Source: Patescibacteria group bacterium
GTDB taxonomy: Bacteria > Patescibacteriota > Minisyncoccia > Phycocordibacterales > BOKC01
Direction of reading: 5' to 3'
DNA length: 64,000 nucleotides
NCBI GenBank assembly: GCA_016860785.1
Contig: BOKC01000003.1
Coordinates: forward strand, 1-64,000
Positions 1 to 64,000 of the stretch are shown one piece after another. Position numbers and translations under genes: made by a program. Each line of letters opens with the position of its first letter. Position 1 is the first letter of the stretch. The notes below the pieces were generated by a model. That model was not told where the DNA came from, did not search any database, and saw only the letters and a program-made list of their open reading frames with translations.

Positions 1-324
1 TTTGTAAAGCCCAACCGCGCATTTAGGCGAGCGGGCAAAAAGTGGAAGGTTGAAGGGGGAGGGAAACTTTTCGCCCGCGAGCGTAGAATCGCCTCCGCCT
101 GCCCATTTAGGACAGAACGCCGAAACAAAATTTTCTTTTTCCTTATTTGATTTTTTTGGGGGGGCGCGAAATAAGAAAGTTGTGGAAGAAAATTTTGTTG
201 CGGCGTAGTCCCGCTTTTGGGGCGGGGCGCGGAGGCGTTGCGTCATTGGTGTTTTCCAAAAATTTTGGTTAAATGAATTTAAGAAATGTCGCTGATTTTT
301 CGCTCAAAGAAGGTTCGCGCATTT
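1..324. other. hairpin-rich non-coding left edge
   Basis: I see no credible coding region here. Two imperfect inverted repeats are visible: 31-43 against 66-78 (12 of 13 bases pair) and 118-137 against 186-205 (19 of 20 pair, about 50 bases between the arms). The rest mixes A/T-rich and G-rich runs. It continues into the hairpin cluster at 376-550 and is probably the outer part of the same repeat-like element. Confidence 0.5.
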
Positions 325-963
325 TCAAACAAAGGGCACCAGAATTGAACTAAGAGGCTCTGAACGAGCCAATGCGTGGGCGTGCCGAAGGCACGCCCAC
401 TGTGTTTCGCCTGAATTTCGCCCAAAATCCGCAAGGGAATCCGCCAAAAATGAATCTGAATTGAGCGCGCAAGCGCGCACTGTTTTTTCGCCAAGAAGCA
501 GGTTCGAGCCAAAGATTTCTTTGGCTTTGACCTTTTTTGCAAAAAGGTCATCATCAGAAGCAATTTTGACATAGTATTTGCTTTGGACAAATGCCATAGA
601 GAGCGAGAATTTGCCCTGTGGCGTGTTTTCAAACCAGTGGCTAGGGAATTTGAGGCTCGCAAGTTTTCCGATGTCGAGAAAGTAGATTATCTGTCCACCA
701 TCCACAGAATTGCGCGCCAAACGATCGGGGTGCCATGATAATATTCCAGACACTTCACCTTTCTCGATACGCTTCATCATTTCGCCAAAAATGGGACGAC
801 CTGGAATTTTAGCCGTACGCTTTTCTACAAACTCCTCAATAATTTCTAACTTTTCATTTTTGGCGAAAGTGCGCAATTCCGTAATTTGTGCATCAATACT
901 CAAAACTTGTTTGTCCTCGACATCAGTGGACTTGCGAGCATACAAAAAGAATTTTTGTGACAT
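325..963 (-). CDS. serine recombinase, catalytic domain only, with replaced C-terminus
   Basis: This is a resolvase/invertase-family site-specific recombinase. Residues 1-132 are typical of the N-terminal catalytic domain. The probable nucleophile is Ser12 in YARKST, and the arginine motif HPDRLARN lies near residue 80. Family members in CPR genomes normally run on for some 350 more residues (recombinase and zinc-ribbon DNA-binding domains). Here the match stops after SKYYV (residue 132, about position 568) and the remaining 80 codons run through the hairpins at 376-550, so they are probably not a natural domain. A partial inverted copy of the junction lies at 1113-1174. As it stands the protein could cut DNA only if it dimerises and finds its site without the usual DNA-binding domain. 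It may be a remnant or one state of an invertible gene. The start ATG follows interleaved inverted repeats at 976-1066. Confidence 0.7.
   Translation of the reverse strand: MSQKFFLYARKSTDVEDKQVLSIDAQITELRTFAKNEKLEIIEEFVEKRTAKIPGRPIFGEMMKRIEKGEVSGILSWHPDRLARNSVDGGQIIYFLDIGKLASLKFPSHWFENTPQGKFSLSMAFVQSKYYVKIASDDDLFAKKVKAKEIFGSNLLLGEKTVRACALNSDSFLADSLADFGRNSGETQWACLRHAHALARSEPLSSILVPFV
376..550. repeat. cluster of four perfect hairpins
   Basis: Perfect inverted repeats lie at 376-386/390-400 (11-bp arms, GAA loop), 465-470/473-478 (GCGCGC arms), 507-515/518-526 (9-bp arms, TT loop) and 528-537/541-550 (10-bp arms, TGC loop). They fall in the replaced 3' part of the recombinase frame. The last two are missing from the shorter inverted copy at 1113-1174, as if they were inserted or deleted as a unit. 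Confidence 0.75.
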
Positions 964-975
964 ATATTTCTAAAA

Positions 976-1066
976 CAGGAATAGCTACACTGGTGCAGAC
1001 AATTCAACGTTAATCAAATTGTTACCAATGTAGCTATTCCTGCTGGTTAACTAATAATTGTCTGCA
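976..1066. promoter_or_regulatory. two interleaved inverted repeats upstream of the recombinase
   Basis: Arm A (976-993, CAGGAATAGCTACACTGG) pairs with 1025-1042 (17 of 18 bases). Arm B (994-1004, TGCAGACAATT) pairs perfectly with 1056-1066. The order A-B-A'-B' cannot be a nested hairpin. As RNA it would be an H-type pseudoknot; as DNA it would be two overlapping dyads. It sits in the 150 bases upstream of the recombinase start, so a recombination crossover site, an operator or a structured leader are the likely roles. Which one cannot be told from sequence. Confidence 0.6.
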
Positions 1067-1112
1067 AGTGAATATTACCACAAAGTAAAAATAGTCAAAA
1101 ATTCTTTTTGTA

Positions 1113-1174
1113 TCCAAAGCAAATACTATGTCAAAATTGCTTCTGATTTCGAACCTGCTTCTTGGCGAAAAAAC
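1113..1174 (+). repeat. partial inverted copy of the recombinase 3' junction
   Basis: Bases 1113-1147 are the exact reverse complement of 553-587 inside the recombinase gene (35 bp). Bases 1149-1174 are the reverse complement of about 481-507. The 45 bases between (508-552, two hairpins) are absent here. The recombinase gene start and the interleaved repeats are thus bracketed by inverted repeats about 525 bp apart. Confidence 0.85.
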
Positions 1175-1239
1175 ACGGCAACCACAAGTCGGACGACGTG
1201 GTGGCAGAGATGAACCGGCTCCACACAGAAGAAGGAAAG

Positions 1240-1476
1240 ATGGTCATGGTGCGCAGAGTGCTCCATGTCGTCTTCACTCTGCCACTCGGCATCTTGGCGG
1301 GATACTACGGCATCAAGTACCAGTCCGTTTGGGTCGCCTTCGGTATCCACTCGGTTTGGAATCTCATCATGCCTGCCGTGCTGCCGATCCTCATGCTCTT
1401 GGGGGTACTCGCCTTCCTCGGCATCTCGTCTCTGTGGGACAGAGTGAGGTGGAGACGGAGGATAAGGTCGTGGTAA
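1240..1476 (+). CDS. small membrane protein, unknown function (G+C-rich cassette)
   Basis: A 78-residue protein with two hydrophobic segments (about residues 8-33 and 39-64) and a strongly basic tail (RVRWRRRIRSW), so the C-terminus should face the cytoplasm. I chose ATG 1240 because GAAGGAAAG lies directly upstream. The open frame extends to a TTG at 1162, but that lies inside the recombinase repeat copy. Codon use is far richer in G and C than in alr downstream. A terminator follows at 1513. No family is recognised. It has the single-gene layout of the cassettes at 1812, 3709 and 18501. Confidence 0.6.
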   Translation: MVMVRRVLHVVFTLPLGILAGYYGIKYQSVWVAFGIHSVWNLIMPAVLPILMLLGVLAFLGISSLWDRVRWRRRIRSW

Positions 1477-1512
1477 TTCCTCAAGCAAACCGGCGAGTGC
1501 AACTCGCCCAAC

Positions 1513-1550
1513 ATGGCTCCTCGCTCACGCGCGGAGCCATTTCTTTTTAA
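1513..1550 (+). terminator. rho-independent terminator of the 1240 gene
   Basis: Arms ATGGCTCC (1513-1520) and GGAGCCAT (1533-1540) pair perfectly and are followed by TTCTTTTTAATTT. Confidence 0.8.
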
Positions 1551-1811
1551 TTTGAAAGAACAAAAAATTTGCCGCCAACATTTAAATTCGTTAGAATTTA
1601 AATGAATCCGAATACGCCAAAGAAAAACTTGAAATTGTCATTCGTGCGGCTCCGTCGCCTTTCCGGATTTTTGCGGGGGGACTTCCTCGCCCCGAGCCAG
1701 TCGAGGGGCGAAAGCGGTTCGCACTAATGCAAGTATTCTGCACAAGAATTTGACTCGTTTTATTTTTTGGTTTTTTATGGTACTCTCCATTTTAGAAAGG
1801 AGGAAAGAAAT
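1551..1811. other. non-coding stretch with a palindrome and a weak promoter
   Basis: A perfect inverted repeat (11-bp arms, 1579-1589 and 1594-1604, GTTA loop) lies at the left. The bases after it read, in one frame without a start codon, as a short protein-like run around NESEYAKEKLEIVIR, perhaps a gene remnant. TTGACT at 1750-1755 with TTTTAT at 1772-1777 (16-bp spacer) is a possible promoter for the gene at 1812. Confidence 0.4.
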
Positions 1812-1940
1812 ATGGATTACACAGAGGATCGTTCGCGGTGTGACAGAGTCTTCAAACACCGCGGGAAGTTCTGCTTTGTTCTCGGACTTTTTCTCGGTTT
1901 TTCCATTACAACCATTTTCTTTCTGGTTTGTTTCTTCTGA
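1812..1940 (+). CDS. 42-residue single-span membrane peptide
   Basis: A short frame (M-D-Y-T-E-D-R start) preceded by AGGAGGAAAGAAAT, a nearly ideal ribosome binding site. Residues 1-19 are charged (KHRGK at 15-19). Residues 20-42 are one unbroken hydrophobic segment rich in Phe, ending at the stop codon, so it should be a tail-anchored membrane peptide. A perfect GC-rich terminator starts three bases after the stop. The tight ribosome binding site, ORF and terminator unit makes chance unlikely, although the frame is short. No family is recognised; toxin-like or regulatory membrane peptides have this shape, but nothing specific supports that here. Confidence 0.6.
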   Translation: MDYTEDRSRCDRVFKHRGKFCFVLGLFLGFSITTIFFLVCFF

Positions 1941-1942
1941 AA

Positions 1943-1976
1943 ACCCCCGCCGAGACGCGGGGGTGCTTTGTTGTTT
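1943..1976 (+). terminator. terminator of the 42-aa gene
   Basis: ACCCCCGC (1943-1950) pairs perfectly with GCGGGGGT (1957-1964), followed by GCTTTGTTGTTTG. It separates the small gene from alr. Confidence 0.85.
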
Positions 1977-2009
1977 GTTAACCGTTTTTTTGATAAATTG
2001 GTGTTAATT

Positions 2010-3158
2010 ATGGATAAAAGAAAAAGAGCTGGATTGAGGACTTGGATAGAAGTCGATAAAAAAGCTCTGAAAAATAACTATCAAGTTTTTCGCTCAATAG
2101 TTCCAAAAAAATGTCGCTTGATGTCTGTCGTTAAATCAAACGCTTACGGACACGGACTTATTGATTTTTCAAAAGAAATAAGTCGGCTCGGTATTGATTG
2201 GCTAGGCGTCGACTCGGTCATTGAAGCCCTTGCTTTACGGAAAGCCGGAATCAAAAAGCCGATTTTGGTTCTTGGACACACTCTACCAGAAATGTTAAAG
2301 CTGGCGATTGAAAATGATATCAGTATCACAGTCCCTTCTTTTGAAGTTTTAGATGCGTTAAAAAAAATAAAGGTAAAGAAGCCGGCAAAGATTCATATAA
2401 AAGTTGATACTGGAATGGGACGTCAGGGGTTTTTGGTGTCTGATTTGACAAAAATTCTCAACCAGTTAAAAGTCAATCGTCAGGCCTTAAATGTTGAGAT
2501 CGAGGGTCTCTATACTCATCTCGCCGCTGCTAAAAATCCGGCTTTTCCAAAATACACCATGACTCAAGTTGAGATTTTTAAAAAGTGGGTAAATGCATTT
2601 GAAGAAGTGGGATTTAACCCAATCAAGCACGCAGCCGCCAGTTCCGGCACTTTAATTTTTCCAGATACACATTTTGATTTGGTGAGAATCGGAATCGCAA
2701 TGTACGGCCTCTGGCCTTCGCTGGAAGTTGAAGCTTTTTGCAAAGATAAATTAAAATTACAGCCGGTTTTGTCTTGGAAGACTGTGGTGGGGGAGATTAA
2801 AAAATTACCGAAGGGATCAAAAATTGGTTATGACCTAACCGAGACGCTCACAAAAGATTCTTTGGTCGCGATTTGCCCGATTGGCTACTGGCACGGTTTT
2901 CCGCGCGCACTCTCGTCTATCGGTTGGGTTTTAGTTGGCGGCAAAAAGTGCCGAGTTTTAGGCAGAGTGTCTATGGATATGATCATTGTCGACGTATCAG
3001 GTATTTCCCCAAACCCTAGAATAGGTGATGAGGTGGTGATTTTAGGAAGGCAAAGTGGGGAGGAAGTTTCGGCTGACGAGCTAGCTCGGCTTGCTGACAC
3101 CACCAATTATGAGACTATCACTAGAATTAATCCTTTAATTAAAAGATTTTATGTCTAG
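2010..3158 (+). CDS. alr: alanine racemase
   Basis: PLP enzyme that interconverts L- and D-alanine in the cytoplasm, supplying D-Ala for peptidoglycan. At 382 residues it has the normal family length. The PLP-binding lysine is in SVVKSNAYGHG (Lys42). The TIM-barrel dimer motif HIKVDTGMGRQGF is present, as are the substrate-loop region CPIGYWHGFPR (usually GYADG, the catalytic Tyr kept) and GRVSMDM. I start at ATG 2010 (MDKRKRAGLRTW); the frame is open to 1968 but that part overlaps the upstream terminator. It fits with mraY, murG, ftsW and the D,D-carboxypeptidase elsewhere in the window. Very likely correct. Confidence 0.96.
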   Translation: MDKRKRAGLRTWIEVDKKALKNNYQVFRSIVPKKCRLMSVVKSNAYGHGLIDFSKEISRLGIDWLGVDSVIEALALRKAGIKKPILVLGHTLPEMLKLAIENDISITVPSFEVLDALKKIKVKKPAKIHIKVDTGMGRQGFLVSDLTKILNQLKVNRQALNVEIEGLYTHLAAAKNPAFPKYTMTQVEIFKKWVNAFEEVGFNPIKHAAASSGTLIFPDTHFDLVRIGIAMYGLWPSLEVEAFCKDKLKLQPVLSWKTVVGEIKKLPKGSKIGYDLTETLTKDSLVAICPIGYWHGFPRALSSIGWVLVGGKKCRVLGRVSMDMIIVDVSGISPNPRIGDEVVILGRQSGEEVSADELARLADTTNYETITRINPLIKRFYV

Positions 3159-3205
3159 TTGCTTTTTTTAATCTTTTCCTTTATTATCTATCTTTATAAA
3201 AAACT

Positions 3206-3440
3206 TCCTAGTGCCTAATGCCTAGAGCCTAATATCTAAAATCATGAGTCAAGACAGATTAATAAAACTTGCTTGCAGTAAGTGCAAAAATATTAACTAC
3301 CGGTCCTCCAAGAATAAGAAACTGGTGGAGCGGAAGATTGAACTTAAAAAATACTGCAATACCTGCAGAAAAAGGCAGGTGCATAAAGAAACCAAGAAAT
3401 AGGGATAGGGTATAGGGTTTAGCCAATAGTGGGTGATAGA
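3206..3440. repeat. degenerate low-complexity repeats flanking rpmG
   Basis: CCTAATGCCTAGAGCCTAAT-type units lie at about 3211-3238, and GGGATAGGGTATAGGG followed by TTTAGCCAATAGTGGG at 3402-3437. The same words (GGGTATAGCC, AGGGTTTAGGG, TATAGGGG) occur at 4444-4480 inside miaA. They look like a short dispersed repeat of this genome. Confidence 0.5.
3244..3402 (+). CDS. rpmG: 50S ribosomal protein bL33
   Basis: A 52-residue basic protein of the large ribosomal subunit. It has the L33 pattern: two CxxC pairs (CSKC near residue 11, CNTC near residue 39) that can bind zinc, and YRSSKNKK between them. It is short but matches the family length of about 50. It sits alone between alr and tRNA-Trp, as rpmG often sits next to tRNA-Trp in bacteria. 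No strong ribosome binding site is seen. Confidence 0.93.
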   Translation: MSQDRLIKLACSKCKNINYRSSKNKKLVERKIELKKYCNTCRKRQVHKETKK

Positions 3441-3475
3441 GAATTATTGCTCTTTTTGGTATTATCTATGCTTAA

Positions 3476-3546
3476 GGGCGATTAGTTAAGTGGTATAATA
3501 GCGGTCTCCAAAACCGCGGTCGGGGGTTCGATTCCTCCATCGCCCG
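3476..3546 (+). tRNA. tRNA-Trp (CCA anticodon)
   Basis: Acceptor arms GGGCGAT and ATCGCCC pair. The anticodon stem-loop GCGGT-CTCCAAA-ACCGC gives anticodon CCA. The T arm is GGGG-TTCGATT-CCTC. The discriminator base is G, as usual for tRNA-Trp. The 3' CCA is not encoded. Confidence 0.96.
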
Positions 3547-3617
3547 CAAATTCTGCAGGCCTGTCGAGCGCTAAGCTCTGCTTCAGTGCTTGATTTCACA
3601 AAATCCCTCCACAACCA

Positions 3618-3646
3618 TTGACATAAATAATTTGTTGTGATATCTC
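3618..3646 (+). promoter_or_regulatory. sigma-70 type promoter for the 3709 gene
   Basis: TTGACA (3618-3623), 17-bp spacer, TATCTC (3641-3646). It lies 60 bases upstream of the start codon of an isolated gene. Confidence 0.6.
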
Positions 3647-3708
3647 TTAAAAAGAAGACTCTGGCAAACCTTATGGTCAGCTAGAGATCTCAAGCAAGGA
3701 GCACAAAC

Positions 3709-3987
3709 ATGCGTAAGCAGATTACTCCCGCCCAAGCCGTCATGGCCGCGTGGGAGAAGCATAACAGGCTTCGCCAGAATGCCGTCCGTCTGTGGAGCAC
3801 TGAAAACGAGGGAATGAGCTTCGCTCAGGATCTCCTTCGGCGAGAAGGTTTCGACAAAGAGGTGGCGGAGGCGAGAAGCGTCTTCTACACCGCTGTCGTC
3901 GAATCTCACGGTCCAAAAACCGTGGTTGAATGGAAGCCCGACGGCTTCATTCTCTGGAGTCTGGAGGCAGCCACAAGTGCCGTCTAG
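3709..3987 (+). CDS. hypothetical soluble protein (G+C-rich cassette)
   Basis: A 92-residue protein with no membrane segment. The N-terminal half is basic and looks helical (KQITPAQAVMAAWEKHNRLR). The C-terminal half is mixed (PKTVVEWKPDGFILWSLE) and could be a short strand region. AAGGAG lies about ten bases upstream of the ATG, a consensus promoter at 3618 and a terminator at 4002, so it is a complete single-gene unit. Codon use is much richer in G+C than in miaA or alr. No family is recognised. Coding status is well supported by the signals; the function is unknown. Confidence 0.7.
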   Translation: MRKQITPAQAVMAAWEKHNRLRQNAVRLWSTENEGMSFAQDLLRREGFDKEVAEARSVFYTAVVESHGPKTVVEWKPDGFILWSLEAATSAV

Positions 3988-4001
3988 ATACAGAACCTAC
4001 C

Positions 4002-4042
4002 AAGACCCCGGTGCAAAGCAAGCACTCGGGTCTTTTTTATTT
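4002..4042 (+). terminator. terminator of the 3709 gene
   Basis: AAGACCC (4002-4008) pairs with GGGTCTT (4028-4034), with an inner GTGC/GCAC stem, followed by TTTTATTTT. Confidence 0.85.
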
Positions 4043-4052
4043 TAGTCCGAGT

Positions 4053-4094
4053 TTATCTTCACTATCATACTATATAGTATGATAGTGAAGATAA
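4053..4094. repeat. 42-bp perfect palindrome
   Basis: The two 21-bp arms are exact reverse complements without a loop, centred between 4073 and 4074 (core CATACTATATAGTATG). It lies just past the miaA stop codon. Related palindromes are at 13014-13041 and 50918-50947, so it is a family of intergenic palindromic elements. Confidence 0.9.
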
Positions 4095-4101
4095 GAGAAA
4101 T

Positions 4102-5010
4102 TTATTTCAAGAATTTTTTTATTTCTTGCTCAATCTTTTTCTGTTCATCGGGTCTGAACCACAAAATTCTTCTATCTCTTTTAAACCAAGTGTGTTGGCG
4201 TTTGGCGTATTGCCAAATAGCTTTTTCAAGCCGTTCAGCCATTTCTTCTTTTGTTATTTTCTTTTCTAAAAAATCGGCTAAAAATTTATATTCAAGTCCG
4301 AGCTCTCTCATTCTTTTGTAACTCAAGCCGTTTTTATGAAGTCTTCTAGCTTCTGAAATTATCCCTTTTTTTATTCTCTCTTCCAGACGCTTTTTTATTT
4401 TTTCCTTGAGTTTTTTATCTGGTAAATCTAGACCGATAAAGAGTGGGGTATAGCCACTAGGGTTTAGGGTATAGGGGGGAACTTTTCCGAGATGTTTGGC
4501 GATTTCAATAGCGCGGATGAGGCGGCGGGGGTTTTTGGAATCAATATTTTCTGCTCTTTTTGGATCAAGTTTTTTGAGAATTTTAAAAAGCTCTTCGGTA
4601 GATTTTTTCTCGACCTCTTTTCTTAGTTTAAGATTTGTGGGAACTTCTGGAATAGTAATATTGTCTACCAAAGCTTGAATATAAAATCCTGTACCACCAA
4701 CAATTATCGGCAGTTTATTTCGCACTACCATATATGGTAGGATTTTTTCTGCTAGTTTTTTGTATTGAGCTACAGTGAATCTTCTTTTTGGACTGGCGAC
4801 ATCAAGTAGATAGTGGGGCACACCCTGCATTTCTCTTTTTGTAATTTTTCCTGTACCGATGTTGAGCCCCTTATAAACCTGCCTCGAGTCAGCAGAAATA
4901 ATTTCTCCATTAAATTTTTTTGCTAACTCAATAGCAAGTCCACTTTTTCCCGTTGCGGTTGGGCCTATTATTACAATAACCTTTCTTTTTTCTATTTTAC
5001 TACCGAGCAT
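4102..5010 (-). CDS. miaA: tRNA dimethylallyltransferase
   Basis: Transfers a dimethylallyl group to A37 of tRNAs that read UNN codons. The P-loop GPTATGKS is at residues 16-23, followed by the DSRQVYKGLNIGTGK motif and VGGTGFYIQAL. At 302 residues it has normal length. It is the last gene of the copper-protein operon: the upstream cupredoxin stop abuts its start. Around residues 177-190 (PPYTLNPSGYTPLF) the DNA is a copy of the GGGTATAGCC/AGGGTTTAGGG repeat seen near 3410, so a short repeat has been taken into the reading frame. A 16-bp palindrome (CTACCATATATGGTAG) also lies inside the gene near 4726. Confidence 0.96.
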   Translation of the reverse strand: MLGSKIEKRKVIVIIGPTATGKSGLAIELAKKFNGEIISADSRQVYKGLNIGTGKITKREMQGVPHYLLDVASPKRRFTVAQYKKLAEKILPYMVVRNKLPIIVGGTGFYIQALVDNITIPEVPTNLKLRKEVEKKSTEELFKILKKLDPKRAENIDSKNPRRLIRAIEIAKHLGKVPPYTLNPSGYTPLFIGLDLPDKKLKEKIKKRLEERIKKGIISEARRLHKNGLSYKRMRELGLEYKFLADFLEKKITKEEMAERLEKAIWQYAKRQHTWFKRDRRILWFRPDEQKKIEQEIKKFLK

Positions 5011-5436
5011 TTAATCCGACGACTGGCTTATAGTAAGACTAGAGCGATGACCTGGATGGAAACGACAGGTAACCAAGGTGTTTTCGATGACTTTTTCTGC
5101 CGAGAAATAAGTTGATTCCCCGGGATTAATTACCTCATCAAAGACAAATTCCTCTACCGTGACGGTGTGGGGAACACTTCCTTCATTATAAAATTTTACT
5201 ATTTCTCCTTTTTTAAAGTTCAGAACATTTCTTGGCATTTCCGGTTCTTTTTGCTTAAAATACATTTCTCCAACAAAAACTAATTTTTCATTTTCCGTTA
5301 AATTATTTTCCAGATTTCTTTCTTTGAATGTTTGATTTGGAGCTGAAAATATCTGCAAAAACAGAGTCAAACAAAACAAAATAATCAAAGTCAAAATTAA
5401 CCCAACAAATTTTTTGTCAGAAACTAATTTCGTCAT
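5011..5436 (-). CDS. membrane-anchored cupredoxin (blue copper protein)
   Basis: A 141-residue protein. Residues 10-31 form one hydrophobic anchor, so the rest should lie outside the membrane. A cupredoxin fold follows (about residues 52-137). The copper ligands expected for a type 1 site are visible: His90 (SVPHTVTV), then Cys124 and His127 in TCRFHPGH, with His130 in place of the usual axial Met. Such proteins carry single electrons. The gene overlaps the propeller-cupredoxin gene upstream by 20 bases and abuts miaA downstream, so it is translated with them. Its natural partner is probably the upstream fusion protein. Confidence 0.85.
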   Translation of the reverse strand: MTKLVSDKKFVGLILTLIILFCLTLFLQIFSAPNQTFKERNLENNLTENEKLVFVGEMYFKQKEPEMPRNVLNFKKGEIVKFYNEGSVPHTVTVEEFVFDEVINPGESTYFSAEKVIENTLVTCRFHPGHRSSLTISQSSD

Positions 5437-7543
5437 AAGGGTTTGGTATTACCAAAATTCCATTGCCTCCCCATTGATTTTCACCAAGAGGAATAAAACC
5501 AACTGTTTCTAATGTATCTAAGTCAATTATGCCAACAGCGCGGGCAAATTTATTGGAAAAGTATCCATAATATCCGCCACCTGATTTTTTGCCAAAGATA
5601 ATGCCGTGAGCGCCGGCTGCCGCTGGAATGGTTTTTTCAACCTCAAATCTTTCTAGGGAAATTATACTGATGTCGGCTGTGCCGGTGTTTGCGACAAAAA
5701 CATATTTTCCGGTCGGTTCTGGAATGGCCCAAATTGGGAAAGTTCCGACCTCCACATCTTTTACTATTTCCATTTTTTCCAAATCAATAAACCTAACTTT
5801 GTTTTCAAGGAGAAGACTTACCATTGCGTATTTTCCATCATTGGTAATCTGTGTGGCTAGAGGTAAACCTGGCGCTTCAAAGGTCGCCACTATTTCTTCT
5901 TTTTCAAGGTCAATTATGTTTATTTCCTCTGCTAAAGTAGCGGCGACACTCATCCACTTTCCAGAAGGGTCAATCCAAACACCATGTGGTCCGAATGAGG
6001 TTGGAATTTCTTCTAGAACGTTCAGTTCGTAATCAGTAATAATAATTTGCGTTTCGTTATTTATCGTCCAGTAAACCCTCTCTTTCTTGGGGTGAACAAA
6101 AACGTGAGCCGGCGCATTACCAAGCGGAAGGTTTTTTAAAACCTCTTTTGTTTCTGCGTCTATTTTTGTCACAATATTATGATGCCACTGGGTTTGGAAA
6201 ATGAATTTGTTATCCGGAGTATTCCAAAGATTGTGAGGGTTATTAAAATCATGGTCTTTGATTATATTTTTGATTTCCCAAGTCTCGGCATCTATAACGG
6301 TTATTGTTCCTGGATGTCTTTGTCCAGGGACTATTTCAAACTGGGTATCAACCCAAATTTCTCCAATTCCCGGAGTTTTCGGCAAAACCATTAAATTTTG
6401 ATCAAGTTTTTCTTTTGGCGGCCAGAGTGATTCTACTGGAGATTTTTTACCAACAGCGATTATTCCTTTCATATATGGATGGGTAGGACAGAGATATTCG
6501 TAAATTCCTTCTTTAGTAAATTTAAAAGAAAATTCGTTTTTATCTTCAATGTGGCCTATTGGTCTAAAGCCACTAGAAAAAATTTCTGGTCCAGAGATCG
6601 CCAGTATCGGGTGGGTGTGGATATGCTTGTAATTGTCGCCACCATTCTCTTCGTGAGCGTTTATTTTTTTTAAAAAAATCGATTCAAGAGTATTTCTTAG
6701 GTGACGGTCGTTTTCTGATTTATTTGTATTTTTGCAATGTTTCCAAATGACGGTATCTCCTTTTTTTATTTCTAAAACTTCAGGATGGAACCATGGCGGA
6801 ATTTCATTTATACAAACATAATAATTTTTGTCGGAAGTAGCAAAAGGTTTTGTGATTAAGACAGCTGATAAAATAACAAGTAAAACAAGCGCGCTAGAGA
6901 TTATTTTTTCGGTTTTGTTTTTGTTACCGCTATTAGGGGGATTTGGATTTATGTTTTTAGCATTAGCTTTTTTTTGTTCGTTTTTATTTTGTAGTTTAAA
7001 GGAAAAAACAAAATATCCCCCGGTAATCGCCAAGAGAACAGCTAAAACGTAGATATTTATCCAGACGAAATATGGCATAGAAAACTGCTTTAACATCGCA
7101 AAAATAAAAGTACTATACCAAGAGGCGACCGAAATTCCACCCGCCGAAACTAAAAGTATGAATTTATTACCTAAGGATTTTTTGTTTAGTTTTTTACCGA
7201 CTGATTTTGACAAGAAAGGCAGAATAATAGAATGGAAGACCACACCGTTTGTTATTATCACACCAACAATTGTCAGTTTTGCTAAAAATCGGGGATTAGA
7301 CAGAAGCGGTATACTGCCTGTTGTGACGTGTGAATAAATTAAAAATCCCGCTCCCGAAATGACCAAGATAGAAATTCCAGCCCACATCAACCTCGACAAA
7401 GTTTTTAACAAGTTCAATTCGTCATCTGTAATTTTTTTGTCTTTTAGACTTCTAAAAAATAGGGCATCGGATGCCGTGGCGCCACCAATGCCGATAGCAA
7501 ATCCCAAGAGATGTAGGATTCTCAAAATCAAATAAATATCCAT
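5417..7543 (-). CDS. membrane-cupredoxin-beta-propeller fusion protein
   Basis: A 708-residue protein in three parts. Residues 1-235 have about six membrane spans (4-24, 53-75, 86-108, 126-150, 156-182, 213-233), resembling CopD/DUF2269-type domains. Residues 240-365 form a cupredoxin: candidate ligands are Cys352, His355 and Met358 in LCPTHPYM, plus a His in the HIHTHP cluster (307-311). Residues 390-708 form a YVTN-type propeller. Several blades carry a His in a similar place: NPHNLW, QWHHN, APAHVF, FGPHGVW and GAHGII. A His-lined propeller is how nitrous-oxide reductase holds its CuZ cluster, and methanethiol oxidase is also a His-bearing propeller. There is no CxxCH haem motif. I infer a periplasmic or cell-surface copper enzyme. 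The substrate is unknown. Respiratory-type proteins are rare in these fermentative organisms. Confidence 0.8.
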   Translation of the reverse strand: MDIYLILRILHLLGFAIGIGGATASDALFFRSLKDKKITDDELNLLKTLSRLMWAGISILVISGAGFLIYSHVTTGSIPLLSNPRFLAKLTIVGVIITNGVVFHSIILPFLSKSVGKKLNKKSLGNKFILLVSAGGISVASWYSTFIFAMLKQFSMPYFVWINIYVLAVLLAITGGYFVFSFKLQNKNEQKKANAKNINPNPPNSGNKNKTEKIISSALVLLVILSAVLITKPFATSDKNYYVCINEIPPWFHPEVLEIKKGDTVIWKHCKNTNKSENDRHLRNTLESIFLKKINAHEENGGDNYKHIHTHPILAISGPEIFSSGFRPIGHIEDKNEFSFKFTKEGIYEYLCPTHPYMKGIIAVGKKSPVESLWPPKEKLDQNLMVLPKTPGIGEIWVDTQFEIVPGQRHPGTITVIDAETWEIKNIIKDHDFNNPHNLWNTPDNKFIFQTQWHHNIVTKIDAETKEVLKNLPLGNAPAHVFVHPKKERVYWTINNETQIIITDYELNVLEEIPTSFGPHGVWIDPSGKWMSVAATLAEEINIIDLEKEEIVATFEAPGLPLATQITNDGKYAMVSLLLENKVRFIDLEKMEIVKDVEVGTFPIWAIPEPTGKYVFVANTGTADISIISLERFEVEKTIPAAAGAHGIIFGKKSGGGYYGYFSNKFARAVGIIDLDTLETVGFIPLGENQWGGNGILVIPNPYDEISF

Positions 7544-7601
7544 TTTTAAATTATAGCAAAGTTAAAGACCGAATTCTCTTGGTTTACTATTCTATACAAA
7601 A

Positions 7602-7683
7602 TGCTGGAGGGGAGAATCGAACTCCCACGGGTTACCCCACACGATTTTGAGTCGTGCGCGTCTACCAATTCCGCCACTCCAGC
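7602..7683 (-). tRNA. tRNA-Leu (CAA anticodon)
   Basis: Read on the minus strand the gene begins GCTGGAG and ends CTCCAGC with discriminator A. The anticodon stem-loop CACGA-CTCAAAA-TCGTG gives CAA. A long variable arm (TGTGGGGTAACCCGT) marks a class II tRNA. CCA is not encoded. Confidence 0.95.
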
Positions 7684-7777
7684 TTGTCTGATGAAAATAT
7701 TATATTAAATCAGGGTAAATTTCAATTTTCTATAAAAGGGAATTATGCTAAAATTAGCTTATAAAAAAAATAATAGT

Positions 7778-8779
7778 ATGCAACCAAAGCCATCAGAATT
7801 TTACAACAATTCAGTTTTCTGGATTGAAGTAGACAAAATCAAGCCAAATCCATTCCAGCCAAGAAGGGAGTTTGACGAAATCGCACTCCGTAGTCTGGCT
7901 GAATCAATCAGGCAATATGGTGTACTTCAAGCCCTTGTAGTAACAAGGAGAGAGATTATCCATCCGGACGGCGGTCTTTCAACGGAATATGAGCTTATCG
8001 CTGGCGAGAGGCGTTTGAGGGCGGCAAAACTGGCCGGTCTTTCGCAGGTGCCGGCTCTAATTAGGGCGTCAGAAGACACGGACTTGATGAAATTGGAGCT
8101 TGCCATTATCGAGAATATCCAGCGCGAGGATTTGAGTCCGGTGGACAGGGCTAGAGCTTTTCATCGATTGGCTGAAGAATTCAAATTCAAGCAGAATCAA
8201 ATTGCCGAGAAAGTTGGAAAGAGTAGGGAATATGTTGCCAACACAATCAGAATTCTGACTTTGCCGGACGAAATTCTAGACGCATTAAATCAAGGTAAAA
8301 TCTCTGAAGGTCATACGCGACCTCTGATGATGCTTTCTGAAAAACCAGAAGAACAGTCAGCTCTTTTTAAAGAAATCATAGACAGGAAATTGACAGTTAG
8401 GGACAGCGAGGCGATCGCCAGAAGAGTTGCTGTTGAAAGAGCTAGGAAAAGAGATCTAAGCCCCGAAATTAAAGCTCTGGAGAATGAGCTAAGTGAGACT
8501 TTTGGTACTAGGGTTCTCATAGAGAAAAAGCAGATTGGCGGAAAAATTTTGATTGATTTCTTTTCTGACTCAGATTTGGGAACGATTTTGGATTTAATAA
8601 ATGCTGGCAAGATTAATTTGTCGTCTCAAGGTGAGGTTGTTCAGGGTGGAGAGGAGGTGGGTAAGTTAGCTGAAACGGACACACCTCCAGAAACAGAAGC
8701 GGTTGCTCCGTTGGATGACAGAAGCCGTGAGGAAAAAGAAAACGAAGAAATTTATTTTATCAAAAACTTTTCTGTCTAG
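7778..8779 (+). CDS. parB: ParB-type chromosome partitioning protein
   Basis: DNA-binding CTPase-family protein that marks the origin region for segregation. Visible parts are the N-terminal ParB domain (NPFQPRREFDE, then AGERRLRAAKLAGL, the nucleotide-binding box), the helix-turn-helix after ENIQREDLSPVDRA (QNQIAEKVGKSREYVANTIR), and a C-terminal dimerisation region. I start at ATG 7778 (333 aa). The ATG at 7745 overlaps an extended -10 sequence (TATGCTAAAAT, 7745-7754), which more likely is the promoter. No parA is next to it. The stop overlaps the convergent RelA/SpoT gene by four bases. Confidence 0.93.
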   Translation: MQPKPSEFYNNSVFWIEVDKIKPNPFQPRREFDEIALRSLAESIRQYGVLQALVVTRREIIHPDGGLSTEYELIAGERRLRAAKLAGLSQVPALIRASEDTDLMKLELAIIENIQREDLSPVDRARAFHRLAEEFKFKQNQIAEKVGKSREYVANTIRILTLPDEILDALNQGKISEGHTRPLMMLSEKPEEQSALFKEIIDRKLTVRDSEAIARRVAVERARKRDLSPEIKALENELSETFGTRVLIEKKQIGGKILIDFFSDSDLGTILDLINAGKINLSSQGEVVQGGEEVGKLAETDTPPETEAVAPLDDRSREEKENEEIYFIKNFSV

Positions 8780-10314
8780 CGCTTTTTTTTAGATTCCGAC
8801 CTTTTGTTGGCATCGGATAATGTCGATTTTATTTTTTTCTGCGCCAGTGCTGTTTTAGCATCTTCGAGCCATTTTTTACTGGGGTGACTTCCTTGTCTTG
8901 TAAGAATTTCAACGATATCGCCATTTTTCAGGTTGGAACTTAGGGCTGAAAATTTGCCATTGATCTTTGCCCCAAACATATGATCACCGACATCTGAATG
9001 AATCGCGTAAGCAAAATCAACCGGCGTGGCATCAAATGGCAGATCCATAACATCTCCTTTAGGTGTGAAAACAAAAATTCGCTCCTTGAAGAAATTAGAT
9101 TTTAATTCTTCTTCAAATTTTTCCTGACCAAATTCCGATTGAAATTCAGCTAATTCTTTGACCCAGAGCGGGATGTCATCTTTTTCTTTTTCACTATCAT
9201 TCTTATTTTTTTTGCCGACGTAAGGTAGGAGATGAAAAACCCAAGCCAAACCCCAAGAGTTTTTTTTCCCATCCTCTTTGTAAGAAACATGGGAGGCGAC
9301 TCCGAACTCGGCTTCTTTGTGCATTTCTTCTGTTCTTATTTGTATTTTGGCTATACCACCGTCACCGGTAAAAATTGTGGTGTGAATACTTCTATACCCA
9401 TTAGGTTTTGGGTCGGCAATATAGTCTTTAATCCTGCCGGGTAGAGGACGCCAGAACTCGTGTATTACTCCTAGGGCTTTATAGCAATCAGCCACATCTT
9501 TAACCACGATTCTCAAAGCATAAATATCGTAAATTTTTTCTATATCCATATCGTGCTTTTTCAGTTTTCGAAAAAGACTAAAGATTCCTTTAAGTCGGAA
9601 ATCAGCTTTTAGTATCCGTATCCCTTCTTTTGCCAACTTTATTTGCAAAGCTCGGTAAATTTTTTCAAGTCGTTTTTGGGTGTCCTTGCTTTTCTGCTTG
9701 GTCAACTCTTTTACTTCCTTGTATTCTTTTGGAAAAACATAAGGAAAAGATAAGTCTTCTAGTTGTTTTTTTAGCTGTCCAATTCCGAGGCGGTAGGCAA
9801 TAGGAGCATAAATTTCTAAAGTTTCTTCGGCGATTCGCTTTTGTTTATGAGGCAAAACATACTCTAAGCTCCGCATGTTATGAAGCCGGTCAGCTAATTT
9901 AACTAATATAACTCTTATATCTTGTGACATGGCGACAAAAAGTTTTCTTAAACTTTCACTATGTCTTTTGACACCACGATATTTAATTTTCCCGAGTTTT
10001 GTTACGCCTTCAACTAAAAAAAGAATTTCTTTGTCGAATTCTTTCTCAAACTCTTCTCTACTGATAAGCGCGTCCTCCAAAACGTCATGAAGCAGGCCCG
10101 CGGCAATAGTTTTTGGTCCAACTCCGAGCTCGGCTAAAATTTTTGCCGTTTCAAATGGATGAATAAAATAATCTTCTCCCGACATTCTTTTTTGTCCGTC
10201 GTGAGCTTTTTTAGCAAATTCAAAAGCATTTTTAAGAAGCTCTGTGTCTTTTTTGGAAAAACCGCTAGTTAGAGAAATAATTTCTTCTAATCTCGGTTCT
10301 TTAGATACAATCAT
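8776..10314 (-). CDS. RelA/SpoT family (p)ppGpp synthetase/hydrolase
   Basis: Makes and degrades the stringent-response alarmone (p)ppGpp. The HD hydrolase domain is intact (YFIHPFETA, LLHDVLED, and RLHNMRSLE near residue 145). The synthetase domain follows (DIYALRIVV, DYIADPKPNGYRSIHTT), then a TGS domain (residues 415-475, IFVFTPKGDVMDLP). The protein ends soon after TGS at residue 512. Long Rel proteins have about 700 residues with helical, zinc-finger and ACT domains, so the C-terminal ribosome-sensing part is missing, which is common in reduced genomes. It probably keeps both activities. It converges with parB. Confidence 0.95.
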   Translation of the reverse strand: MIVSKEPRLEEIISLTSGFSKKDTELLKNAFEFAKKAHDGQKRMSGEDYFIHPFETAKILAELGVGPKTIAAGLLHDVLEDALISREEFEKEFDKEILFLVEGVTKLGKIKYRGVKRHSESLRKLFVAMSQDIRVILVKLADRLHNMRSLEYVLPHKQKRIAEETLEIYAPIAYRLGIGQLKKQLEDLSFPYVFPKEYKEVKELTKQKSKDTQKRLEKIYRALQIKLAKEGIRILKADFRLKGIFSLFRKLKKHDMDIEKIYDIYALRIVVKDVADCYKALGVIHEFWRPLPGRIKDYIADPKPNGYRSIHTTIFTGDGGIAKIQIRTEEMHKEAEFGVASHVSYKEDGKKNSWGLAWVFHLLPYVGKKNKNDSEKEKDDIPLWVKELAEFQSEFGQEKFEEELKSNFFKERIFVFTPKGDVMDLPFDATPVDFAYAIHSDVGDHMFGAKINGKFSALSSNLKNGDIVEILTRQGSHPSKKWLEDAKTALAQKKIKSTLSDANKRSESKKKR

Positions 10315-10384
10315 TCTTTCATAATACTATAAACCCGCGAAAGGGGAGAGTGAAGAGCGATCCCAAGCCGGCCCTATACTTTAA

Positions 10385-10477
10385 TTAGGTGGTCGGTTTT
10401 TGTATTTTATCGTCTGTTTTATGCGGATTATGATTGGAATACTCTTTTTTACTATATCTTTCGGGAATAGTTTTTGG
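10385..10477 (-). pseudogene. duplicated fragment of the topA 3' end
   Basis: A 30-codon open stretch on the minus strand begins PKTIPERYSKKEYSNHNPHK. The topA gene directly upstream ends TKTIPERCSDKNCPNHNPHK. The fragment keeps the frame and most residues, but both zinc-finger cysteines have become Tyr. It has no start codon and a stop codon precedes it. I read it as a decayed tandem duplication of the end of topA. Confidence 0.65.
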
Positions 10478-10562
10478 TCACAAATATTTTACTCGCCGCC
10501 ACTCGTAAAATTTTGCGACCCCGGCTCGCGGCCTCGCTAGCTCGCTCGGCATCGCTCCGCCC

Positions 10563-10600
10563 GACAAAAACAATCTACGCACGCAACGCAGGTTGCGTGC
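10563..10600 (-). terminator. probable topA terminator
   Basis: GCACGCAAC (10579-10587) pairs perfectly with GTTGCGTGC (10592-10600). On the minus strand GTAGATTGTTTTTG follows, 12 bases after the topA stop codon. Confidence 0.6.
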
Positions 10601-10611
10601 TCCCCTGAAGA

Positions 10612-12807
10612 CTATTTGTTTAGTTTGTGGGGATTATGATTAGGACAATTTTTATCCGAACATCTTTCTGGGATTGTTTTTGTCCCTTCCATCATAAGTG
10701 AGCCACAGAGCTTACAGATTTCGCCGGTCGGTTTTGATTTGATTGTAAATTTACATTTCGGATAATTTGTGCAAGCGTAAAAAACTCCGAAACGCCCACG
10801 TTTTTCTGTCAGCTCTCCTCCGCCATCTGGCGAATTACATTCTGGGCATTTGACACCGGTTGAGGCCTTCTTTTCTGTCTCCGGGTCTTTTTTGATAAAT
10901 TTACATTTTGGATAGCGATTACAAGAAACAAACCGGCCGTATCTACCGTCTCTTTCTATGAGCCGACCCTTACTGCATTCTGGGCAGTCTTCGCCGGTTT
11001 CTTTTGGACCTTGAAGTTCCTCACCTTCAATTGTTCTAGCACCGCTACATTCTGGGAATTTTTCACAACTTAAAAACTTTCCAGACTTGCTAAGTTTGAT
11101 AATCATGGGACTTTTACATTTTGGACATTTGAGTTTCGCGTCCGCTTTCCCCAGATTGGTTATTTTTTGCATTTTTTCTTTTGATTCTACTTCTTTAAGA
11201 AAAGGTTTATAAAAATCCCCCAAAATTTCTTCGTATTTTAATTTTCCTTGCGCGACAAGGTCGAGCTTGTCTTCCATCTCCGCGGTGAAAGTATCGCTTA
11301 CGTATTGAGTAAAATTTTCTTCCAAAAAAGTGCTGACCACGTCGCCCGTATCGGTGGGGAACAGGGCCTTTCCGCCAGTTTCCGGACGTTTTTCAACATA
11401 ACCGCGATCTTGAATGGTTTTAATAATGAAAGCGTAGGTTGAAGGCCGGCCGATTCCTCTTTTTTCCAATTCCTTAATTAAGCCGGCTTCAGTATAACGC
11501 GACGGCGGCTGTGTTTCTTTTTCTTCAGTTTTGATTTCTTGGAGAAACAACTCTTCACCCTCGGAAACTTTGGGCAAGATCAGATCCTCTCCTTTGGCGG
11601 CCGAGTCAACTTTAAGCCAGCCATCAAAAATAATTCGGGAGCCGGTGGCATAAAATTCCGGTATGTCAGATTCGGTGGTCTTTGCAGTTATTTTGCTTCT
11701 CAAGATTTTAGCGTCCGACATTTGCGAACTTACAGTTCTTTGCCAAATCAGTCTATATAATTTTTTCTGGTATTCATTTTGGCCCGCTATTTCTTTGGTG
11801 ACATCTGACGGCCGAATAGCTTCGTGAGCTTCCTGGGCGGATTTGCTTTTGGTCTTGTAGTTTCTTGGTGAAAAGTAGTCTTTACCGTATTTTTCGTTGA
11901 TGATTTTGGCAATTTGGGCTTGAGCAGACGAACTTAAGTTTGTACTGTCTGTTCTCATGTATGTAATCAGTCCGGCCTCATAAAGTTTTTGCGCGACGGA
12001 CATGGTTTTTGCCGGAGAAAAGCCGAGCCGCGAGCTCGCGGTTTGTTGAAGCGTTGAGGTGATAAAGGGTGCTCTCGGTGATCTTTTTGCTTCGCTCTCT
12101 TTTACTTCCTCAACTCGCCACTTCGCCATCTTGCCGTTTTCCAGAATTCTTTGAACTTCTTGAAAATCGGTTGGTTCTTCCGAACAAGTCAGGGTGAGAG
12201 GTTCTTTATTCTTGTTTAATACGTCTGCCGTTATGACCCAAAATTTATGAGATTCAAAAGCTCTGATCTCTCGCTCGCGCTCCATTATTATTCGAAGTGC
12301 AGGGGATTGAACTCGGCCGGCTGAAAGTCCATACCGAACTTTTTTCCAAATAAGCCCGGAAAGGTCATAGCCGACAAGTCGATCCAACACTCGCCTGGCT
12401 TCTTGAGCTTCTTTTAGATTTATATCAATTTTTCTCGGATGTTTTAAAGCTTCCAACACCGCATCTTTTGTAATTTCATAAAAAACCACTCTTTTAGGAT
12501 TTTTCAAATCAGCGGCTTTAGAAATATGCCAGGCAATGGCTTCGCCTTCTCGATCCGGATCGGTTGCTAACAAAATTTCGTCGGCCTTTTTCGCCGAGTT
12601 TTTAATTTCCGCAACCACTCTTTCTTTGCCCGGGGAAATTTCATAATGTGGCACGAAGCCAGCTTCAATATCTATAGCTTTTTTATTACTTTTTGGCAGA
12701 TCACGGATATGACCAATTGAGGCCTTAACCGTGTAGCCCTTGCCCAGATATTTTGAAATTGTTTTCTCTTTAGCAGGCGACTCTACTATGACTAGTGTAG
12801 TTGTCAT
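10612..12807 (-). CDS. topA: DNA topoisomerase I (type IA)
   Basis: Relaxes negative supercoils by single-strand passage. The Toprim domain is at the N-terminus (VIVESPAKEKTISKYLG, DPDREGEAIAWH). The active-site tyrosine is in GLITYMRTDSTNLS, near residue 300. At the C-terminus lie four Cys4 zinc ribbons (from CPKCKSPMIIK near residue 578 to CSDKNCPNH at the end). At 731 residues it is a normal length. A decayed copy of the last 20 codons lies downstream at 10385-10477. No close neighbours suggest an operon. Confidence 0.97.
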   Translation of the reverse strand: MTTTLVIVESPAKEKTISKYLGKGYTVKASIGHIRDLPKSNKKAIDIEAGFVPHYEISPGKERVVAEIKNSAKKADEILLATDPDREGEAIAWHISKAADLKNPKRVVFYEITKDAVLEALKHPRKIDINLKEAQEARRVLDRLVGYDLSGLIWKKVRYGLSAGRVQSPALRIIMEREREIRAFESHKFWVITADVLNKNKEPLTLTCSEEPTDFQEVQRILENGKMAKWRVEEVKESEAKRSPRAPFITSTLQQTASSRLGFSPAKTMSVAQKLYEAGLITYMRTDSTNLSSSAQAQIAKIINEKYGKDYFSPRNYKTKSKSAQEAHEAIRPSDVTKEIAGQNEYQKKLYRLIWQRTVSSQMSDAKILRSKITAKTTESDIPEFYATGSRIIFDGWLKVDSAAKGEDLILPKVSEGEELFLQEIKTEEKETQPPSRYTEAGLIKELEKRGIGRPSTYAFIIKTIQDRGYVEKRPETGGKALFPTDTGDVVSTFLEENFTQYVSDTFTAEMEDKLDLVAQGKLKYEEILGDFYKPFLKEVESKEKMQKITNLGKADAKLKCPKCKSPMIIKLSKSGKFLSCEKFPECSGARTIEGEELQGPKETGEDCPECSKGRLIERDGRYGRFVSCNRYPKCKFIKKDPETEKKASTGVKCPECNSPDGGGELTEKRGRFGVFYACTNYPKCKFTIKSKPTGEICKLCGSLMMEGTKTIPERCSDKNCPNHNPHKLNK

Positions 12808-13148
12808 GGGATTAAGTAATATATTAAAACATTTTTTTTAGCAAGCCCTCACATCAAGTTTGCCATTGTTTGCCATCGTTGCAATGTGTTTTTTTACTGA
12901 ACTTTTTTATGTAATTTTTATATATGTTTTGTTGTGGATATGATATCGATTATTTTGTCTAAATATCATTTTTCGATTTTTTTTGATGTTTCGAAATTTT
13001 TATAGAATCAGAGCACTATCATACTATATAGTATAGTAGTGTTTAGTGGGTCGGGTTTTTTAATAAAATTTAAAAAACAACCCCGCGCTTATTCAACCTT
13101 AACTTAAGTGTAAGGTATTGCTGATTGGATCTGCGGGTCATTTTCTAC
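12808..13148. other. A/T-rich intergenic region with palindromes
   Basis: No gene is seen. It holds GTTTGCCATTGTTTGCCATC, a single DnaA-box-like TGTGGATAT near 12935, the palindrome family member at 13014-13041, and a hairpin at about 13057-13085 with GTTTTTTAA/TTAAAAAAC arms flanked by G and C runs. One DnaA-like word is not enough to call an origin. Confidence 0.4.
13014..13041. repeat. palindromic element, second copy
   Basis: A 28-bp dyad around ACTATATAGT; 12 of 14 bases in each arm pair. It shares its core with the 42-bp palindrome at 4053-4094. Confidence 0.8.
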
Positions 13149-13149
13149 A

Positions 13150-13183
13150 ACCAAAAAAAAGCGCGGGCGAGAATTCGCCCGCG
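13150..13183 (-). terminator. terminator of the 13212 gene
   Basis: CGCGGGCGA (13162-13170) pairs perfectly with TCGCCCGCG (13175-13183). On the minus strand a run of eight T follows (13160 down to 13153). Confidence 0.85.
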
Positions 13184-13211
13184 TGTTGAATACGTCGGTC
13201 TAGCTAGGAGT

Positions 13212-13805
13212 CTAGGATGACGGCTTTTGGATTTCTCCGGGCCAGTCAAACTGTTGACGGAAGAGCTCTTCCACCCCTTCTCTCCACTCTTCCTCCGGAT
13301 TGTTCGGATCGCCGCGGCTGATCAAGTCTGCCGTGTCGGAGAGAACGTGGAACTTGAAGATCGGTAGGAAGATTCCGAGAGCGTCCCTCGAGCGGAAGGT
13401 GACGAGATTAAACCCTTCCGGCCAGACTGATTCAACCACCCAGATGAAGCCGTCTTGGAATCTAACCAAGTCGCCGGCTTCGCCGAGGCGCCAGTGGCTC
13501 ACATCAATCCCCGAATTCATCTGTTCAATGTCCTCGGGCGAGAGATTTGTGATCTTGCCGCCGAGCAGCTTGACCACCTCTTTCTCCCACTGGTGCCATG
13601 GGCTTTCTGTCTGTTCCGGCTCCGGCTGCTGAAGCTGTTGTGGTTCTTGAAGTGTTAGTGGCTTGTCTTGTTGTTTTCTCGTCGTTGCCACTTGATGTGG
13701 AGAGTCAAGGATCAACCACAAAACAAAAGTGCCAAAAATGAAGAGAGTCAAAGCACCGAGAGTGATATCCATTGTGAGAGAGCCGGACTTTCCTGTCTTT
13801 CCCAT
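13212..13805 (-). CDS. anchored protein of unknown function (G+C-rich cassette)
   Basis: A 197-residue protein. One membrane span near residues 14-36 (ITLGALTLFIFGTFVLW) is followed by a Gln/Pro-rich linker (about 55-68) and a soluble C-terminal domain of about 125 residues, rich in Trp and acidic residues. AAGGAGG lies upstream of ATG 13805, which decides the start; the frame is open to 13955 but that part has no such signal. It has its own promoter-like site (13858-13886), its own terminator, and codon use richer in G+C than recR or topA. No family is recognised. Confidence 0.7.
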   Translation of the reverse strand: MGKTGKSGSLTMDITLGALTLFIFGTFVLWLILDSPHQVATTRKQQDKPLTLQEPQQLQQPEPEQTESPWHQWEKEVVKLLGGKITNLSPEDIEQMNSGIDVSHWRLGEAGDLVRFQDGFIWVVESVWPEGFNLVTFRSRDALGIFLPIFKFHVLSDTADLISRGDPNNPEEEWREGVEELFRQQFDWPGEIQKPSS

Positions 13806-13857
13806 CTTCGCCTCCTTTTTTTTGGAGAAGCCACAAGCCCTCCTTTTTTTCCATTGA

Positions 13858-13886
13858 GATATTAACAGAAAAGATACAAAAGACAA
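13858..13886 (-). promoter_or_regulatory. promoter of the 13212 gene
   Basis: On the minus strand TTGTCT (13886-13881), a spacer of about 17 bp and TAATAT (13863-13858), about 55 bases upstream of the start codon. Confidence 0.45.
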
Positions 13887-13891
13887 GATAA

Positions 13892-13926
13892 TAGAAAAAT
13901 CCCCCGCCGGCGGTTGCCAACGGGGG
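13892..13926 (-). terminator. minus-strand terminator upstream of the 13212 promoter
   Basis: CCCCCG (13901-13906) pairs with CGGGGG (13921-13926), with an inner GGC-GGTT-GCC stem. ATTTTTCT follows on the minus strand. It would end a minus-strand transcript crossing 13930-14085. Confidence 0.7.
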
Positions 13927-13929
13927 ACG

Positions 13930-14084
13930 AATGAAAAGCACCTTTCTCCTCTCAAGGACCGATTGCCTAACTAATGTAGTCAGGACTTTCTGTACCCTCT
14001 TGAGGACAGCATAAGCTCGCGTAGCTCATGGGTGGACGACATAGTCGTGGTCAGGTTCGGGTCTCGAAACCCGCGCTTTTTTTT
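13930..14084 (+). ncRNA. candidate structured small RNA
   Basis: There is no convincing ORF, but a series of stem-loops is present: CTCAAG (13951-13956)/CTTGAG (13999-14004) enclosing CCTAACT (13966-13972)/AGTCAGG (13978-13984), then ACGAC (14036-14040)/GTCGT (14044-14048). A perfect terminator follows on the plus strand: CGGGT (14058-14062)/ACCCG (14069-14073) and eight T. The far end carries a minus-strand terminator, so the transcribed strand is not certain. It does not show the signature sequences of SRP RNA, RNase P RNA or tmRNA. A 27-codon frame from ATG 13931 is possible but unconvincing. Confidence 0.4.
14058..14084 (+). terminator. plus-strand terminator of the 13930 element
   Basis: CGGGT/ACCCG stem with a CTCGAA loop, followed by CGCTTTTTTTTC. 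Confidence 0.8.
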
Positions 14085-14175
14085 CTTCAGACCACGGGCT
14101 CGGTGCACCGATTTGGGTATTTTTCTATTTTTCTTTCCTAAAATTTCTAAAATACGGCTCAATACTAGGGTATTT

Positions 14176-14793
14176 TTAATGCCTGTTTTGTAGGGCATTT
14201 TTAATGGTTTCCGGGTCGGAGTATTCAAGTTCAGTGCCAAGCGATAAGCCCTTGCCTAAAGATGAAATTTTAAAGCCGAATTTTTTTGAAAGCGGTTCTA
14301 TTTGTTTTTTGACAAACTCGGCGGTGTTTTCACCTTCCGGATTGAAGTCGGTCGCTAAAATTATTTCGCCAACATGTTTTCCGTGTCCCAGTTTTTCCAA
14401 ATAATTTAGAAGTTCTCCGATTCTAATCTTTTTTGCTGGTTCTTTTTCCAAAATCGGCAAACTGCCGCCCAAAACAAAATATCGCCCCTTAAACTCACCG
14501 GCTTTTTCTATGTTTTCAATATCCAAATCGCGACTGACAATCATCAAAATTTTCTCTCGTTTTCCGTCACTACAAATTGAGCAGAGATTTTTATCATTTG
14601 GGTTGAAGAAGAAACGAAAACATTCGTGGCAAGCTGAAGCGCTTTTTTTCAGCAAATCTATTTCTTGAATCAGTTTTTTTGTGAAAACCGGATTTTGCCC
14701 GAGCAAAAAATAAACAAATCTTTTGGCTTGCTTCTGCCCAACTCCGGGGAAACGCGAAAAAAGTTCGGCAAGTTTTGTAATTTGCTCGGTCAT
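14176..14793 (-). CDS. recR: recombination mediator protein RecR
   Basis: Works with RecO/RecF to load RecA at gaps. The order of parts is typical: N-terminal helix-hairpin-helix (RFPGVGQKQAKRFVYFLL), Cys4 zinc finger (CHECFRF to CSIC, residues 56-74), Toprim domain (ILATDFNPEGENTAEFV) and C-terminal Walker-B-like part. At 205 residues it has normal length. The start at 14793 (MTEQITKLAELF) lies one base after the dnaB stop; the frame extends to 14829 inside dnaB but is not needed. It is translated with dnaB. Confidence 0.96.
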   Translation of the reverse strand: MTEQITKLAELFSRFPGVGQKQAKRFVYFLLGQNPVFTKKLIQEIDLLKKSASACHECFRFFFNPNDKNLCSICSDGKREKILMIVSRDLDIENIEKAGEFKGRYFVLGGSLPILEKEPAKKIRIGELLNYLEKLGHGKHVGEIILATDFNPEGENTAEFVKKQIEPLSKKFGFKISSLGKGLSLGTELEYSDPETIKNALQNRH

Positions 14794-14794
14794 T

Positions 14795-16171
14795 TTAGAA
14801 ATCTTCAGATGAAAGTTCGGCGCCACCAAAATTACTTTTATCTATATTTTGGAAAGTCGCTTTTTTGTCGTTGAAATAAAGTTCAACTTTGCCAGTTTCG
14901 CCGTTGCGATGCTTTTCAATCAAAATTTCAGCAATGTTGGTTTTATCCGAATCTTCTTTGTATCTATCTTCGCGGTGGATAAACATTACAACATCTGCAT
15001 CTTGTTCTAATGATCCTGAATCACGAAGATCCGAAAGTCGAGGTCTACCACCACGCGACTCCACCGCTCTAGAAAGCTGGGATAGTGCTAAAACCGGAAT
15101 ATCAAGTTCGCGCGCCAAATGTTTTAAGGACCTTGAAATTTCAGTCACTTGCTGGACCAGATTGTCGTTGGCTCTGGCGCCGACTGGTACCATAAGTTGA
15201 AGATAGTCAACAATCAAAAGCTTCAAGCCCTTTTCGGCTTTTAGTCGTCTTGCTACCGCTCGCATTTTTAAGATATTACTACCCGGCTGGTCGTCGATAA
15301 AGATCGGGGCTTGGGAGAGTTTGTCCAGAGACTGACGGATAGCGGCGAAATCTTCCTCACGCGAGAGTTTTCCAGTTCGCAATTTCCAAGCGTCAACTTG
15401 AGCTTGAGCGGCAAGCAGTCGATCTACTAGTTGTTGCGAGCTCATTTCCAGAGAAAAGATTCCGACTGGATTTCCATGATTGACGGCAGTCTGTCGAGCG
15501 ATATCAAGTGCCAAGGAGGTTTTTCCCATTGACGGTCTGGCGGCCAAAATTATCAAGTCGGAATTTTGTAGGCCGGCCAGTTTATGGTCAATTTCTGGAA
15601 AACCGGTCGGTACTCCGCGGTGTTCACCTTTCATATTGTGCAATCGATCCAAACGCTCCCAGGCCTCTGATAGTTCGTTTTTTAATTCGGAAAAACGAAA
15701 AGTGCTACCTGTGGATGTTATTTCAAAGACTTGTTTTTCAGCGCGGTCTAAAATTTCTTCCAATTCTGACGCTTCGTCATATCCCAAATTGGCGATTTGT
15801 TCGGAGGCCTCAATCAGAAGTCGCATAATGTGTTTTTTTCTGACTATTTCAGCGTAATGACGGACGTTGGTGGCGGTTGGAACGCCATTGGCAATTTCTG
15901 TCAGATAGCTCGCCCCTCCAATTTCTTCTAGCACTTTTTTCTCCGCCAAACGCGAAGAGACCGAGAGTAAATCAATCGGATTATTTTTCTTGAAAAGATC
16001 CATCATTGCCTCAAAAATCAAGCGATGTTTTCTGGCGTAAAAAGTCGTTGGCGCGATGATGTCTATAATTTCATAGAGAGTATCACTCCGGAGCATTATT
16101 GAACCAAGAAGGGCTTTTTCAGCATCTAGAGACTGCGGTGGGATTCTTAGGTTGAAAGGTTGCTTTGCCAT
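14795..16171 (-). CDS. dnaB: replicative DNA helicase DnaB
   Basis: Hexameric helicase that unwinds DNA ahead of the replication fork. The N-terminal domain (PPQSLDAEKALLGSIML) is followed by the RecA-like motor with Walker A AARPSMGKTSLALD and Walker B LLIVDYLQLM. LSQLSRAVESR and DLRDSGSLEQDADVV match DnaB motifs 3 and 4. I start at MAKQPFNLRIPP (16171, 458 aa); the frame has ATGs up to 16195 with no clear ribosome binding site. There is no intein. recR follows directly. Confidence 0.96.
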   Translation of the reverse strand: MAKQPFNLRIPPQSLDAEKALLGSIMLRSDTLYEIIDIIAPTTFYARKHRLIFEAMMDLFKKNNPIDLLSVSSRLAEKKVLEEIGGASYLTEIANGVPTATNVRHYAEIVRKKHIMRLLIEASEQIANLGYDEASELEEILDRAEKQVFEITSTGSTFRFSELKNELSEAWERLDRLHNMKGEHRGVPTGFPEIDHKLAGLQNSDLIILAARPSMGKTSLALDIARQTAVNHGNPVGIFSLEMSSQQLVDRLLAAQAQVDAWKLRTGKLSREEDFAAIRQSLDKLSQAPIFIDDQPGSNILKMRAVARRLKAEKGLKLLIVDYLQLMVPVGARANDNLVQQVTEISRSLKHLARELDIPVLALSQLSRAVESRGGRPRLSDLRDSGSLEQDADVVMFIHREDRYKEDSDKTNIAEILIEKHRNGETGKVELYFNDKKATFQNIDKSNFGGAELSSEDF

Positions 16172-16236
16172 TAATCTCATATTACCATAAGGCAATTACC
16201 CGACAACGTTTTTAGTATTTAAAAGCTGTTAGCAAT

Positions 16237-16935
16237 ATGTGGAAAGCAGTAATTTTAGCAGCCGGCAGGGGAACCAGAATGGGGGACTTGACCAATGGAA
16301 CTCCAAAGCCACTTTTAAAAGTGTTGGGCAAAACCCTTCTTGAGCGGAAGCTTGATGAGTTACCGGAAAGCATTCACGAAATAATTATTATTGTTGGTTA
16401 TCACGGCGAACAGATTATTGAATCTTTGGGAGACCAATACAAAGACAAAAAAATTTCTTACGTTTGGCAGAAAGAATTGAAGGGAACCGCTCATGCCCTG
16501 TGGCAGGCGAAAGATCTTTTAAAAGGAAGATTTTTAGTTTTGATGGGTGATGATATTTACTGCAAAGAAGATATTGATGCGTGCCTCAAAGAAGATTGGG
16601 CGGTTTTAGTGAAAGAAGTTGATTTTCTGGAAGCCGGCGGAAAAGTTGTTTTGAATCCGGACGGCAGTTTGAAAGACATTGTTGAAGGCGCGCACCATCA
16701 CGAACACAACGCTTTGGTAAATGCCGGACTTTATGTTTTAGGTCCGGAAATTTTTGATTATGATTTAGTCCAAATTCCCGGCAAGACAGAATATGGTTTA
16801 CCGCAAACACTCATTCCACTTTTGGGAAAATTCTCAATAAAAGTTGTTAAAAGCAAATTCTGGCTCTCCCAAACAGCTCCGAATGATTTGGAAACAGCGG
16901 AGAAAGAATTGCTTTCTGGAAAAAAATCTCTATAA
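16237..16935 (+). CDS. sugar-phosphate nucleotidyltransferase
   Basis: A 232-residue NTP-transferase fold enzyme that would join a sugar-1-phosphate to a nucleotide. The signature LAAGRGTRMG, then TPKPLLKVLGKTLLERKL, is at residues 8-38. LMGDD (metal-binding Asp, about residue 105) and a late NAGLYVLGPEIFDY segment are also present. It is shorter than GlmU and has no acyltransferase half. Substrate (glucose, mannose or GlcNAc phosphate) cannot be told. It is a single gene between divergent dnaB and convergent cysS. Confidence 0.9.
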   Translation: MWKAVILAAGRGTRMGDLTNGTPKPLLKVLGKTLLERKLDELPESIHEIIIIVGYHGEQIIESLGDQYKDKKISYVWQKELKGTAHALWQAKDLLKGRFLVLMGDDIYCKEDIDACLKEDWAVLVKEVDFLEAGGKVVLNPDGSLKDIVEGAHHHEHNALVNAGLYVLGPEIFDYDLVQIPGKTEYGLPQTLIPLLGKFSIKVVKSKFWLSQTAPNDLETAEKELLSGKKSL

Positions 16936-16936
16936 C

Positions 16937-16980
16937 CCATATTCGGACTTCGGAAGTCCAAATATGGCGGGCGTTTTTTT
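16937..16980 (+). terminator. terminator between nucleotidyltransferase and cysS
   Basis: CCATATT (16937-16943)/AATATGG (16961-16967) with inner GGACTT-CGG-AAGTCC, then GCGTTTTTTT. Confidence 0.85.
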
Positions 16981-17033
16981 ATATTTTTTGTATTAACATC
17001 CCCACGTCGTGTTGATGAATCCGATGTTAAATA

Positions 17034-18401
17034 TTAGCAATTCTTTATCACCGGTCCTTTGTTTGTGTCTTTAATTTCAAAACCCTTCTTTTCTATTTCA
17101 CTCCTTAATCTATCGGCTTCACCCCAGTTTTTTTCTCGGCGGGCTTTTTCTCTTTGCTCGACCAAACTTTTGACTTCAGAAGGAATTGTGATCGATTCTT
17201 TTTTGAGAGTCGCCAAGCCCAGCCCGAAAACTTTATCCATTTCCAGAACAGTTTTTTTCTTGTCTTGAGGTGTTAAACTTTCATCTTTCAAGACCTCCCA
17301 AAGAATTGCAAGAGCTTTTGGGGTATTTAAATCATCATTGACAGCTTCTTTAAATTTCTTCAAATGTCTGTCTGACATTTTTCCTTTACCTTTGATTTCT
17401 TGAATTTGATTTTTAATTTTTTCAAAAGCAGTTTGCGAGGCCTCAAGAGCGTCCCAAGAAAAAGAAATAGGGGAGCGATAATGCGCGCCTAAAAGCCAAT
17501 ATCGGAAAGCCAGCGGGTCAAATCCTTTTTCTTCAATTTCTGTTAGCGTTATGGTGTTACCAAGTGACTTTGCCATTTTACCTTCGGGCATTATCAGGTG
17601 TTCGTTGTGCATCCAAAAGTTGGCCATCTTTTTTCCGTTTACCGATTCACTTTGAGCAATTTCATTATTATGGTGAATCGGAATGTGTTCTATGCCACCG
17701 GTGTGGATGTCAAAAGTTTTACCAAGATATTTCTCGCTCATTACTGAACACTCAATGTGCCAACCGGGAAAACCTTTACCCCAAGGGCTGTCCCAACCGA
17801 TTTTTTCATTCATTTTCCACAAAACAAAATCTCTCGGATTTTTCTTTTTTTGATTTCCGCCGATACGGGTTTCTTGAATTTCCGACAAGCCGCCAAGTTT
17901 TCCATAGGCCGGAAATTTTTCGGTCTCAAAATATACTCCGTCGTCTAAAATGTAAACACATCCCTTTTTTTCCAGTTTTTTTATGAACTCAATGTCTTCA
18001 GATATGTGCTCGCTGGCAAAGGGAAACTTGAAAGGGGAGAGAGTATTTAATTTTTTTCTATCATCGAGATAAAACTTGGCGTATTTTTCTCCGAGTTTTT
18101 TCATGTTTTCAAGAGTTAGAGCCAGCCCCTCTTTTTTAAGTCCTTTAGTCATCTTATCTTCGCCGGAATCAGCGTCAGAGGTCAGGTGGCCAAAGTCGGT
18201 AATGTTTACGACCTGCCGGACTTTTAGGCCGTTGAATTCCAAAGTCCGTCGCAAAATATCCCAGATAACCGCTGAACGAAGGTTGCCGATATGCTGGCGG
18301 TCATAGACTGTCGGACCACAGCTGTAAATTTTTACCGATTTCGTTTTTATCGGACGAAAATTCTCTTTTTTGCGAGTCAGAGTGTTGAAAAATTTAATCA
18401 T
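17034..18401 (-). CDS. cysS: cysteinyl-tRNA synthetase
   Basis: Class I synthetase that charges tRNA-Cys. The HIGH motif appears as [18 protein letters not shown] near residue 30. The KMSKS motif is KMAKSLGNT, near residue 270. Zinc ligands include the first Cys and those in HIECSVMS and HIPIHHNNE. At 455 residues it has the usual length with its C-terminal anticodon region. No unusual insertion is seen. It stands alone and converges with the sugar nucleotidyltransferase. Confidence 0.97.
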
Positions 18402-18450
18402 TGAGATTTCGAAGATTTAATTTTAACTTGTCTACGTTTATTTCAAAAGA

Positions 18451-18478
18451 TTGACAAAAAATATTTTAGTGCTAAAAT
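18451..18478 (+). promoter_or_regulatory. sigma-70 type promoter for the 18501 gene
   Basis: TTGACA (18451-18456), 16-bp spacer, TAAAAT (18473-18478) preceded by TGC. Confidence 0.75.
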
Positions 18479-18500
18479 AAAAAATAGAAAGGAGAATACG

Positions 18501-18707
18501 ATGAGGAAACACGGATCAGCGAAGATGCCGAGGGCGGTCAAGCAAAGAATTTGCCTGTCTGTTCTAGCTTTCTCTACAGTACTGTCTATTGTAACCGGCT
18601 TTACCTTCGGACTGGGAGTAGAGCCGGTCGTTGGATGGATTTTTGGGGTTTTGGTGTTTATGATAGGACTCCCTATCTCACTCATGGTCTTCTCTAGTCC
18701 AGAGTGA
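18501..18707 (+). CDS. two-span membrane protein (G+C-rich cassette)
   Basis: A 68-residue protein. A basic N-terminus (MRKHGSAKMPRAVKQR) is followed by two hydrophobic segments (about 17-38 and 43-64), so both ends probably lie in the cytoplasm. AAAGGAG is placed seven bases before the ATG, a consensus promoter lies at 18451 and a GC-rich terminator at 18722. It is one of the complete single-gene cassettes of the window. No family is recognised. Confidence 0.7.
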   Translation: MRKHGSAKMPRAVKQRICLSVLAFSTVLSIVTGFTFGLGVEPVVGWIFGVLVFMIGLPISLMVFSSPE

Positions 18708-18721
18708 AGTTCGGGTTTGTC

Positions 18722-18757
18722 GCGCGCGTCGCTCCTTGCGGCGCGCTCTTTTTTTTG
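18722..18757 (+). terminator. terminator of the 18501 gene
   Basis: GCGCGC (18722-18727) pairs with GCGCGC (18741-18746), followed by TCTTTTTTTT. Confidence 0.75.
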
Positions 18758-18773
18758 CAATAATGATTTGACT

Positions 18774-20012
18774 ATGGAAGATAAAGACCAAAATAGGAGA
18801 AGTTTTTTAAAGCCGATAGTCTTATCGGTACTATTTTTTTTCTTAGGTTTTTATTTTGGTGCAGGCCAGGTATCGGAAATTTCCAAAGTCAGTGGTCTTG
18901 AGGGTAAAGAACATACGACAGAAATTACTGCTGACTTTTCTTCTTTTTGGCGAGTTTGGAATTTGATTGATGAAAAATATGTTCCGCCAGATTTGGAAAC
19001 GGGAGACAAAACAATTTCCGGACAAGAAAGGGTTTGGGGGGCAATAAAGGGAATGGTCCGATCACTTGGTGACCCTAACACCACCTTTTTAACCCCGAAA
19101 GAACTTGAGGTTTTTGAAGAAGAAATAAGTGGTGCTTTTGAAGGAGTTGGAATGGAAGTTGGAATAAGGGATGGTGTTTTAACCGTCATCGCGCCTTTGA
19201 AAAATACTCCGGCCTATCGAGCTGGGATAAAGGCAGGTGACAAAATTTTTAAGATTGATGATAAAGAGACTCTAAATCTTGGTATTGAGGAAGCGATTAG
19301 TTTGATTCGTGGAAAAAAAGGAACCCCTGTTTCCCTCATACTTTTCAGAGAAGACTCTAATGAGCCGGTTGAAATTACTTTGATCCGAGATACGATTGAT
19401 ATTCCGACTCTCGACACCGAATGGCGTGACGATATTTTTATTATTCGACTCTACAATTTTTCTGGCAATGCCCAGGGTGTTTTTCGGAATGCTTTGAGAG
19501 AATTTATTTTGGGAAGTCGAGTTGGAGAGAGAAAATTGATTTTGGATTTGCGAGGTAATCCCGGCGGATTTTTGAACGCATCAGTTGATATTGCCAGTTG
19601 GTTTTTGCCAGCAGGAAAAGTGGTGATAAAAGAAGACTTTGGTGGACGGCGAGAGGATATAGTTCATAGGAGCCGCGGTTATAATATTTTTGGTAATGAT
19701 TTAAAAATGGTTGTATTAATTGATAAAGGCAGTGCTTCAGCTTCGGAGATATTGGCCGGGGCTTTACAGGAACACGGAGTGGCGACAATTGTCGGAAATC
19801 AGTCATTTGGTAAGGGTTCAGTGCAGGAGCTTGTCAGGGTAACCCCCGACACCTCTCTTAAGGTGACTGTGGCTCGTTGGGTTACGCCAAACGGCAAATC
19901 AATTTCTCTTGGCGGTTTGGAGCCAGATATAGAGTTGGAAATAGAGTCGGAAGATTTGGAAAGTAAGTATGACTTGGTCTTGGAGAAAGCGATTGAAATA
20001 TTAAAAAATTAG
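18774..20012 (+). CDS. C-terminal processing peptidase (S41 family)
   Basis: A secreted or membrane-anchored serine protease that trims the C-termini of envelope proteins. There is one N-terminal membrane segment (residues 12-33) in the 412-residue form. A PDZ domain lies at about 95-180 (GVGMEVGIRDGVLTVIAPL). The catalytic domain carries the serine in KGSASASEILAGAL and the lysine in NQSFGKGSVQEL. I chose ATG 18774 because a TAATGA-like -10 word lies about ten bases upstream, and the longer frame from 18717 runs through the previous terminator. rplI follows after 15 bases. Confidence 0.95.
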   Translation: MEDKDQNRRSFLKPIVLSVLFFFLGFYFGAGQVSEISKVSGLEGKEHTTEITADFSSFWRVWNLIDEKYVPPDLETGDKTISGQERVWGAIKGMVRSLGDPNTTFLTPKELEVFEEEISGAFEGVGMEVGIRDGVLTVIAPLKNTPAYRAGIKAGDKIFKIDDKETLNLGIEEAISLIRGKKGTPVSLILFREDSNEPVEITLIRDTIDIPTLDTEWRDDIFIIRLYNFSGNAQGVFRNALREFILGSRVGERKLILDLRGNPGGFLNASVDIASWFLPAGKVVIKEDFGGRREDIVHRSRGYNIFGNDLKMVVLIDKGSASASEILAGALQEHGVATIVGNQSFGKGSVQELVRVTPDTSLKVTVARWVTPNGKSISLGGLEPDIELEIESEDLESKYDLVLEKAIEILKN

Positions 20013-20027
20013 TATTTAAAAAAAGAT

Positions 20028-20480
20028 ATGAAAGTTATTTTACTAAAAGATGTTTCAAAAATCGGCCAGAAGTTTGAAATAAAGAATGTGGCTGATGGTT
20101 ACGCCCTTAACTTTTTGATTCCGAGAGGATTGGCTAAAACAGCAAATCCGTCCGAAATTGCAAAAATTGAATCCTTAAAAGCTTCAGAAAATAAAACCAG
20201 AGAGGATAAATTAAATAATTTGCGTTTAAAAATCAGTCAACTGTTGGGGAGACCGATCTTAATTGAAAGTGAAGCGAATGAGAAAGGTCATCTTTTCAAG
20301 GGTTTACACGAAAAAGATTTGGTCAAATCAATATTGAATCAGGAGGGAATAGAAATAGAGCAAGATTTAATCAGACTTGAGAGGCCGATAAAAGAAGTTG
20401 GCAGTCAAAAAGTTAAAATAGAAGGGGATGGGGTGTCTGCGGAAATTGAATTTATAATCAAAGCAAAAGATAAAAGTTAA
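20028..20480 (+). CDS. rplI: 50S ribosomal protein bL9
   Basis: Large-subunit protein that reaches from the ribosome stalk base towards the neighbouring ribosome. The N-terminal signature ([20 protein letters not shown], then [12 protein letters not shown]) is followed by a connecting helix and a complete C-terminal domain; 150 residues is the normal length. bL9 is missing from several CPR lineages, so its presence narrows the likely position of this genome. Its stop codon overlaps the convergent rpmA stop by four bases. Confidence 0.96.
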
Positions 20481-20752
20481 GCCGAAACATTCACTACTTT
20501 TTTAATTTTTACTCCGCCGTTTAGCGAGATTTTTCTTTTGTTTGTTATTCCAACTTTTCCGTTTTTCAATGCGAAGAGAGTGTGGTCTTTACCCATGCCG
20601 ACATTTTGTCCCGGTAGAAATTCTGTGCCTCTTTGGCGTACCAAAATTGCGCCGGTTTTAGCAGCTTGTCCGTGATCTATTTTTATCCCGAGATATTTTG
20701 GATTTGAATCTCGGTTATTTTTTGTTGATCCTCCTGCTTTTTTATGTGCCAT
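20477..20752 (-). CDS. rpmA: 50S ribosomal protein bL27
   Basis: Large-subunit protein near the peptidyl-transferase centre. The N-terminus [20 protein letters not shown] is the typical motif without the Firmicutes-type cleavable extension. [20 protein letters not shown] and [17 protein letters not shown]-like residues follow. At 91 residues it has the normal length. The usual partner rplU (bL21) is not next to it. Confidence 0.97.
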
Positions 20753-20825
20753 ATTACTGCTGATTTAACGCTGGTTTTTCTAAAAAATACTGGCTACCAA
20801 ATAATTTATGCTATTATTTAGATTG

Positions 20826-21263
20826 ATGGAAAGTATAACTGAAGCATTACAAAAAATCAAGAATGTTTGTGTAGCATCGGAGGGTAGAGAAAAGGCCTTG
20901 ATTGTGGCCGTGATTTTTCTGGTTGGCACCGCCTCTTTCGGTTTAGGTCGGATTTCGGCTTTGGATGAAAATCGTGAGCCGGTAAAAATAAATGAAATTC
21001 CTCTTTCGGCCAATGTCGCCACTCTATCGTCTGACACCGCTTCAAATAATGAGCCATTTGTTTTAGGGCAAAGCGTTTCAGAACAAATCAGTTTGCAAGC
21101 CGGTGGGCTTTTGGTTGGTTCTAAAACTTCAGACAAGTATCATTTTCCTTGGTGTTCCGGCGCAAAAAGAATAAAAGAAGAAAATAAAATTTATTTCAAT
21201 TCAATTGAGGAGGCAAAAGCGGCCGGCTATAGTCCGGCGGGGAATTGTAAAGGATTAGAATAG
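20826..21263 (+). CDS. membrane-anchored protein with Ada-like Cys/His domain
   Basis: A 145-residue protein with one membrane span near residues 21-42 (ALIVAVIFLVGTASFGLG) and a soluble C-terminal domain. The last 45 residues (GSKTSDKYHFPWCSGAKRI to AAGYSPAGNCKG) resemble the metal-binding domain of Ada, here with only two Cys plus His and Pro. Such membrane-anchored copies are common in CPR genomes; the function is not known. I start at ATG 20826: an extended -10 (TGCTATTAT, 20809-20817) ends nine bases upstream, so the mRNA is probably leaderless. Confidence 0.75.
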   Translation: MESITEALQKIKNVCVASEGREKALIVAVIFLVGTASFGLGRISALDENREPVKINEIPLSANVATLSSDTASNNEPFVLGQSVSEQISLQAGGLLVGSKTSDKYHFPWCSGAKRIKEENKIYFNSIEEAKAAGYSPAGNCKGLE

Positions 21264-21288
21264 GCAGTTAGGTGTTAGGCGTTAGTTT

Positions 21289-21879
21289 ATGATCATACTA
21301 GACATAGAAACATCAGGAACTAATCCGTGGAAACACTCCATTCTCTCAATTGGCGCCGTTGATTTTTTAGACTTAAAACGAACGTTTTCTAGAGAATGCC
21401 AAATCCGGCCGGGCGCGCATATTAGCGAGGAGGGGTTGGCGGTAAACGGTTTTAGCAGGGAAGAGATAGCCGACCCGAGGAAAGAAACGGAAGAAAAAAT
21501 TGTCGCCGATTTTTTTGCTTGGGCGATGGAGAGTATAGACCATACAATTGCCGGTCAGAATCCGTCTTTTGACGTTTCTTTTTTGCAAGTGGCATCAGAA
21601 GAATACGGTCTAAATTTTCCTTTGGCTCATCGGACCTTTGATCTTCATTCGGTTTGCGCGGCGCATATGATAAAACGGGGATTAAATTTGCCATTGGAAA
21701 ATAATCGTTCCGCCTTGAATTCCGATTTAATAATGGAATATGTCGGCCTGCCGGCGGAACCAAAGCCTCACATCGCTTTTAACGGCGCCAAATGGGAATC
21801 TGAAGCGTTCTCTCGGTTGTTTTATAACAAACCGCTTTTTGAAGAATTTAAAGAATATAAAATTCCTTGGATAAGCTAG
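21289..21879 (+). CDS. DEDDh-type 3'-5' exonuclease
   Basis: A 196-residue protein with the DnaQ/RNase T fold. The first metal ligands are in LDIETSGTNPW (Asp and Glu), and the second Asp is in AGQNPSFDVSFLQ. In the last motif the usual HxAxxDA reads HIAFNGA: the His is kept but the Asp is Gly, with Asn just before. A Glu follows in KWESEAF and might replace it. The protein may thus be weakly active, may use other metal ligands, or may only bind nucleic acid. It lies 25 bases after the Ada-like gene and could be cotranscribed with it. Confidence 0.85.
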   Translation: MIILDIETSGTNPWKHSILSIGAVDFLDLKRTFSRECQIRPGAHISEEGLAVNGFSREEIADPRKETEEKIVADFFAWAMESIDHTIAGQNPSFDVSFLQVASEEYGLNFPLAHRTFDLHSVCAAHMIKRGLNLPLENNRSALNSDLIMEYVGLPAEPKPHIAFNGAKWESEAFSRLFYNKPLFEEFKEYKIPWIS

Positions 21880-21896
21880 TTAGCAGAATACCGTAA

Positions 21897-22040
21897 ATGA
21901 AAAAGCCCCGCGCGGTTGTCCGCGCGGGGCTGTGTGTCAGTATTCTGGAGTCGCCCACAAAAGATTATGTTTTGTCAAATTTTGGAGGTGAGGTAGATTT
22001 GAGATCAAACTTTCAAGGGGAAATTGAGCCCCTGGCGATA
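21897..22040 (-). ncRNA. candidate small RNA with strong terminator
   Basis: There is no ORF in either direction. Inverted repeats lie at 22016-22020/22029-22033 (AGGGG/CCCCT), 21998-22002/22005-22009 and 21957-21962/21970-21975 (ACAAAA/TTTTGT). A perfect 12-bp stem follows at 21904-21915/21920-21931 (AGCCCCGCGCGG), with a T5 run on the minus strand. A terminator without an upstream gene points to a short minus-strand transcript. No known RNA family is recognised, and I see no clear promoter. Confidence 0.35.
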
Positions 22041-22125
22041 ATAATCTAATAGTCCAGTTTTTCTAAAAATCCTTATTTTAAGCCATATATTTACTTAAAT
22101 AGACCACATAAAACGATTTTTGTCA

Positions 22126-22154
22126 TTGACAAAAAGTTTGGTTTATGCTAGGAT
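22126..22154 (+). promoter_or_regulatory. consensus promoter with 5' stem-loop
   Basis: TTGACA (22126-22131), 17-bp spacer ending in TATGC, TAGGAT (22149-22154). Directly downstream CTCAAC/GTTGAG (about 22164-22180) can form a hairpin followed by TTTTATTG, at the expected 5' end of the transcript. Confidence 0.85.
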
Positions 22155-22201
22155 GTTAGTAACTCAACTGAAAGGTTGAGTTTTATTGTTAAAAAAATAA
22201 T

Positions 22202-22636
22202 ATGTTAAAAATTGCTTTATTAATGACTCTGACCAGCTTGACCGGGCTTAACGCCCCCGCAGTCATGTTAAGTGAAAGTGGAGACGAGCCGCCGAGTATC
22301 ACGGCCGCGGTAGAAGCGGCCTTGGCTGAAGAAATAAAAATGACTGATGAGGAAATCGTCCGCGAATACTTCAAAGACGTTCCGGTTATGATTAGAATCG
22401 CTTTTTGCGAATCAACCTTCAGGCAGAATGATAAAGACGGAAATGTCTTGCGCGGAGTCGAAAACTCAAAGGATGTTGGGATTATGCAGATTAATGAATA
22501 TTTCCATGCTGACAAAGCCAAACAGATGAATCTTGATATCCACGTTATTGAAGGAAATATGGAATTCGCTAGATATCTTTTTGAAAGAGAGGGTACTCGT
22601 CCTTGGAATGCCTCCAAGAAATGCTGGAACAGATAA
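22202..22636 (+). CDS. secreted lysozyme-like transglycosylase
   Basis: A 144-residue protein. The N-terminal signal-like segment (MLKIALLMTLTSLTGLNAPA) is followed by an acidic linker. From about residue 62 an SLT/lysozyme-type domain begins: the candidate catalytic Glu is in IAFCESTFRQ, and GIMQINEYFHAD matches the conserved GxMQIN element. It probably cuts glycan strands in the cell wall. The promoter is near consensus, but no ribosome binding site is visible before the ATG (TTAAAAAAATAAT). A terminator follows at 22643. Confidence 0.85.
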   Translation: MLKIALLMTLTSLTGLNAPAVMLSESGDEPPSITAAVEAALAEEIKMTDEEIVREYFKDVPVMIRIAFCESTFRQNDKDGNVLRGVENSKDVGIMQINEYFHADKAKQMNLDIHVIEGNMEFARYLFEREGTRPWNASKKCWNR

Positions 22637-22642
22637 AACAAG

Positions 22643-22668
22643 AACTCCCTTTAAAAGGGGAGTTTTTG
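22643..22668 (+). terminator. terminator between the lysozyme-like gene and the Xer gene
   Basis: AACTCCC (22643-22649) pairs with GGGAGTT (22658-22664), followed by TTTGTTT. It may also serve the convergent gene. Confidence 0.75.
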
Positions 22669-22669
22669 T

Positions 22670-23629
22670 TTAGTCTTTAAGCGGGTGGAATTTGCGGTGA
22701 GTGCTTTCGGCATATTTGTCTGAAGCGTGGACGTATCTTGTCGTAGTATCAAGTGACTCATGGCCTAAAAGAATCTGGATGGCGGCCGGGTTGGCACCTT
22801 GCTCGGCCAAATACGTAGCAAAACCGTGGCGTAATGAATGAGCGCTTGTTGGAACGTTTATGCCCAAAAGTTCCCGATATTTTTTTATTTTCATCTGAAG
22901 GTAGTTTGCCGATATATGTTTGTTTTTGTCGCCAGCATTTTGTCCTCTGCTTGCAATAAAGAGAAAAGGAGAGTCATCAGCTCTAACTTTCAAATAATTG
23001 TCTATATGTTTTTTAGCCCTTTCTGTTAGATAGACGAATCGTTGTTTTTTACCCTTGCCCTCTATGAAGATTCGACCAGTTTTATCAAGCTGGATAATTT
23101 TTAATGATATTAGTTCTGAGATACGCATACCAGAGGCAAAAAGTGTTTCCAAAACCGCGCGGTTGCGCAGGGCAACCTTTTTGTTTTTTTCAAATTTCAT
23201 CGGGGCTTCAATCAAACTAGTCAGCTCTTCGAGTTCGGAAACTTGCGGATGTTTTTTCTCCATTCTCAAGAGCTTGATAGCGCCCGGGGCGATCGGAGAT
23301 TCATAATCCATATCTATAAGATACGACAGATATCTTCTAAGCGAGCTTAGGTTGCGGTTTATAGAACCGCTTTTGAGATTTTTTTGCGCGCCGGACCCTT
23401 CGGCAGTTTTTCTGTCAGTAGAGTTCAAATACGCCTTGTATTGTTCGATCGTCCTTTTAGTGACTTTTGAAAAGGGGAGTCCTTTAAATTCTTCTTCTAG
23501 AAATCTTTCAAAAGTTTTGAGATCTCTTTCATAATTATATAAAGTTTCTTTTGAATAATTATTTGATTGGATGAAAAGAAGAAAATCTTCAAGGTGGGGT
23601 AGAGCACTTTTATTATTTGAGTTGGTCAT
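22670..23629 (-). CDS. tyrosine recombinase XerC/XerD family
   Basis: Site-specific recombinase that would resolve chromosome dimers at a dif site. The N-terminal SAM-like DNA-binding domain (residues 10-105) is followed by the catalytic domain with Arg in ASGMRISELI, the His-x-x-Arg box HSLRHGFATYLAE, His in LLGHESLDTT and the nucleophile Tyr in TRYVHASDKY. At 319 residues it is a normal Xer length. Only one Xer is in the window, so XerC and XerD cannot be told apart. It is not in an obvious mobile element, so a housekeeping role is likely. Confidence 0.93.
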   Translation of the reverse strand: MTNSNNKSALPHLEDFLLFIQSNNYSKETLYNYERDLKTFERFLEEEFKGLPFSKVTKRTIEQYKAYLNSTDRKTAEGSGAQKNLKSGSINRNLSSLRRYLSYLIDMDYESPIAPGAIKLLRMEKKHPQVSELEELTSLIEAPMKFEKNKKVALRNRAVLETLFASGMRISELISLKIIQLDKTGRIFIEGKGKKQRFVYLTERAKKHIDNYLKVRADDSPFLFIASRGQNAGDKNKHISANYLQMKIKKYRELLGINVPTSAHSLRHGFATYLAEQGANPAAIQILLGHESLDTTTRYVHASDKYAESTHRKFHPLKD

Positions 23630-23851
23630 TTATATCCTAGGATTGAATTATAATAAATTGAGTATAATATCTCTAACACTCAATTATTATGATAACAAAA
23701 AATATTGTTTGGAAAATCACTTATCCCCAACCGCGCTACTGCTAAATCCACAACTATGTCCTTTTTTATCTTACTTTTGGCTATTTAATTGACTTTCAAC
23801 CAAGGAGAGCTATTTTACGTCTGTTTATCTGTCGTGGGTTGTTTTTTTATC
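23630..23851. other. A/T-rich region upstream of the Xer gene
   Basis: No gene is seen. An imperfect inverted repeat (ATTGAGT near 23658 and ACTCAAT near 23678) lies close to the xer start. TTATCCCCA near 23722 resembles a DnaA box. A dif site would be plausible here, but I cannot match its consensus with confidence. Confidence 0.3.
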
Positions 23852-24052
23852 TTAATTCTTAGAAAAGACGCTGAAAAGGCCTTTTATAAAGTCCCACAGG
23901 GGCCCTATAATGCTCCAAATGGTCTCCCAGATAGCTTTGACGAATGGTTTGTTTATAAACTCAACTATATCAAAATCCCAAACCAATTTTAGAAGTGCCA
24001 AGGCAATGATAATAAGTATTATTGTTTTTAAGAACCCTTTTTGTTTTTTCAT
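23852..24052 (-). CDS. small membrane protein
   Basis: A 66-residue protein with a basic start (MKKQKGFLK), a hydrophobic span at about 9-27, and an amphipathic Trp-rich segment (WDFDIVEF to WDFIKGLFSVF). Codon use is A/T-rich like the neighbours, so it appears to be a host gene. It follows the M23 peptidase gene by 62 bases on the same strand and may be cotranscribed. No family is recognised. Confidence 0.6.
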   Translation of the reverse strand: MKKQKGFLKTIILIIIALALLKLVWDFDIVEFINKPFVKAIWETIWSIIGPLWDFIKGLFSVFSKN

Positions 24053-24114
24053 ATGTTTGTATTTTAAATCTTTTTTAGATTTTTATAAATTGACTCAATT
24101 TATTTTTTGTTGTT

Positions 24115-25446
24115 TTATTGAGAAAGGGTTGGTAAATAAGACATTGGGTCAAGATAAGCTTTTAGATCAGCAAGGGGCATAAAAGCACCATTACATGGTG
24201 TGCTTGAACGATAGGTTTGTGGACGCAGACCTTCGGTTATGTAAAGTCCAAAATGCAAGTGTGGACCGGTTGAATACCCTGCCCCAAAAGTTCCGGGCAA
24301 ACCACCACTTAGTCCGACCATCTCTCCGGTTTGGACAACTTGTCCTGGCTGGACTCTGATTGATGACAAATGAGAATAAAGAGTGGACAGTCCGTTATCG
24401 TGTTTTACCAAAACCCATTTTCCGAATGAGTAACAACCGCGTATTTCGTCGGTGTTACCTATATGGCTGACAATTCCGGACAGTGCTGATTTAACTCTAG
24501 TACCCATTGTTGCTCGAAAATCAATGCCGTTGTGTCCTCGGCCTCTGTAAGCTCCACTACGGGCAAATTCGGTGTCTCCGAAATATTGAGTTACAAATAC
24601 GCTATCAAGGGGCCACGACAATATTCCGGGTCTTGCTGGTGGGGTTTGAGACGGGTCAATAACCAAGCGTAGTTGTGACTCAAACTCAAAAAGTTCTTTT
24701 TCAAACGCGGCTTTTCGAGCCAAATTTGTTTGTAATATTTTTTGATATTCAGCTTCTTGGTTTTTAGTCTCGCTTAGAAGAGACGCTTGTCGTTTTTTAT
24801 TTATTAGAGAGACGCCGTGTTGATCTTTTAAATCCATATTTAAAAGCTCCAACTGTTCTTTTTGCGACTCTGACTCCTCCCTTTTCTTTTCTAATGTGTC
24901 TTTTATGATTTTCAGATTATTCAGATTCTGCCTGACTTCCACCTGAAATCTCTGCAGGGTTTCAAATTCTTCCCAAACAGAAGAGAAATCACCGTATTTT
25001 AAAAGTGATTCAACCAAAGACGAGCTTTCCCCGGTTTCGTTTAGTAAGCGAAGTGTTTCAGACAAGCTTTGGCTGTTTTTCTCTATTCTTTGCTCGGATT
25101 CGCTTATTTCCAGTGTTAATTTTTCTATGCTTAAAGATGCGTTTATTATTTTATTTTCAGTTAGAGAGATGTCTTGTTCTAGTTTTTTTTGTGTCAGCTC
25201 AATAGATCGAACCGCGTTTTGTAGAGTGTTTACTTCCCTGCCGACCGCTTCAAGTTGTTTTTTTGATTGCTCTATTTCTTTTTCAATTGCACCTATTTGA
25301 TTGCTTCTATCGCTAATCTTTTCCTGAAGTTCTCTGATTAAGTTTTGATCGGCTTCTGCAATATTGATGTTGGATAAAAATAAAAGTATTAATGCGATAA
25401 AAATCAATGCCGGCACTGGGATTATTAATTTTTGTATTAGCGACAT
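24115..25446 (-). CDS. M23-family peptidase with coiled coil (EnvC/NlpD-like)
   Basis: A 443-residue envelope protein. An N-terminal membrane or signal segment (about residues 7-30) is followed by a long coiled coil (about 35-260, rich in Glu, Lys and Leu) and a LytM domain. The zinc site is visible: HNGIDF and GPHLHFGLY, with YSHLSS between. Such proteins cut peptide cross-links or activate amidases at division. I start at ATG 25446 because GACGAGGTGTTGT precedes it; the frame is open to 25512 inside gltX. It fits with murG, ftsW and mraY upstream. Confidence 0.92.
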   Translation of the reverse strand: MSLIQKLIIPVPALIFIALILLFLSNINIAEADQNLIRELQEKISDRSNQIGAIEKEIEQSKKQLEAVGREVNTLQNAVRSIELTQKKLEQDISLTENKIINASLSIEKLTLEISESEQRIEKNSQSLSETLRLLNETGESSSLVESLLKYGDFSSVWEEFETLQRFQVEVRQNLNNLKIIKDTLEKKREESESQKEQLELLNMDLKDQHGVSLINKKRQASLLSETKNQEAEYQKILQTNLARKAAFEKELFEFESQLRLVIDPSQTPPARPGILSWPLDSVFVTQYFGDTEFARSGAYRGRGHNGIDFRATMGTRVKSALSGIVSHIGNTDEIRGCYSFGKWVLVKHDNGLSTLYSHLSSIRVQPGQVVQTGEMVGLSGGLPGTFGAGYSTGPHLHFGLYITEGLRPQTYRSSTPCNGAFMPLADLKAYLDPMSYLPTLSQ

Positions 25447-25478
25447 ACAACACCTCGTCGGCTTGCTGTCTAGAACCT

Positions 25479-26828
25479 TTATTGTTTTAGAATTTCTATC
25501 GCTTTTTGCCATCTTGCTATTGTATTATCTTTGCCCAAGATAAAGGACGTCGTGAAAGGGTCTGATGATTTGTCTTTGCCGGACAGTGCGTAGCGCAGTG
25601 GCCAGAGCACTTCACCTCTTCCCTCTTTGTCCGCATAAGCCATCAGCCTCTCTTTTATTATATCAGTTTTCCAACTGACATTATCTATGCTTTCTAAAAT
25701 TTCTAGTGATTTCTCTAAGTGAATTATTGTTTTTTCCAAATTTGGATTTTTCTCCCACACTATTTTCTCCCTGACGATACTTGGTTCATTGAAAAAAAAG
25801 TCTAAATCCCCGTCATTTATAAGACAGTCAATGTCCGCCCATTTTTTAATTCTTTCGCAGATCAATTCCACAAATTCTTGCCCAAAAACCTTAGATTTAA
25901 CCCAGTCAGTTTTCCCATTTTTTTCAAGTCTCTCTTTTACTTTTTCAATTTTTTCTTCCATTCTTAGATTTTTTATATATTGTTGATTCAGCCACTCAAG
26001 CTTTTCGACATTGAAAACCGCTCCGCTTTTCTGAACCTTTTTAAAATCAAAACAAGAGATGATTTCTTCTAAACTCAAGATATCCCTATCATCTCCCGGA
26101 TTCCAACCAAGCATTGCCAAGAAATTTATCATCGCTTCTGGCATTATGCCTTGCTCCTTGTAAAAGTTAACAGACACCAGCTCCCCATGCTTTCTTTTTG
26201 AGAGCTTGGATCGGTCGGTCGCAAGGATTAGTGGTATATGGGCGTAGATTGGGCGCGGAAAGCCGAGCGCTTCTTGAATCAAAATTTGTCTCGGAGTATT
26301 TGAAATATGATCTTCCCCGCGGATTACATGGCTGATTTCCATTTCAAAATCATCAATTACCACTGCCAAGTGATAAAGGGGCTCTTCAAAATTTTTGGCT
26401 ATCACAAAATCTCCGAGATCTTCTGTTTTGAACTCAACTTGACCACGGATTTCATCATCAAACTTTATGGTGGTGTTTGGGTTTTTAAATCTTACTATTT
26501 CAACTTCTCCGTCCCCTTCCCTACTTTTTTCTTTAGAAACATAAGCTTTTCCTTCGGAAACAATTTTTTTCAGATATTTTTTATAAATTTCTCCGCGTTC
26601 TGACTGTCTGAAAAAACTGTCATGTGAGAGTCCAAGCCACCCTAAGCCAGCGATTAAGTCGTCCTCATATTCTTTCTTTGACCTTTCTTTGTCGGTATCC
26701 TCTATTCTTAAGATGAACTCACCCATCTTTTGTTTAGCAAAAACAAAATTAAACAAAGCAGTTCTAACACCCCCTAGATGCAGATTACCTGTTGGCGATG
26801 GAGCAAATCTAGTAACAATTTTTTTCAT
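25479..26828 (-). CDS. gltX: glutamyl-tRNA synthetase
   Basis: Class I synthetase that charges tRNA-Glu, and probably also tRNA-Gln where no GlnRS exists. The HIGH motif is RFAPSPTGNLHLGG and KMSKS appears as DRSKLSKRKHGE. At 449 residues it is slightly short. The four-Cys zinc site of E. coli GltX is absent, as in many bacteria. Whether it is non-discriminating depends on gatCAB elsewhere in the genome. It lies between murG and the M23 gene on the same strand with short gaps. Confidence 0.96.
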   Translation of the reverse strand: MKKIVTRFAPSPTGNLHLGGVRTALFNFVFAKQKMGEFILRIEDTDKERSKKEYEDDLIAGLGWLGLSHDSFFRQSERGEIYKKYLKKIVSEGKAYVSKEKSREGDGEVEIVRFKNPNTTIKFDDEIRGQVEFKTEDLGDFVIAKNFEEPLYHLAVVIDDFEMEISHVIRGEDHISNTPRQILIQEALGFPRPIYAHIPLILATDRSKLSKRKHGELVSVNFYKEQGIMPEAMINFLAMLGWNPGDDRDILSLEEIISCFDFKKVQKSGAVFNVEKLEWLNQQYIKNLRMEEKIEKVKERLEKNGKTDWVKSKVFGQEFVELICERIKKWADIDCLINDGDLDFFFNEPSIVREKIVWEKNPNLEKTIIHLEKSLEILESIDNVSWKTDIIKERLMAYADKEGRGEVLWPLRYALSGKDKSSDPFTTSFILGKDNTIARWQKAIEILKQ

Positions 26829-26843
26829 ACTGTCTGTTTAATT

Positions 26844-27971
26844 CTATTTTTCGTGTCCAAGTGCGATATTAAATATCTCTTGGGCAATCACTTTTGCGGC
26901 GTCTTTTCTGGAGAACTTTTGAGCCGCCTGCGACATCGTCTGTAACTTATCGTTGTCTGCCAACAAGTTTTTTATTTCTGAAGTTAAAATATTCGCGTTG
27001 AGGTTTGGTTCTTCAATGACAATGCAGGCGCCACTTCGCGCATAACCATAAGCATTTTTTCTCTGGTGATCCCCGTTTGATTTTGATATTGGAATTATAA
27101 TACTTGGTTTGCTCCAATTTGCTATTTCAAAAATTGTTGAACCGGCTCTTGATACTACCAAATCTGCTACTCCGGCCGCCATTCTCATTGCTTCGTCGTT
27201 TAAGTAATCAAAAACTTTATACCCGCTTTCTTTTTCGGAGTTGTATAAAATTACCGAGGCGCGGCTCTTCGCGTCTTTTAGCCCCCCTTTGCCTGTTTGA
27301 TGGATAATTTGGCAGAACTCCAAGATTTCTGGCAATGAATCAATTATGGTGTCATTTATTTTTTGTGCTCCAAGAGAACCCCCTAAAACCAAAACGACGG
27401 GCAGATTATCTTCTAGTTTCAAGATTTTTTTCGCACCATCCTCAATGGGTTGTAAAATACTTTTTCTTATAGGATTTCCTGTAAATGCCACTTTTTCTTT
27501 CGGGAAATATTCAGCAGATTCAGGCCAAGACACAGCAACTCTTTTGGCAAATTTGCCAGCCCAGAGATTAGTTTTGCCTGGTACTGAATCCGACTCATGG
27601 ATAATAACCGGAATTCTAAATAGTTTTGCGGCAAAGACTGCCGGAAAACTGCCATAACCACCCTTGCTAAATACCGCGTCAGGATAAATATAAAATATTG
27701 TCCAGATTGCTTTCAAAACTCCCCAGAATGTTTTGAAGGTGTCGGAGATGTTTAACAGCGAAAAGTATCGCCTCAATTTGCCGGTTGGGTTTTTTTTAAA
27801 AATTATTTCGTTGTCAAATAGTAGTCTTTTATTGTAAGGTTCCGGCGCCATATAATATAGCGTCGGTTTGACTATATGTTGTTCTTTTTGCAGATCCTTT
27901 AAGGCCTCGGCCACAGCAATAACTGGATAGAAATGCCCACCTGAACCGCCGCCTGTTAATAATATTTTCAT
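26844..27971 (-). CDS. murG: UDP-GlcNAc:lipid I GlcNAc transferase MurG
   Basis: Adds GlcNAc to lipid I to make lipid II at the inner face of the membrane. The N-terminal glycine-rich loop LLTGGGSGGHFYPVIAV is typical. The donor site is visible as VLVLGGSLGAQKIND and VVSRAGSTIFEIA. At 375 residues it has normal length. It overlaps ftsW by four bases (27968-27971), the usual mraY-ftsW-murG order, so these genes are translated together. Confidence 0.97.
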   Translation of the reverse strand: MKILLTGGGSGGHFYPVIAVAEALKDLQKEQHIVKPTLYYMAPEPYNKRLLFDNEIIFKKNPTGKLRRYFSLLNISDTFKTFWGVLKAIWTIFYIYPDAVFSKGGYGSFPAVFAAKLFRIPVIIHESDSVPGKTNLWAGKFAKRVAVSWPESAEYFPKEKVAFTGNPIRKSILQPIEDGAKKILKLEDNLPVVLVLGGSLGAQKINDTIIDSLPEILEFCQIIHQTGKGGLKDAKSRASVILYNSEKESGYKVFDYLNDEAMRMAAGVADLVVSRAGSTIFEIANWSKPSIIIPISKSNGDHQRKNAYGYARSGACIVIEEPNLNANILTSEIKNLLADNDKLQTMSQAAQKFSRKDAAKVIAQEIFNIALGHEK

Positions 27972-29074
27972 TTTTTATATGTCTTATACTTTGATATATT
28001 AAGAATTATACCTATAGAAGCTAAAGTAAAAAACAATGCTGTCCCGCCGTGGCTAACAAACAAAAGTGGTAATCCGGACATCGGGACAACACCGGTCATG
28101 GAAGCAATATTAAAGAAAGATTGGGTGATTATCAACATTATTATGCCGGTAGTGAGAAGAGACCCAAATAGGTCTGGCGAAAATCTTGCAATTTTAAGAC
28201 CGCGAAAAGCAAAAAACACAAAGAGTGAGATCAGAAAAAGACCACCGATAAAACCAAACTCTTCGGCTGCGACTGAAAAAACGGAATCGCCGACCGGCTC
28301 CGGCAAGAAGCCGAATTTTTGGATGCTTTGTCCGAATCCTCTACCAAACATGCCGCCAGCGCCAATAGCGATTAATGACTGTTGAAGTTGATAACTAGCC
28401 CTGTGATAATCACGCGAAGGATCCAGAAAAGTTACGATTCTTTCGGCGGCATATGGTTTAAAAATGGCGATTGATATTATCCCTAAAATTCCGATAATTA
28501 AGACTATTATAATGTCTCGCCACCTAGCACCGGCTGACAAGAAAATTGCAAATCCGGCAGTGGCAATTACTAGAAAAGTTCCAATGTCCGGTTGCATTAA
28601 CAAAAGACTGGCGATAATCGCTATGATCAACAGAAAAGGTAAGAGGCCAAATTTTATATTTCCAATTTTTTCTTTTACACCGGAAAGCCAAGTTGCAAGA
28701 TAGATGACAAAACCCAATTTCAAAAATTCCGCTGGTTGGAAAGATAGTCCGGCAATTGAAATCCATCTTCTTGCTCCACCATGCTCAAATCCCAAACCGG
28801 GAATAAAAACCCCTATTGCTGTAAGAATCGAAAATAAAAAAATATAGAGGGCAAACTTTCTCCACTTTCGGTAGTGGACTTTTGATAAAGACAGCATGGC
28901 AATCGTGCCCAAGAAGAGACCAAAAAATGTTTGGTTAAAAGCTATGTCGCTGAAATTCTCTTTGTCTTTCGCTAGTAATCCCAAAGATGCCGAAGTAAAG
29001 ACAAAGAAACCACAGACTAACAAAGCAATGACTGTTAGAAAAAAAACCCTATCTATTTTCTGTTTTTTTACCAT
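27968..29074 (-). CDS. ftsW: FtsW/RodA-family lipid II polymerase
   Basis: SEDS-family glycosyltransferase that polymerises lipid II at the division site. About ten membrane spans are visible. Conserved pieces are GGARRWISIAGLSFQPAEFLKL near residue 100 and AAEEFGFIGG near residue 275. I start at MVKKQKIDRVFF (29074, 368 aa), whose ATG overlaps the mraY stop codon; the frame is open to 29125. FtsW and RodA cannot be told apart from sequence alone. The position between mraY and murG favours FtsW. Confidence 0.93.
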   Translation of the reverse strand: MVKKQKIDRVFFLTVIALLVCGFFVFTSASLGLLAKDKENFSDIAFNQTFFGLFLGTIAMLSLSKVHYRKWRKFALYIFLFSILTAIGVFIPGLGFEHGGARRWISIAGLSFQPAEFLKLGFVIYLATWLSGVKEKIGNIKFGLLPFLLIIAIIASLLLMQPDIGTFLVIATAGFAIFLSAGARWRDIIIVLIIGILGIISIAIFKPYAAERIVTFLDPSRDYHRASYQLQQSLIAIGAGGMFGRGFGQSIQKFGFLPEPVGDSVFSVAAEEFGFIGGLFLISLFVFFAFRGLKIARFSPDLFGSLLTTGIIMLIITQSFFNIASMTGVVPMSGLPLLFVSHGGTALFFTLASIGIILNISKYKTYKK

Positions 29075-30138
29075 ATAAGAGCTAGTATTACTCCAATTAA
29101 GGCAAAGATAACACTGATAACCCAAAATCTCATGGTTACTTTATATGCCGGCCAGCCCAGTGCTTCAAAATGATGGTGTATTGGTGCTACTAGAAATATT
29201 TTTTTGCCACGGAATTTTTTTGATGCTATTTGGATAATGTTAGAAAAAGAAGTGGCAATAAGTGGAAAAGCGACAATTGGCAGGATAAGAATTCCATAAC
29301 CATTGCCAAGTGTGTCGGTCATAAAAGCTACAACTGATAAAGTCAGGGTTAAGCCCATTGTTCCGGTTTCAGACATATAAAATCTAGCTGGCGGAATGTT
29401 AAACCAAAGAAAAGCTAAAATTGCGCCGGAGAGCATAGCGCAAAAAGCTGCCAAATTTATCTGTTCTAAAAAGAAAGCGATGGTGGCATAAGCAGAGAAC
29501 ATTATGGCGAAAACTCCTCCGGCTAAGCCGTCTATGCCGTCTATTATTCCGCCGGAATAAATCACTAAAGTTACCAAAGCGAAAAAAGGCACAAATAGCC
29601 ACCCCAGATTTAAAATCCCGAAAACTGGCAGGTTGATCCCAGTGATGTCAAGTTTAAAGTAAAACCAAGACCCAGCCAGCAGTCCTAAAATAATTACCGC
29701 TAGCAGTCTTTTTTTCAGCGATAATCCACCGTTATTGTTTGAAGAAGAATTTTGGACTTCCAAAAAATCATCAAATAAGCCGATCAGCGAGCCGATTATT
29801 AAGGTGAAAAAAGGAATCCATGTTTGATTTCTGCTCAAAAAGTCTATCTTTGAAGTTAGATCGCTTGGGGCTAGTTTGGCTATTATCCAGATACCGACAA
29901 TTGTTAAGGTTGCGCTTAGCCAGATTACTACTCCGCCCATTCTCGGTGTACCAACTTCTTTTTCTTTGTGCAGTGAATTAAAGACTTCGGCCTCTTTGCC
30001 GTCCATCGCTATCTTACCGGCTCTTTTTTTCCACATCTTGTTTTTGTAGAGATACTCGGTCAGAAAAGGTGTTATACCTATTCCTATAGAGAAGGCGATA
30101 ATTGCTGGCGCGATGACTTTTACCGTGTCTATAATCAT
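29068..30138 (-). CDS. mraY: phospho-MurNAc-pentapeptide transferase MraY
   Basis: Makes lipid I from UDP-MurNAc-pentapeptide and undecaprenyl phosphate. It is a polytopic membrane protein of 356 residues with about ten spans. Active-site pieces are TPRMGGVVIW, LIGLFDDFLEV with the catalytic Asp pair, SGGIIDGIDGLAGG and a C-terminal APIHHHFEALGW. It overlaps ftsW by a few bases and the carboxypeptidase stop upstream by four, so the cluster is one operon. Confidence 0.97.
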   Translation of the reverse strand: MIIDTVKVIAPAIIAFSIGIGITPFLTEYLYKNKMWKKRAGKIAMDGKEAEVFNSLHKEKEVGTPRMGGVVIWLSATLTIVGIWIIAKLAPSDLTSKIDFLSRNQTWIPFFTLIIGSLIGLFDDFLEVQNSSSNNNGGLSLKKRLLAVIILGLLAGSWFYFKLDITGINLPVFGILNLGWLFVPFFALVTLVIYSGGIIDGIDGLAGGVFAIMFSAYATIAFFLEQINLAAFCAMLSGAILAFLWFNIPPARFYMSETGTMGLTLTLSVVAFMTDTLGNGYGILILPIVAFPLIATSFSNIIQIASKKFRGKKIFLVAPIHHHFEALGWPAYKVTMRFWVISVIFALIGVILALIW

Positions 30139-31133
30139 ATTTTTAAATATTTTGCGTTTTTCTTTTCATCAATAATAAAGCTTCTCGAAGCTTCAATCAA
30201 TTTCTCACTATCAACAAAACGTTCGTTTATGGTGGAGTTGAGAACAACGATTATTATTGGTCGACCAAGTCCGGCATCAAAGACGGTCGCTAGGTTGCCA
30301 CCCGCAAGGTCGGTAAAACCCGTCTTCGCTCCTATTATCCCGGGAACGTTTTTGACTATAAGGTTTGTGTTGCTGGCGGTGTGATTAATTTGGTTGAGTG
30401 AGAAGAAACTAGTTTCTTTTTTTGTGGTCGCCTCTAGTATTTCTGGCTTGTTTTTTAAAATATATTCAAAGAGTAAAGCGGTTTCTTTTGCGGTACTATA
30501 GGCCCCACTCTGGTTTTCATTTTGGTCAAGTCCGGCTTCGTCGTGAATTACTGTTTTTTCAAGACCAATATTCTTGGCTTTTTGATTTACTTTCTCTATG
30601 AATTTTTGCCTTCCGAAATAAAAATCATCTGTGCCAAATGTTATCGCGCCGATAACCGAAGCTATAGCGCGAAATCCATCATTTGATGAGACGACCAAGC
30701 TGAAATCAATTAGGTCTTTTAATGCCCATCTCTCATTCACATAAAGTCCGGAATCTCCCTCAGCTTCCAAAAATTCTTTCTCAATTCTGATTTCGGTGTT
30801 TTGTGGCGCCAGCTCTAAAGAAACAACAGCCGACAGCGTTTTGGCGATTGAGGCCAAAGGCATAACTTTGTCAGAGTCTTTTTCAAATAATGGTTTTTGT
30901 TTTACCACGTCCCAGACAAAAGCGGATTTTCCCACGATTGTTATCTCTTCAAACGGGTTTTTCGAAATCAGTTCTTGATTACTATTGTCATTATATTCTT
31001 GAGTATTGTTAGTATTATTTTTTTGCGATGCATATGGCATGATGGGTGTCAAAAAAGAAGCAATTAAAAGTAGAATTAAAACTACTCCAGCAAAAACGTT
31101 TCTCATATTAAAAAATTTTTTTTCGGGTGACAT
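30135..31133 (-). CDS. D-alanyl-D-alanine carboxypeptidase (penicillin-binding protein)
   Basis: Low-molecular-mass PBP that removes the terminal D-Ala of stem peptides outside the membrane. One N-terminal span lies at residues 10-30. The SxxK motif is in PLASIAKTLSAV, SxN is VSSNDGF, and KTG is GAKTGFTDLAGGN. At 332 residues it is a single catalytic domain without the PBP5-type C-terminal extension. It stands upstream of mraY with overlapping ends and downstream of scpB by one base. Confidence 0.93.
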   Translation of the reverse strand: MSPEKKFFNMRNVFAGVVLILLLIASFLTPIMPYASQKNNTNNTQEYNDNSNQELISKNPFEEITIVGKSAFVWDVVKQKPLFEKDSDKVMPLASIAKTLSAVVSLELAPQNTEIRIEKEFLEAEGDSGLYVNERWALKDLIDFSLVVSSNDGFRAIASVIGAITFGTDDFYFGRQKFIEKVNQKAKNIGLEKTVIHDEAGLDQNENQSGAYSTAKETALLFEYILKNKPEILEATTKKETSFFSLNQINHTASNTNLIVKNVPGIIGAKTGFTDLAGGNLATVFDAGLGRPIIIVVLNSTINERFVDSEKLIEASRSFIIDEKKNAKYLKI

Positions 31134-31134
31134 T

Positions 31135-31677
31135 TTATTCTGATTCGGTCTCTTTATTTTCTTCGACTTTTAGAGACTCTAATTCTGTTTTGGTGTTTTC
31201 AAATTCCGGTAATTCTTCAATCTTTTTTACGCCCATATGAGCTAATAAATCTAGAGTTGGGCGGTAATATGCGCTTCTCAATTTTTGTTCGGTCTTTTCA
31301 ATCAAACCCCGTATTAGAAGGTTTCTTAGAATGTATCCGGAATTGACGCCACGAATATAATCAATTTCTTTTTTACTTATTGGTCCGCGATATAAGATGA
31401 TAGACAAAGTTTCAAGCCCTGCCTTGCCGAGCTCTTTGTTTAATTCACCTTTGTTTAATTCAGCTATGAGGTCAGAAAGTTCTGGATTTGTGCCAAGCAT
31501 TACTTTGTCGCCGTTTTGGACAAGGACAATTCCCCGCTCATTCAAATTTTCTTCCAAAATTTGCAGACTTTTTTTTATGGATGATTCGTCTTGTTTTAAA
31601 ATCTCCGCCAGCTTTTTGATTGAAAAAGGTTCGGCTTGATAAAACAAAATAGCTTCTATTTTCTTGTCTAAGTCCAT
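31135..31677 (-). CDS. scpB: segregation and condensation protein B
   Basis: Partner of ScpA in the SMC condensin complex that compacts and separates the chromosome. It is a winged-helix protein of 180 residues with the conserved GLETLSIILYRGPISKKEID and YIRGVNSGYILRNLLIRGLI elements. The acidic C-terminal tail is usual. scpA lies 10 bases upstream on the same strand. It is the normal partner of parB in chromosome segregation. Confidence 0.94.
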   Translation of the reverse strand: MDLDKKIEAILFYQAEPFSIKKLAEILKQDESSIKKSLQILEENLNERGIVLVQNGDKVMLGTNPELSDLIAELNKGELNKELGKAGLETLSIILYRGPISKKEIDYIRGVNSGYILRNLLIRGLIEKTEQKLRSAYYRPTLDLLAHMGVKKIEELPEFENTKTELESLKVEENKETESE

Positions 31678-31687
31678 GTTTTAAATA

Positions 31688-32398
31688 TTAATTAGTGCCT
31701 TTTTGTATTTCAATATCTCCATACCGGTTTTGTTGCTCGGCAAAAACTGATCCTCTTTTAACTAATTCTAAGACTGCCAAAAAACTGATGATTATGTTTT
31801 CCCGCCCTCCTCCTTTTCCGGAGAATTCTTGGAAGCTCATCTTGAAACTTTCAGTAATTCTCTCCAGTAGTTTTTCTATAGTTTCTTCCAGACTGACAAC
31901 TTTTTTTACTACAGCCTTTGGTAGGTTTTCCGGTTTCGGGAATTCTGTGATTATCCACTTCACGGCCTCTAAAATTGATTTGGTGCTAATTTCTGCAGAC
32001 GGGGAAAAAATTGGTTCAAAAATTCGTCCTTCGCGTCCCCAGATTATTTTCTTGGAAAATCGGTTTTTTACATGCCGACTTAATTCTTTGAATTTTTGAT
32101 ATTCCTTAAGTCTTTGTTCCAAGTCTTCTATACTTTCTTCCTCTTCTTCTGTTAATTGAAGAAGAGGGAGAAGTGATCTGGATTTTATTAAAAGCAAAGT
32201 AGCTGCAACAACGACAAACTGAGCAATTTCGTCTATCGGAAAACCTTCTTTTTTTTGAACATAATCGATAAAATCATCTGTTACTTTTGACAGAGCAATG
32301 TCATTTATGTAGAGCTTTCTTTTTTCGATAAGGTGTAAGAGTAAGTCCAAAGGTCCTTCAAAATTTTCGGTTTTTATTTCAAATCCGGTCGCAATCAT
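31688..32398 (-). CDS. scpA: segregation and condensation protein A
   Basis: Kleisin subunit of the SMC complex, bridging the two SMC heads. The N-terminal motif FEIKTENFEGPLDLLLHLIE, then KRKLYINDIALSKVTDDFIDY, is diagnostic. A middle region rich in Glu and a C-terminal winged helix (VVSFLAVLELVKRG-like) follow. I start at MIATGFEIKTENF (32398, 236 aa), the usual family start; the frame extends to 32434. scpB follows after 10 bases. Confidence 0.94.
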   Translation of the reverse strand: MIATGFEIKTENFEGPLDLLLHLIEKRKLYINDIALSKVTDDFIDYVQKKEGFPIDEIAQFVVVAATLLLIKSRSLLPLLQLTEEEEESIEDLEQRLKEYQKFKELSRHVKNRFSKKIIWGREGRIFEPIFSPSAEISTKSILEAVKWIITEFPKPENLPKAVVKKVVSLEETIEKLLERITESFKMSFQEFSGKGGGRENIIISFLAVLELVKRGSVFAEQQNRYGDIEIQKGTN

Positions 32399-32475
32399 TG
32401 TGGAATAATACCTTATTTCTTGGGTTTTTTCCAATTATGACGCTTTTTGGTATTTATTGCCGATGTAGAGCGAGA

Positions 32476-32503
32476 GAAATGAGAAGGTAATCTTTCTCAT
32501 TTC
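32476..32503. repeat. hairpin between aspS and scpA
   Basis: GAAATGAGAA (32476-32485) and TTCTCATTTC (32494-32503) pair perfectly with an 8-base loop. On the minus strand it lies 40 bases after the aspS stop codon, and no long T run follows. It may slow or process the transcript. Confidence 0.6.
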
Positions 32504-32542
32504 CGACACGAGGATAGCCAACAAAAGGTCTAATACCTTTTA

Positions 32543-33925
32543 TTATCCCGTCTTGATTTTTAAGTCTTTCAGCTGATTTTGTTCGATTTCCGAAGGAGCT
32601 CCCATAGTAAGGTCTCTTCCCTCTCCTGTTTTAGGAAAAGCGATGACTTCCCGAATACTTGATTCGTTTTCCAAGACAGCAATGAGTCGGTCGAGTCCCG
32701 ATGCTATGCCACCATGAGGTGGTATGCCAAACGTGAAAGCGTCTAACATGTGTTCAAAATATTTTTTCTGTTTTTCGTCAAAACCGATGAGATTAAATAT
32801 TTTTTCCTGAATTTTGGGGTCATGAATACGGATACTACCACCCGCAACCTCAAAGCCGTTTAGCGCCAAATCGTGCTGGTAAGATCTAGCATCTGCTGGA
32901 TCATTTTCCAGCTTTTGCAGATCTTCTTCTTTGGGAGCGGTAAACATGTGGTGGCTCGGGGCGAAGTGACCATTTTCCAAATCTTTTTCAAAAAGTGGAA
33001 AATTTAATACCCAGACAAAACCAAGTTCGTTTGGATCATTCTTGTTTTTTCGTATGTCTGGCTTATCAGAATTATATTTTTCCATGGCTTCATCATAGTT
33101 TATTCTTGGCCACGGACTTTCAGTAAAAGTCTTCTCCGGGTAGATCTTATTTACCATTTTGCTAAACATATTTTCTACCAAATCTAGAATTTTCTCTTGA
33201 TCAACAAAAGACATCTCAATATCAAGTTGGGTAAATTCGGCTTGGCGGTCGCCTCTGGTGTCTTCATCTCTCATGCACTTTGCAACCTGAAAATATTTTT
33301 CTATCCCCGAGGCCATCAATAATTGTTTGTACTGCTGGGGTGATTGTGGCAGAGCGTAAAATTTCCCCGGGTAGGTTCTGGATGGCACTATATAATCTCT
33401 CGCTCCTTCGGGGGTTGATTTTGTAAGGATTGGAGTTTCTACTTCAACAAAACCTTCTGTATCTAAATAGTCTCTAAAAAATTTGATGATCTTGTGTCGA
33501 TTTCTTATGTTTTTCTGCATTCTAGGCCTTCTCAAATCCAAATATCGGTACTTCATTCTTATCTCTTCATTGATATCATACCCGCTGTCTTGAAGATTAA
33601 AGGGTGGAGTTTGAGCTTCATTCAAGACTTTTATTTCTGAAATTTCTATTTCTATATGGCCCAATTCCTCTTCCGAATTAACCATCTTTTCCGGACGCTT
33701 GTTGGCTTTGCCTTTTATTTCAACCACCCACTCATCTCTTAAACTTTCAGCTAATTTGTGAGTGTCTTGATTTTGAGGGAGCGAAACCATTTGGACCTTA
33801 CCACTTTCGTCTCGCAAATCAAAAAAAATAAGTTTGCCGTGGTCGCGTCTTGCGTTTATCCATCCTAAAACCCTAACTTCGTGTCCAACTTTCTCTTTTA
33901 ATGATGAAATTTTTATTCTCTCCAT
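32543..33925 (-). CDS. aspS: aspartyl-tRNA synthetase lacking the GAD insertion
   Basis: Class II synthetase for tRNA-Asp, or both Asp and Asn tRNAs if non-discriminating. An OB-fold anticodon domain (VRVLGWINARRDHGKLIFFD) is followed by the catalytic core: motif 2 CMRDEDTRGDRQAEFTQLD and motif 3 GIASGLDRLIAVL. The bacterial signature ending AFPKTGEGRDLTMGAPSE is present. Bacterial AspRS usually has about 590 residues with a GAD domain inserted after YGSDKPD; here NSDKPDIRKNKNDPNE runs directly into FVWVLNFPLFE, so the insertion is gone and the protein has 460 residues. trpS lies five bases upstream. Confidence 0.95.
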   Translation of the reverse strand: MERIKISSLKEKVGHEVRVLGWINARRDHGKLIFFDLRDESGKVQMVSLPQNQDTHKLAESLRDEWVVEIKGKANKRPEKMVNSEEELGHIEIEISEIKVLNEAQTPPFNLQDSGYDINEEIRMKYRYLDLRRPRMQKNIRNRHKIIKFFRDYLDTEGFVEVETPILTKSTPEGARDYIVPSRTYPGKFYALPQSPQQYKQLLMASGIEKYFQVAKCMRDEDTRGDRQAEFTQLDIEMSFVDQEKILDLVENMFSKMVNKIYPEKTFTESPWPRINYDEAMEKYNSDKPDIRKNKNDPNELGFVWVLNFPLFEKDLENGHFAPSHHMFTAPKEEDLQKLENDPADARSYQHDLALNGFEVAGGSIRIHDPKIQEKIFNLIGFDEKQKKYFEHMLDAFTFGIPPHGGIASGLDRLIAVLENESSIREVIAFPKTGEGRDLTMGAPSEIEQNQLKDLKIKTG

Positions 33926-33929
33926 TTTT

Positions 33930-34934
33930 TTAAAAATAATTTATTTTCATTGCGGCCCTAACCTCGGACATAGTCTCTGCTGCTTCTTCCCTCGCCTTAC
34001 CAGTCCCATCTTTTAAGATTTTCATTATAGCTGACTTATCTTTTGAAAGCTCGTCACGCTTTTTTCTTATTGGTTCTAAGACTTTCTCTAGAACTTCGAT
34101 AAGGTGTTTTTTGATAATTACATCCCCAAGTCCGCCCTGCTCATAATCTCTTTTGATTTTTTCCAATTCTGATTTTTCCGGATCAAAAGCGTCTAAGTAT
34201 TGGAATACTACATTTCCCTCAATTGTGCCGGGATCCTCTGCTCTTAAATGTTTGGGATCGGTGAACATTGCCATTACTTTTTTTTCAACGATATCTGTCG
34301 GATCTGACAAGAAAATAGCATTATTCAAAGATTTACTGGCTTTATTTCTCCCGTCTATTCCCATAAGTCGCGGAGTTTCAGAAGTTACAGTTTTGATTTT
34401 TTGGAATGTCTGACCATAGAGAGAATTAAATTTATCCACAATCTCGTTTGCTTGCTCGATGACTGGTAGCTGGTCTTCGCCGACTGGAATTAAGTTTGCT
34501 TTGCAGAACAGAATATCAGCAGCTTGGCTTACGGGATAAGTTAAAAATCCAGCCGGCACGTTTTCTTCGTAACCCTTGTGCTTCATTTCGTCTTTTACGG
34601 TTGGGTTGCGTTTTAATCTGGCGAGAGTAACAAGGTTTAGAAAAAGTATGGTTAGTTCAGAAATTTCAGGAATTTTTGATTGAATTAAAAAAGTAGTTTT
34701 CTTTGGATCAAGTCCTGACGCCAAATTGTCGAGCGCAACCTCCACAACACTCTCTTTTACTTTTTCCGGATTTTCGGCGTTATCGGTCAGAGCTTGAAGG
34801 TCGGCGATAAGATAAAAATTCTTTTCGGATTGCTCCTGGAGTTCCACCCTTTTTTTAATTGAGCCGGCAAGGTGGCCGAGATGAAGCCGGCCGGTTGGTC
34901 TGTCGCCGGTTAAAACAATTGTTTTTTCAGTCAT
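33930..34934 (-). CDS. trpS: tryptophanyl-tRNA synthetase
   Basis: Class I synthetase for tRNA-Trp. HIGH appears as GDRPTGRLHLGHLAGS, residues 10-25. KMSKS is the variant DGRNKASKSLNNA. GEDQLPVIEQANEI is the substrate-binding stretch. The length of 334 residues is normal. It lies upstream of aspS with a 4-base gap, so the two are cotranscribed. Confidence 0.96.
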   Translation of the reverse strand: MTEKTIVLTGDRPTGRLHLGHLAGSIKKRVELQEQSEKNFYLIADLQALTDNAENPEKVKESVVEVALDNLASGLDPKKTTFLIQSKIPEISELTILFLNLVTLARLKRNPTVKDEMKHKGYEENVPAGFLTYPVSQAADILFCKANLIPVGEDQLPVIEQANEIVDKFNSLYGQTFQKIKTVTSETPRLMGIDGRNKASKSLNNAIFLSDPTDIVEKKVMAMFTDPKHLRAEDPGTIEGNVVFQYLDAFDPEKSELEKIKRDYEQGGLGDVIIKKHLIEVLEKVLEPIRKKRDELSKDKSAIMKILKDGTGKAREEAAETMSEVRAAMKINYF

Positions 34935-34978
34935 TGGTTAAAATGCTATCAAAAGACTTGTATTTTTGGAAGCATCAT

Positions 34979-35479
34979 TCATTTTCTTATAAAAAGCAAG
35001 ATGATGGCAAGTGGAGAGAGTATTAGCCAGAAAAAATATTTCTCCGAACCGAAAAAATCTCCGGATTTAGGCATATATTTCAGGGCTTCTGGAAGCGGTA
35101 TTATCTGGTGGATTGTCAGAAGAGTTAAAACAAAGACACAAATTGATAAAATAAAAATTTTCAACTTCTGGCTTCTATCAGTATATAAGACCCTACCGCC
35201 GGCAATTATACTTATTACGAGGAAGGTTAATATAAAAAATATAGCGAACAAAATCAGGCGGTTGAAAAAAATCTGCCATTGGTTTTCTTTTAGAAAAACT
35301 AGTTTTTCTATGATTGGAAATTGGCTGTAGAAAAATACTGCCGGATAAAAAGATAAAATCAAAGCTATAATCTTACCTTTCCCCAAAGAGAAAGATACAG
35401 CAAGACAGATGATTAGAATTATAGAAAGAACTGCCAACTCTGATCCCAGCACTGGGGTATATGAAGAAATTAAACTCAT
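34979..35479 (-). CDS. four- to five-span membrane protein
   Basis: A 166-residue protein that is mostly hydrophobic, with spans near residues 13-32, 35-52, 68-92, 107-124 and 146-163. Charged loops contain GGRVLYTDRSQKLK. The pattern is slightly like CvpA-type proteins, but I cannot assign a family with confidence. It lies 13 bases after dnaJ and 44 before trpS on the same strand, so it is in that operon. Confidence 0.7.
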   Translation of the reverse strand: MSLISSYTPVLGSELAVLSIILIICLAVSFSLGKGKIIALILSFYPAVFFYSQFPIIEKLVFLKENQWQIFFNRLILFAIFFILTFLVISIIAGGRVLYTDRSQKLKIFILSICVFVLTLLTIHQIIPLPEALKYMPKSGDFFGSEKYFFWLILSPLAIILLFIRK

Positions 35480-35492
35480 TTTTTGTAGGTTT

Positions 35493-36545
35493 TTAAATCC
35501 CCTCTTTTTTCAATTCCTCAACTATTTTCTTGGCGTTTTTACTAAGTTTTTTAGGCAAGATGATATTTATTTTTATGTGCAAATCACCGCGCTGATTTTT
35601 GCCGATTGGTACGCCCTTCCCCCTGACTCTTAAGGTTTCGCCGAAGGATACATTTTCAGGTATTTTAATCTTTAGGACTCCATCTAGTGTTCCTATTTCA
35701 TATTCTTCGCCAAGCAGGGCATCCGTCAGTTTTATGTTTAGTGTTGTGATCAGATTGTTGCCATCTTTTGTGAATTGCGGATCTTTTCTAACCCTGATTT
35801 TTACGTATAAGTCTCCGCTTTGTCCATTTGCCGTTGCCTCCCCTTCCCCAATAAGTCGTATCATTTCCCCATCTTCTATCCCTGATGGAATTTCTATCGA
35901 TATTTCTTGTTCTTTTTTTATGACACCAAGACCCATACACTCTGAACATCTTTCTTTTGGAATTTTGCCTTTGCCGGAACATTTGTCGCAGGTTCTAGCA
36001 ATCGCAAAAGAGCCGATCAGGGACTTTTTGATCTCTCTTATTTTTCCCTGACCATTGCAAGAGTTACAGGTTGAAAATTCAGTCCCCTTTTTTGCTCCAC
36101 TACCACGACATCCATCACAGAGTGCAGTTTTTTGGATTAATATTTTCCTAACTGTTCCGAACACGGCTTCTTTGAAAGGGATTTCAATATCAATTGAAAT
36201 ATCTCTCCCGCGCTTGTTTTTTTGACCTCCACCGAATAAATCCCCAAATATGTCTCCCAAATCAAAACCTTCAAAAGCATTTTCAAAACCGCCAGATTGC
36301 CATTCAAAAGGTCCATTCTCAAATCCTCCGGCGTTGTTAAAGACCCGACCATAAGAATCGTATTCCGCTCGTTTTTTGTCGTCCGACAAGACCCCGTAGG
36401 CCTCGTTTATTTCTTTAAATTTTTCTTCGCTACCGCTTTTTTTATCAGGATGATACTGATGCGCAAGTTTACGAAAAGCTTTTTTTATTTCTTCTTTGCT
36501 GGCTTTTTTATCTATCCCGAGAATTTCGTAATAGTTTTTTGACAT
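35493..36545 (-). CDS. dnaJ: chaperone DnaJ
   Basis: Hsp40 that hands unfolded proteins to DnaK and stimulates its ATPase. The J domain carries HPD (LAHQYHPDKKSG, near residue 33). A Gly/Phe-rich linker follows. Then there are four CxxCxGxG zinc repeats (CDGCRGSG, CNSCNGQG, CDKCSGKG, CSECMGLG, about residues 139-212) and two C-terminal substrate domains. At 350 residues it is a complete type I DnaJ. It closes the grpE-dnaK-dnaJ order. Confidence 0.97.
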   Translation of the reverse strand: MSKNYYEILGIDKKASKEEIKKAFRKLAHQYHPDKKSGSEEKFKEINEAYGVLSDDKKRAEYDSYGRVFNNAGGFENGPFEWQSGGFENAFEGFDLGDIFGDLFGGGQKNKRGRDISIDIEIPFKEAVFGTVRKILIQKTALCDGCRGSGAKKGTEFSTCNSCNGQGKIREIKKSLIGSFAIARTCDKCSGKGKIPKERCSECMGLGVIKKEQEISIEIPSGIEDGEMIRLIGEGEATANGQSGDLYVKIRVRKDPQFTKDGNNLITTLNIKLTDALLGEEYEIGTLDGVLKIKIPENVSFGETLRVRGKGVPIGKNQRGDLHIKINIILPKKLSKNAKKIVEELKKEGI

Positions 36546-36579
36546 ACTTTATTGTCTTTAAGTGAGCATTTATATTTTA

Positions 36580-38478
36580 CTACTTTTGCTCGTCCTTGTC
36601 CTCTTTTTTTTGTTCTTCTTTTATTTCAGCATCTCTGACATTTTCCTTGTCGGTATTTTGTTCAGGATTCTGTTGATTTCCGGCTGAAGCATATTGGCCG
36701 ATTTTTTGAATTGTCTGTGATAAAGATTCGGTAGCTGATTTTATTTCTTCCAGATTACTCGTCTCTTTTGATTTTTTTAGAGCGCCAAGTTTCTCATTTA
36801 TCTCATTTTTGACGTCTTCTGGTAGTTTTGACTCGTTTTCTTTTAGAGCCTTTTCTGTTGTATAAACAAGTTGTTCTGCCAAATTTTTGGCTTCAACCAA
36901 ATCTTTTTTCTTTTGGTCTTCTTCGCCATGAGCTTCTGCTTCTTTTTTCATTCTTTCTATTTCATCTTTAGACAAACTAGAACCGGCTTCGATGCGTATG
37001 GACTGTTCTTTACCGGTGGTTTTATCGCGGGCTTTGACGTTTAAAATTCCGTTAGCATCGATGTCAAAAGATACCTCGATTTGTGGCATACCTCTCGGAG
37101 CTGGTGCAACACCGTCTAAAATAAACCGCCCCAAACTTTTATTGTCAGCGGCCATTGATCGTTCGCCTTGAACAATGTGAATCTCTACACTGGTTTGGTT
37201 GTCGGCGGCGGTAGAAAAAGTCTGGGATTTGCTAGCCGGAATCGTGGTGTTTTTTTCTATCAATTTTGTTGCTACTCCACCCAAGGTCTCAATTCCAAGC
37301 GAAAGAGGAATAACATCAAGTAGCAAAACATCTTTAACATCACCCATCAAGATTCCGCCCTGAACTGCTGCTCCGAGAGCCACGACCTCATCTGGATTGA
37401 TTGATTTATTTGGTTCTTTTCCAAAAAATTCTTTAACTCTTTCTGAAATTTTTGGCATTCTGGTCTGTCCACCGACCATGATAATTTCGTCGATGTCTCC
37501 AACTTTGAATGGAGAATTATTCATTGCCCTTTTTGTAATTTCCATTGCTCGGTTAATGAATTCTTCCGCTAATTCTTCAAGTTTTGCTCTGGAAATCTTG
37601 ATCAGTAAATGTCTTGGCCCACTTGAGTCAGAAGTGATAAAAGGAATATTTACTTCAGTTTCTAATGCGCTTGAAAGTTCAATTTTGGCTTTCTCGGCCG
37701 CTTCGTCCAATCGTTGTAGAGCCAGTGGGTCGTTTTTAACATCTATCCCGCTCTCTTTTCTAAATTCTTCGGCCAGATAATTTATTATTTTTTGGTCTAT
37801 ATCTTTGCCGCCAAGATGAGAATCACCATCGGTTGATTTGACCTCGACTACATTGTCGCCAACTTCAAGAATTGAAATATCAAAAGTTCCGCCGCCGAAA
37901 TCGAAGACGGCGATTTTCTCGTCTTTCTTTTTATTCAGTCCGTAAGCTAAAGCGGCCGCCGTCGGCTCATTTATAATTCTCTTAACCGTGAGACCCGCAA
38001 TTTCTCCGGCGTCTTTGGTGGCTTTTCTTTGGGCATCATTGAAATATGCCGGAACGGTGATGACCGCTTCTGTAATTTTTTGTCCGAGCTTGGCTTCGGC
38101 ATCAGTTTTTATCTTTTGCAGAATCATAGCCGAAATCTCTTCCGGTCGATAATCTTTGTCACCCATTCTGACCAAAATTCCGCCGTCTGGTGCTTTTTTT
38201 ACTTCGAAAGGTACAGTTTTTATGTCCTTTTGAACTGCGGGGTCATCGAAAGAATGACCAATAAATCTTTTGATTTGATAGACCGTACTCTTTGGATTTG
38301 TAACAGCTTGTCTTTTTGCTAAAAGACCCGCAAGTCTTTCGCCTGTTTTGCTGACAGAAACAATCGACGGAGTTGTTCGTGAACCCTCTGAATTTTCTAA
38401 GATTCTTGGTTCTCCCCCCTCAACTACCGCGACTGCAGAAAAAGTTGTGCCTAAATCTATTCCTATAATCTTAGACAT
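36580..38478 (-). CDS. dnaK: chaperone DnaK (Hsp70)
   Basis: ATP-driven folding chaperone. The nucleotide-binding domain has [36 protein letters not shown] and [10 protein letters not shown]. The substrate domain follows, and a charged C-terminal tail of Glu and Lys ends the 632-residue protein. The gap to grpE (87 bases) contains TTGCTG with TATATA 16 bp later on the minus strand, so dnaK may have its own promoter. No CIRCE operator is visible. Confidence 0.98.
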
Positions 38479-38565
38479 AGTTTTTTAGAAATTAACCAAT
38501 AAGTATTCTGTACGAAGACATTTTATATATTTTTTACCGATTGTCCAGCAAAAAATTTCTTGTTT

Positions 38566-39126
38566 TTACTTCTTACATTCACTGACTACGACTTTTGCCG
38601 GTCGGATAACTCTGTTGTTGAGTTTATAACCTTTTTGAATTACTCTTGCGATTCTATTTTCATTTTCCGGAGAATCGGTCGATTCCACCGCTACCGCTTC
38701 ATGAAAGTTAGGATCAAATTCTGCTTTGTTTTCTGGATTTATCTCTTCCAGACCGCTTTGCGACAAAGTTTTTTCTAGTTCTTTGACCGAATTCTCTATT
38801 CCTTGTCGCCAATCTTCTGGCATTTTCTGCCAGTCCTGACTCTCAAGCGCTGATTGGAAATTATCCAAGCTTGGAATAATATCAGAAATCAAATTTTGAT
38901 TTGCGAATTTTACAAAATTATCTTTTTCTTCAGCATCTTTTTTTCTTGCATTTATAAAATCAGCTTTTGTTCTTTGCCACCCATCAAGATACAACTTTTT
39001 TTCTTCCTCGATTTTTTTCAGCTGAAGCTTAAGTTTTTTGATTTTTTCTAGACACCCGCCATTTTCCTCGTCCGCCACAAGATCTTCTTCAAATTCTTCT
39101 GGTTGGTTGTTTATTTCTTCGTCCAT
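38566..39126 (-). CDS. grpE: nucleotide exchange factor GrpE
   Basis: Releases ADP from DnaK. An acidic N-terminal tail is followed by a long coiled coil (CLEKIKKLKLQLKKIEEEKK), and the head domain has SQSGLEEINPENKAEFDPNFHEAV and a C-terminal VIQKGYKLNNRVIRPAKVVV. At 186 residues it is normal. It heads the grpE-dnaK-dnaJ cluster, 71 bases downstream of rpsI. Confidence 0.96.
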   Translation of the reverse strand: MDEEINNQPEEFEEDLVADEENGGCLEKIKKLKLQLKKIEEEKKLYLDGWQRTKADFINARKKDAEEKDNFVKFANQNLISDIIPSLDNFQSALESQDWQKMPEDWRQGIENSVKELEKTLSQSGLEEINPENKAEFDPNFHEAVAVESTDSPENENRIARVIQKGYKLNNRVIRPAKVVVSECKK

Positions 39127-39197
39127 ATTTTTACTTAAGACTTAAAAATCTCAACATTTTTGTTGTTATTTTGTTGAAATCAGATCGAGACTATTTT

Positions 39198-39620
39198 CTA
39201 TCTCTTTGACCACTGAGGAGCTTTTCGGGCTTTCTTTAAGCCGAATTTTCTTCTTTCTTTAGCACGCGGATCTCTTTTTAAGAACCCTGCAGATTTTATT
39301 TTTTTTCTTAATTCTGGATTATCGTCTACAAGTGATCTTGCCACACCGTGTCTTATAGCTTCGGCTTGCGAGCTTATACCACCGCCCTTTACCAAAACAG
39401 AGATTTTGAATTTTTTTTCCGGTTTTATTTTATGGATAGCTTCGCTAGCAATTGTTCTTAGTGTTTCGGTTGGAAAATAATCTTTCAGATCTTTATTGTT
39501 GACTGTGATCGAGTTTTTTCCAGCTTCTGTGATTCTAACTCTAGCTACCGATGTCTTTCTCCGCCCTACGGCCTCTATGTATTTTTCAACCTGTTTTTTT
39601 TGTCTGTCTTGGTTTGTCAT
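39198..39620 (-). CDS. rpsI: 30S ribosomal protein uS9
   Basis: Small-subunit head protein whose C-terminal tail reaches the P-site tRNA. EAVGRRKTSVARVRI near the start, GGGISSQAEAIRHGVARSL in the middle and the terminal GLKKARKAPQWSKR are family signatures; the last two residues Lys-Arg are conserved. The 140 residues include a short N-terminal extension. Its start overlaps the rplM stop by one base. Confidence 0.97.
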   Translation of the reverse strand: MTNQDRQKKQVEKYIEAVGRRKTSVARVRITEAGKNSITVNNKDLKDYFPTETLRTIASEAIHKIKPEKKFKISVLVKGGGISSQAEAIRHGVARSLVDDNPELRKKIKSAGFLKRDPRAKERRKFGLKKARKAPQWSKR

Positions 39621-39970
39621 TATTCTTTTATGGTTAAATTTTTTATTCTATTCGATCTTAATTTATTTTTTGGAAGCATCCCGTAAATCGCTCCCCTTAA
39701 TGCTTCAGACACCCCTCTTCTACTGATTAAATTTTCTAGATTTTCTGACTTCAACCCGCCGGGATATCCGGTGTATCTTCTGTATTCCTTATCCCCCCTT
39801 TTCTTTTCCGTAATGACCATTCTTGCGGCGTTTATTATCTTGACCCGATTGTCTGGACTTGGGGCTCCCCCCTTTTTGTAATCGGGCTTATTTTTACCCA
39901 TAAGAAAGATGGCGGCTTCAGATGCCACTCTGCCTATTTTTTTATTTTTTGCGTCAATGGTGGTTGCCAT
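39620..39970 (-). CDS. rplM: 50S ribosomal protein uL13
   Basis: Early-assembly large-subunit protein. The conserved parts are DAKNKKIGRVASEAAIFLMGK, VKIINAARMVITEKK and YRRYTGYPGGLKSENLE, then AIYGMLPKNKLR. At 116 residues it is shorter than the usual 140 because both ends are trimmed. It is followed directly by rpsI, the usual pair. Confidence 0.96.
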   Translation of the reverse strand: MATTIDAKNKKIGRVASEAAIFLMGKNKPDYKKGGAPSPDNRVKIINAARMVITEKKRGDKEYRRYTGYPGGLKSENLENLISRRGVSEALRGAIYGMLPKNKLRSNRIKNLTIKE

Positions 39971-39984
39971 GGTTTATATAAAAA

Positions 39985-40332
39985 TTAAACTAATTCTATC
40001 AAAGACATTTTGCTATCGTCGCTATTTCTTCTTTGTAACTTTGTTATCCTTGTGTAACCACCCCTTCTTTCTTTATATTTTGGTCCCAGGATATCAAACA
40101 TCTTTTTCGCGCCGTCTGTTCCGATTTTTGAGACAACCATTCTTCTTGCAGGAATTGTGTTTTTCTTGCTTTGGGTTATCAGACGTTCAACATATGGTCT
40201 CAAGGCCTTAGCTTTTGTTTCAGTCGTCTTAATTTTTTCATGCAAGACCAAAGATCGAGCCAGTGATTTCATTAGAGCCCCTCTCTGGTTTTTTTCTCTA
40301 CCAAGTTTTTTGTTTCTGTCGTGATGTCTCAT
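39985..40332 (-). CDS. rplQ: 50S ribosomal protein bL17
   Basis: Large-subunit protein near the exit tunnel. The N-terminal MRHHDRNKKLGREKNQRGAL and KIKTTETKAKALRPYVERLI are typical. At 115 residues it is normal. It lies 14 bases downstream of rpoA, the normal rpsM-rpsK-rpsD-rpoA-rplQ order. Confidence 0.97.
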   Translation of the reverse strand: MRHHDRNKKLGREKNQRGALMKSLARSLVLHEKIKTTETKAKALRPYVERLITQSKKNTIPARRMVVSKIGTDGAKKMFDILGPKYKERRGGYTRITKLQRRNSDDSKMSLIELV

Positions 40333-40346
40333 GTTGTAAAAATATT

Positions 40347-41291
40347 TTAACCTCGTTTTAAGGTTAGCCCGTGTTCGGCAAGGATTTTTTTAATCTCCTC
40401 TACGCCCTTAGGTCCCAAACCTTCGATTTCTAACAAGTCTTTGTCTTTTTTCTTTGAAAGTCCGCCGATTGTTTTGATATTTGCCGCTGATAGAGCGTTT
40501 AAGGTTCTTGTTGAGATATCCAGAGAATCAATTTTAGTTTTCAGAATATCTTCATCTGGAGATTTTTCCTGTTTCTCTTCAGCGGTCATAATTCTTTCTT
40601 CTTGGAAACCAACCACGGCTTTTAATTGATTTATCATAATTTCTATTGATTTCTCAAGTGCGGCTTTGGGTGTAACACTGCCATCTGTCTCAATTGAAAC
40701 TCTCAACCTGTTAAAATCAGTTCGGTCACCAACGCGCATGTTTTCAACTTCGTAACTAACTCTTCTGATTGGTGTAAAAATTGCATCAAGAGCGATTGTT
40801 CCTATGTCAACCTTGTCTTTTTGTAAAACTTCTTTTGGCACATAACCAAGACCGCTTTCCACGTTCATTTCTATGTCTAATGTCGTATTTTTGTCGGTCA
40901 GGTGTGCGATTACAAGATCAGTGTTCATAATTTCTAATTGCCCTGGAACCTCTATGTCTCCAGCTTTCACTTCCCCTTCTTTTTTGACCTTCAGATGCAT
41001 GGTTTGCGCCCCTTCAGCCAAAAATTTTATTCTGATTTTCTTTAAATTTAAAATTATTGTGATCACATCCTCTTTCACACCCTTTAAGGTTGAAAACTCG
41101 TGTTCTGCTCCAGAAATTTTAACTGAAGTTATTGCCGCTCCCGGCAGAGAAGAAAGAATGATTCTTCGAAGAGAGTTACCAAGCGTGTGTCCGTATCCAG
41201 GATAGAGCCCGTCTATTTCATATATTCCTGAAGTTCCATCTTCTGAAATTATTTTTGGCTTTGACGGTAAGACGATGTCGTGATAAATCAT
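40347..41291 (-). CDS. rpoA: RNA polymerase subunit alpha
   Basis: Two alpha subunits form the scaffold on which RNA polymerase assembles. The N-terminal domain has GYGHTLGNSLRRIILSSLPG near residue 30 and a conserved VLNLKK-type loop. The C-terminal domain (about 240-314) with helix-hairpin-helix elements, IKTIGGLSKKKDKDLLEIEG, contacts upstream promoter DNA and activators. At 314 residues it is complete. Confidence 0.98.
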   Translation of the reverse strand: MIYHDIVLPSKPKIISEDGTSGIYEIDGLYPGYGHTLGNSLRRIILSSLPGAAITSVKISGAEHEFSTLKGVKEDVITIILNLKKIRIKFLAEGAQTMHLKVKKEGEVKAGDIEVPGQLEIMNTDLVIAHLTDKNTTLDIEMNVESGLGYVPKEVLQKDKVDIGTIALDAIFTPIRRVSYEVENMRVGDRTDFNRLRVSIETDGSVTPKAALEKSIEIMINQLKAVVGFQEERIMTAEEKQEKSPDEDILKTKIDSLDISTRTLNALSAANIKTIGGLSKKKDKDLLEIEGLGPKGVEEIKKILAEHGLTLKRG

Positions 41292-41333
41292 AAAATATTT
41301 AAATTTACTTGCTACTAATTTGATTTAACGAAA

Positions 41334-41954
41334 TTAACGACTGTAAAACTCCAAAACCGAATTCAGGTCAAAAAGCAGACTGTCGGATTTTTTTAGATCA
41401 GGTTTTGAAATCAGTGTTATTTCTTTTTTATTGATATCAAACTCAATCCAGTCCGGGATGGATTGTTTATTAGGGTTTTTTTCCAAGTCAGTAAATATAC
41501 CCTTTCCCAAGCTCTGGCTTCTGATTGTGATTTTATCTCCTGTTTTTATTTGGCGTGAAGGAATAGTTGTTCTTTTGCCGTTTACCAAAATATGACCGTG
41601 AGAGACGATTTGTCTGGCGGCCATTTTGGTTGAGGCCAAACCAGCTCTCCAGACAATGTTATCCAGTCTGCTCTCTAAAATTTCAAAAAGATTTCCGGCC
41701 TTGTCCCCAGTCTTTTGTTTTAAGGACATCTTAACATAACCCGAAAATTGCTTTTCTGTCAATATGTAAGAATATCGGGCTTTTTGCTTTTCTCTCAACT
41801 GCTTGTTGAAATCCGTCATTTGGCTCATGTGTTTGCGATTTCTCTGTCCTCCGGATTTTTTTGCTTGAGAAAGGGTAAATTTCTGTGTTTGAGTTTTTTC
41901 AAACACAGGCGCACCAAGTCTCCTAGCTATTTTGTATTTTGGTCCAATTTTCAT
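41334..41954 (-). CDS. rpsD: 30S ribosomal protein uS4
   Basis: Initiates 16S rRNA folding in the small subunit. MKIGPKYKIARRLGAPVFE starts the protein. The S4 RNA-binding domain is at about residues 90-150 (ESRLDNIVWRAGLASTKMAA, then SHGHILVNGKRTTIPS). No N-terminal zinc Cys cluster is present. The 206 residues are normal. It lies between rpsK and rpoA. Confidence 0.97.
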   Translation of the reverse strand: MKIGPKYKIARRLGAPVFEKTQTQKFTLSQAKKSGGQRNRKHMSQMTDFNKQLREKQKARYSYILTEKQFSGYVKMSLKQKTGDKAGNLFEILESRLDNIVWRAGLASTKMAARQIVSHGHILVNGKRTTIPSRQIKTGDKITIRSQSLGKGIFTDLEKNPNKQSIPDWIEFDINKKEITLISKPDLKKSDSLLFDLNSVLEFYSR

Positions 41955-41965
41955 AGTTTTCTATT

Positions 41966-42394
41966 TTAAACTCGTCTTGGTCTCGGTGGTCTTGGTCCGT
42001 TATGTGGTAGTGGGGTTTCGTCTCTAACGAAAGACAAATTAATTCCTTTTGATATAAAACCTCGCACTGCTGATTCTCGGCCGGCACCAACGCCCCTAAT
42101 TACAACCCCGACTTCTTTTATTCCCATTGCTTGAGCTTTTTCGCCTAAAAACTCTCCAACTTTGGCTGCGGCAAAGGGTGTTCCTCTTTTTGCTCCCTTA
42201 AAGCCAACGGCACCACTTGAACTCCACGCTAAAGTATTACCCTTGTTGTCTGTCAAATTGACCAAGGTGTTATTGAAGGTTGATTGGACTTGCAGAACCC
42301 CGTACTCCACATTTTTTTTGGAAACCGAAACATTTTTTGTTTTTGGTCCGGATTCTTGCGCTCCAGTTTTCTTTATAATTCTCTTTTTTCCCAT
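41966..42394 (-). CDS. rpsK: 30S ribosomal protein uS11
   Basis: Platform protein of the small subunit. The signature GVLQVQSTFNNTLVNLTDNK, GNTLAWSSSGAVGFKGAKRG and the C-terminal VRDETPLPHNGPRPPRPRRV are clear. At 142 residues it has a basic N-terminal extension. It lies 11 bases before rpsD in the usual operon order. Confidence 0.98.
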   Translation of the reverse strand: MGKKRIIKKTGAQESGPKTKNVSVSKKNVEYGVLQVQSTFNNTLVNLTDNKGNTLAWSSSGAVGFKGAKRGTPFAAAKVGEFLGEKAQAMGIKEVGVVIRGVGAGRESAVRGFISKGINLSFVRDETPLPHNGPRPPRPRRV

Positions 42395-42434
42395 GGTTTA
42401 TTTAATACTTCAAATTCTAAATTTAAAACAAATT

Positions 42435-42815
42435 TTACTTCTTCTCAACAGCCCTCTTTCCGCTACCCATTGTCTTTCTGACGTTACCTCTTCTCGTTCT
42501 GGAATTTGTTTTTGTTCTCTGGCCTCTAACCGGTAATCCTCTTAAATGTCTTGTGCCTCTGTATGTTTTTATATCTTTAAGTCTTTTTATGTCAGCACTA
42601 ATTTTTCTTTTCAAATCTCCCTCAACTTTGAATTTTTCAACGAGTTTTCTGATAGCGTTTTCTTCCTCAGTTTTTAGATCTTTTGATTTTTTTCCAAAAT
42701 CTACCCCCGCCTCTTTTAGGATTTGTTTAGCTCTGGGGCGGCCAATGCCGTAAATTACGGTTAAACCGATTTCCAGTCTTTTTTCTTCAGGGATGTTTAT
42801 ACCTAATATGCGCAT
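42435..42815 (-). CDS. rpsM: 30S ribosomal protein uS13
   Basis: Head protein that contacts the large subunit and the P-site tRNA. ILGINIPEEKRLEIGLTVIY and the helix-two-turn-helix GIGRPRAKQILKEAG start the protein. TYRGTRHLRGLPVRGQRTKT near the C-terminus is diagnostic. The 126 residues are normal. Confidence 0.98.
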   Translation of the reverse strand: MRILGINIPEEKRLEIGLTVIYGIGRPRAKQILKEAGVDFGKKSKDLKTEEENAIRKLVEKFKVEGDLKRKISADIKRLKDIKTYRGTRHLRGLPVRGQRTKTNSRTRRGNVRKTMGSGKRAVEKK

Positions 42816-42829
42816 GATTTTAAAATGTT

Positions 42830-42946
42830 TTAACCTTGTCTTTGTTTGTGTCTCGGATTACTTTTACAGACCACATAAACACGTCTTTTTCTCCTGACGA
42901 TTTGGCATTTCGGGCATATTTTTTTGACTGAAGCTTTAACTTTCAT
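42830..42946 (-). CDS. rpmJ: 50S ribosomal protein bL36
   Basis: A 38-residue zinc protein of the large subunit. It begins [17 protein letters not shown] and has the Cys-x2-Cys near residue 11, a third Cys in [14 protein letters not shown] and the His that completes the usual zinc site. It lies between infA and rpsM, its normal place in the alpha-operon order. Confidence 0.97.
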
Positions 42947-42999
42947 AAAAAAATCCGAATTTCAAATTATTCATTTGAAACTTTTCAACCCTTCTTTAT

Positions 43000-43221
43000 T
43001 TAAATTCTTTTAACTACCCGTCCTTTACCCCCGTAAGGGTCAATTTCAACCAAAACCTTGTCGCCGACCATCACTCTGATTCTGTATAAACGCATCTTGC
43101 CAGATAAATATACCAGAAGTTCTTTGTCTTGGTTGTCGATTTTCACCTTAAACAAGGTGTCTGGTAGGGCTTCTACGACTACTCCTTGCAGGGTGCTCTT
43201 GGGACTTGATGATGGCATCAA
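43000..43221 (-). CDS. infA: translation initiation factor IF-1
   Basis: Small OB-fold protein that blocks the A site during initiation. The 73 residues include LQGVVVEALPDTLFKVKID, YLSGKMRLYRIRVMVGDKVL and ends DPYGGKGRVVKRI, all family marks. A promoter (TTGACT/TAATAT) is placed just upstream, so infA probably leads the operon through rpmJ, rpsM, rpsK, rpsD, rpoA, rplQ, rplM and rpsI. Confidence 0.97.
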   Translation of the reverse strand: MMPSSSPKSTLQGVVVEALPDTLFKVKIDNQDKELLVYLSGKMRLYRIRVMVGDKVLVEIDPYGGKGRVVKRI

Positions 43222-43247
43222 TTTAAAATTTTGGTATAACGATGACT

Positions 43248-43277
43248 ATATTAGCAGATTATAGCTATTTGAGTCAA
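43248..43277 (-). promoter_or_regulatory. promoter of the infA-rpsI operon
   Basis: On the minus strand TTGACT (43277-43272), 18-bp spacer, TAATAT (43253-43248), about 27 bases from the infA start codon. Confidence 0.6.
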
Positions 43278-43330
43278 TAGTCGAAGGTTATATTATGGAA
43301 TCTTGCTCTCCACCAGCAATTAAGGGCTTT

Positions 43331-44644
43331 TTAGATTTGTTCTTTTATCAGAATGTCAATTTTTTTCGGATTTGAAGGAAAGCTTCTTTTCCAAAAAGGT
43401 TTTACGGTGGCTGTGGCTTGTTCTACGGCTTGGAATTTTGACAATATATCTTTCAAATCTCTCTGTTTTTTGCCCGCCAATTCTCCCTGTATTGTAAGCG
43501 GGTTTATTTGCCAAGCAAGAGAGGCGGTGCCCTTTATTTCAAAAACCACAGAACTTAAGCCAGACAAAGAATGGAATTCTTTCGGGTCTGTTATCTTGTA
43601 GACCAGTTTTTTTAAGTTCGGGATTTTTATTTCAGTTTCGTCTCGGTTTCCAAGAGCTGATTCTACCAAGACTTTCTCCAATTCTTTTTTGTTTATTTTT
43701 ATTCCACTGATTTCTCCGCTTTCTCTTATCTTTACCATGTTGTTGCCACTTTCTTGCTCAGGTAGACTACTGAATCTTATTTCTAGAGACTCGGTTAGGA
43801 TTATAAATTCGTCATTTGAGTCTTCGATCGCTGTTTCTTTTAGTGTTTTTTCAAGCGTGCTTCTAATTTCTTCTCTGACTGTCTTTAGGGTTTGATCATC
43901 AACTTTTTTCATTCTACCGACAAACCCTCCGGTTATCGGTGTTGCACTTCGCGCGAAAAAATTTTCATATTGGGGTAGGCCCTTAAACCCTGGAATCGTA
44001 AAGTCTGTCAGTCCGATGTTGTGTTTTTCGCCCGGCTCATCGGCATAGACCTTGACCCTTATTTGACCAGGATTTTTTTCTCCACCTTTCTCTGTCATGC
44101 CGGGGACCGTTACGCTTTCCTCGATCCTGTAAATTAATCCTGCTGGAGTTTCAAATCGGGTGTTTTTTATCAGGGTCTGTGGGTTGGTGCTGTGCTTATT
44201 ATAGATGACGATTTCACCCGAGGCCTTTCTTTCAACCATTTCTTCCCCCTGGGCTTCAACGGATTTTTCGGCTTCCCTTTTGATTTGTAATATTTCAAAA
44301 CTTAAATTCTCACCTTCACGGTTCGCTATTAAGCTCAAGTCAAAGTTGTGTGAAATTTGTCTCGGAGTGATCTGTACTTCCGCTCCGCTTCTTCCAAATA
44401 TTCCGAACAATAGAATTAGAAAAACCACTAGCACTCCTAGGCCTAAGAATTTATTTTTTCTTGAGAAATTAAGTTGTTTGTCGGGTCCTCCACCTTTCCA
44501 GCCACCGGCCAAAGTACGAGCCAGCCGAATTCTGCCACTTCTCTCCTCTTCAGTGTTATCAATCTTTTCTCTGGAGAGAGGAATTTTTCTAATAGTCTTT
44601 TCTTTTTCGGGTGGAACGATATCTTGAAAGGTCTGTTTTGCCAT
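43331..44644 (-). CDS. membrane-anchored protein with baseplate-J-like region
   Basis: A 437-residue protein. A charged cytoplasmic N-terminus (1-65) is followed by one membrane span (about 67-84) and a large external part. Residues 140-245 (ASGEIVIYNKHS, RFETPAGLIYRIEESVTVPG, ADEPGEKHNIGLTDF, then IPGFKGLP) resemble the baseplate J/gp47-type fold seen in many CPR surface proteins. The C-terminal half repeats similar beta-rich segments. The gene lies 37 bases after the actin-fold gene upstream, so the two probably act together at the envelope. The role is unknown. Confidence 0.7.
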   Translation of the reverse strand: MAKQTFQDIVPPEKEKTIRKIPLSREKIDNTEEERSGRIRLARTLAGGWKGGGPDKQLNFSRKNKFLGLGVLVVFLILLFGIFGRSGAEVQITPRQISHNFDLSLIANREGENLSFEILQIKREAEKSVEAQGEEMVERKASGEIVIYNKHSTNPQTLIKNTRFETPAGLIYRIEESVTVPGMTEKGGEKNPGQIRVKVYADEPGEKHNIGLTDFTIPGFKGLPQYENFFARSATPITGGFVGRMKKVDDQTLKTVREEIRSTLEKTLKETAIEDSNDEFIILTESLEIRFSSLPEQESGNNMVKIRESGEISGIKINKKELEKVLVESALGNRDETEIKIPNLKKLVYKITDPKEFHSLSGLSSVVFEIKGTASLAWQINPLTIQGELAGKKQRDLKDILSKFQAVEQATATVKPFWKRSFPSNPKKIDILIKEQI

Positions 44645-44681
44645 ATTCTAATTTTATCTTAAAAAAATATTAATACAATCT

Positions 44682-45806
44682 CTAGCTGTGTATTTGTTTT
44701 AGAGAAAGTAAGCCAAGCGCAAGTGTCGGATCATATTGGTTGCCACCTAAATCTATAAAATTGGACAAAACTTCAGATCCAAGAGAAATTATTTTTCGTT
44801 CGCCTTCTTTGCCCAGATAATTACTAATATAACTTTTGAAGAATGAGGCAAACAATGGGTCTACAGACAAAAATATGGTTTGGGGTTTGATTTTTGAATT
44901 TTCCAAAAAATTGTTTAAAGAATTTATCCAATCTTTTTCGGCAATACTTATAGTCTCACTTATTGCATTGCTGAATTTTTGTTCAGCTTTCTTATCCTGA
45001 TAGATTTTTAGGAAAGAGAGGGCGATATCGGCTTCAACGCCAAATTTTTCAGCAACACTTTTCAAGAATATATTTTTGCCAAGGCCAAAATTGTAAATTC
45101 TTTTTATAACTCCATTTTTGATAATAGTTAACTCGGTTGTCTCCCCCGTGATTTCAATCAGGAGATAATTTTTGTTTTCGGGAAATAATTGCTCAATGGC
45201 GTTTAGCAGGATGAAAGAGTGTGAATGGAAATAAGATTCGCGATGGAAACGTCGAAAAATTATTTTCTCTACTTTTTCTAACCATTCAGTCCTTGCTCGG
45301 CTTTCAAAAGCTGTGGCTTTGATATCTTGAGCTCTTTTGCCTATTGGATTTTTAATCAAATAACCGTTGAGTTTTATTTGGGTCAACCATTTTTCAATGG
45401 TAACCGCGGTTTGGGTAATTATTTTTTTCTCACTCATTTCTTTTCCGAGCAAGGCATCAATCGTTTTTTGGGTTATTAAAATTTCTTTTTCCTCTCTTGC
45501 TGAAATTTCATTAACGCCGGATACTACCCAAGGGGCAGACATTATGCAAAGTATTTTTCTTATTTGTTTATTCTTCAGAGCTACTTCTTCTTTTAGCAGA
45601 TTATCAAGTATTATTTCTAGACTTTCCAAAGTTTTTTTCTCTAAAGCTTCTCTCGCAAGAGTTCCTAGGGGAAGGTATAATCTCCGGCTAAAAAGTATTT
45701 TCGGTTTTGTGTTTTGAAAATCTGTCAAAACAGCACCGACACTGTGGCTTGAGATATCAATAATCAAATCGCACTCTTTATTTTTACTTTTCCAAAGCGC
45801 TGCCAT
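44682..45806 (-). CDS. FtsA/PilM-like actin-fold ATPase
   Basis: A 374-residue protein. The ordering CDLIIDISSHSVGAVLTDF at the start, LLIEITGETTELTIIKNG near residue 220 and SLGSEVLSNFIDLGG near the end follows the two phosphate loops and adenosine motif of the actin/Hsp70 fold as in FtsA or PilM. Conservation is low, so it is not called ftsA. I start at ATG 45806 rather than the TTG at 45815. The next gene encodes a membrane-anchored beta-rich protein, a pairing that suggests an envelope or pilus-like role. Confidence 0.65.
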   Translation of the reverse strand: MAALWKSKNKECDLIIDISSHSVGAVLTDFQNTKPKILFSRRLYLPLGTLAREALEKKTLESLEIILDNLLKEEVALKNKQIRKILCIMSAPWVVSGVNEISAREEKEILITQKTIDALLGKEMSEKKIITQTAVTIEKWLTQIKLNGYLIKNPIGKRAQDIKATAFESRARTEWLEKVEKIIFRRFHRESYFHSHSFILLNAIEQLFPENKNYLLIEITGETTELTIIKNGVIKRIYNFGLGKNIFLKSVAEKFGVEADIALSFLKIYQDKKAEQKFSNAISETISIAEKDWINSLNNFLENSKIKPQTIFLSVDPLFASFFKSYISNYLGKEGERKIISLGSEVLSNFIDLGGNQYDPTLALGLLSLKQIHS

Positions 45807-45841
45807 TTCTATCAATTATAACATGAGAGCGTTTTACTACT

Positions 45842-47536
45842 TTAATCCAATACCGCTTTTATTCTCCTAACTCCTGCCGAAACCGCTTCTTCTTTTTTGA
45901 TTTTAAATTTTCCTAGCTCGTTGGTGTTTTTAACATGTGGTCCCCCGCAGAATTCTTTGCTGATAGTATTACCTTCTTTATCTTGAATGAAATATACCGA
46001 AACCATATCAGGGTATTTTGCGCCGAATTCCATTTCGGCGCCAATATGCTCCGCCTCTTCCCTCTTCATTTCTTTTTTAACGACTTCAAATCCTTCTGAA
46101 ATCCACTCATTTACCAAGTCCTCTATTTTTTGTTTTTCCCCATCTGTTAGTTTTCTTTCAAAAGAGAAGTCAATCCGTAGCCGTTCGGAAGTTATGTTGC
46201 TTCCCCGTTGTTTAATTTCTCCCCCTAAAATTTTTTGGAGTGCGGCGAGCAATAGATGGTGTGTGGTGTGAAGCTTAATGGTTTCCTCGCTCTCATCAGC
46301 CAACCCCCCTTTAAATTTTTGATCCAGTCCTGATCGGGAGACTTCTTGGTGTTTCTTAAATTCTTTATCAAATTCTTCTCGGCTTAAGTTGGGAAATTTG
46401 TCGTGTATGATTTCAAACGGCAGACCAAAGCTTTCATAAAGTTTGAAAGCATATTCAGGATTTACATTCTCAAGTTTGTCCAACTCTTTCATGCCGAGCT
46501 CAAGCGTTTGATTAAATTGCTTCCATTCTTCATTTATGACTTCCATTATTAAAACTCCGTCAAGTTCTCGATAAACATCTTTGTATTTTTCAGTTACCCA
46601 ATTAATTGAATTCTTTACGATTTCAATATCAAATTGCGCCAAAATTCTTCTTACTAGTCTCCTTAAAATGTACCCAGATCCTTTATTTCCCGGGCGGACT
46701 CCGTCTGAAATGAGAAAACTTATTGAGCGGGCGTGGTCGGCCAAAACCCTTTTTTTACCTTCTGGTAAATTGTCAGGTAAGGTAACCACAAAACCGTTAA
46801 ATAAGTCTGTCTCGAAAATTGTCGGAGTTTTTTGGGAAATCATAGAAAGGCGTTCGAGGCCCATTCCGGTATCAACGCCCATTTGAGCAAGCGGCTTTAA
46901 TTCCTTTCCACTTTCGCCAGAGAGTAATTCTTCCCGGCTGCCTAGATAATAAAATTGGTTGAAAACAATATTCCAAATTTCAACATCTTTTCCGGTCACG
47001 TTCTTACAGTAAATTTCCGTTGTCGGGCCACAAGGGCCGCCGGAGCCGGTTGGTCCCCAGAAGACGTCTCCAATTCCCTCTTCTCGAATGTTAGTTAGGC
47101 CGAGTGACTGCCAAATTTCTTTTGACTCTTCATCTTTCGGCACGCCATGCGAGCCCTCAAAAATGGTAACGTATGAAATTTCTAAACCGAGGTCTTTTGT
47201 TATGAATTCATGAGCGTAGGAAATTGCTTCTCTTTTTCCATATCCGCCGAAAGAAAAATTTCCAAGCATTTCAAAAAAAGTCAGATGCGTCTCATCGCCA
47301 ATTTCATCAATGTCGGATGTTCTCATGCATTTTTGAACTGTCGCAGTATTGAGTGATCCAAAATCTTTCATTGCGTCGCTATCGCCAAGATAGTATGGCT
47401 TAAACTGCTGCATGCCGGCAGTTGTAAAAAGCACGGTCGGATCATTTTCTGGAATCAAAGAAGAAGATTGGATGATTTTGTGCCCTTTTTTTTCAAAAAA
47501 ATTTAAAAATTTTCGCCTGATTTCGTCTGAATTCAT
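45842..47536 (-). CDS. alaS: compact alanyl-tRNA synthetase
   Basis: Class II synthetase for tRNA-Ala. The catalytic core starts MNSDEIRRKFLNFFEKKGHK and has TVLFTTAGMQQFKPYYLG and MGLERLSMI-type motif 3. The editing domain is present: HTTHHLLLAAL (HxxxH) and EFCGGPHVKNTNELG (CxxxH). It ends at residue 564, just after the editing domain. The usual enzyme has about 870 residues with a C-terminal oligomerisation domain, which is absent here, as seen in other reduced genomes. Confidence 0.95.
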   Translation of the reverse strand: MNSDEIRRKFLNFFEKKGHKIIQSSSLIPENDPTVLFTTAGMQQFKPYYLGDSDAMKDFGSLNTATVQKCMRTSDIDEIGDETHLTFFEMLGNFSFGGYGKREAISYAHEFITKDLGLEISYVTIFEGSHGVPKDEESKEIWQSLGLTNIREEGIGDVFWGPTGSGGPCGPTTEIYCKNVTGKDVEIWNIVFNQFYYLGSREELLSGESGKELKPLAQMGVDTGMGLERLSMISQKTPTIFETDLFNGFVVTLPDNLPEGKKRVLADHARSISFLISDGVRPGNKGSGYILRRLVRRILAQFDIEIVKNSINWVTEKYKDVYRELDGVLIMEVINEEWKQFNQTLELGMKELDKLENVNPEYAFKLYESFGLPFEIIHDKFPNLSREEFDKEFKKHQEVSRSGLDQKFKGGLADESEETIKLHTTHHLLLAALQKILGGEIKQRGSNITSERLRIDFSFERKLTDGEKQKIEDLVNEWISEGFEVVKKEMKREEAEHIGAEMEFGAKYPDMVSVYFIQDKEGNTISKEFCGGPHVKNTNELGKFKIKKEEAVSAGVRRIKAVLD

Positions 47537-47595
47537 AAAATATTGTTTTTAAAAGTATATCATTTAGTCTTTTCAAATAAAAAAGTTGAACCTTG

Positions 47596-47624
47596 TTGCA
47601 GGAATGACCAAAAAGTGATAATAT
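47596..47624 (+). promoter_or_regulatory. promoter placing the start at the ATG of 47632
   Basis: TTGCAG (47596-47601), 17-bp spacer, TAATAT (47619-47624). The expected transcription start is at or within a base or two of the start codon at 47632, so the mRNA is probably leaderless. Confidence 0.6.
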
Positions 47625-47631
47625 GTAAAGA

Positions 47632-48177
47632 ATGAATTTTCTCGGTATTATCGGTAGTTTACGCAAAGATTCTTATAACAGGATGCTTTTTAAGGCGTTT
47701 GGCCAAGTCTTGCCCGAAGGTGTGAACTTAAATGAAGCTGAAATAGCTGATTTACCTCTCTACAATCAAGATTTGGAAGAAGATTTTCCAAAGTCGGCAG
47801 AAAAATTGAAGAAAGTTATTGAGCAAGCAGACGGTATCATATTTTTTACTCCGGAATTTAACCGGACAATTCCTGCGCCTCTAAAAAATGCCGTAGATTG
47901 GTTTTCCCGACCCTACGGTAAAAATTCAATTGCCGGGAAACCAGTTCTTGTTTTGGGCGCAACTGTTGGAAATATCGGAACAGCACTTTCGCAATACAAT
48001 TTAAAACAAGCTCTTTTATACTTGGACGCTCGGGTGCTCGGCCAGCCAGAATTTTATCTCTCTGCCGCTCAAGAGAAATTTAGTGCTGACGGCGAGCTTA
48101 CAGATGAGGCGACAAAAGAGCGACTAAAAAAGGCGATAGATACTTTTATTGATTTTGTAAAATCTAACAGCAGTTAG
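47632..48177 (+). CDS. NAD(P)H-dependent FMN reductase
   Basis: A 181-residue flavodoxin-fold protein. The FMN phosphate loop is GSLRKDSYNRML (residues 7-18), and TPEFNRTIPAPLKNAVDWFSR is the conserved flavin-binding loop of the NADPH-dependent FMN reductase family. It probably reduces free flavin or quinone-like compounds in the cytoplasm and may protect against oxidants. It is a single gene with its own promoter and no ribosome binding site. Confidence 0.92.
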   Translation: MNFLGIIGSLRKDSYNRMLFKAFGQVLPEGVNLNEAEIADLPLYNQDLEEDFPKSAEKLKKVIEQADGIIFFTPEFNRTIPAPLKNAVDWFSRPYGKNSIAGKPVLVLGATVGNIGTALSQYNLKQALLYLDARVLGQPEFYLSAAQEKFSADGELTDEATKERLKKAIDTFIDFVKSNSS

Positions 48178-48260
48178 AAAAGGAACTAAACCAACTCTTT
48201 TTGATTACGAGTCATGCTACTTTGGTGTACGCCTAAACCGGGAGGAATTTCTTGAGAATG

Positions 48261-48291
48261 AAAAAAGGAGGCCGTGGGTACGACCTCCTTT
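48261..48291 (-). terminator. terminator of the 48377 gene
   Basis: AAAGGAGG (48264-48271) pairs perfectly with CCTCCTTT (48284-48291). A T6 run follows on the minus strand. The 85 bases between this and the stop codon hold no clear gene. Confidence 0.8.
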
Positions 48292-48376
48292 GGGTTGATG
48301 ATTTACTTGCGAGCCGACTTCAGCAAAGCAAGTTGTCCTTTACCAACACACTGTGGAAGTGGCTACACATTTATAC

Positions 48377-49462
48377 TTAGGCCGCTTCCCTATCGTTATC
48401 CTCATCGATGAGGATGAGTTCGCCAGTGCGAGAAGTCAGACGCTTCGTTCTCTTGCCACTGTTGATGTGATCACGCAGCAGCATGTAGAGGAGTTCGCGC
48501 GACTTACCGCCGGAGCTAGCCAGATTGACGACCTGCGGGTCGTGCACCGGGAACAGCGCCAGCTTGCGCTTGAGAGGAGCCTCCACGAAGAGCTTCTTCT
48601 CTTCGGGTGATGACCTCCAAAAGTCCAGATGGTCGGAAAGAAGGCGAGCCAGAACGTTCAGAAACGCGCTACGCATATGGACCGCGCCCTCGCGATACTG
48701 GACACGCCGGACACCCCAGCACTCGTCGACAAGTTCGAAGAACCTTCGGATGTTTTCTCGCATGTTCTGCACCCCGATGATCTCCACGGCCTTGTCGAGC
48801 GCCGGAACGAGTTCATCGATGCTGTTTCGTCGGGTTGCCGCCTTGTGTGCGTGCAAAAAGCCGACGACCTTTGCGCACGTGAGTGCCGTCAGGAGCTCAC
48901 CTCTGGCCATGCGCTGACTCCACGAAATGCGCCCCGCAAGAACGAAGTGTTTGTCGTGTGAGAGACTGAAGAGCATAGAGATGGCGGTGCTCTCCTCACG
49001 CTTGTTGCGAAGCAGAACATTCGGCGAGACCTTGGCTCGCAGTGTGTTGAGAACACGAAAGCGATTCCGCTCCCATTCCTTACTGGTTCCGAAGTGAACG
49101 GTAGCACCGATATGCACATTGGCATCCGGCTTGTCGGAAAGGAAGTGGACAGCAGCATTCCTCCTCTGCAGCCCGTCGATGATATAGACGGGATCCTGCA
49201 GAATGAATACGCCGGTCTCGGTCTCCTTGCACTTGTGTCCACGCATTCCGACCTCTATGTCTGGCAGCGACTCTCCCTTCTCGAGCGCTTGTAAGATGCT
49301 TGAGAGAGCCGTGAGTGGCATCGCCTCGCGCTGGTAATCGTCGACCAGCAAGAGTCTCAGAGACTCGGAAGAGACGACACCCCGAAGGATAATATCTCCT
49401 TCCGCGTTTTCGTCGAGCGCCCCGTTGATGATCTTGATCTGGTTTGTCTTCCGTGCGGCCAT
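48377..49462 (-). CDS. DGQHR/ParB-like protein (G+C-rich cassette)
   Basis: A 361-residue soluble protein with codon use much richer in G+C than its neighbours. VDDYQREAMPLTALSSILQA near residue 40 and YIIDGLQRRNAAVHFL near residue 95 resemble the DGQHR box of DndB-like proteins and the ParB/sulfiredoxin nucleotide box; after that I recognise nothing. A helical C-terminal half rich in Arg follows. I start at ATG 49462 because AAGGAG precedes it; the frame is open to 49492. It has a TTGACA promoter and an operator-like palindrome at the transcription start, so it is probably controlled by a repressor, perhaps itself. No DNA-modification genes are near. Confidence 0.65.
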   Translation of the reverse strand: MAARKTNQIKIINGALDENAEGDIILRGVVSSESLRLLLVDDYQREAMPLTALSSILQALEKGESLPDIEVGMRGHKCKETETGVFILQDPVYIIDGLQRRNAAVHFLSDKPDANVHIGATVHFGTSKEWERNRFRVLNTLRAKVSPNVLLRNKREESTAISMLFSLSHDKHFVLAGRISWSQRMARGELLTALTCAKVVGFLHAHKAATRRNSIDELVPALDKAVEIIGVQNMRENIRRFFELVDECWGVRRVQYREGAVHMRSAFLNVLARLLSDHLDFWRSSPEEKKLFVEAPLKRKLALFPVHDPQVVNLASSGGKSRELLYMLLRDHINSGKRTKRLTSRTGELILIDEDNDREAA

Positions 49463-49548
49463 GGTGTCCTTCTCCTTGGTTGGGTTGGACATGTGAAAGA
49501 ACGATACTAACTTGCGACGACTTTATATTTCGCGTCGAAGTCAGTGTA

Positions 49549-49567
49549 ATTCACCACCGTGGTGAAT
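49549..49567. promoter_or_regulatory. operator-like palindrome
   Basis: ATTCACCACCGTGGTGAAT is a perfect 9-bp dyad around one central base. It covers about +2 to +20 of the transcript expected from the promoter at 49576-49604, a place where a bound repressor would block transcription. Confidence 0.7.
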
Positions 49568-49575
49568 CCCTGAAT

Positions 49576-49604
49576 AAGCTAGCATAAGATAAGGTTATTG
49601 TCAA
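49576..49604 (-). promoter_or_regulatory. promoter of the 48377 gene
   Basis: Minus strand: TTGACA (49604-49599), 17-bp spacer ending TATGC, TAGCTT (49581-49576). The layout matches the promoter at 22126. Confidence 0.65.
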
Positions 49605-49620
49605 ATTGTGATTGTATTAT

Positions 49621-50235
49621 TTACGCTTTTTCCTTCAAAACTTTAAAATCCTTTTTGAGAGTGTCTTTTGAGTGAGAATTGTAAATCGCAACAGCTGGAT
49701 GGAAAAGAGCGACGATTTTTATTTGGCCAAATGAGGTCTTAACGTCAAAAGATTTTCCGTGAATTTTAGAAATCGTGTCCAATTCAAAGCCCAAATCAAA
49801 TTTATGGAAAATGTAAGCCATTGAATGGCGACCTAAAGTAGCAATGATTTTCGGCTGGATGATGTTAATTTGCCGGTCCAAAAACGGTCCGTAAAGTTCA
49901 ACTTCTTCCGGCAGCGGGTCTCGATTGCCCGGCGGACGATCTTTAACTATGTTGGTTATGTAAACTTCGAAGCGTGGGATTTTTATACTTGCTAAAAGTT
50001 CGTCCAAAATTCTTCCCGACGCTCCGCAAAAAGGCCGACCGGTAGCTGCTTCGTTTTTTCCCGGCGCCTCGCCAATAAACATTATTTTTGCAAAATGACT
50101 TCCCTCTCCAATAACCGGTACGTTGCCTTCCGAAGTTCTGAATTCATAAAGTGGCGACCTTTTCAAATCCACCACCTCATCCCTGATTTTTTTCATTTGT
50201 TCAAACCGTTCTGTTTTTTCTTTTTCTGAGTACAT
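49621..50235 (-). CDS. uracil-DNA glycosylase, family 4-like without Fe-S cysteines
   Basis: Removes uracil from DNA in base-excision repair. IMFIGEAPGKNEAATGRPFC and GASGRILDELL are the catalytic signatures of the family 4/5 enzymes, and TNIVKDRPPGNRDPLPEEVE follows. HPAVAIYNSH is the C-terminal DNA-binding motif (HPS in relatives). Family 4 enzymes normally bind a 4Fe-4S cluster through four Cys, two near the N-terminus (CxxC) and two near residue 90-105. None of them is present here (RSPLYEFRTSEG and VELYGPFLDRQ instead), so the fold must be stable without the cluster. The function is still likely. Confidence 0.88.
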   Translation of the reverse strand: MYSEKEKTERFEQMKKIRDEVVDLKRSPLYEFRTSEGNVPVIGEGSHFAKIMFIGEAPGKNEAATGRPFCGASGRILDELLASIKIPRFEVYITNIVKDRPPGNRDPLPEEVELYGPFLDRQINIIQPKIIATLGRHSMAYIFHKFDLGFELDTISKIHGKSFDVKTSFGQIKIVALFHPAVAIYNSHSKDTLKKDFKVLKEKA

Positions 50236-50265
50236 TCAATTAATAATAATATTTATTTGATAATA

Positions 50266-50293
50266 TGAAACCCCCACGTTTTTGGCGTGGGGG
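50266..50293 (-). terminator. terminator of the 50326 gene
   Basis: CCCCCACG (50271-50278) pairs with CGTGGGGG (50286-50293). TTTCAT follows on the minus strand, a weak T run. Confidence 0.6.
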
Positions 50294-50325
50294 GGGATGT
50301 TTTGGAAGGTCTATGTTGATGTGGA

Positions 50326-50619
50326 TCACGAGAGTATGAACTGTACGGAGAGTTCGTCAGGGCCGATCTCCTGAAAGCGGACTTTCCCGCTACGGTTGAG
50401 CATCTCGTTGGTTTCTTCCACACTTCTCATGTCGGGGGCGAAACATCTTAAGATTCCACCTTGAATCTTGTGTGGCACACCCTTTTCCTCATGCAGGAAC
50501 GAGAATGCTTCGTCTACCCAGAGTCGACAGAATCTATCACCCTCCTCAGGAGTTCTGCGATCCAGAACTCCAACAACCGCAGGCTGACCTTGTATGATAT
50601 ACACCATCAACTGGAGCAT
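50326..50619 (-). CDS. hypothetical soluble protein (G+C-rich cassette)
   Basis: A 97-residue protein. The first half has a beta-like start (MLQLMVYIIQGQPAVVGVLD) and an amphipathic helix (EEGDRFCRLWVDEAFSFLHE); the second half ends KVRFQEIGPDELSVQFILS. No membrane segment is present. AAGAGGAAAC precedes the ATG. The promoter (50645-50672) and the start lie inside the 3' end of the ogt frame, with a 13-base overlap. Codon use is richer in G+C than in ogt. No family is recognised. Confidence 0.7.
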   Translation of the reverse strand: MLQLMVYIIQGQPAVVGVLDRRTPEEGDRFCRLWVDEAFSFLHEEKGVPHKIQGGILRCFAPDMRSVEETNEMLNRSGKVRFQEIGPDELSVQFILS

Positions 50620-50909
50620 GTTTCCTCTTTTCTTTTCTTTCTACATTGTATCACCTTAAATTTTCTTGTCAACTCCAGTTTAAGTAATTTTTCTTTTTCC
50701 TTCGAGCCACGGTTATACCCTCCAGTTTGACCATTCGATCGAATCACTCGGTGACATGGGATTTTCGGGTCGTAGTTTTTATTCAAAATGTTGCCAACAG
50801 CCCGAAATGCTTTCGGACTGCCGGCCTTTTCCGCCACTTCTCTATAACTCAAAGTTTTGCCTTTCGGAATTTTTAAAACCACATTTAAAACTCGATCCTT
50901 AAATTTCAT
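50607..50909 (-). CDS. MGMT/Ogt-like DNA alkyltransferase domain protein
   Basis: A 100-residue protein matching the DNA-binding half of O6-methylguanine methyltransferases: VLKIPKGKTLSYREVAEKAG, AFRAVGNILNKNYDPKIP and the active-site CHRV (PCHRVIRSNGQTGGYNRGS). Short stand-alone copies exist, either as true transferases or as ATL proteins; here Cys is kept, so transfer is possible. The tail after EKLLKLEL (TRKFKVIQCRKKRKEETCSS) is translated from the promoter and ribosome binding site of the next cassette, so the original 3' end has been replaced. Confidence 0.85.
   Translation of the reverse strand: MKFKDRVLNVVLKIPKGKTLSYREVAEKAGSPKAFRAVGNILNKNYDPKIPCHRVIRSNGQTGGYNRGSKEKEKLLKLELTRKFKVIQCRKKRKEETCSS
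50645..50672 (-). promoter_or_regulatory. promoter of the 50326 gene, inside ogt
   Basis: Minus strand: TTGACA (50672-50667), 16-bp spacer, TACAAT (50650-50645). It is near consensus and falls in the last codons of the ogt frame. Confidence 0.8.
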
Positions 50910-50917
50910 ATTTCTCT

Positions 50918-50947
50918 CTACTACTATATTATATAGTATAGTAGTAG
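50918..50947. repeat. palindromic element, third copy
   Basis: CTACTACTATA (50918-50928) pairs with TATAGTAGTAG (50937-50947) around TTATATAG. It is related to the palindromes at 4053 and 13014 and lies between ogt and the nuclease gene. Confidence 0.8.
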
Positions 50948-50958
50948 GTTAAAAATCG

Positions 50959-51765
50959 TTAAAAAAGAGTTTGTCCTTTAAGGTCAGGTTTAATCTCGGC
51001 GTCTTTTTCCTGTCTTTCCGGCTTTTTCTTTGTTTCAACGTTCTTTTCATACAAATTTTTGATAGCTAAAGCCGAATTTTGTCGATAGACGCAATGCTCG
51101 CAAAGTTCGCCAGGCTCCGGTAATTTTTCTTGCTTGAGAAGCTGTTCAATATCTAAAATTGCCTGCTCCACCCAACTTTCGTTTCCTTTGTAAGCAATAA
51201 TATCCACATCAAACTCCAATCGGCCGTCAAAGGCCTCTTCATCTTTCCGGCCGTTGACATAAACAAAGTAGCCGGTGTCTGAAACTTTAAAATTATTTTG
51301 CCTGAAAAGCCATTGGTAAATTTCCATCTGTCTTTTATAGGCCTGTTGCCACCTGCCTTCCAAATTCGGCTTCTCACTCTTACTTGTTGCTTTGTAATCA
51401 ACGATGTGGATTTCTTTTGTCTCGTCGTTAATCCAAACATCATCAATCGCTCCGAAAACCAAAAAACCGGTTTCCGGATGCAGATATTGAATACCAGTAA
51501 AATTGTGTCGCCACTTTTCCAAATCAGGGTGCTCAAAGGGAATGGCTTTAATACCGTATTTTTCCATCAGTGGGTGAGCTTGTTTTTCGGCGCGATGAAT
51601 GTCAAATTCTTTTTTTAAAAGGTGGTCAACTGCGCTATTTAAGGTGAAAGCCGGCATTCCAGGTCTTTTAACTTTGAGTTTTTGGTCTAGATAAAAACAC
51701 CTCTGACACTCTATAAAAAGGTCGATTTTTGACCGGCTTAATTTTTTCTGGTTTCTAGTCGGCAC
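50959..51765 (-). CDS. RecB-family PD-(D/E)XK nuclease
   Basis: A 268-residue single-domain nuclease of the RecB/Cas4-like family. SRSKIDLFIECQRCFYLDQK starts the domain. The catalytic Asp is in VFGAIDDVWIN and the Asp-x-Lys in HIVDYKATSKSE, with YKRQMEIYQWL after. A CxxC pair (GELCEHCVYRQ) near residue 220 recalls Cas4, but the full four-Cys Fe-S set is not clear, and no CRISPR array or cas gene is near. DNA repair or end-processing is the likely role. Confidence 0.85.
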   Translation of the reverse strand: MPTRNQKKLSRSKIDLFIECQRCFYLDQKLKVKRPGMPAFTLNSAVDHLLKKEFDIHRAEKQAHPLMEKYGIKAIPFEHPDLEKWRHNFTGIQYLHPETGFLVFGAIDDVWINDETKEIHIVDYKATSKSEKPNLEGRWQQAYKRQMEIYQWLFRQNNFKVSDTGYFVYVNGRKDEEAFDGRLEFDVDIIAYKGNESWVEQAILDIEQLLKQEKLPEPGELCEHCVYRQNSALAIKNLYEKNVETKKKPERQEKDAEIKPDLKGQTLF

Positions 51766-51774
51766 TTTTTAAAG

Positions 51775-52251
51775 TTATATTTCTGGCCCTTGATAGTCGG
51801 ATGTGTTTTTCTGAATTGTCTTTCTGAATTTGTCCTCAACAAACCACATTAAGGTAAAGGTCAAAAATGCCAAGAAAGCGGCAAAGACAGCCAATCCGAA
51901 AAGCTTAAAACCAACAGCGATTCCAATACCACAAGACACCCAAAGTCCGGCGGCAGTGGTTAGACCTTCAAGCTTGTTTTCTTTGAGAATAATAAGTCCG
52001 GCGCCGATAAAACCGATGCCGGTTATAATGCCGGCGGCAAGACGCATTGGGTCAAAATTTGTTATGCCGATAAAGTTTTGGTTTACCAAGACAGACGAGA
52101 TGATTAAAAGACAGGCGCCCATTGAAACCAAACCGAAAGTTCTAACACCGGCGACCTTGCCGGCAAAAGTTCTCTCCAACCCCAAAATAACACCAAGAGC
52201 TAAAGCCAGAATTAGCTGAAGATAAGGCATATATTCTTGTAATAACTCCAT
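51775..52251 (-). CDS. MgtC/SapB-family membrane protein
   Basis: A 158-residue protein with about five spans. ALALGVILGLERTFAGKVAG and RTFGLVSMGACLL are the conserved start of MgtC proteins; RLAAGIITGIGFIGAGLI and TTAAGLWVSCGIGIA follow. MgtC proteins affect Mg2+ and membrane-potential homeostasis in pathogens; in this organism the role is unknown. It lies between two nuclease genes with gaps of 8-9 bases, so it is in their operon. Confidence 0.92.
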   Translation of the reverse strand: MELLQEYMPYLQLILALALGVILGLERTFAGKVAGVRTFGLVSMGACLLIISSVLVNQNFIGITNFDPMRLAAGIITGIGFIGAGLIILKENKLEGLTTAAGLWVSCGIGIAVGFKLFGLAVFAAFLAFLTFTLMWFVEDKFRKTIQKNTSDYQGPEI

Positions 52252-52259
52252 ATTGATTT

Positions 52260-53087
52260 TTAAATTTCACAAACTAAATTTATTTCTCTTTTTACTTCAT
52301 CCATTTTTTTGCTACTGATGCCTATAGATTTTAACAACCCCTCGTTATTATGCAATTTTTTGCACAAGACCTCTCCGCTTTTTAGGGCTTCTATTTTTTG
52401 CTTTTGACTTAGGGTTGTAAGGCAAGTCAGAGGGTGAAGACCGGAATCTTCTATCATGTCTTGCAGATTGCCCTCTTTGGGATAATTCCAGCCGATCATT
52501 GTCATACCTTTGCACTTTCCGTATTTAAAAGCGCTTGAAGTAAATTTGGTGTTTGTGATGAGCCAATTTTCATTGAATTTTCTTTTCCCTCCATAATTGT
52601 ATTCTTTCTGCAACAGGTCTTCAAAGCGGGCTTGAACATAGAGTGCCACCTTTAAATCGCTTCTGATCCCGTGTTCATTGTGAAATTTTGCCTCTATCGC
52701 AATAAGTTTGTTTTCATTGAACGCCAGAACATCAAGCTCGTGTTCGGCACATTGGCCAGTGACAATTTCTCCAACCAGAGTTTGATAACCTTTTTCTTTT
52801 AAAATTTCAGCGATGAATTTTTCAAAAGGAAACCCAGATGGTCCGAGCGCTAACACTGCGTTTTTTAAAGAATAACTGACGGCTACTTTTTTCGAATGTT
52901 TCTCCAATAAAAATGCCGAGTGTTTGGAGATTTGGTCGGAACTCATTCCGTCTTTCAGCTCTCTTTGTATGTGTTCTGCTATTTCTACAGCGAGATCTTG
53001 GTTGGCGCCGGAATTGATCAAAGAATTAATCAGCTTTTCTTTGTCAAAATCTTCTAATTGCTTGTCTGCTTTTAAAATTTTTGTCAT
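52260..53087 (-). CDS. ATP-cone domain fused to an Mrr-like nuclease
   Basis: A 275-residue protein. Residues 1-90 look like an ATP-cone (LKADKQLEDFDKEKLINSLI, then a late VAVSYSLKNAVLAL), a nucleotide-binding regulatory domain best known from ribonucleotide reductase. Residues 90-200 are a PD-(D/E)XK restriction-type domain: GPSGFPFEKFIAEILKEKGY, Asp in CAEHELDVLAFNEN and the Glu-x-Lys in LIAIEAKFHNE. A nuclease that senses ATP or dATP could respond to phage or replication stress. It lies upstream of mgtC and downstream of mltG by six bases. No methylase accompanies it. Confidence 0.8.
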   Translation of the reverse strand: MTKILKADKQLEDFDKEKLINSLINSGANQDLAVEIAEHIQRELKDGMSSDQISKHSAFLLEKHSKKVAVSYSLKNAVLALGPSGFPFEKFIAEILKEKGYQTLVGEIVTGQCAEHELDVLAFNENKLIAIEAKFHNEHGIRSDLKVALYVQARFEDLLQKEYNYGGKRKFNENWLITNTKFTSSAFKYGKCKGMTMIGWNYPKEGNLQDMIEDSGLHPLTCLTTLSQKQKIEALKSGEVLCKKLHNNEGLLKSIGISSKKMDEVKREINLVCEI

Positions 53088-53093
53088 TTTAAA

Positions 53094-54140
53094 TTATTGT
53101 AAATTTAAATATTTTCTTTTGTTTAGAACATGTTCTTCATGAGTCGCAGCGTAATACATGTTACCGAGTCTGTCAGACAAAAAATACAAGAATTTTGTCT
53201 CAACCGGTTCGATTGCCGCCAAAATCGCGTCGATGCTGGGGTTGGCAATCGGGGTCGGTGGTAGACCGGCGTAGACATAAGTGTTGTATGGTGAATCTAT
53301 CTTTAAATCCTCGCTTGTCAGTTGGTAAGTATTTTTTCCGTTTATATATTTGAAGGTCACATCGACTTGAAGTGGCATGCCGATTTCAAGTCGGCGCCAA
53401 AGTATACCGGAAATGATACGCCGAGTTTCCGGATCTCTGGCCTCGGTCTCTACTATCGAGGCCAAGCTGATGATTTCCTCTATCGGCTTACCGAAATCTT
53501 TTAACATATCTTCTATCTTTGAAATTCTTTGCTGAAAATTTCTTTGCATTACGTCTATTATCAACTCAACTTTTGCGTTTGGTGGTAAAAAATAGGTATC
53601 CGGAAATAAAAACCCCTCACTTTCTTGTGCTGTTTTTACGAAATGGTGTTTATCAAATTCTGGAAGTTCTGTGGCCAGAATTTCTGCTATTTCAAAAACA
53701 TTTAACCCTTCGGGAATCGTAATTCTGATTGGTGATAATCCGAAGTCCCCGTCTCTTAATCTTTTTGCAACCTCAAAAGCGTTTTCTGGCTGGTTGAAAA
53801 AGTATTCGCCGGATTTAATTCCTCTCTCCCCCCTTAATAGGATCGCGGCGTTTCTAAACCAAAAAGCTGATTTGACAATGTTTTCTTCTTGAAGACCAAA
53901 AGATATTCGGTTTAAAGTTTCGCCACCTTGAACAGAGAAAATTGATGACTCTGGAAAGTTTGTTGGTGCGGCAAAAAAAGCATTGAAGAAAAATAAAAAA
54001 GCGACCAAAGCCAAAATACCAAAATGCGCTATGACGAATTTTGTTTTCTTTTTTCGCCAAGCAGAAAAATATCGATTTAAAAAGTTTTTAATAGATAATT
54101 TCACTCTCTCTTTTAATTGTTTGAGATTGTTAATTTGCAT
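53094..54140 (-). CDS. mltG: endolytic transglycosylase MltG
   Basis: Cuts new glycan strands to set their length in the cell wall. A cytoplasmic basic N-terminus, one span (about 38-58) and a LysM-like region (NRISFGLQEENIVKSAFWF) are followed by the YceG domain. Its catalytic Glu is in IISLASIVETEARDPETRR. The signature IDSPYNTYVYAGLPPTPIAN is clear. I start at ATG 54140, which overlaps the stop of the upstream gene (348 aa); the frame is open to 54185. Confidence 0.95.
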   Translation of the reverse strand: MQINNLKQLKERVKLSIKNFLNRYFSAWRKKKTKFVIAHFGILALVAFLFFFNAFFAAPTNFPESSIFSVQGGETLNRISFGLQEENIVKSAFWFRNAAILLRGERGIKSGEYFFNQPENAFEVAKRLRDGDFGLSPIRITIPEGLNVFEIAEILATELPEFDKHHFVKTAQESEGFLFPDTYFLPPNAKVELIIDVMQRNFQQRISKIEDMLKDFGKPIEEIISLASIVETEARDPETRRIISGILWRRLEIGMPLQVDVTFKYINGKNTYQLTSEDLKIDSPYNTYVYAGLPPTPIANPSIDAILAAIEPVETKFLYFLSDRLGNMYYAATHEEHVLNKRKYLNLQ

Positions 54141-54141
54141 C

Positions 54142-55401
54142 TTAGACTGGCAAATTTGGTGGCGGTTTGGCTTTACGTGAGCCAATTCTTGATAAGGTTG
54201 GGGTGGAAGCGATTTTGCCTGGGAAATGATATATGGTTGCGAGTTCTTCGGTTGTTAGGATAAATGGCTTGGTGCGGTAATTTTTATATGGAGGTTGGAA
54301 AAACGATCTCATCTTATATGCTTCAAGCATTTGGTATTCCAGTTTTGACCTCCTTTTGTCCATCATTTTATTTAAAGGCGGAAAAAAAATACTTCCAATA
54401 TTTATCCAATCTTTTTCATTGTCGGTGTGGTCGGTATATAGCCCGAGCTGAAAGCCGTTCAGGTTGTTTGAATTATATTGCCTTATGCTACCTATGAGAC
54501 CGGGTATCGCAATTTCGTTAAAGGACTCTTTTTTACTGATGTAAAAAGCTCTCATCATGCAGTCAAAGGCAAATTTACCCAAACTTCTTTCAATTGCCGT
54601 TATCTTTTCTTTTTCCATCTCCGTCATCATTCTCATGTGAGCTGAATCAAGCATCATGTCTGCTTGTATTTTTTGTATCTCTTTTTGGGCCTCATTTTTC
54701 CAATTCTGTTTTTTAAATAATCGTCCTTCTCTCAAGCCCTCTTTTTTGTGAGCTTGGATTAAAATCTGAATCCACACCTGTTCTCCCTCTTTCATTGAGC
54801 CGAGATATTCTATGACTGAAGCAAATGGGTCAACTTTGTATTCTTCTTCTTTTGTCTCTTTTTCCAATCCGTAGTCAATATAAGTTTTTATCGGATAGAC
54901 ATCCTTTTCTTTAAGACCGTAATAAGTCCCCCACATTATCATATTTTTTGGATCATGTTTGACAGCGGTTGTGTAGTCGTTGGCTTCATATATCTCCACA
55001 TCTTGATATTGGGCGTAAATCTGGGTTTCAATCAGATTCTTGTATTTTGCCTGCGCCCAGATGAAAAATCTGACTTCCCCACCTTGTGAAATAATTTCCA
55101 GCGAAAACCACGGCTTTATCTTGCCGAGGATGTAAGTATCGGTATAAGTTACCGCTCCCGTTTGGTAAAGGGACATCAAAAATATCTCCATTGCTACTGG
55201 AGACTTGATTATTTCTCTTGGCATTTTTATTTCAAGGAGCACGTATTCTTGTTTGAAAATATAACGAGTCCGTATGTATCTAAGCCAAGTGCTGAAAAAA
55301 AGAAAGCCCAAAAGAAAAGGGCTTGCAATAACCAAAGCGAAAAACGCTATTTTTATAGATTGTGAAAATACGAGAGAGAATTGGTTAAAAATTTCAACCA
55401 T
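54142..55401 (-). CDS. CPR-type membrane protein (DUF8128-like)
   Basis: A 419-residue protein with one or two N-terminal spans (about residues 12-40) and a long cytoplasmic part. The pattern LLEIKMPREIIKSPVAMEIF, then FSLEIISQGGEVRFFIWAQ and IYAQYQDVEIYEANDY, recurs in many CPR genomes, often beside a VirB4/TraC-like ATPase. No such ATPase is within this window. It could be part of a conjugation- or pilus-derived secretion apparatus, but that is inference. The stop overlaps the start of mltG. Confidence 0.75.
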   Translation of the reverse strand: MVEIFNQFSLVFSQSIKIAFFALVIASPFLLGFLFFSTWLRYIRTRYIFKQEYVLLEIKMPREIIKSPVAMEIFLMSLYQTGAVTYTDTYILGKIKPWFSLEIISQGGEVRFFIWAQAKYKNLIETQIYAQYQDVEIYEANDYTTAVKHDPKNMIMWGTYYGLKEKDVYPIKTYIDYGLEKETKEEEYKVDPFASVIEYLGSMKEGEQVWIQILIQAHKKEGLREGRLFKKQNWKNEAQKEIQKIQADMMLDSAHMRMMTEMEKEKITAIERSLGKFAFDCMMRAFYISKKESFNEIAIPGLIGSIRQYNSNNLNGFQLGLYTDHTDNEKDWINIGSIFFPPLNKMMDKRRSKLEYQMLEAYKMRSFFQPPYKNYRTKPFILTTEELATIYHFPGKIASTPTLSRIGSRKAKPPPNLPV

Positions 55402-55443
55402 GAGCTATATTTTAGCCCAACATGTTTATTTCGCCAATACCGT

Positions 55444-56496
55444 TTAAACAACAGAGTATCTTCCTTCTTTATCTTTTCTGAAAAACTTTGGATTTTGTAG
55501 ATTTACTAATACGGTGTTTGGTTGAACGTGTCTTTTTTCTAAGACTTTTTCTATAACTTCTTTTCTTGGTAGGGGGCCCTCTTTTTCTATAACTTCTTTT
55601 ATTACATCTCGGACAATGCCCGGGGTGTATCCCCACTCGGTTAAGGCATAAAGTCCCCTGCCGACTAGGACAAATCTTTTATCTTTTATAAGTTCGTTGT
55701 GGGTTGTAGCGGCATGAGCTTTTTTCTTGAAAGTTTCTTCTATCAATTTGGCAACTTCCCTGAAATGGAGAGGTGAGCCGTGTTTCCTGACCACAAGATA
55801 AGCGTAATCTTTTATGCCTTTTGTTCTGATGTTTGAGGAACTGGCCTTACCCCAATCACCCAACATATTTTTACCAATTTTCTTTGAAAGTGTGAGCCAC
55901 CTTTTGGCAATTTCTTCGTTCTTGTATTCCTCGGATACATCTTGGATGTGTTCAAGGAACATTTTTACAATCTCTGATTCAGGAACTATTTTTTCATCTT
56001 CTAGATTTTCATATAACTTCTTTAGGGCGTTGTGGATTTTGTCGGCTAATTCCGGCTCAATATGCCAACGGTGGTGAAATTCTTCGTCCTCTTTCATCTT
56101 TTTGAAATGATGAGATATCACAAGCATAAAATGGACATGGTTTTGGATGCTCTTGTCTTTGGAGATATGTTCTAGAAAATCATTTTCCTTGACAATTCCA
56201 CCGAATGATTTAAGCGCTTTTTTCAGCTCTTCATAGGCCGATGCTTCATTCTCGTATTCTTTTGATTTTCTGATGAATTTTAATGAGTATTCTTCAACCT
56301 GCCTGACCCTTTCTCTAGTAATGTCATATTTTTGGCCAATAGATTCGAGAGTCAACTTTTTAGGGCTTTTTCCAAGACCAAATCTTAGGGTCAGAATATT
56401 AGCCGCTCTTTTGGGCATAATGGCCAAGAGTTTTTGATTCAACTCTTTCGGGTCAAAGCTAAGCGTATTATTTGTATGACTTGTTTGTGTTGGCAT
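55444..56496 (-). CDS. sigma region-4 / HARE-HTH regulator
   Basis: A 350-residue protein. Residues 20-75 match sigma-70 region 4 (ILTLRFGLGKSPKKLTLESIG, then KYDITRERVRQVEEYSLK), the part that reads the -35 box. The middle is helical. The C-terminal region (about 230-350) has two winged-helix segments of the HARE-HTH type (GSPLHFREVAKLIEETFKKK, GPLPRKEVIEKVLEKRHVQ) known from the RNA polymerase delta subunit. There is no sigma region 2, so it cannot melt promoters by itself. It may act as an anti- or co-sigma factor. The type is common in CPR. Confidence 0.82.
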   Translation of the reverse strand: MPTQTSHTNNTLSFDPKELNQKLLAIMPKRAANILTLRFGLGKSPKKLTLESIGQKYDITRERVRQVEEYSLKFIRKSKEYENEASAYEELKKALKSFGGIVKENDFLEHISKDKSIQNHVHFMLVISHHFKKMKEDEEFHHRWHIEPELADKIHNALKKLYENLEDEKIVPESEIVKMFLEHIQDVSEEYKNEEIAKRWLTLSKKIGKNMLGDWGKASSSNIRTKGIKDYAYLVVRKHGSPLHFREVAKLIEETFKKKAHAATTHNELIKDKRFVLVGRGLYALTEWGYTPGIVRDVIKEVIEKEGPLPRKEVIEKVLEKRHVQPNTVLVNLQNPKFFRKDKEGRYSVV

Positions 56497-56548
56497 AATC
56501 TAAAAAATATTATCAAATTATGAACGATACTTTAGCACCTTTGTTTTT

Positions 56549-58939
56549 TTAAGTCAATACAATACTCAAAATCTTGCCTTTGATATAAATTATTTTTTTG
56601 ACTTCTCTATTCGCCAGCCACTTTTTTACTGCCTCCGACTCAAGGGCTTTTGATTTTATCTCATCTTCTGAAGCATCATTATTCTCTACTTCCAGAATGT
56701 CTCTTATTTTTCCGTCAATTTGGATACCGATTTTTGTTTTACTCCCCTGTATTTTGGACTGATCGTATTTTGGCCATAAGGTCAGATGTATAGAACGTAG
56801 ATTGCCAAGTTTGTGCCACAATTCTTCAGTCAAATGCGGAGCGAATGGCGCAAGTAGTACGAGTAGGATTTCGAATTCTTTTCTGAAAATTTTTTCCTGT
56901 TTTGTTAAAGCGTTTACAAAAATCATAAGTTGACTTACAGCGGTGTTCATTTTTAAGCTCTCAATATCTTCCCCAACTTTTTTGATTGTCTGGTGCATTA
57001 AATTTTCAATTTCTGGATTTGGTTTTTTTTGTGTTTTGTCATTTGTAATTTGTAATTTGTTTTTTAAATTCCAAACTTTTTCCAAAAACCTACGGACGCC
57101 AACAATTCCGTCTGTTGACCATGGGAAAGAGCCGACTTCATTAAATGGACCGATGAAAGCCAGGTACATTCTGATAGTGTCCGCGCCAAGATTTCGCACT
57201 ATTTCGTCCGGATCAACGACGTTGCCTTTTGATTTGCTCATTTTGTTGCCGTCCGGTCCTAGAATCAACCCACGGTTCATGCGCATTTTGTATGGCTCTT
57301 CGTCCTTTACTAAACCAAAATCATACAAAGCTTTTTGCCAAAAACGTGAATACAGAAGATGCATTGTGTTGTGTTCCGCCCCGCCGGAATAGAAATCAAC
57401 CGGCATCCAATTTTCCATTTTCTTTTTTGAAGCGAATTCTTTTTTGTTTTTTGGATCAGTGTAACGGAGGAAGTACCACGAAGAATCAACAAAAGTATCA
57501 AGCGTGTCAGTTTCCCTTTCTGCTTTTCCTTTACAATTTGGACATTTAACATTCACCCACTTTTCTGCTTTGGCAAGTGGCGACCTGCCGTCGTCGCGAG
57601 GCAGATAATCTTTTATTTCTGGAAGTTTTACCGGCAGATCTTTGTCTGGCACCGGAACTTGACCGCATTTTTCGCAGTGAATGATCGGAATCGGCACGCC
57701 CCAGTATCTCTGGCGTGACACTCCCCAATCGCGGAGTTTGTATTTCACTATCTTTTTTCCAAAATCTTCAAATCCGGCAGGGGTGTAATCTTTTATGATT
57801 GGTAAATTAAATTTCTCCGCAAACTCAAAATCTCTTTGGTCATGAGCTGGCACAGCCATGATTGCGCCGGTGCCATAGCCGGACAAAACATAATCTGCAA
57901 CGAAGATCGGAATTTCTTCTTTTGTTGCCGGATTTATTGCTTTTATTCCCTTAAGTTCAACGCCACTTTTCCCCTTTCCTTCCGTCGTTCTTTCAATTTC
58001 TGTCTTTTTTTTCGATTGATCAACGTATTTCTGAATTTCAGATTTGTTCGTTATTTGTGATTGGTTATTTGTGATTTGTTCTTGTATAAATTCGTGTTCT
58101 GGTGCGAGCACTAGATACGTTGCTCCAAAAATTGTATCTGGCCGTGTTGTAAAAACTTTTATAGCTGCTAGCTTTTGGCTTTTAGCTTTTAGTTTGGAAT
58201 TTTTCTGAAAGCTAAAAGCTAACAGCTGAAACTCTATTTCAGCGCCGTCGCTTTTCCCTATCCAATTTCTTTGCGAATTTTTTATTGGCTCCGGCCAAGA
58301 CAAGTTATCTAAACCACTTAAAAGTCTTTCCGCGTAATCAGTAATTTTTAAATTCCATTGCAGAATTTCTTTTTTTTCAACTTTACTGTCACAGCGTTCG
58401 CATTTTCCATCCACCACTTGCTCGTTAGCGAGCACAGTTTTACAACTCGGGCACCAATTTGCTGGAGTTTTCTTTTGATAAGCTAAACCTTTTTTAAAAA
58501 ACTCCGTAAATATCCATTGCGTAAAGCAGTAATATTCTGGATCTGCCGTGATGATTTTGCGAGACCAATCAAAAGAAGCACCCATGCTTTGGAGCTGGTT
58601 TTCCATGTATTTGATATTGTCGTAAGTCCACTTTCGCGGGTTCAATCCTTTTTTTATCGCCGCATTTTCTGCCGGAAGACCGAAAGCGTCAAACCCTATC
58701 GGAAACATGACATTTTCGCCCGACATTCTTTTGTAGCGAGCGAAAATATCCGGCACTGAAAAGGCATACCAGTGCCCGACATGAAGATTGCCTGAAGGAT
58801 ATGGGATTTCTACTAGAGTATAAAAATTTTTCTTGCCCTTATTTTTATCGGTGGTTTTATAAATTTTACTTTTAGCCCATTCTCTCTGCCATTTTTTCTC
58901 TATTTTCTTGTGGTCGTATTCTTGCATTCCTGAAATCAT
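56549..58939 (-). CDS. leuS: leucyl-tRNA synthetase with repeat-derived insertions
   Basis: Class I synthetase for tRNA-Leu. HIGH is VEIPYPSGNLHVGHWYAFSV and KMSKS is GNKMSKSKGNVVDPDE. The CP1 editing domain is present (FTTRPDTIFGATYLVLAPEH). At 796 residues it is slightly short of the usual 860. In three places the protein is low-complexity and the DNA is repeat-like: FQKNSKLKAKSQKLAAIK (58165-58225), ITNNQSQITNKSEIQ (58045-58090) and QITNDKTQKKPNPE (57025-57065). They look like short intergenic repeats taken into the frame. The enzyme is still probably active. Confidence 0.96.
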   Translation of the reverse strand: MISGMQEYDHKKIEKKWQREWAKSKIYKTTDKNKGKKNFYTLVEIPYPSGNLHVGHWYAFSVPDIFARYKRMSGENVMFPIGFDAFGLPAENAAIKKGLNPRKWTYDNIKYMENQLQSMGASFDWSRKIITADPEYYCFTQWIFTEFFKKGLAYQKKTPANWCPSCKTVLANEQVVDGKCERCDSKVEKKEILQWNLKITDYAERLLSGLDNLSWPEPIKNSQRNWIGKSDGAEIEFQLLAFSFQKNSKLKAKSQKLAAIKVFTTRPDTIFGATYLVLAPEHEFIQEQITNNQSQITNKSEIQKYVDQSKKKTEIERTTEGKGKSGVELKGIKAINPATKEEIPIFVADYVLSGYGTGAIMAVPAHDQRDFEFAEKFNLPIIKDYTPAGFEDFGKKIVKYKLRDWGVSRQRYWGVPIPIIHCEKCGQVPVPDKDLPVKLPEIKDYLPRDDGRSPLAKAEKWVNVKCPNCKGKAERETDTLDTFVDSSWYFLRYTDPKNKKEFASKKKMENWMPVDFYSGGAEHNTMHLLYSRFWQKALYDFGLVKDEEPYKMRMNRGLILGPDGNKMSKSKGNVVDPDEIVRNLGADTIRMYLAFIGPFNEVGSFPWSTDGIVGVRRFLEKVWNLKNKLQITNDKTQKKPNPEIENLMHQTIKKVGEDIESLKMNTAVSQLMIFVNALTKQEKIFRKEFEILLVLLAPFAPHLTEELWHKLGNLRSIHLTLWPKYDQSKIQGSKTKIGIQIDGKIRDILEVENNDASEDEIKSKALESEAVKKWLANREVKKIIYIKGKILSIVLT
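58165..58225. repeat. GCTTTTAGCTTTTAG-type repeat inside leuS
   Basis: GCTAGCTTTTGGCTTTTAGC reads back as GCTAAAAGCTAACAGCTG within 60 bases, an imperfect inverted repeat inside the coding sequence, next to the editing domain. Confidence 0.65.
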
Positions 58940-58985
58940 ACAAGAAAATACACTTTTTGTAAAAACAGAAGCAAAAAATCAGATA

Positions 58986-59024
58986 AAAAGAAAGAGCCAT
59001 CTTGCGACAGCTCTTTCTTTTTAC
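58986..59024 (-). terminator. bidirectional terminator
   Basis: AAAAGAAAGAGC (58986-58997) pairs perfectly with GCTCTTTCTTTT (59010-59021). It has T runs on both strands. On the minus strand it lies downstream of the coiled-coil gene at 59091. Confidence 0.8.
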
Positions 59025-59090
59025 TTAACTTTTTAAGGAAATTCCAGTTTTGTCAGCCAGTTGTTTTATCCAACGTTCATGCCTGTCAAG

Positions 59091-59339
59091 TTACAATTTT
59101 ACTGCTACATATTCCATTTTTAAATCCTCAATTGCTTTAGCAATTCCATCAAGGATAGTAAATATTTCCGATTTAAACTCACTAAATTCCGACCTGAATT
59201 CTCCAAACTCGTTTTTTAATTCAGTAAATTCCACTCTCGTCACAAACTTTTCTAAATCTTTTTTAGTAGCAAATCTCTCCAAGTCCTTTTTAGTGAAAAA
59301 TACAGAAGTTAACTTTTTTATATCCTTGTCTGTAAGCAT
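59091..59339 (-). CDS. small coiled-coil protein
   Basis: An 82-residue protein with strong heptad periodicity (FATKKDLEKFVTRVEFTELK, then FGEFRSEFSEFKSEIFTILD). It has no membrane segment. Such coiled-coil proteins are common in CPR and phages and resemble short tropomyosin-like or hook-type peptides; no function can be given. Codon use is A/T-rich. It has its own terminator at 58986. Confidence 0.7.
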   Translation of the reverse strand: MLTDKDIKKLTSVFFTKKDLERFATKKDLEKFVTRVEFTELKNEFGEFRSEFSEFKSEIFTILDGIAKAIEDLKMEYVAVKL

Positions 59340-59366
59340 AAAATTATTATATCAAATTTTGATTTT

Positions 59367-60299
59367 TTATAACGGCGTTTTTCTAATCGAATAAAGTTCG
59401 GGGTCAATCGTCCGTTCAAAGCAATAACGGCCCGCTTCGTGAGCCCAGACATCTTCCTTTACCCCGATAGCTTCAGGCATTAACGGACGCATCGCGATTG
59501 TGTTTACCCCATTTTTTCTTGAGGATAAATTAAATTCGGCGCAAAGTTCAAAAGACAAAGGTTTGTTCAAAATACGATATTCGTATTCTTCCCCGCTTTG
59601 TGGGTCTTTCGGCACGACAAAACCGGAAATCGGGTCAGACAAATCGGCAAGAGCTTCCGGTAGCTCTCCTTTTTGTTGCCAGAAATTTACAATCTGCCAC
59701 TGAATATTTTGCAAGTCATTAACTTTATTTTGGTCAATTCTCAAAAGACGCTGGGTTCTAGGCGAGCCCATAATGGAAAATCCGGCAACAATCAAAGCCA
59801 GAATAATCAAACCGGAAATCCAAGCAAACACCTTGTTTCTTTTCGGTGTAGTTTTGTCGCGCAGGTCAGATATGTAATAGCCGAAAACTGCCAAAGCCAC
59901 AAAAAGCACCGACAGAGCTTTCAATATAAATCCTAGAGTTATTATTTCCCCGCCCAAGAAAGCAATCAGGACAATAATTAAATCCACAATGATGACAATG
60001 CCGGCGACAAAGAGGGTGATATAAACCAGCCATTTTCTAATCCAAGAATTTCTTTTTTCGGGCGTATTTTTATATTCTCTATTTAAAAGCCAAGACAGAA
60101 TTATAAAAATCGGAAAGACGACAATCAAAGTTGCGACTGGTCCGCTCAAACTTGATTCATAAAATCCATAATAAAAATCTTCTCGCGGGAAAAGGTGGTC
60201 AATGACTCTCCAGGCCAGATTAATAAAAGCGACTGCCATGGCGTAAAGCGTCGCAATAACGCCAAGATGCAAAAAGAAATCTTTTGGTGAGGTTTTCAT
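59367..60299 (-). CDS. DUF5671-type membrane protein
   Basis: A 310-residue protein. Five or so membrane spans lie in the first 180 residues (near 8-30, 50-70, 88-110, 122-142, 157-176). The N-terminal DFFLHLGVIATLYAMAVAFI, then INLAWRVIDHLFP, matches the DUF5671 pattern found across CPR. The last 130 residues form a soluble domain (LQNIQWQIVNFWQQKGELPE, then CAEFNLSSRKNG) resembling pilin-like prefoldin segments. The role is unknown. Confidence 0.78.
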   Translation of the reverse strand: MKTSPKDFFLHLGVIATLYAMAVAFINLAWRVIDHLFPREDFYYGFYESSLSGPVATLIVVFPIFIILSWLLNREYKNTPEKRNSWIRKWLVYITLFVAGIVIIVDLIIVLIAFLGGEIITLGFILKALSVLFVALAVFGYYISDLRDKTTPKRNKVFAWISGLIILALIVAGFSIMGSPRTQRLLRIDQNKVNDLQNIQWQIVNFWQQKGELPEALADLSDPISGFVVPKDPQSGEEYEYRILNKPLSFELCAEFNLSSRKNGVNTIAMRPLMPEAIGVKEDVWAHEAGRYCFERTIDPELYSIRKTPL

Positions 60300-60339
60300 A
60301 TTTCCAATTCTAGCATTTTTTGGTAAAATTTACACAATT

Positions 60340-60792
60340 ATGGAAGATTTTTTAGGGAATAGTTGGAGAAAACTGCATCGCGAGCAAACTCAAACTGTCG
60401 GTCTTGAGGAGCTTGGCAAAGAAGCCAAAATATACGAGGATTTGAAAAGTTGTATAAAAAACCTGCCCGATTCCCTTTCCGAACAGACCCGCGAGGATAT
60501 AGAGGATAATTTTCAAGCTCTTCAAGAAAGTATTGCGCACTATATTCAAACTGTTTTTGCTTTTAATAAAACAAATGAGGAAACTCCAAAAGATGTGATG
60601 TTGAGATTGGACGAGAGCCGCAGTTTTGCCCACAACGCTTTAATTGATCAGCTAAATATTCTAGCCCGCCTTATGAAAAATTCAGAACTTGACACATCGT
60701 GGAGAGATATGATAGGATATAATAGGATTGATGTCCAAAAGTGGGCTCAAGAAGTGGATAGGCACGTAAACATAAAAGGAGGAGAGAACTAA
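60340..60792 (+). CDS. hypothetical helical protein
   Basis: A 150-residue acidic protein, mostly helical, without membrane segments. The stretch RLDESRSFAHNALIDQLNIL near residue 90 is reminiscent of short conserved CPR proteins, but I cannot name a family. A TAAAAT box (60324-60329) ends ten bases before the ATG, so the transcript is probably leaderless. The stop codon overlaps the start of the next gene (TAATG), so the two are translated together. Confidence 0.7.
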   Translation: MEDFLGNSWRKLHREQTQTVGLEELGKEAKIYEDLKSCIKNLPDSLSEQTREDIEDNFQALQESIAHYIQTVFAFNKTNEETPKDVMLRLDESRSFAHNALIDQLNILARLMKNSELDTSWRDMIGYNRIDVQKWAQEVDRHVNIKGGEN

Positions 60793-61112
60793 TGAGCGAG
60801 AATGAAATTGATTGGTCCGTGGTGTTGAGGAACCTAAAGGATGAGTGCTTTAGAAGTCCGGTTTTAAAGCCATTTTGGGAGCAGATGTTTGAGTCGGCGA
60901 TCATGCTTTGTACAGGCCGATCCCGCAAGGCTTGGGACAAAGAGATAGGCGGTTTCAGAGAGCTTCCAGAGTCTGACAAGGCGCTAGAAGATCAATATCA
61001 AGCCGAATTTGATAATGCTAAGAAGAGGTTGATTGAAGAATGCCAAAAGTTCGACCTGGATCCTTCTCCGGATTTTCAGGCCTCAGACATTTGCGAGACT
61101 TTCGTCCGCTGA
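60792..61112 (+). CDS. hypothetical soluble protein, cassette-like
   Basis: A 106-residue protein, acidic and mostly helical (DWSVVLRNLKDECFRSPVLK to LIEECQKFDLDPSPDFQ). There is no membrane segment. AAGGAGGAGAG precedes the ATG, which overlaps the stop of the 60340 gene. Codon use is richer in G+C than in the gene before it, and a GC-rich terminator starts at the stop codon. It thus resembles the other cassettes but shares a transcript with its neighbour. No family is recognised. Confidence 0.65.
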   Translation: MSENEIDWSVVLRNLKDECFRSPVLKPFWEQMFESAIMLCTGRSRKAWDKEIGGFRELPESDKALEDQYQAEFDNAKKRLIEECQKFDLDPSPDFQASDICETFVR

Positions 61113-61139
61113 CCCCCGCCCAGAGAGGTGGGGGTTTTT
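61112..61139 (+). terminator. terminator of the 60792 gene
   Basis: ACCCCCGCC (61112-61120) pairs with GGTGGGGGT (61127-61135) with one G-T pair, then TTTTTC. Confidence 0.85.
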
Positions 61140-61214
61140 CATTTTTGTTTTAAACCTTAAACTCAATCACCTCATACCAAAGCAGAGCTTGGTATGGGGC
61201 AGGCATCCCATCAA

Positions 61215-61314
61215 ATTTTAAATTCTACGATCCGTTCGACTCGCGCAAGCGCTCCCTCAGGATCTCCGAATTTAAAATCTAAACTCATTCGGGTTTAGAT
61301 TTTAAATTCTACGA
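61215..61314. repeat. direct and inverted repeats at the ychF 3' end
   Basis: ATTTTAAATTCTACGA occurs at 61215-61230 and again at 61299-61314, the latter inside the last codons of ychF. A perfect 17-bp inverted repeat (61268-61284 and 61293-61309) covers the ychF stop codon. The bases between look like an independent GC-rich insertion flanked by GATCC and GGATC. Confidence 0.75.
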
Positions 61315-62299
61315 CATCTCCGTCTTGGACAATGTATTGTTTGCCTTCAGTACGAATAAGTCCTTTTTCTCGAGCGGCGGCATAGGAACCGACTTCCAAC
61401 AGCTTTTGCCAATTTATGACTTCGGCGCGAATAAATTTATCGCGGAAGTCGCTGTGGATGGCCGCGCCGGCGATTGGCGCAGTTGAATCTTGTTTTATGG
61501 TCCAAGCGCGGGTCTCGTCTTCGCCTGTTGTGAAAAAAGTGATTAGCTTCAAAAGCTCATAGCTTTTTTTAATAAATTCGTCCAAACCTTTGCCGAAAAT
61601 CGCGTCAATTTCCAGATATTCTCCGGGAATTTTAGACAGATCAGAGAGCGACTTATCTCCGGCTTCCGAAACGTTTAAAACATAAAGCGTCGGTTTGATT
61701 GAAAGCAGATGAAGACCTTTGATTGCTGATTTTTCTTTTTCATTCAATTCAATTTGTCTTGCCGCTTTCCCCTGTTCAAGATCAGCTTTCAATTTCAACA
61801 AAATTTCTTTTTCAAAAATTACTTCTTTTAACCGACTGGCGGATCCTGTTTTCGCTTCCCTTTCAATATTGCTTAATCGTTTATTGACCGTTTCAAGGTC
61901 GGCCATAACAAGTTCTAAATTTATGATTTCAATGTCGGAGAGCGGTTCAATCTTGCCTTCCACGTGAGTTATTTTATCGTCTTTAAAGTTTCTGACGACC
62001 TGGGCAATAGCGTCCACCTCGCGGATGTGCGATAAAAACTTATTCCCTAAACCTTCGCCGACAGAGGCGCCTTTGACCAGGCCGGCAATATCAACAAATT
62101 CAACGGCAGCAGGAATTGTCTTTTTTGATTTTGAGAATTCTGAAAGTTTGTCCAGTCGCTCGTCAGGCACGGCAACTACGCCGACCGAAGGGTCAATGGT
62201 GCAAAAGGGATAATTCTCAGCCGGTACCGATTTTTTGGTCAAGGCATTAAAAAGCGTGCTTTTCCCTACATTTGGAAGACCGACAATTCCGATTTTCAT
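61295..62299 (-). CDS. ychF: redox-regulated ATPase/GTPase YchF
   Basis: Obg-family P-loop protein that binds ATP and ribosomes. The P-loop is MKIGIVGLPNVGKSTLFNAL, the G-motif FVDIAGLVKGASVGEGLGN is near residue 70, and the TGS-like C-terminal domain has FFTTGEDETRAWTIK and AAIHSDFRDKFIRAEVI. At 334 residues it is slightly short of the usual 363. The stop codon lies inside an inverted repeat. It stands alone on the minus strand. Confidence 0.97.
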   Translation of the reverse strand: MKIGIVGLPNVGKSTLFNALTKKSVPAENYPFCTIDPSVGVVAVPDERLDKLSEFSKSKKTIPAAVEFVDIAGLVKGASVGEGLGNKFLSHIREVDAIAQVVRNFKDDKITHVEGKIEPLSDIEIINLELVMADLETVNKRLSNIEREAKTGSASRLKEVIFEKEILLKLKADLEQGKAARQIELNEKEKSAIKGLHLLSIKPTLYVLNVSEAGDKSLSDLSKIPGEYLEIDAIFGKGLDEFIKKSYELLKLITFFTTGEDETRAWTIKQDSTAPIAGAAIHSDFRDKFIRAEVINWQKLLEVGSYAAAREKGLIRTEGKQYIVQDGDVVEFKI

Positions 62300-62323
62300 A
62301 AAAGTTTTAAAATTTTGGAAGTG

Positions 62324-62360
62324 AGAAAGCCGGCATCGTCTGTTTGGACGTTACCGGCTT
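62324..62360 (-). terminator. probable terminator of the 62351 gene
   Basis: AAGCCGG (62327-62333) pairs with CCGGCTT (62354-62360), with an inner CGTC/GACG stem. The stop codon lies inside the hairpin. The T run on the minus strand is short. Confidence 0.55.
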
Positions 62361-62674
62361 GTGTTCCCCTCTTGACTGACTTTATTGCAAGTCGCCATCA
62401 CGAGCCCCCCCCCTGTATCTGTCTTCCTGGTTGCCTTGACCGGGTATGAACGAAAGATTCTGTCGAGCTGTATGCACTGGTCGCGCAGATTTCTGATTGC
62501 AAGCTCGGCCATTCTGATTCGCGTCTGGAGCTCTTGAGTGCTGTCCTCGTCTCTCTTTTCAGCTTCTGCAAGCTCTGTTTTTAGAGACGCAAGAGCTCTT
62601 TCCTCGGCCTCACGCTCTCTTCTGCACTCCTCGAGCTCCTTCAGAACTCTAAGAACGTCTTCATTCTCGTTCAT
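62351..62674 (-). CDS. small coiled-coil protein (G+C-rich cassette)
   Basis: A 107-residue protein. Residues 5-75 form a charged helical region with heptads (EELEECRREREAEERALASL and TELAEAEKRDEDSTQEL). The rest is basic (FRSYPVKATRKTDTGGG). AAGGAGGT is placed seven bases before the ATG. Codon use is richer in G+C than in ychF and the ROK gene on either side. TTGACT with TATTTT 16 bp later lies upstream on the minus strand. No family is recognised. Confidence 0.7.
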   Translation of the reverse strand: MNENEDVLRVLKELEECRREREAEERALASLKTELAEAEKRDEDSTQELQTRIRMAELAIRNLRDQCIQLDRIFRSYPVKATRKTDTGGGLVMATCNKVSQEGNTSR

Positions 62675-62746
62675 AATTTTTACCTCCTTTCTTTGCGGGC
62701 GGGTTTTGGGTTGGGGGACACTTTCTTCTACTTTTAAAATAATATA

Positions 62747-63535
62747 TCAGCCGAAAAAGTCAAGGTTTTTGTCAAGTAAATTTAGAGCGCCGTAAAGCCC
62801 GCCGAAATCACCGAGAGCGGCTTTTTTGAGCAGTGGTAGTTTGGGCAGAACCTTGTTTATTTTTTTAAGTTCCTGCTCAATGCCTTTAATTGGTATTGCT
62901 GGGTTGCCGGTTATCATTGAACCGCCTAAAACCACGACATCCGGCATCCAGTGTAAAATTGAATTATAAATACCGACAGAAAGCGGCTGGCACAAATCGC
63001 GCCACACCTTAGGTGATAGGACTTCTTTCGGTTCTTTTTTGTATTTTTTTCTTATGGCGGTGCCGGAAGCGATGTCTTCTAATTTTATTTTTTTTCTCCA
63101 GTCAATAATTTGATTGCCTGGTTCAAAACCAAAAGCTGATTTGGCAATTTGGCTATCCACAATCCGTGTTCCGCCGATGCCACTTGAGACCGTGATGTAT
63201 TGGACGATTGAAAAATTCTTGCCAGCACCAAAGTTGGCTTCGCCCAATCCAACCAAAGCCGAGTCATTGGTGATTAAGGCCCGCCTACCGGTTTTTTTCT
63301 TAAGAAGTAAAACGGTTTTTTCTCCCCGGCTTTTGTCTAAGACGGCTGTTACCCCGCCGGCAAAACCTTCTATTTTTTTGCTTTCTGAAATTTTTTCTGA
63401 TTCTTCAATAATCAAATCCACCGCCTTTTCCAAGGTCTTTGGACTTTTTAAAATTTTCTGGCCGAAAAACTTCTTCTTGTCCGAAGTTCCGGCGACTCTT
63501 AAATTGGTTTTCCCGAGGTCAAAGAGAATATACAT
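62747..63535 (-). CDS. ROK-family sugar kinase
   Basis: A 262-residue actin-fold protein. The phosphate loop LFDLGKTNLRVAGTS is at the start, ITNDSALVGLGEANFGAGKN carries the catalytic Asp, and TVSSGIGGTRIVD follows. The zinc-binding CxCGxxGC motif of many ROK kinases is missing. It is about 40 residues shorter than glucokinase of this family. It may phosphorylate glucose or a hexosamine. The next gene is a phosphoglucose isomerase, which fits a sugar pathway. Confidence 0.85.
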   Translation of the reverse strand: MYILFDLGKTNLRVAGTSDKKKFFGQKILKSPKTLEKAVDLIIEESEKISESKKIEGFAGGVTAVLDKSRGEKTVLLLKKKTGRRALITNDSALVGLGEANFGAGKNFSIVQYITVSSGIGGTRIVDSQIAKSAFGFEPGNQIIDWRKKIKLEDIASGTAIRKKYKKEPKEVLSPKVWRDLCQPLSVGIYNSILHWMPDVVVLGGSMITGNPAIPIKGIEQELKKINKVLPKLPLLKKAALGDFGGLYGALNLLDKNLDFFG

Positions 63536-63592
63536 GATAGATTTCTAATAACTTATAACTAAATTACAAACTGATTAATTTTATGTTGAACG

Positions 63593-64000
63593 TTAATTGT
63601 TATTTGTTAAAAGTTTCTTGAATTTTTCTACCATTGGCACTTGCTCTGGCTCGGCGTTATAGAGGCGGGCAATATTAAGCGCTGTCCAATCGGCGAGCAA
63701 AAGCGAATTGAAAATTGCCACAGACCTTGATTCTTGGATTTGGTGTTCATTTATAGACAACTTTCTGTCTTTGAGCATTTTTGCCGTTATCTCCATCCTC
63801 TTTTGGATTCGCGGGTGGTCGTCGCCGTCTTTTATAAAAATGAAGAAAAAATTTTCGGAAAGTTCTCGGTTTTCAGGAGTGTAATCAAAGCTCGTCATTT
63901 CGTTATGATTTAATTCGGGAAAAATATTGAAGAAAGCCGGAATTTTTGCCGTTTCGTTAAATTTTATTTTCCAAATTTCGGCAATTGCTATGTTTTTCTC
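63593..64000 (-). CDS. phosphoglucose/phosphomannose isomerase, 3' end
   Basis: The frame is open across the right edge of the window, so this is the last 135 codons of a longer gene. FFNIFPELNHNEMTSFDYTP and LSENFFFIFIKDGDDHPRIQ, then RSVAIFNSLLLADWTALNIARL, match the C-terminal SIS region of bifunctional phosphoglucose/phosphomannose isomerases. His and Glu in the ELNHNE segment are conserved active-site residues. It probably interconverts fructose-6-phosphate with glucose- and mannose-6-phosphate. Confidence 0.9.
   Translation of the reverse strand, partial: EKNIAIAEIWKIKFNETAKIPAFFNIFPELNHNEMTSFDYTPENRELSENFFFIFIKDGDDHPRIQKRMEITAKMLKDRKLSINEHQIQESRSVAIFNSLLLADWTALNIARLYNAEPEQVPMVEKFKKLLTNNN

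Follow-up and report, generated by a model that had tools for sequence, protein, structure and literature searches.

Near the start of the window, which here means the whole 64,000-nucleotide stretch of Patescibacteria DNA that was analysed, two overlapping genes encode a 708-residue fusion of a membrane domain, a cupredoxin and a seven-bladed propeller, and a 141-residue cupredoxin-like partner. The fusion is probably not a nitrous-oxide reductase but a redox protein, of a kind so far undescribed, that handles copper. We favor, with a probability of about one half, a reading in which the pair forms a membrane-anchored extracytoplasmic copper unit for copper homeostasis, with a four-histidine copper site in the propeller wired to the type 1 site of the cupredoxin. 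This reading is based on the invariance of the type 1 ligands and of four propeller histidines, the strand positions of the latter, the copper genes neighboring relatives of the fusion and the fact that no oxidases were detected in the host. Weighing against it are the Paceibacter gene pair itself and several relatives, none of which has copper-gene neighbors, and a bias of the plasmid-borne relatives toward resistance loci. The features on which the argument draws are the following.

5417-7543, minus strand: gene of the 708-residue fusion, which joins a membrane domain to a cupredoxin and a seven-bladed propeller, from the reading of the ORF
6839-7543, minus strand: six-span membrane domain, residues 1-235; weak DUF2214 match, below cut-off
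6446-6838, minus strand: type 1 copper (cupredoxin) domain, amicyanin/CuNIR-like, residues 236-366, from profile matches
6611-6613, minus strand: H311, first of the four ligands of the type 1 site, identical in all 5 fusion proteins
6488-6490, minus strand: C352, cysteine ligand of the type 1 site, identical in all 5 fusion proteins
6479-6481, minus strand: H355, second histidine ligand of the type 1 site, identical in all 5 fusion proteins
6470-6472, minus strand: M358, axial ligand of the type 1 site, identical in all 5 fusion proteins
5438-6388, minus strand: seven-bladed YVTN/YncE-type propeller with velcro closure, residues 386-702 (Pfam, AF2 model, Foldseek)
6233-6235, minus strand: H437 (PHN), innermost strand of blade 1; His in 16/16; strand 201-206 of the model
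6104-6106, minus strand: H480 (AHV), innermost strand of blade 2; His in 15/16; strand 243-248 of the model
5984-5986, minus strand: H520 (PHG), innermost strand of blade 3; His in 15/16; aligns with a CuZ ligand of NosZ
5606-5608, minus strand: H646 (AHG), innermost strand of blade 6; His in 15/16; strand 410-417 of the model
5417-5436, minus strand: 20 bases shared by the fusion gene and the 141-residue gene; same layout in the second Paceibacter genome
5011-5436, minus strand: 141-residue protein, one membrane helix and a cupredoxin-like domain; weak cupredoxin matches
5047-5169, minus strand: region of H90, C124, H127 and H130 of the 141-residue protein, ligand-type residues

The coordinates, lengths and 20-base overlap of the two reading frames given in the initial annotation (5417-7543, 708 residues; 5011-5436, 141 residues; both on the minus strand) proved exact, and the overlap is likely to bring about translational coupling. 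The pair is directly followed by miaA, and a tRNA-Leu gene lies upstream. The same three-gene string of fusion, 141-residue gene and miaA occurs in a second Paceibacter genome (L001, a Candidatus Paceibacter MAG), where the pair maps at 8001-10115/10099-10521 and overlaps likewise. The two fusion proteins share 73% identity, with a dN of 0.18 (0.10 for the propeller alone) against a saturated dS, which in this comparison of two genomes marks the fusion as a genuine protein, maintained by strong purifying selection. A promoter scan at the locus returned no more matches than were found in shuffles.

Hydropathy places six membrane spans within residues 1-238, in agreement with the approximate count first proposed. 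Since the loops that follow spans 1, 3 and 5 are positively charged, the N-terminus and both C-terminal domains are predicted to lie outside the cell. Paceibacterales commonly carry paralogues of the membrane domain, either free-standing or joined to a VKOR-like domain; the arrangement behind a VKOR-like domain is seen in the host's own genome (contig C6, 33526-34620) and at four other loci (L008, L016, L026 and L030), suggestive of a general redox-linked membrane module. A role as a haem b carrier is not claimed for this domain, in which H11 of the first helix is invariant across the 8 aligned sequences but H104 is not. As originally noted, the fusion protein carries no haem motif, CxxCH being absent throughout its length.

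The profile of the fused cupredoxin matches the C-terminal domain of the CuNIR 6hbe (E 4e-17) and amicyanins (E about 1e-10), with weaker matches to amicyanin/Copper-bind families in Pfam and NCBIfam. The domain presents the His...Cys-x2-His-x2-Met arrangement of a type 1 site; to the Cys352, His355 and Met358 recognized from the start, H311 is now added as the fourth ligand. In the AlphaFold model (mean pLDDT 53.7, only two sequences), this part of the protein is of low confidence. An assignment of the fusion as NirK was rejected, as only its cupredoxin part matches and no Cu-oxidase_3 domain was found in the genome.

The propeller scores 55.7 bits against PF21783 (cut-off 27.1), aligns with 1l0q in Foldseek (E 4e-21, TM 0.64) and is modelled as seven four-stranded blades, most of which have a pLDDT of about 60-93; by our own reading, the list of strands in the model would correspond to a velcro-closed seven-blade pattern. 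All five histidine motifs pointed out in the initial annotation are present. Four of them (PHN437, AHV480, PHG520 and AHG646) make up the conserved set, whereas HHN454-455 was ruled out as part of the site, its two histidines being replaced by FD in three more distant fusion proteins and not kept elsewhere. In an alignment of 16 propellers with a median pairwise identity of 28%, columns 437, 480, 520 and 646 hold histidine in 16, 15, 15 and 15 sequences, respectively, while the best column in 2000 shuffles of the histidine positions reached 6/16; the other nearly invariant columns are Gly, Pro, Asp, Asn or Val. Two outcomes that would have spoken against a site, histidines lying on the outside of the fold or failing to converge and homologues losing them or the Cys352 motif, did not materialize: homologues retain the four motifs and that of Cys352, and the AlphaFold model puts each of the four histidines at the start of an innermost strand, at position 2 or 3 of the strand that opens its blade (blades 1, 2, 3 and 6). 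Six of the seven blades of NosZ give a histidine to CuZ (PMC11573801), and with this precedent the topology of the model, rather than its coordinates, suggests that the four side chains may converge near one point. A fold search against viral structures returned generic propellers only, and the viral contigs searched held no relative.

The description of the 141-residue protein as a second anchored cupredoxin stands in part. A low-confidence model shows a helix (residues 6-31) followed by eight strands, and H90, C124 and H127 are kept in both Paceibacter genomes; in both, however, His130 occupies the position of the axial Met, and the cupredoxin fold is unconfirmed, the model being too poor for a fold assignment. 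Should the fold hold, the protein would be a candidate for an unusual copper site.

Full cupredoxin-propeller proteins were found in 4 Patescibacteria genomes (G000, G001, G286 and G465) among about 870 searched, and one further such protein is encoded on a Methylocystis rosea plasmid (WP_245435095, annotated as a hypothetical protein). In these five proteins, which come from Paceibacter, two other Patescibacteria lineages and Methylocystis and form one clade (support 100/100), the type 1 ligands and H437, H480, H520 and H646 are invariant. Their patchy distribution, together with an identity of 57% between fusion proteins of two different classes, suggests that the gene may have spread by lateral transfer. 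All four histidines also recur in propeller-only relatives on plasmids of Cryobacterium, Deinococcus, Alkalihalophilus, Polaromonas, Enterococcus, Paracoccus, Pseudorhizobium and Mycolicibacterium, and in a second, propeller-only protein of Methylocystis; the propellers of Candidatus Manganitrophus and Sphingomonas keep three and two of them, respectively, and two related PQQ-cluster propellers used as controls keep none. Counting cupredoxin-propeller and propeller-only homologues, the pattern extends over six phyla, the spread beyond Patescibacteria being taken from plasmid records. No model specific to the four-His propeller was found in Pfam or NCBIfam, and its occurrence in copper loci was not described in the limited literature searched, which is no proof of absence.

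Many of these relatives are found among genes of copper handling. The locus of G286 comprises genes for DoxX, a secreted His-motif protein, the cupredoxin-propeller, a CcdA/DsbD-like protein, a CsoR-like protein and a Cu-ATPase, the last two named by sequence inspection. The propeller genes are accompanied by MCO, thioredoxin, CcdA, DUF3105 and P-ATPase genes in Cryobacterium; by CueP, Cu-ATPase and DUF305 genes in Deinococcus; by genes for a P-ATPase, a copper-binding protein, a cupredoxin, a copper oxidase and CopK in Polaromonas; by a copper oxidase gene in Paracoccus; and by MCO, CueR and P-ATPase genes in Pseudorhizobium. The Methylocystis gene adjoins that of a two-domain multicopper oxidase, with CusA-type efflux, NnrS and SirB2 genes nearby. 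No copper gene lies within about 5 kb of the pair in the window, of its counterpart in L001 or of the G465, Alkalihalophilus, Enterococcus and Mycolicibacterium genes.

Several proteins met in these surveys deserve mention in their own right. A secreted protein of about 213 residues with conserved TAHIH...GPHTHEE(K/R)N...HWHD motifs is encoded beside the cupredoxin-propeller gene in two distant Patescibacteria (L067, 6958-7596; L068, 7918-8556); no Pfam or NCBIfam family matches the L067 copy, and the protein is a candidate for copper binding. The CcdA/DsbD-like membrane protein of the copper operon at L067 (9014-10186) ends in an ATP-cone domain, an odd combination. On a Paracoccus yeei plasmid (L112, 4344-5852), DUF305 is fused to a four-His propeller, with a copper oxidase adjoining.

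The 574-kb host genome, 91.6% complete, holds a separate copper-efflux operon (contig C4, 22135-28945) encoding VKOR-like, DsbA-like and DUF411-like proteins, a CPH-type P-ATPase, and DUF305-like and CsoR-like proteins, the names being based on inspection of the sequences and on BLAST matches to the G286 genes. Contig C8 (13840-14289) encodes another small, secreted cupredoxin-like protein, with the motif YCAVPGHRESGQ, bringing the cupredoxin-like proteins of this genome to three. At this level of completeness, COX1, COX2, cytochrome bd oxidase, NirK/multicopper oxidase (Cu-oxidase_3) and NosL gave no match. The initial annotation had considered a copper redox unit unexpected in CPR bacteria, which are thought to lack respiration. 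The surprise is lessened by a gene context suggestive of copper homeostasis and by earlier reports of NirK and cupredoxins from some Parcubacteria (PMC5581439). CPR bacteria with copper proteins are thus nothing new; the architecture described here appears to be.

In the mechanism that we propose, the six helices would anchor the copper unit to the cell membrane with its copper domains outside. The four histidines would together bind copper at a single site where the propeller channel opens, with which the fused type 1 site may exchange electrons, and the 141-residue partner would pass copper or electrons onward. The unit would serve copper homeostasis, for example through Cu(I) oxidation and safe handling outside the membrane, in a bacterium in which no multicopper oxidase was detected, and is not thought to be respiratory. 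For the fusion, domain anatomy, conservation and gene context are observed, and metal identity, electron transfer and substrate are inferred. A bolder proposal is put forward tentatively: the four-His propeller would hold a copper active site of a new type, present in several phyla and, in this clade, wired to a built-in type 1 site as a new class of copper oxidoreductase, at work here in a CPR bacterium in which no respiratory oxidase was detected; propellers of this type are so far filed as 'YncE/lactonase/cytochrome D1-like' only.

The main rival to a copper redox unit is a chaperone or buffer without catalysis, in which copper is stored in, or delivered by, the propeller and the cupredoxin transfers the metal ion rather than electrons. 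The copper-locus neighborhoods of relatives would suit such a protein, as would the His-rich site of the 141-residue partner and the weak matches of some propeller homologues to the zinc metallochaperone AztD; these matches, however, fall far below the AztD cut-off, and a complete type 1 motif of His-Cys-His-Met, as retained here, typically marks an electron-transfer protein. We regard this alternative as rather unlikely.

We give little credence to a distant, domain-swapped N2O reductase with a CuZ-like cluster acting in detoxification or respiration. The best NCBIfam match of the fusion is indeed L-NosZ (NF052460, 108.5 bits), the clade III, lactonase-type enzyme (He et al. 2025, Nature 646:152, as cited in PMC13033781), but the cut-off of that model is 700 bits and related copper-locus YVTN propellers from several phyla score 90-140 bits against it. 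The match is therefore undiagnostic and was rejected as a sign of N2O reduction. The profile also reaches NosZ structures at E 3e-8, and H520 aligns with a CuZ ligand both in an equal-length HMM match to 1qni and in an hhalign alignment to S. meliloti NosZ (ligands as listed in PMC11573801). Against this, A563 occupies the position of the CuZ ligand H378 of NosZ, four histidines are conserved rather than seven, and the cupredoxin precedes the propeller and bears a single Cys motif, not CuA, whose C-x3-C-x3-H motif is absent from all ORFs of the host genome. Scores against TIGR04246 and TIGR04244 are 38 and 12 bits (cut-off 625), and neither NosL nor an oxidase was matched in the host. An identity as clade I or II NosZ was rejected on these grounds, and one as L-NosZ on its score. 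What endures of the earlier proposal is a unit devoted to copper that combines a type 1 site with a propeller lined by histidines, and its domain order was rightly said to differ from that of NosZ; equivalence to CuZ is not supported, although H520 aligns with one of its ligands, and the likeness to SELENBP/methanethiol oxidase was not borne out, no SBP56 match being found in Pfam or NCBIfam up to E = 1.

Equally improbable in our estimation is another small-molecule copper oxidoreductase of the thiocyanate dehydrogenase type, with three coppers in the propeller tunnel and the cupredoxin as built-in electron acceptor. The enzyme of Thioalkalivibrio paradoxus has the same fold, with copper bound in the tunnel through the center of its seven-bladed propeller (PMC9456337), and NnrS and SirB2 genes lie near the Methylocystis locus; the profile matches to its chains are nevertheless weak (E about 0.09) and indistinguishable from general propeller similarity, and the Patescibacteria loci showed no neighboring sulfur or nitrogen pathway genes. 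Scaffolding is a common role of YVTN/WD-type propellers, yet a propeller with structural or metal-free histidines that merely docks other copper proteins is very improbable given four near-invariant histidines at equivalent blade positions at 28% identity, where the other such columns are Gly, Pro, Asp, Asn or Val, and given the copper-gene neighborhoods of relatives.

If correct, the copper redox reading would add a further kind of copper-in-propeller protein to NosZ and thiocyanate dehydrogenase, account for unassigned propeller genes on copper-resistance plasmids and provide a defined copper redox protein in ultra-small bacteria thought to be without redox machinery.

Among known systems, NosZ shares with the fusion a seven-bladed propeller with histidines on its innermost strands and a cupredoxin domain, but has the propeller first and the CuA domain last, with 7 His and 4 Cu, where the fusion shows the opposite order, 4 conserved His and a type 1 copper site. 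In thiocyanate dehydrogenase an external cytochrome c, not a fused cupredoxin, serves as acceptor (PMC9456337), and the link in sequence to the fusion is weak. The NirK with an extra C-terminal cupredoxin (PDB 6hbe) supplies the best-scoring solved CuNIR relative of the fusion's cupredoxin, but is a copper nitrite reductase without a propeller. A SOD-propeller fusion of Deinococcus was dismissed as a precedent, having six blades and calcium (PMC12362111). In the proteins of Methylocystis rosea, G286 and G465, as in the fusion, a cupredoxin with all type 1 ligands precedes a propeller with all four histidines, but the six-span membrane domain is missing. The YncE/YVTN 'lactonase-fold' or 'cytochrome D1 domain-containing' proteins of the Cryobacterium, Deinococcus, Polaromonas, Paracoccus and Pseudorhizobium copper-resistance loci have the same type of propeller and the four histidines, but neither a fused cupredoxin nor a membrane domain, one of them being fused to DUF305 instead.
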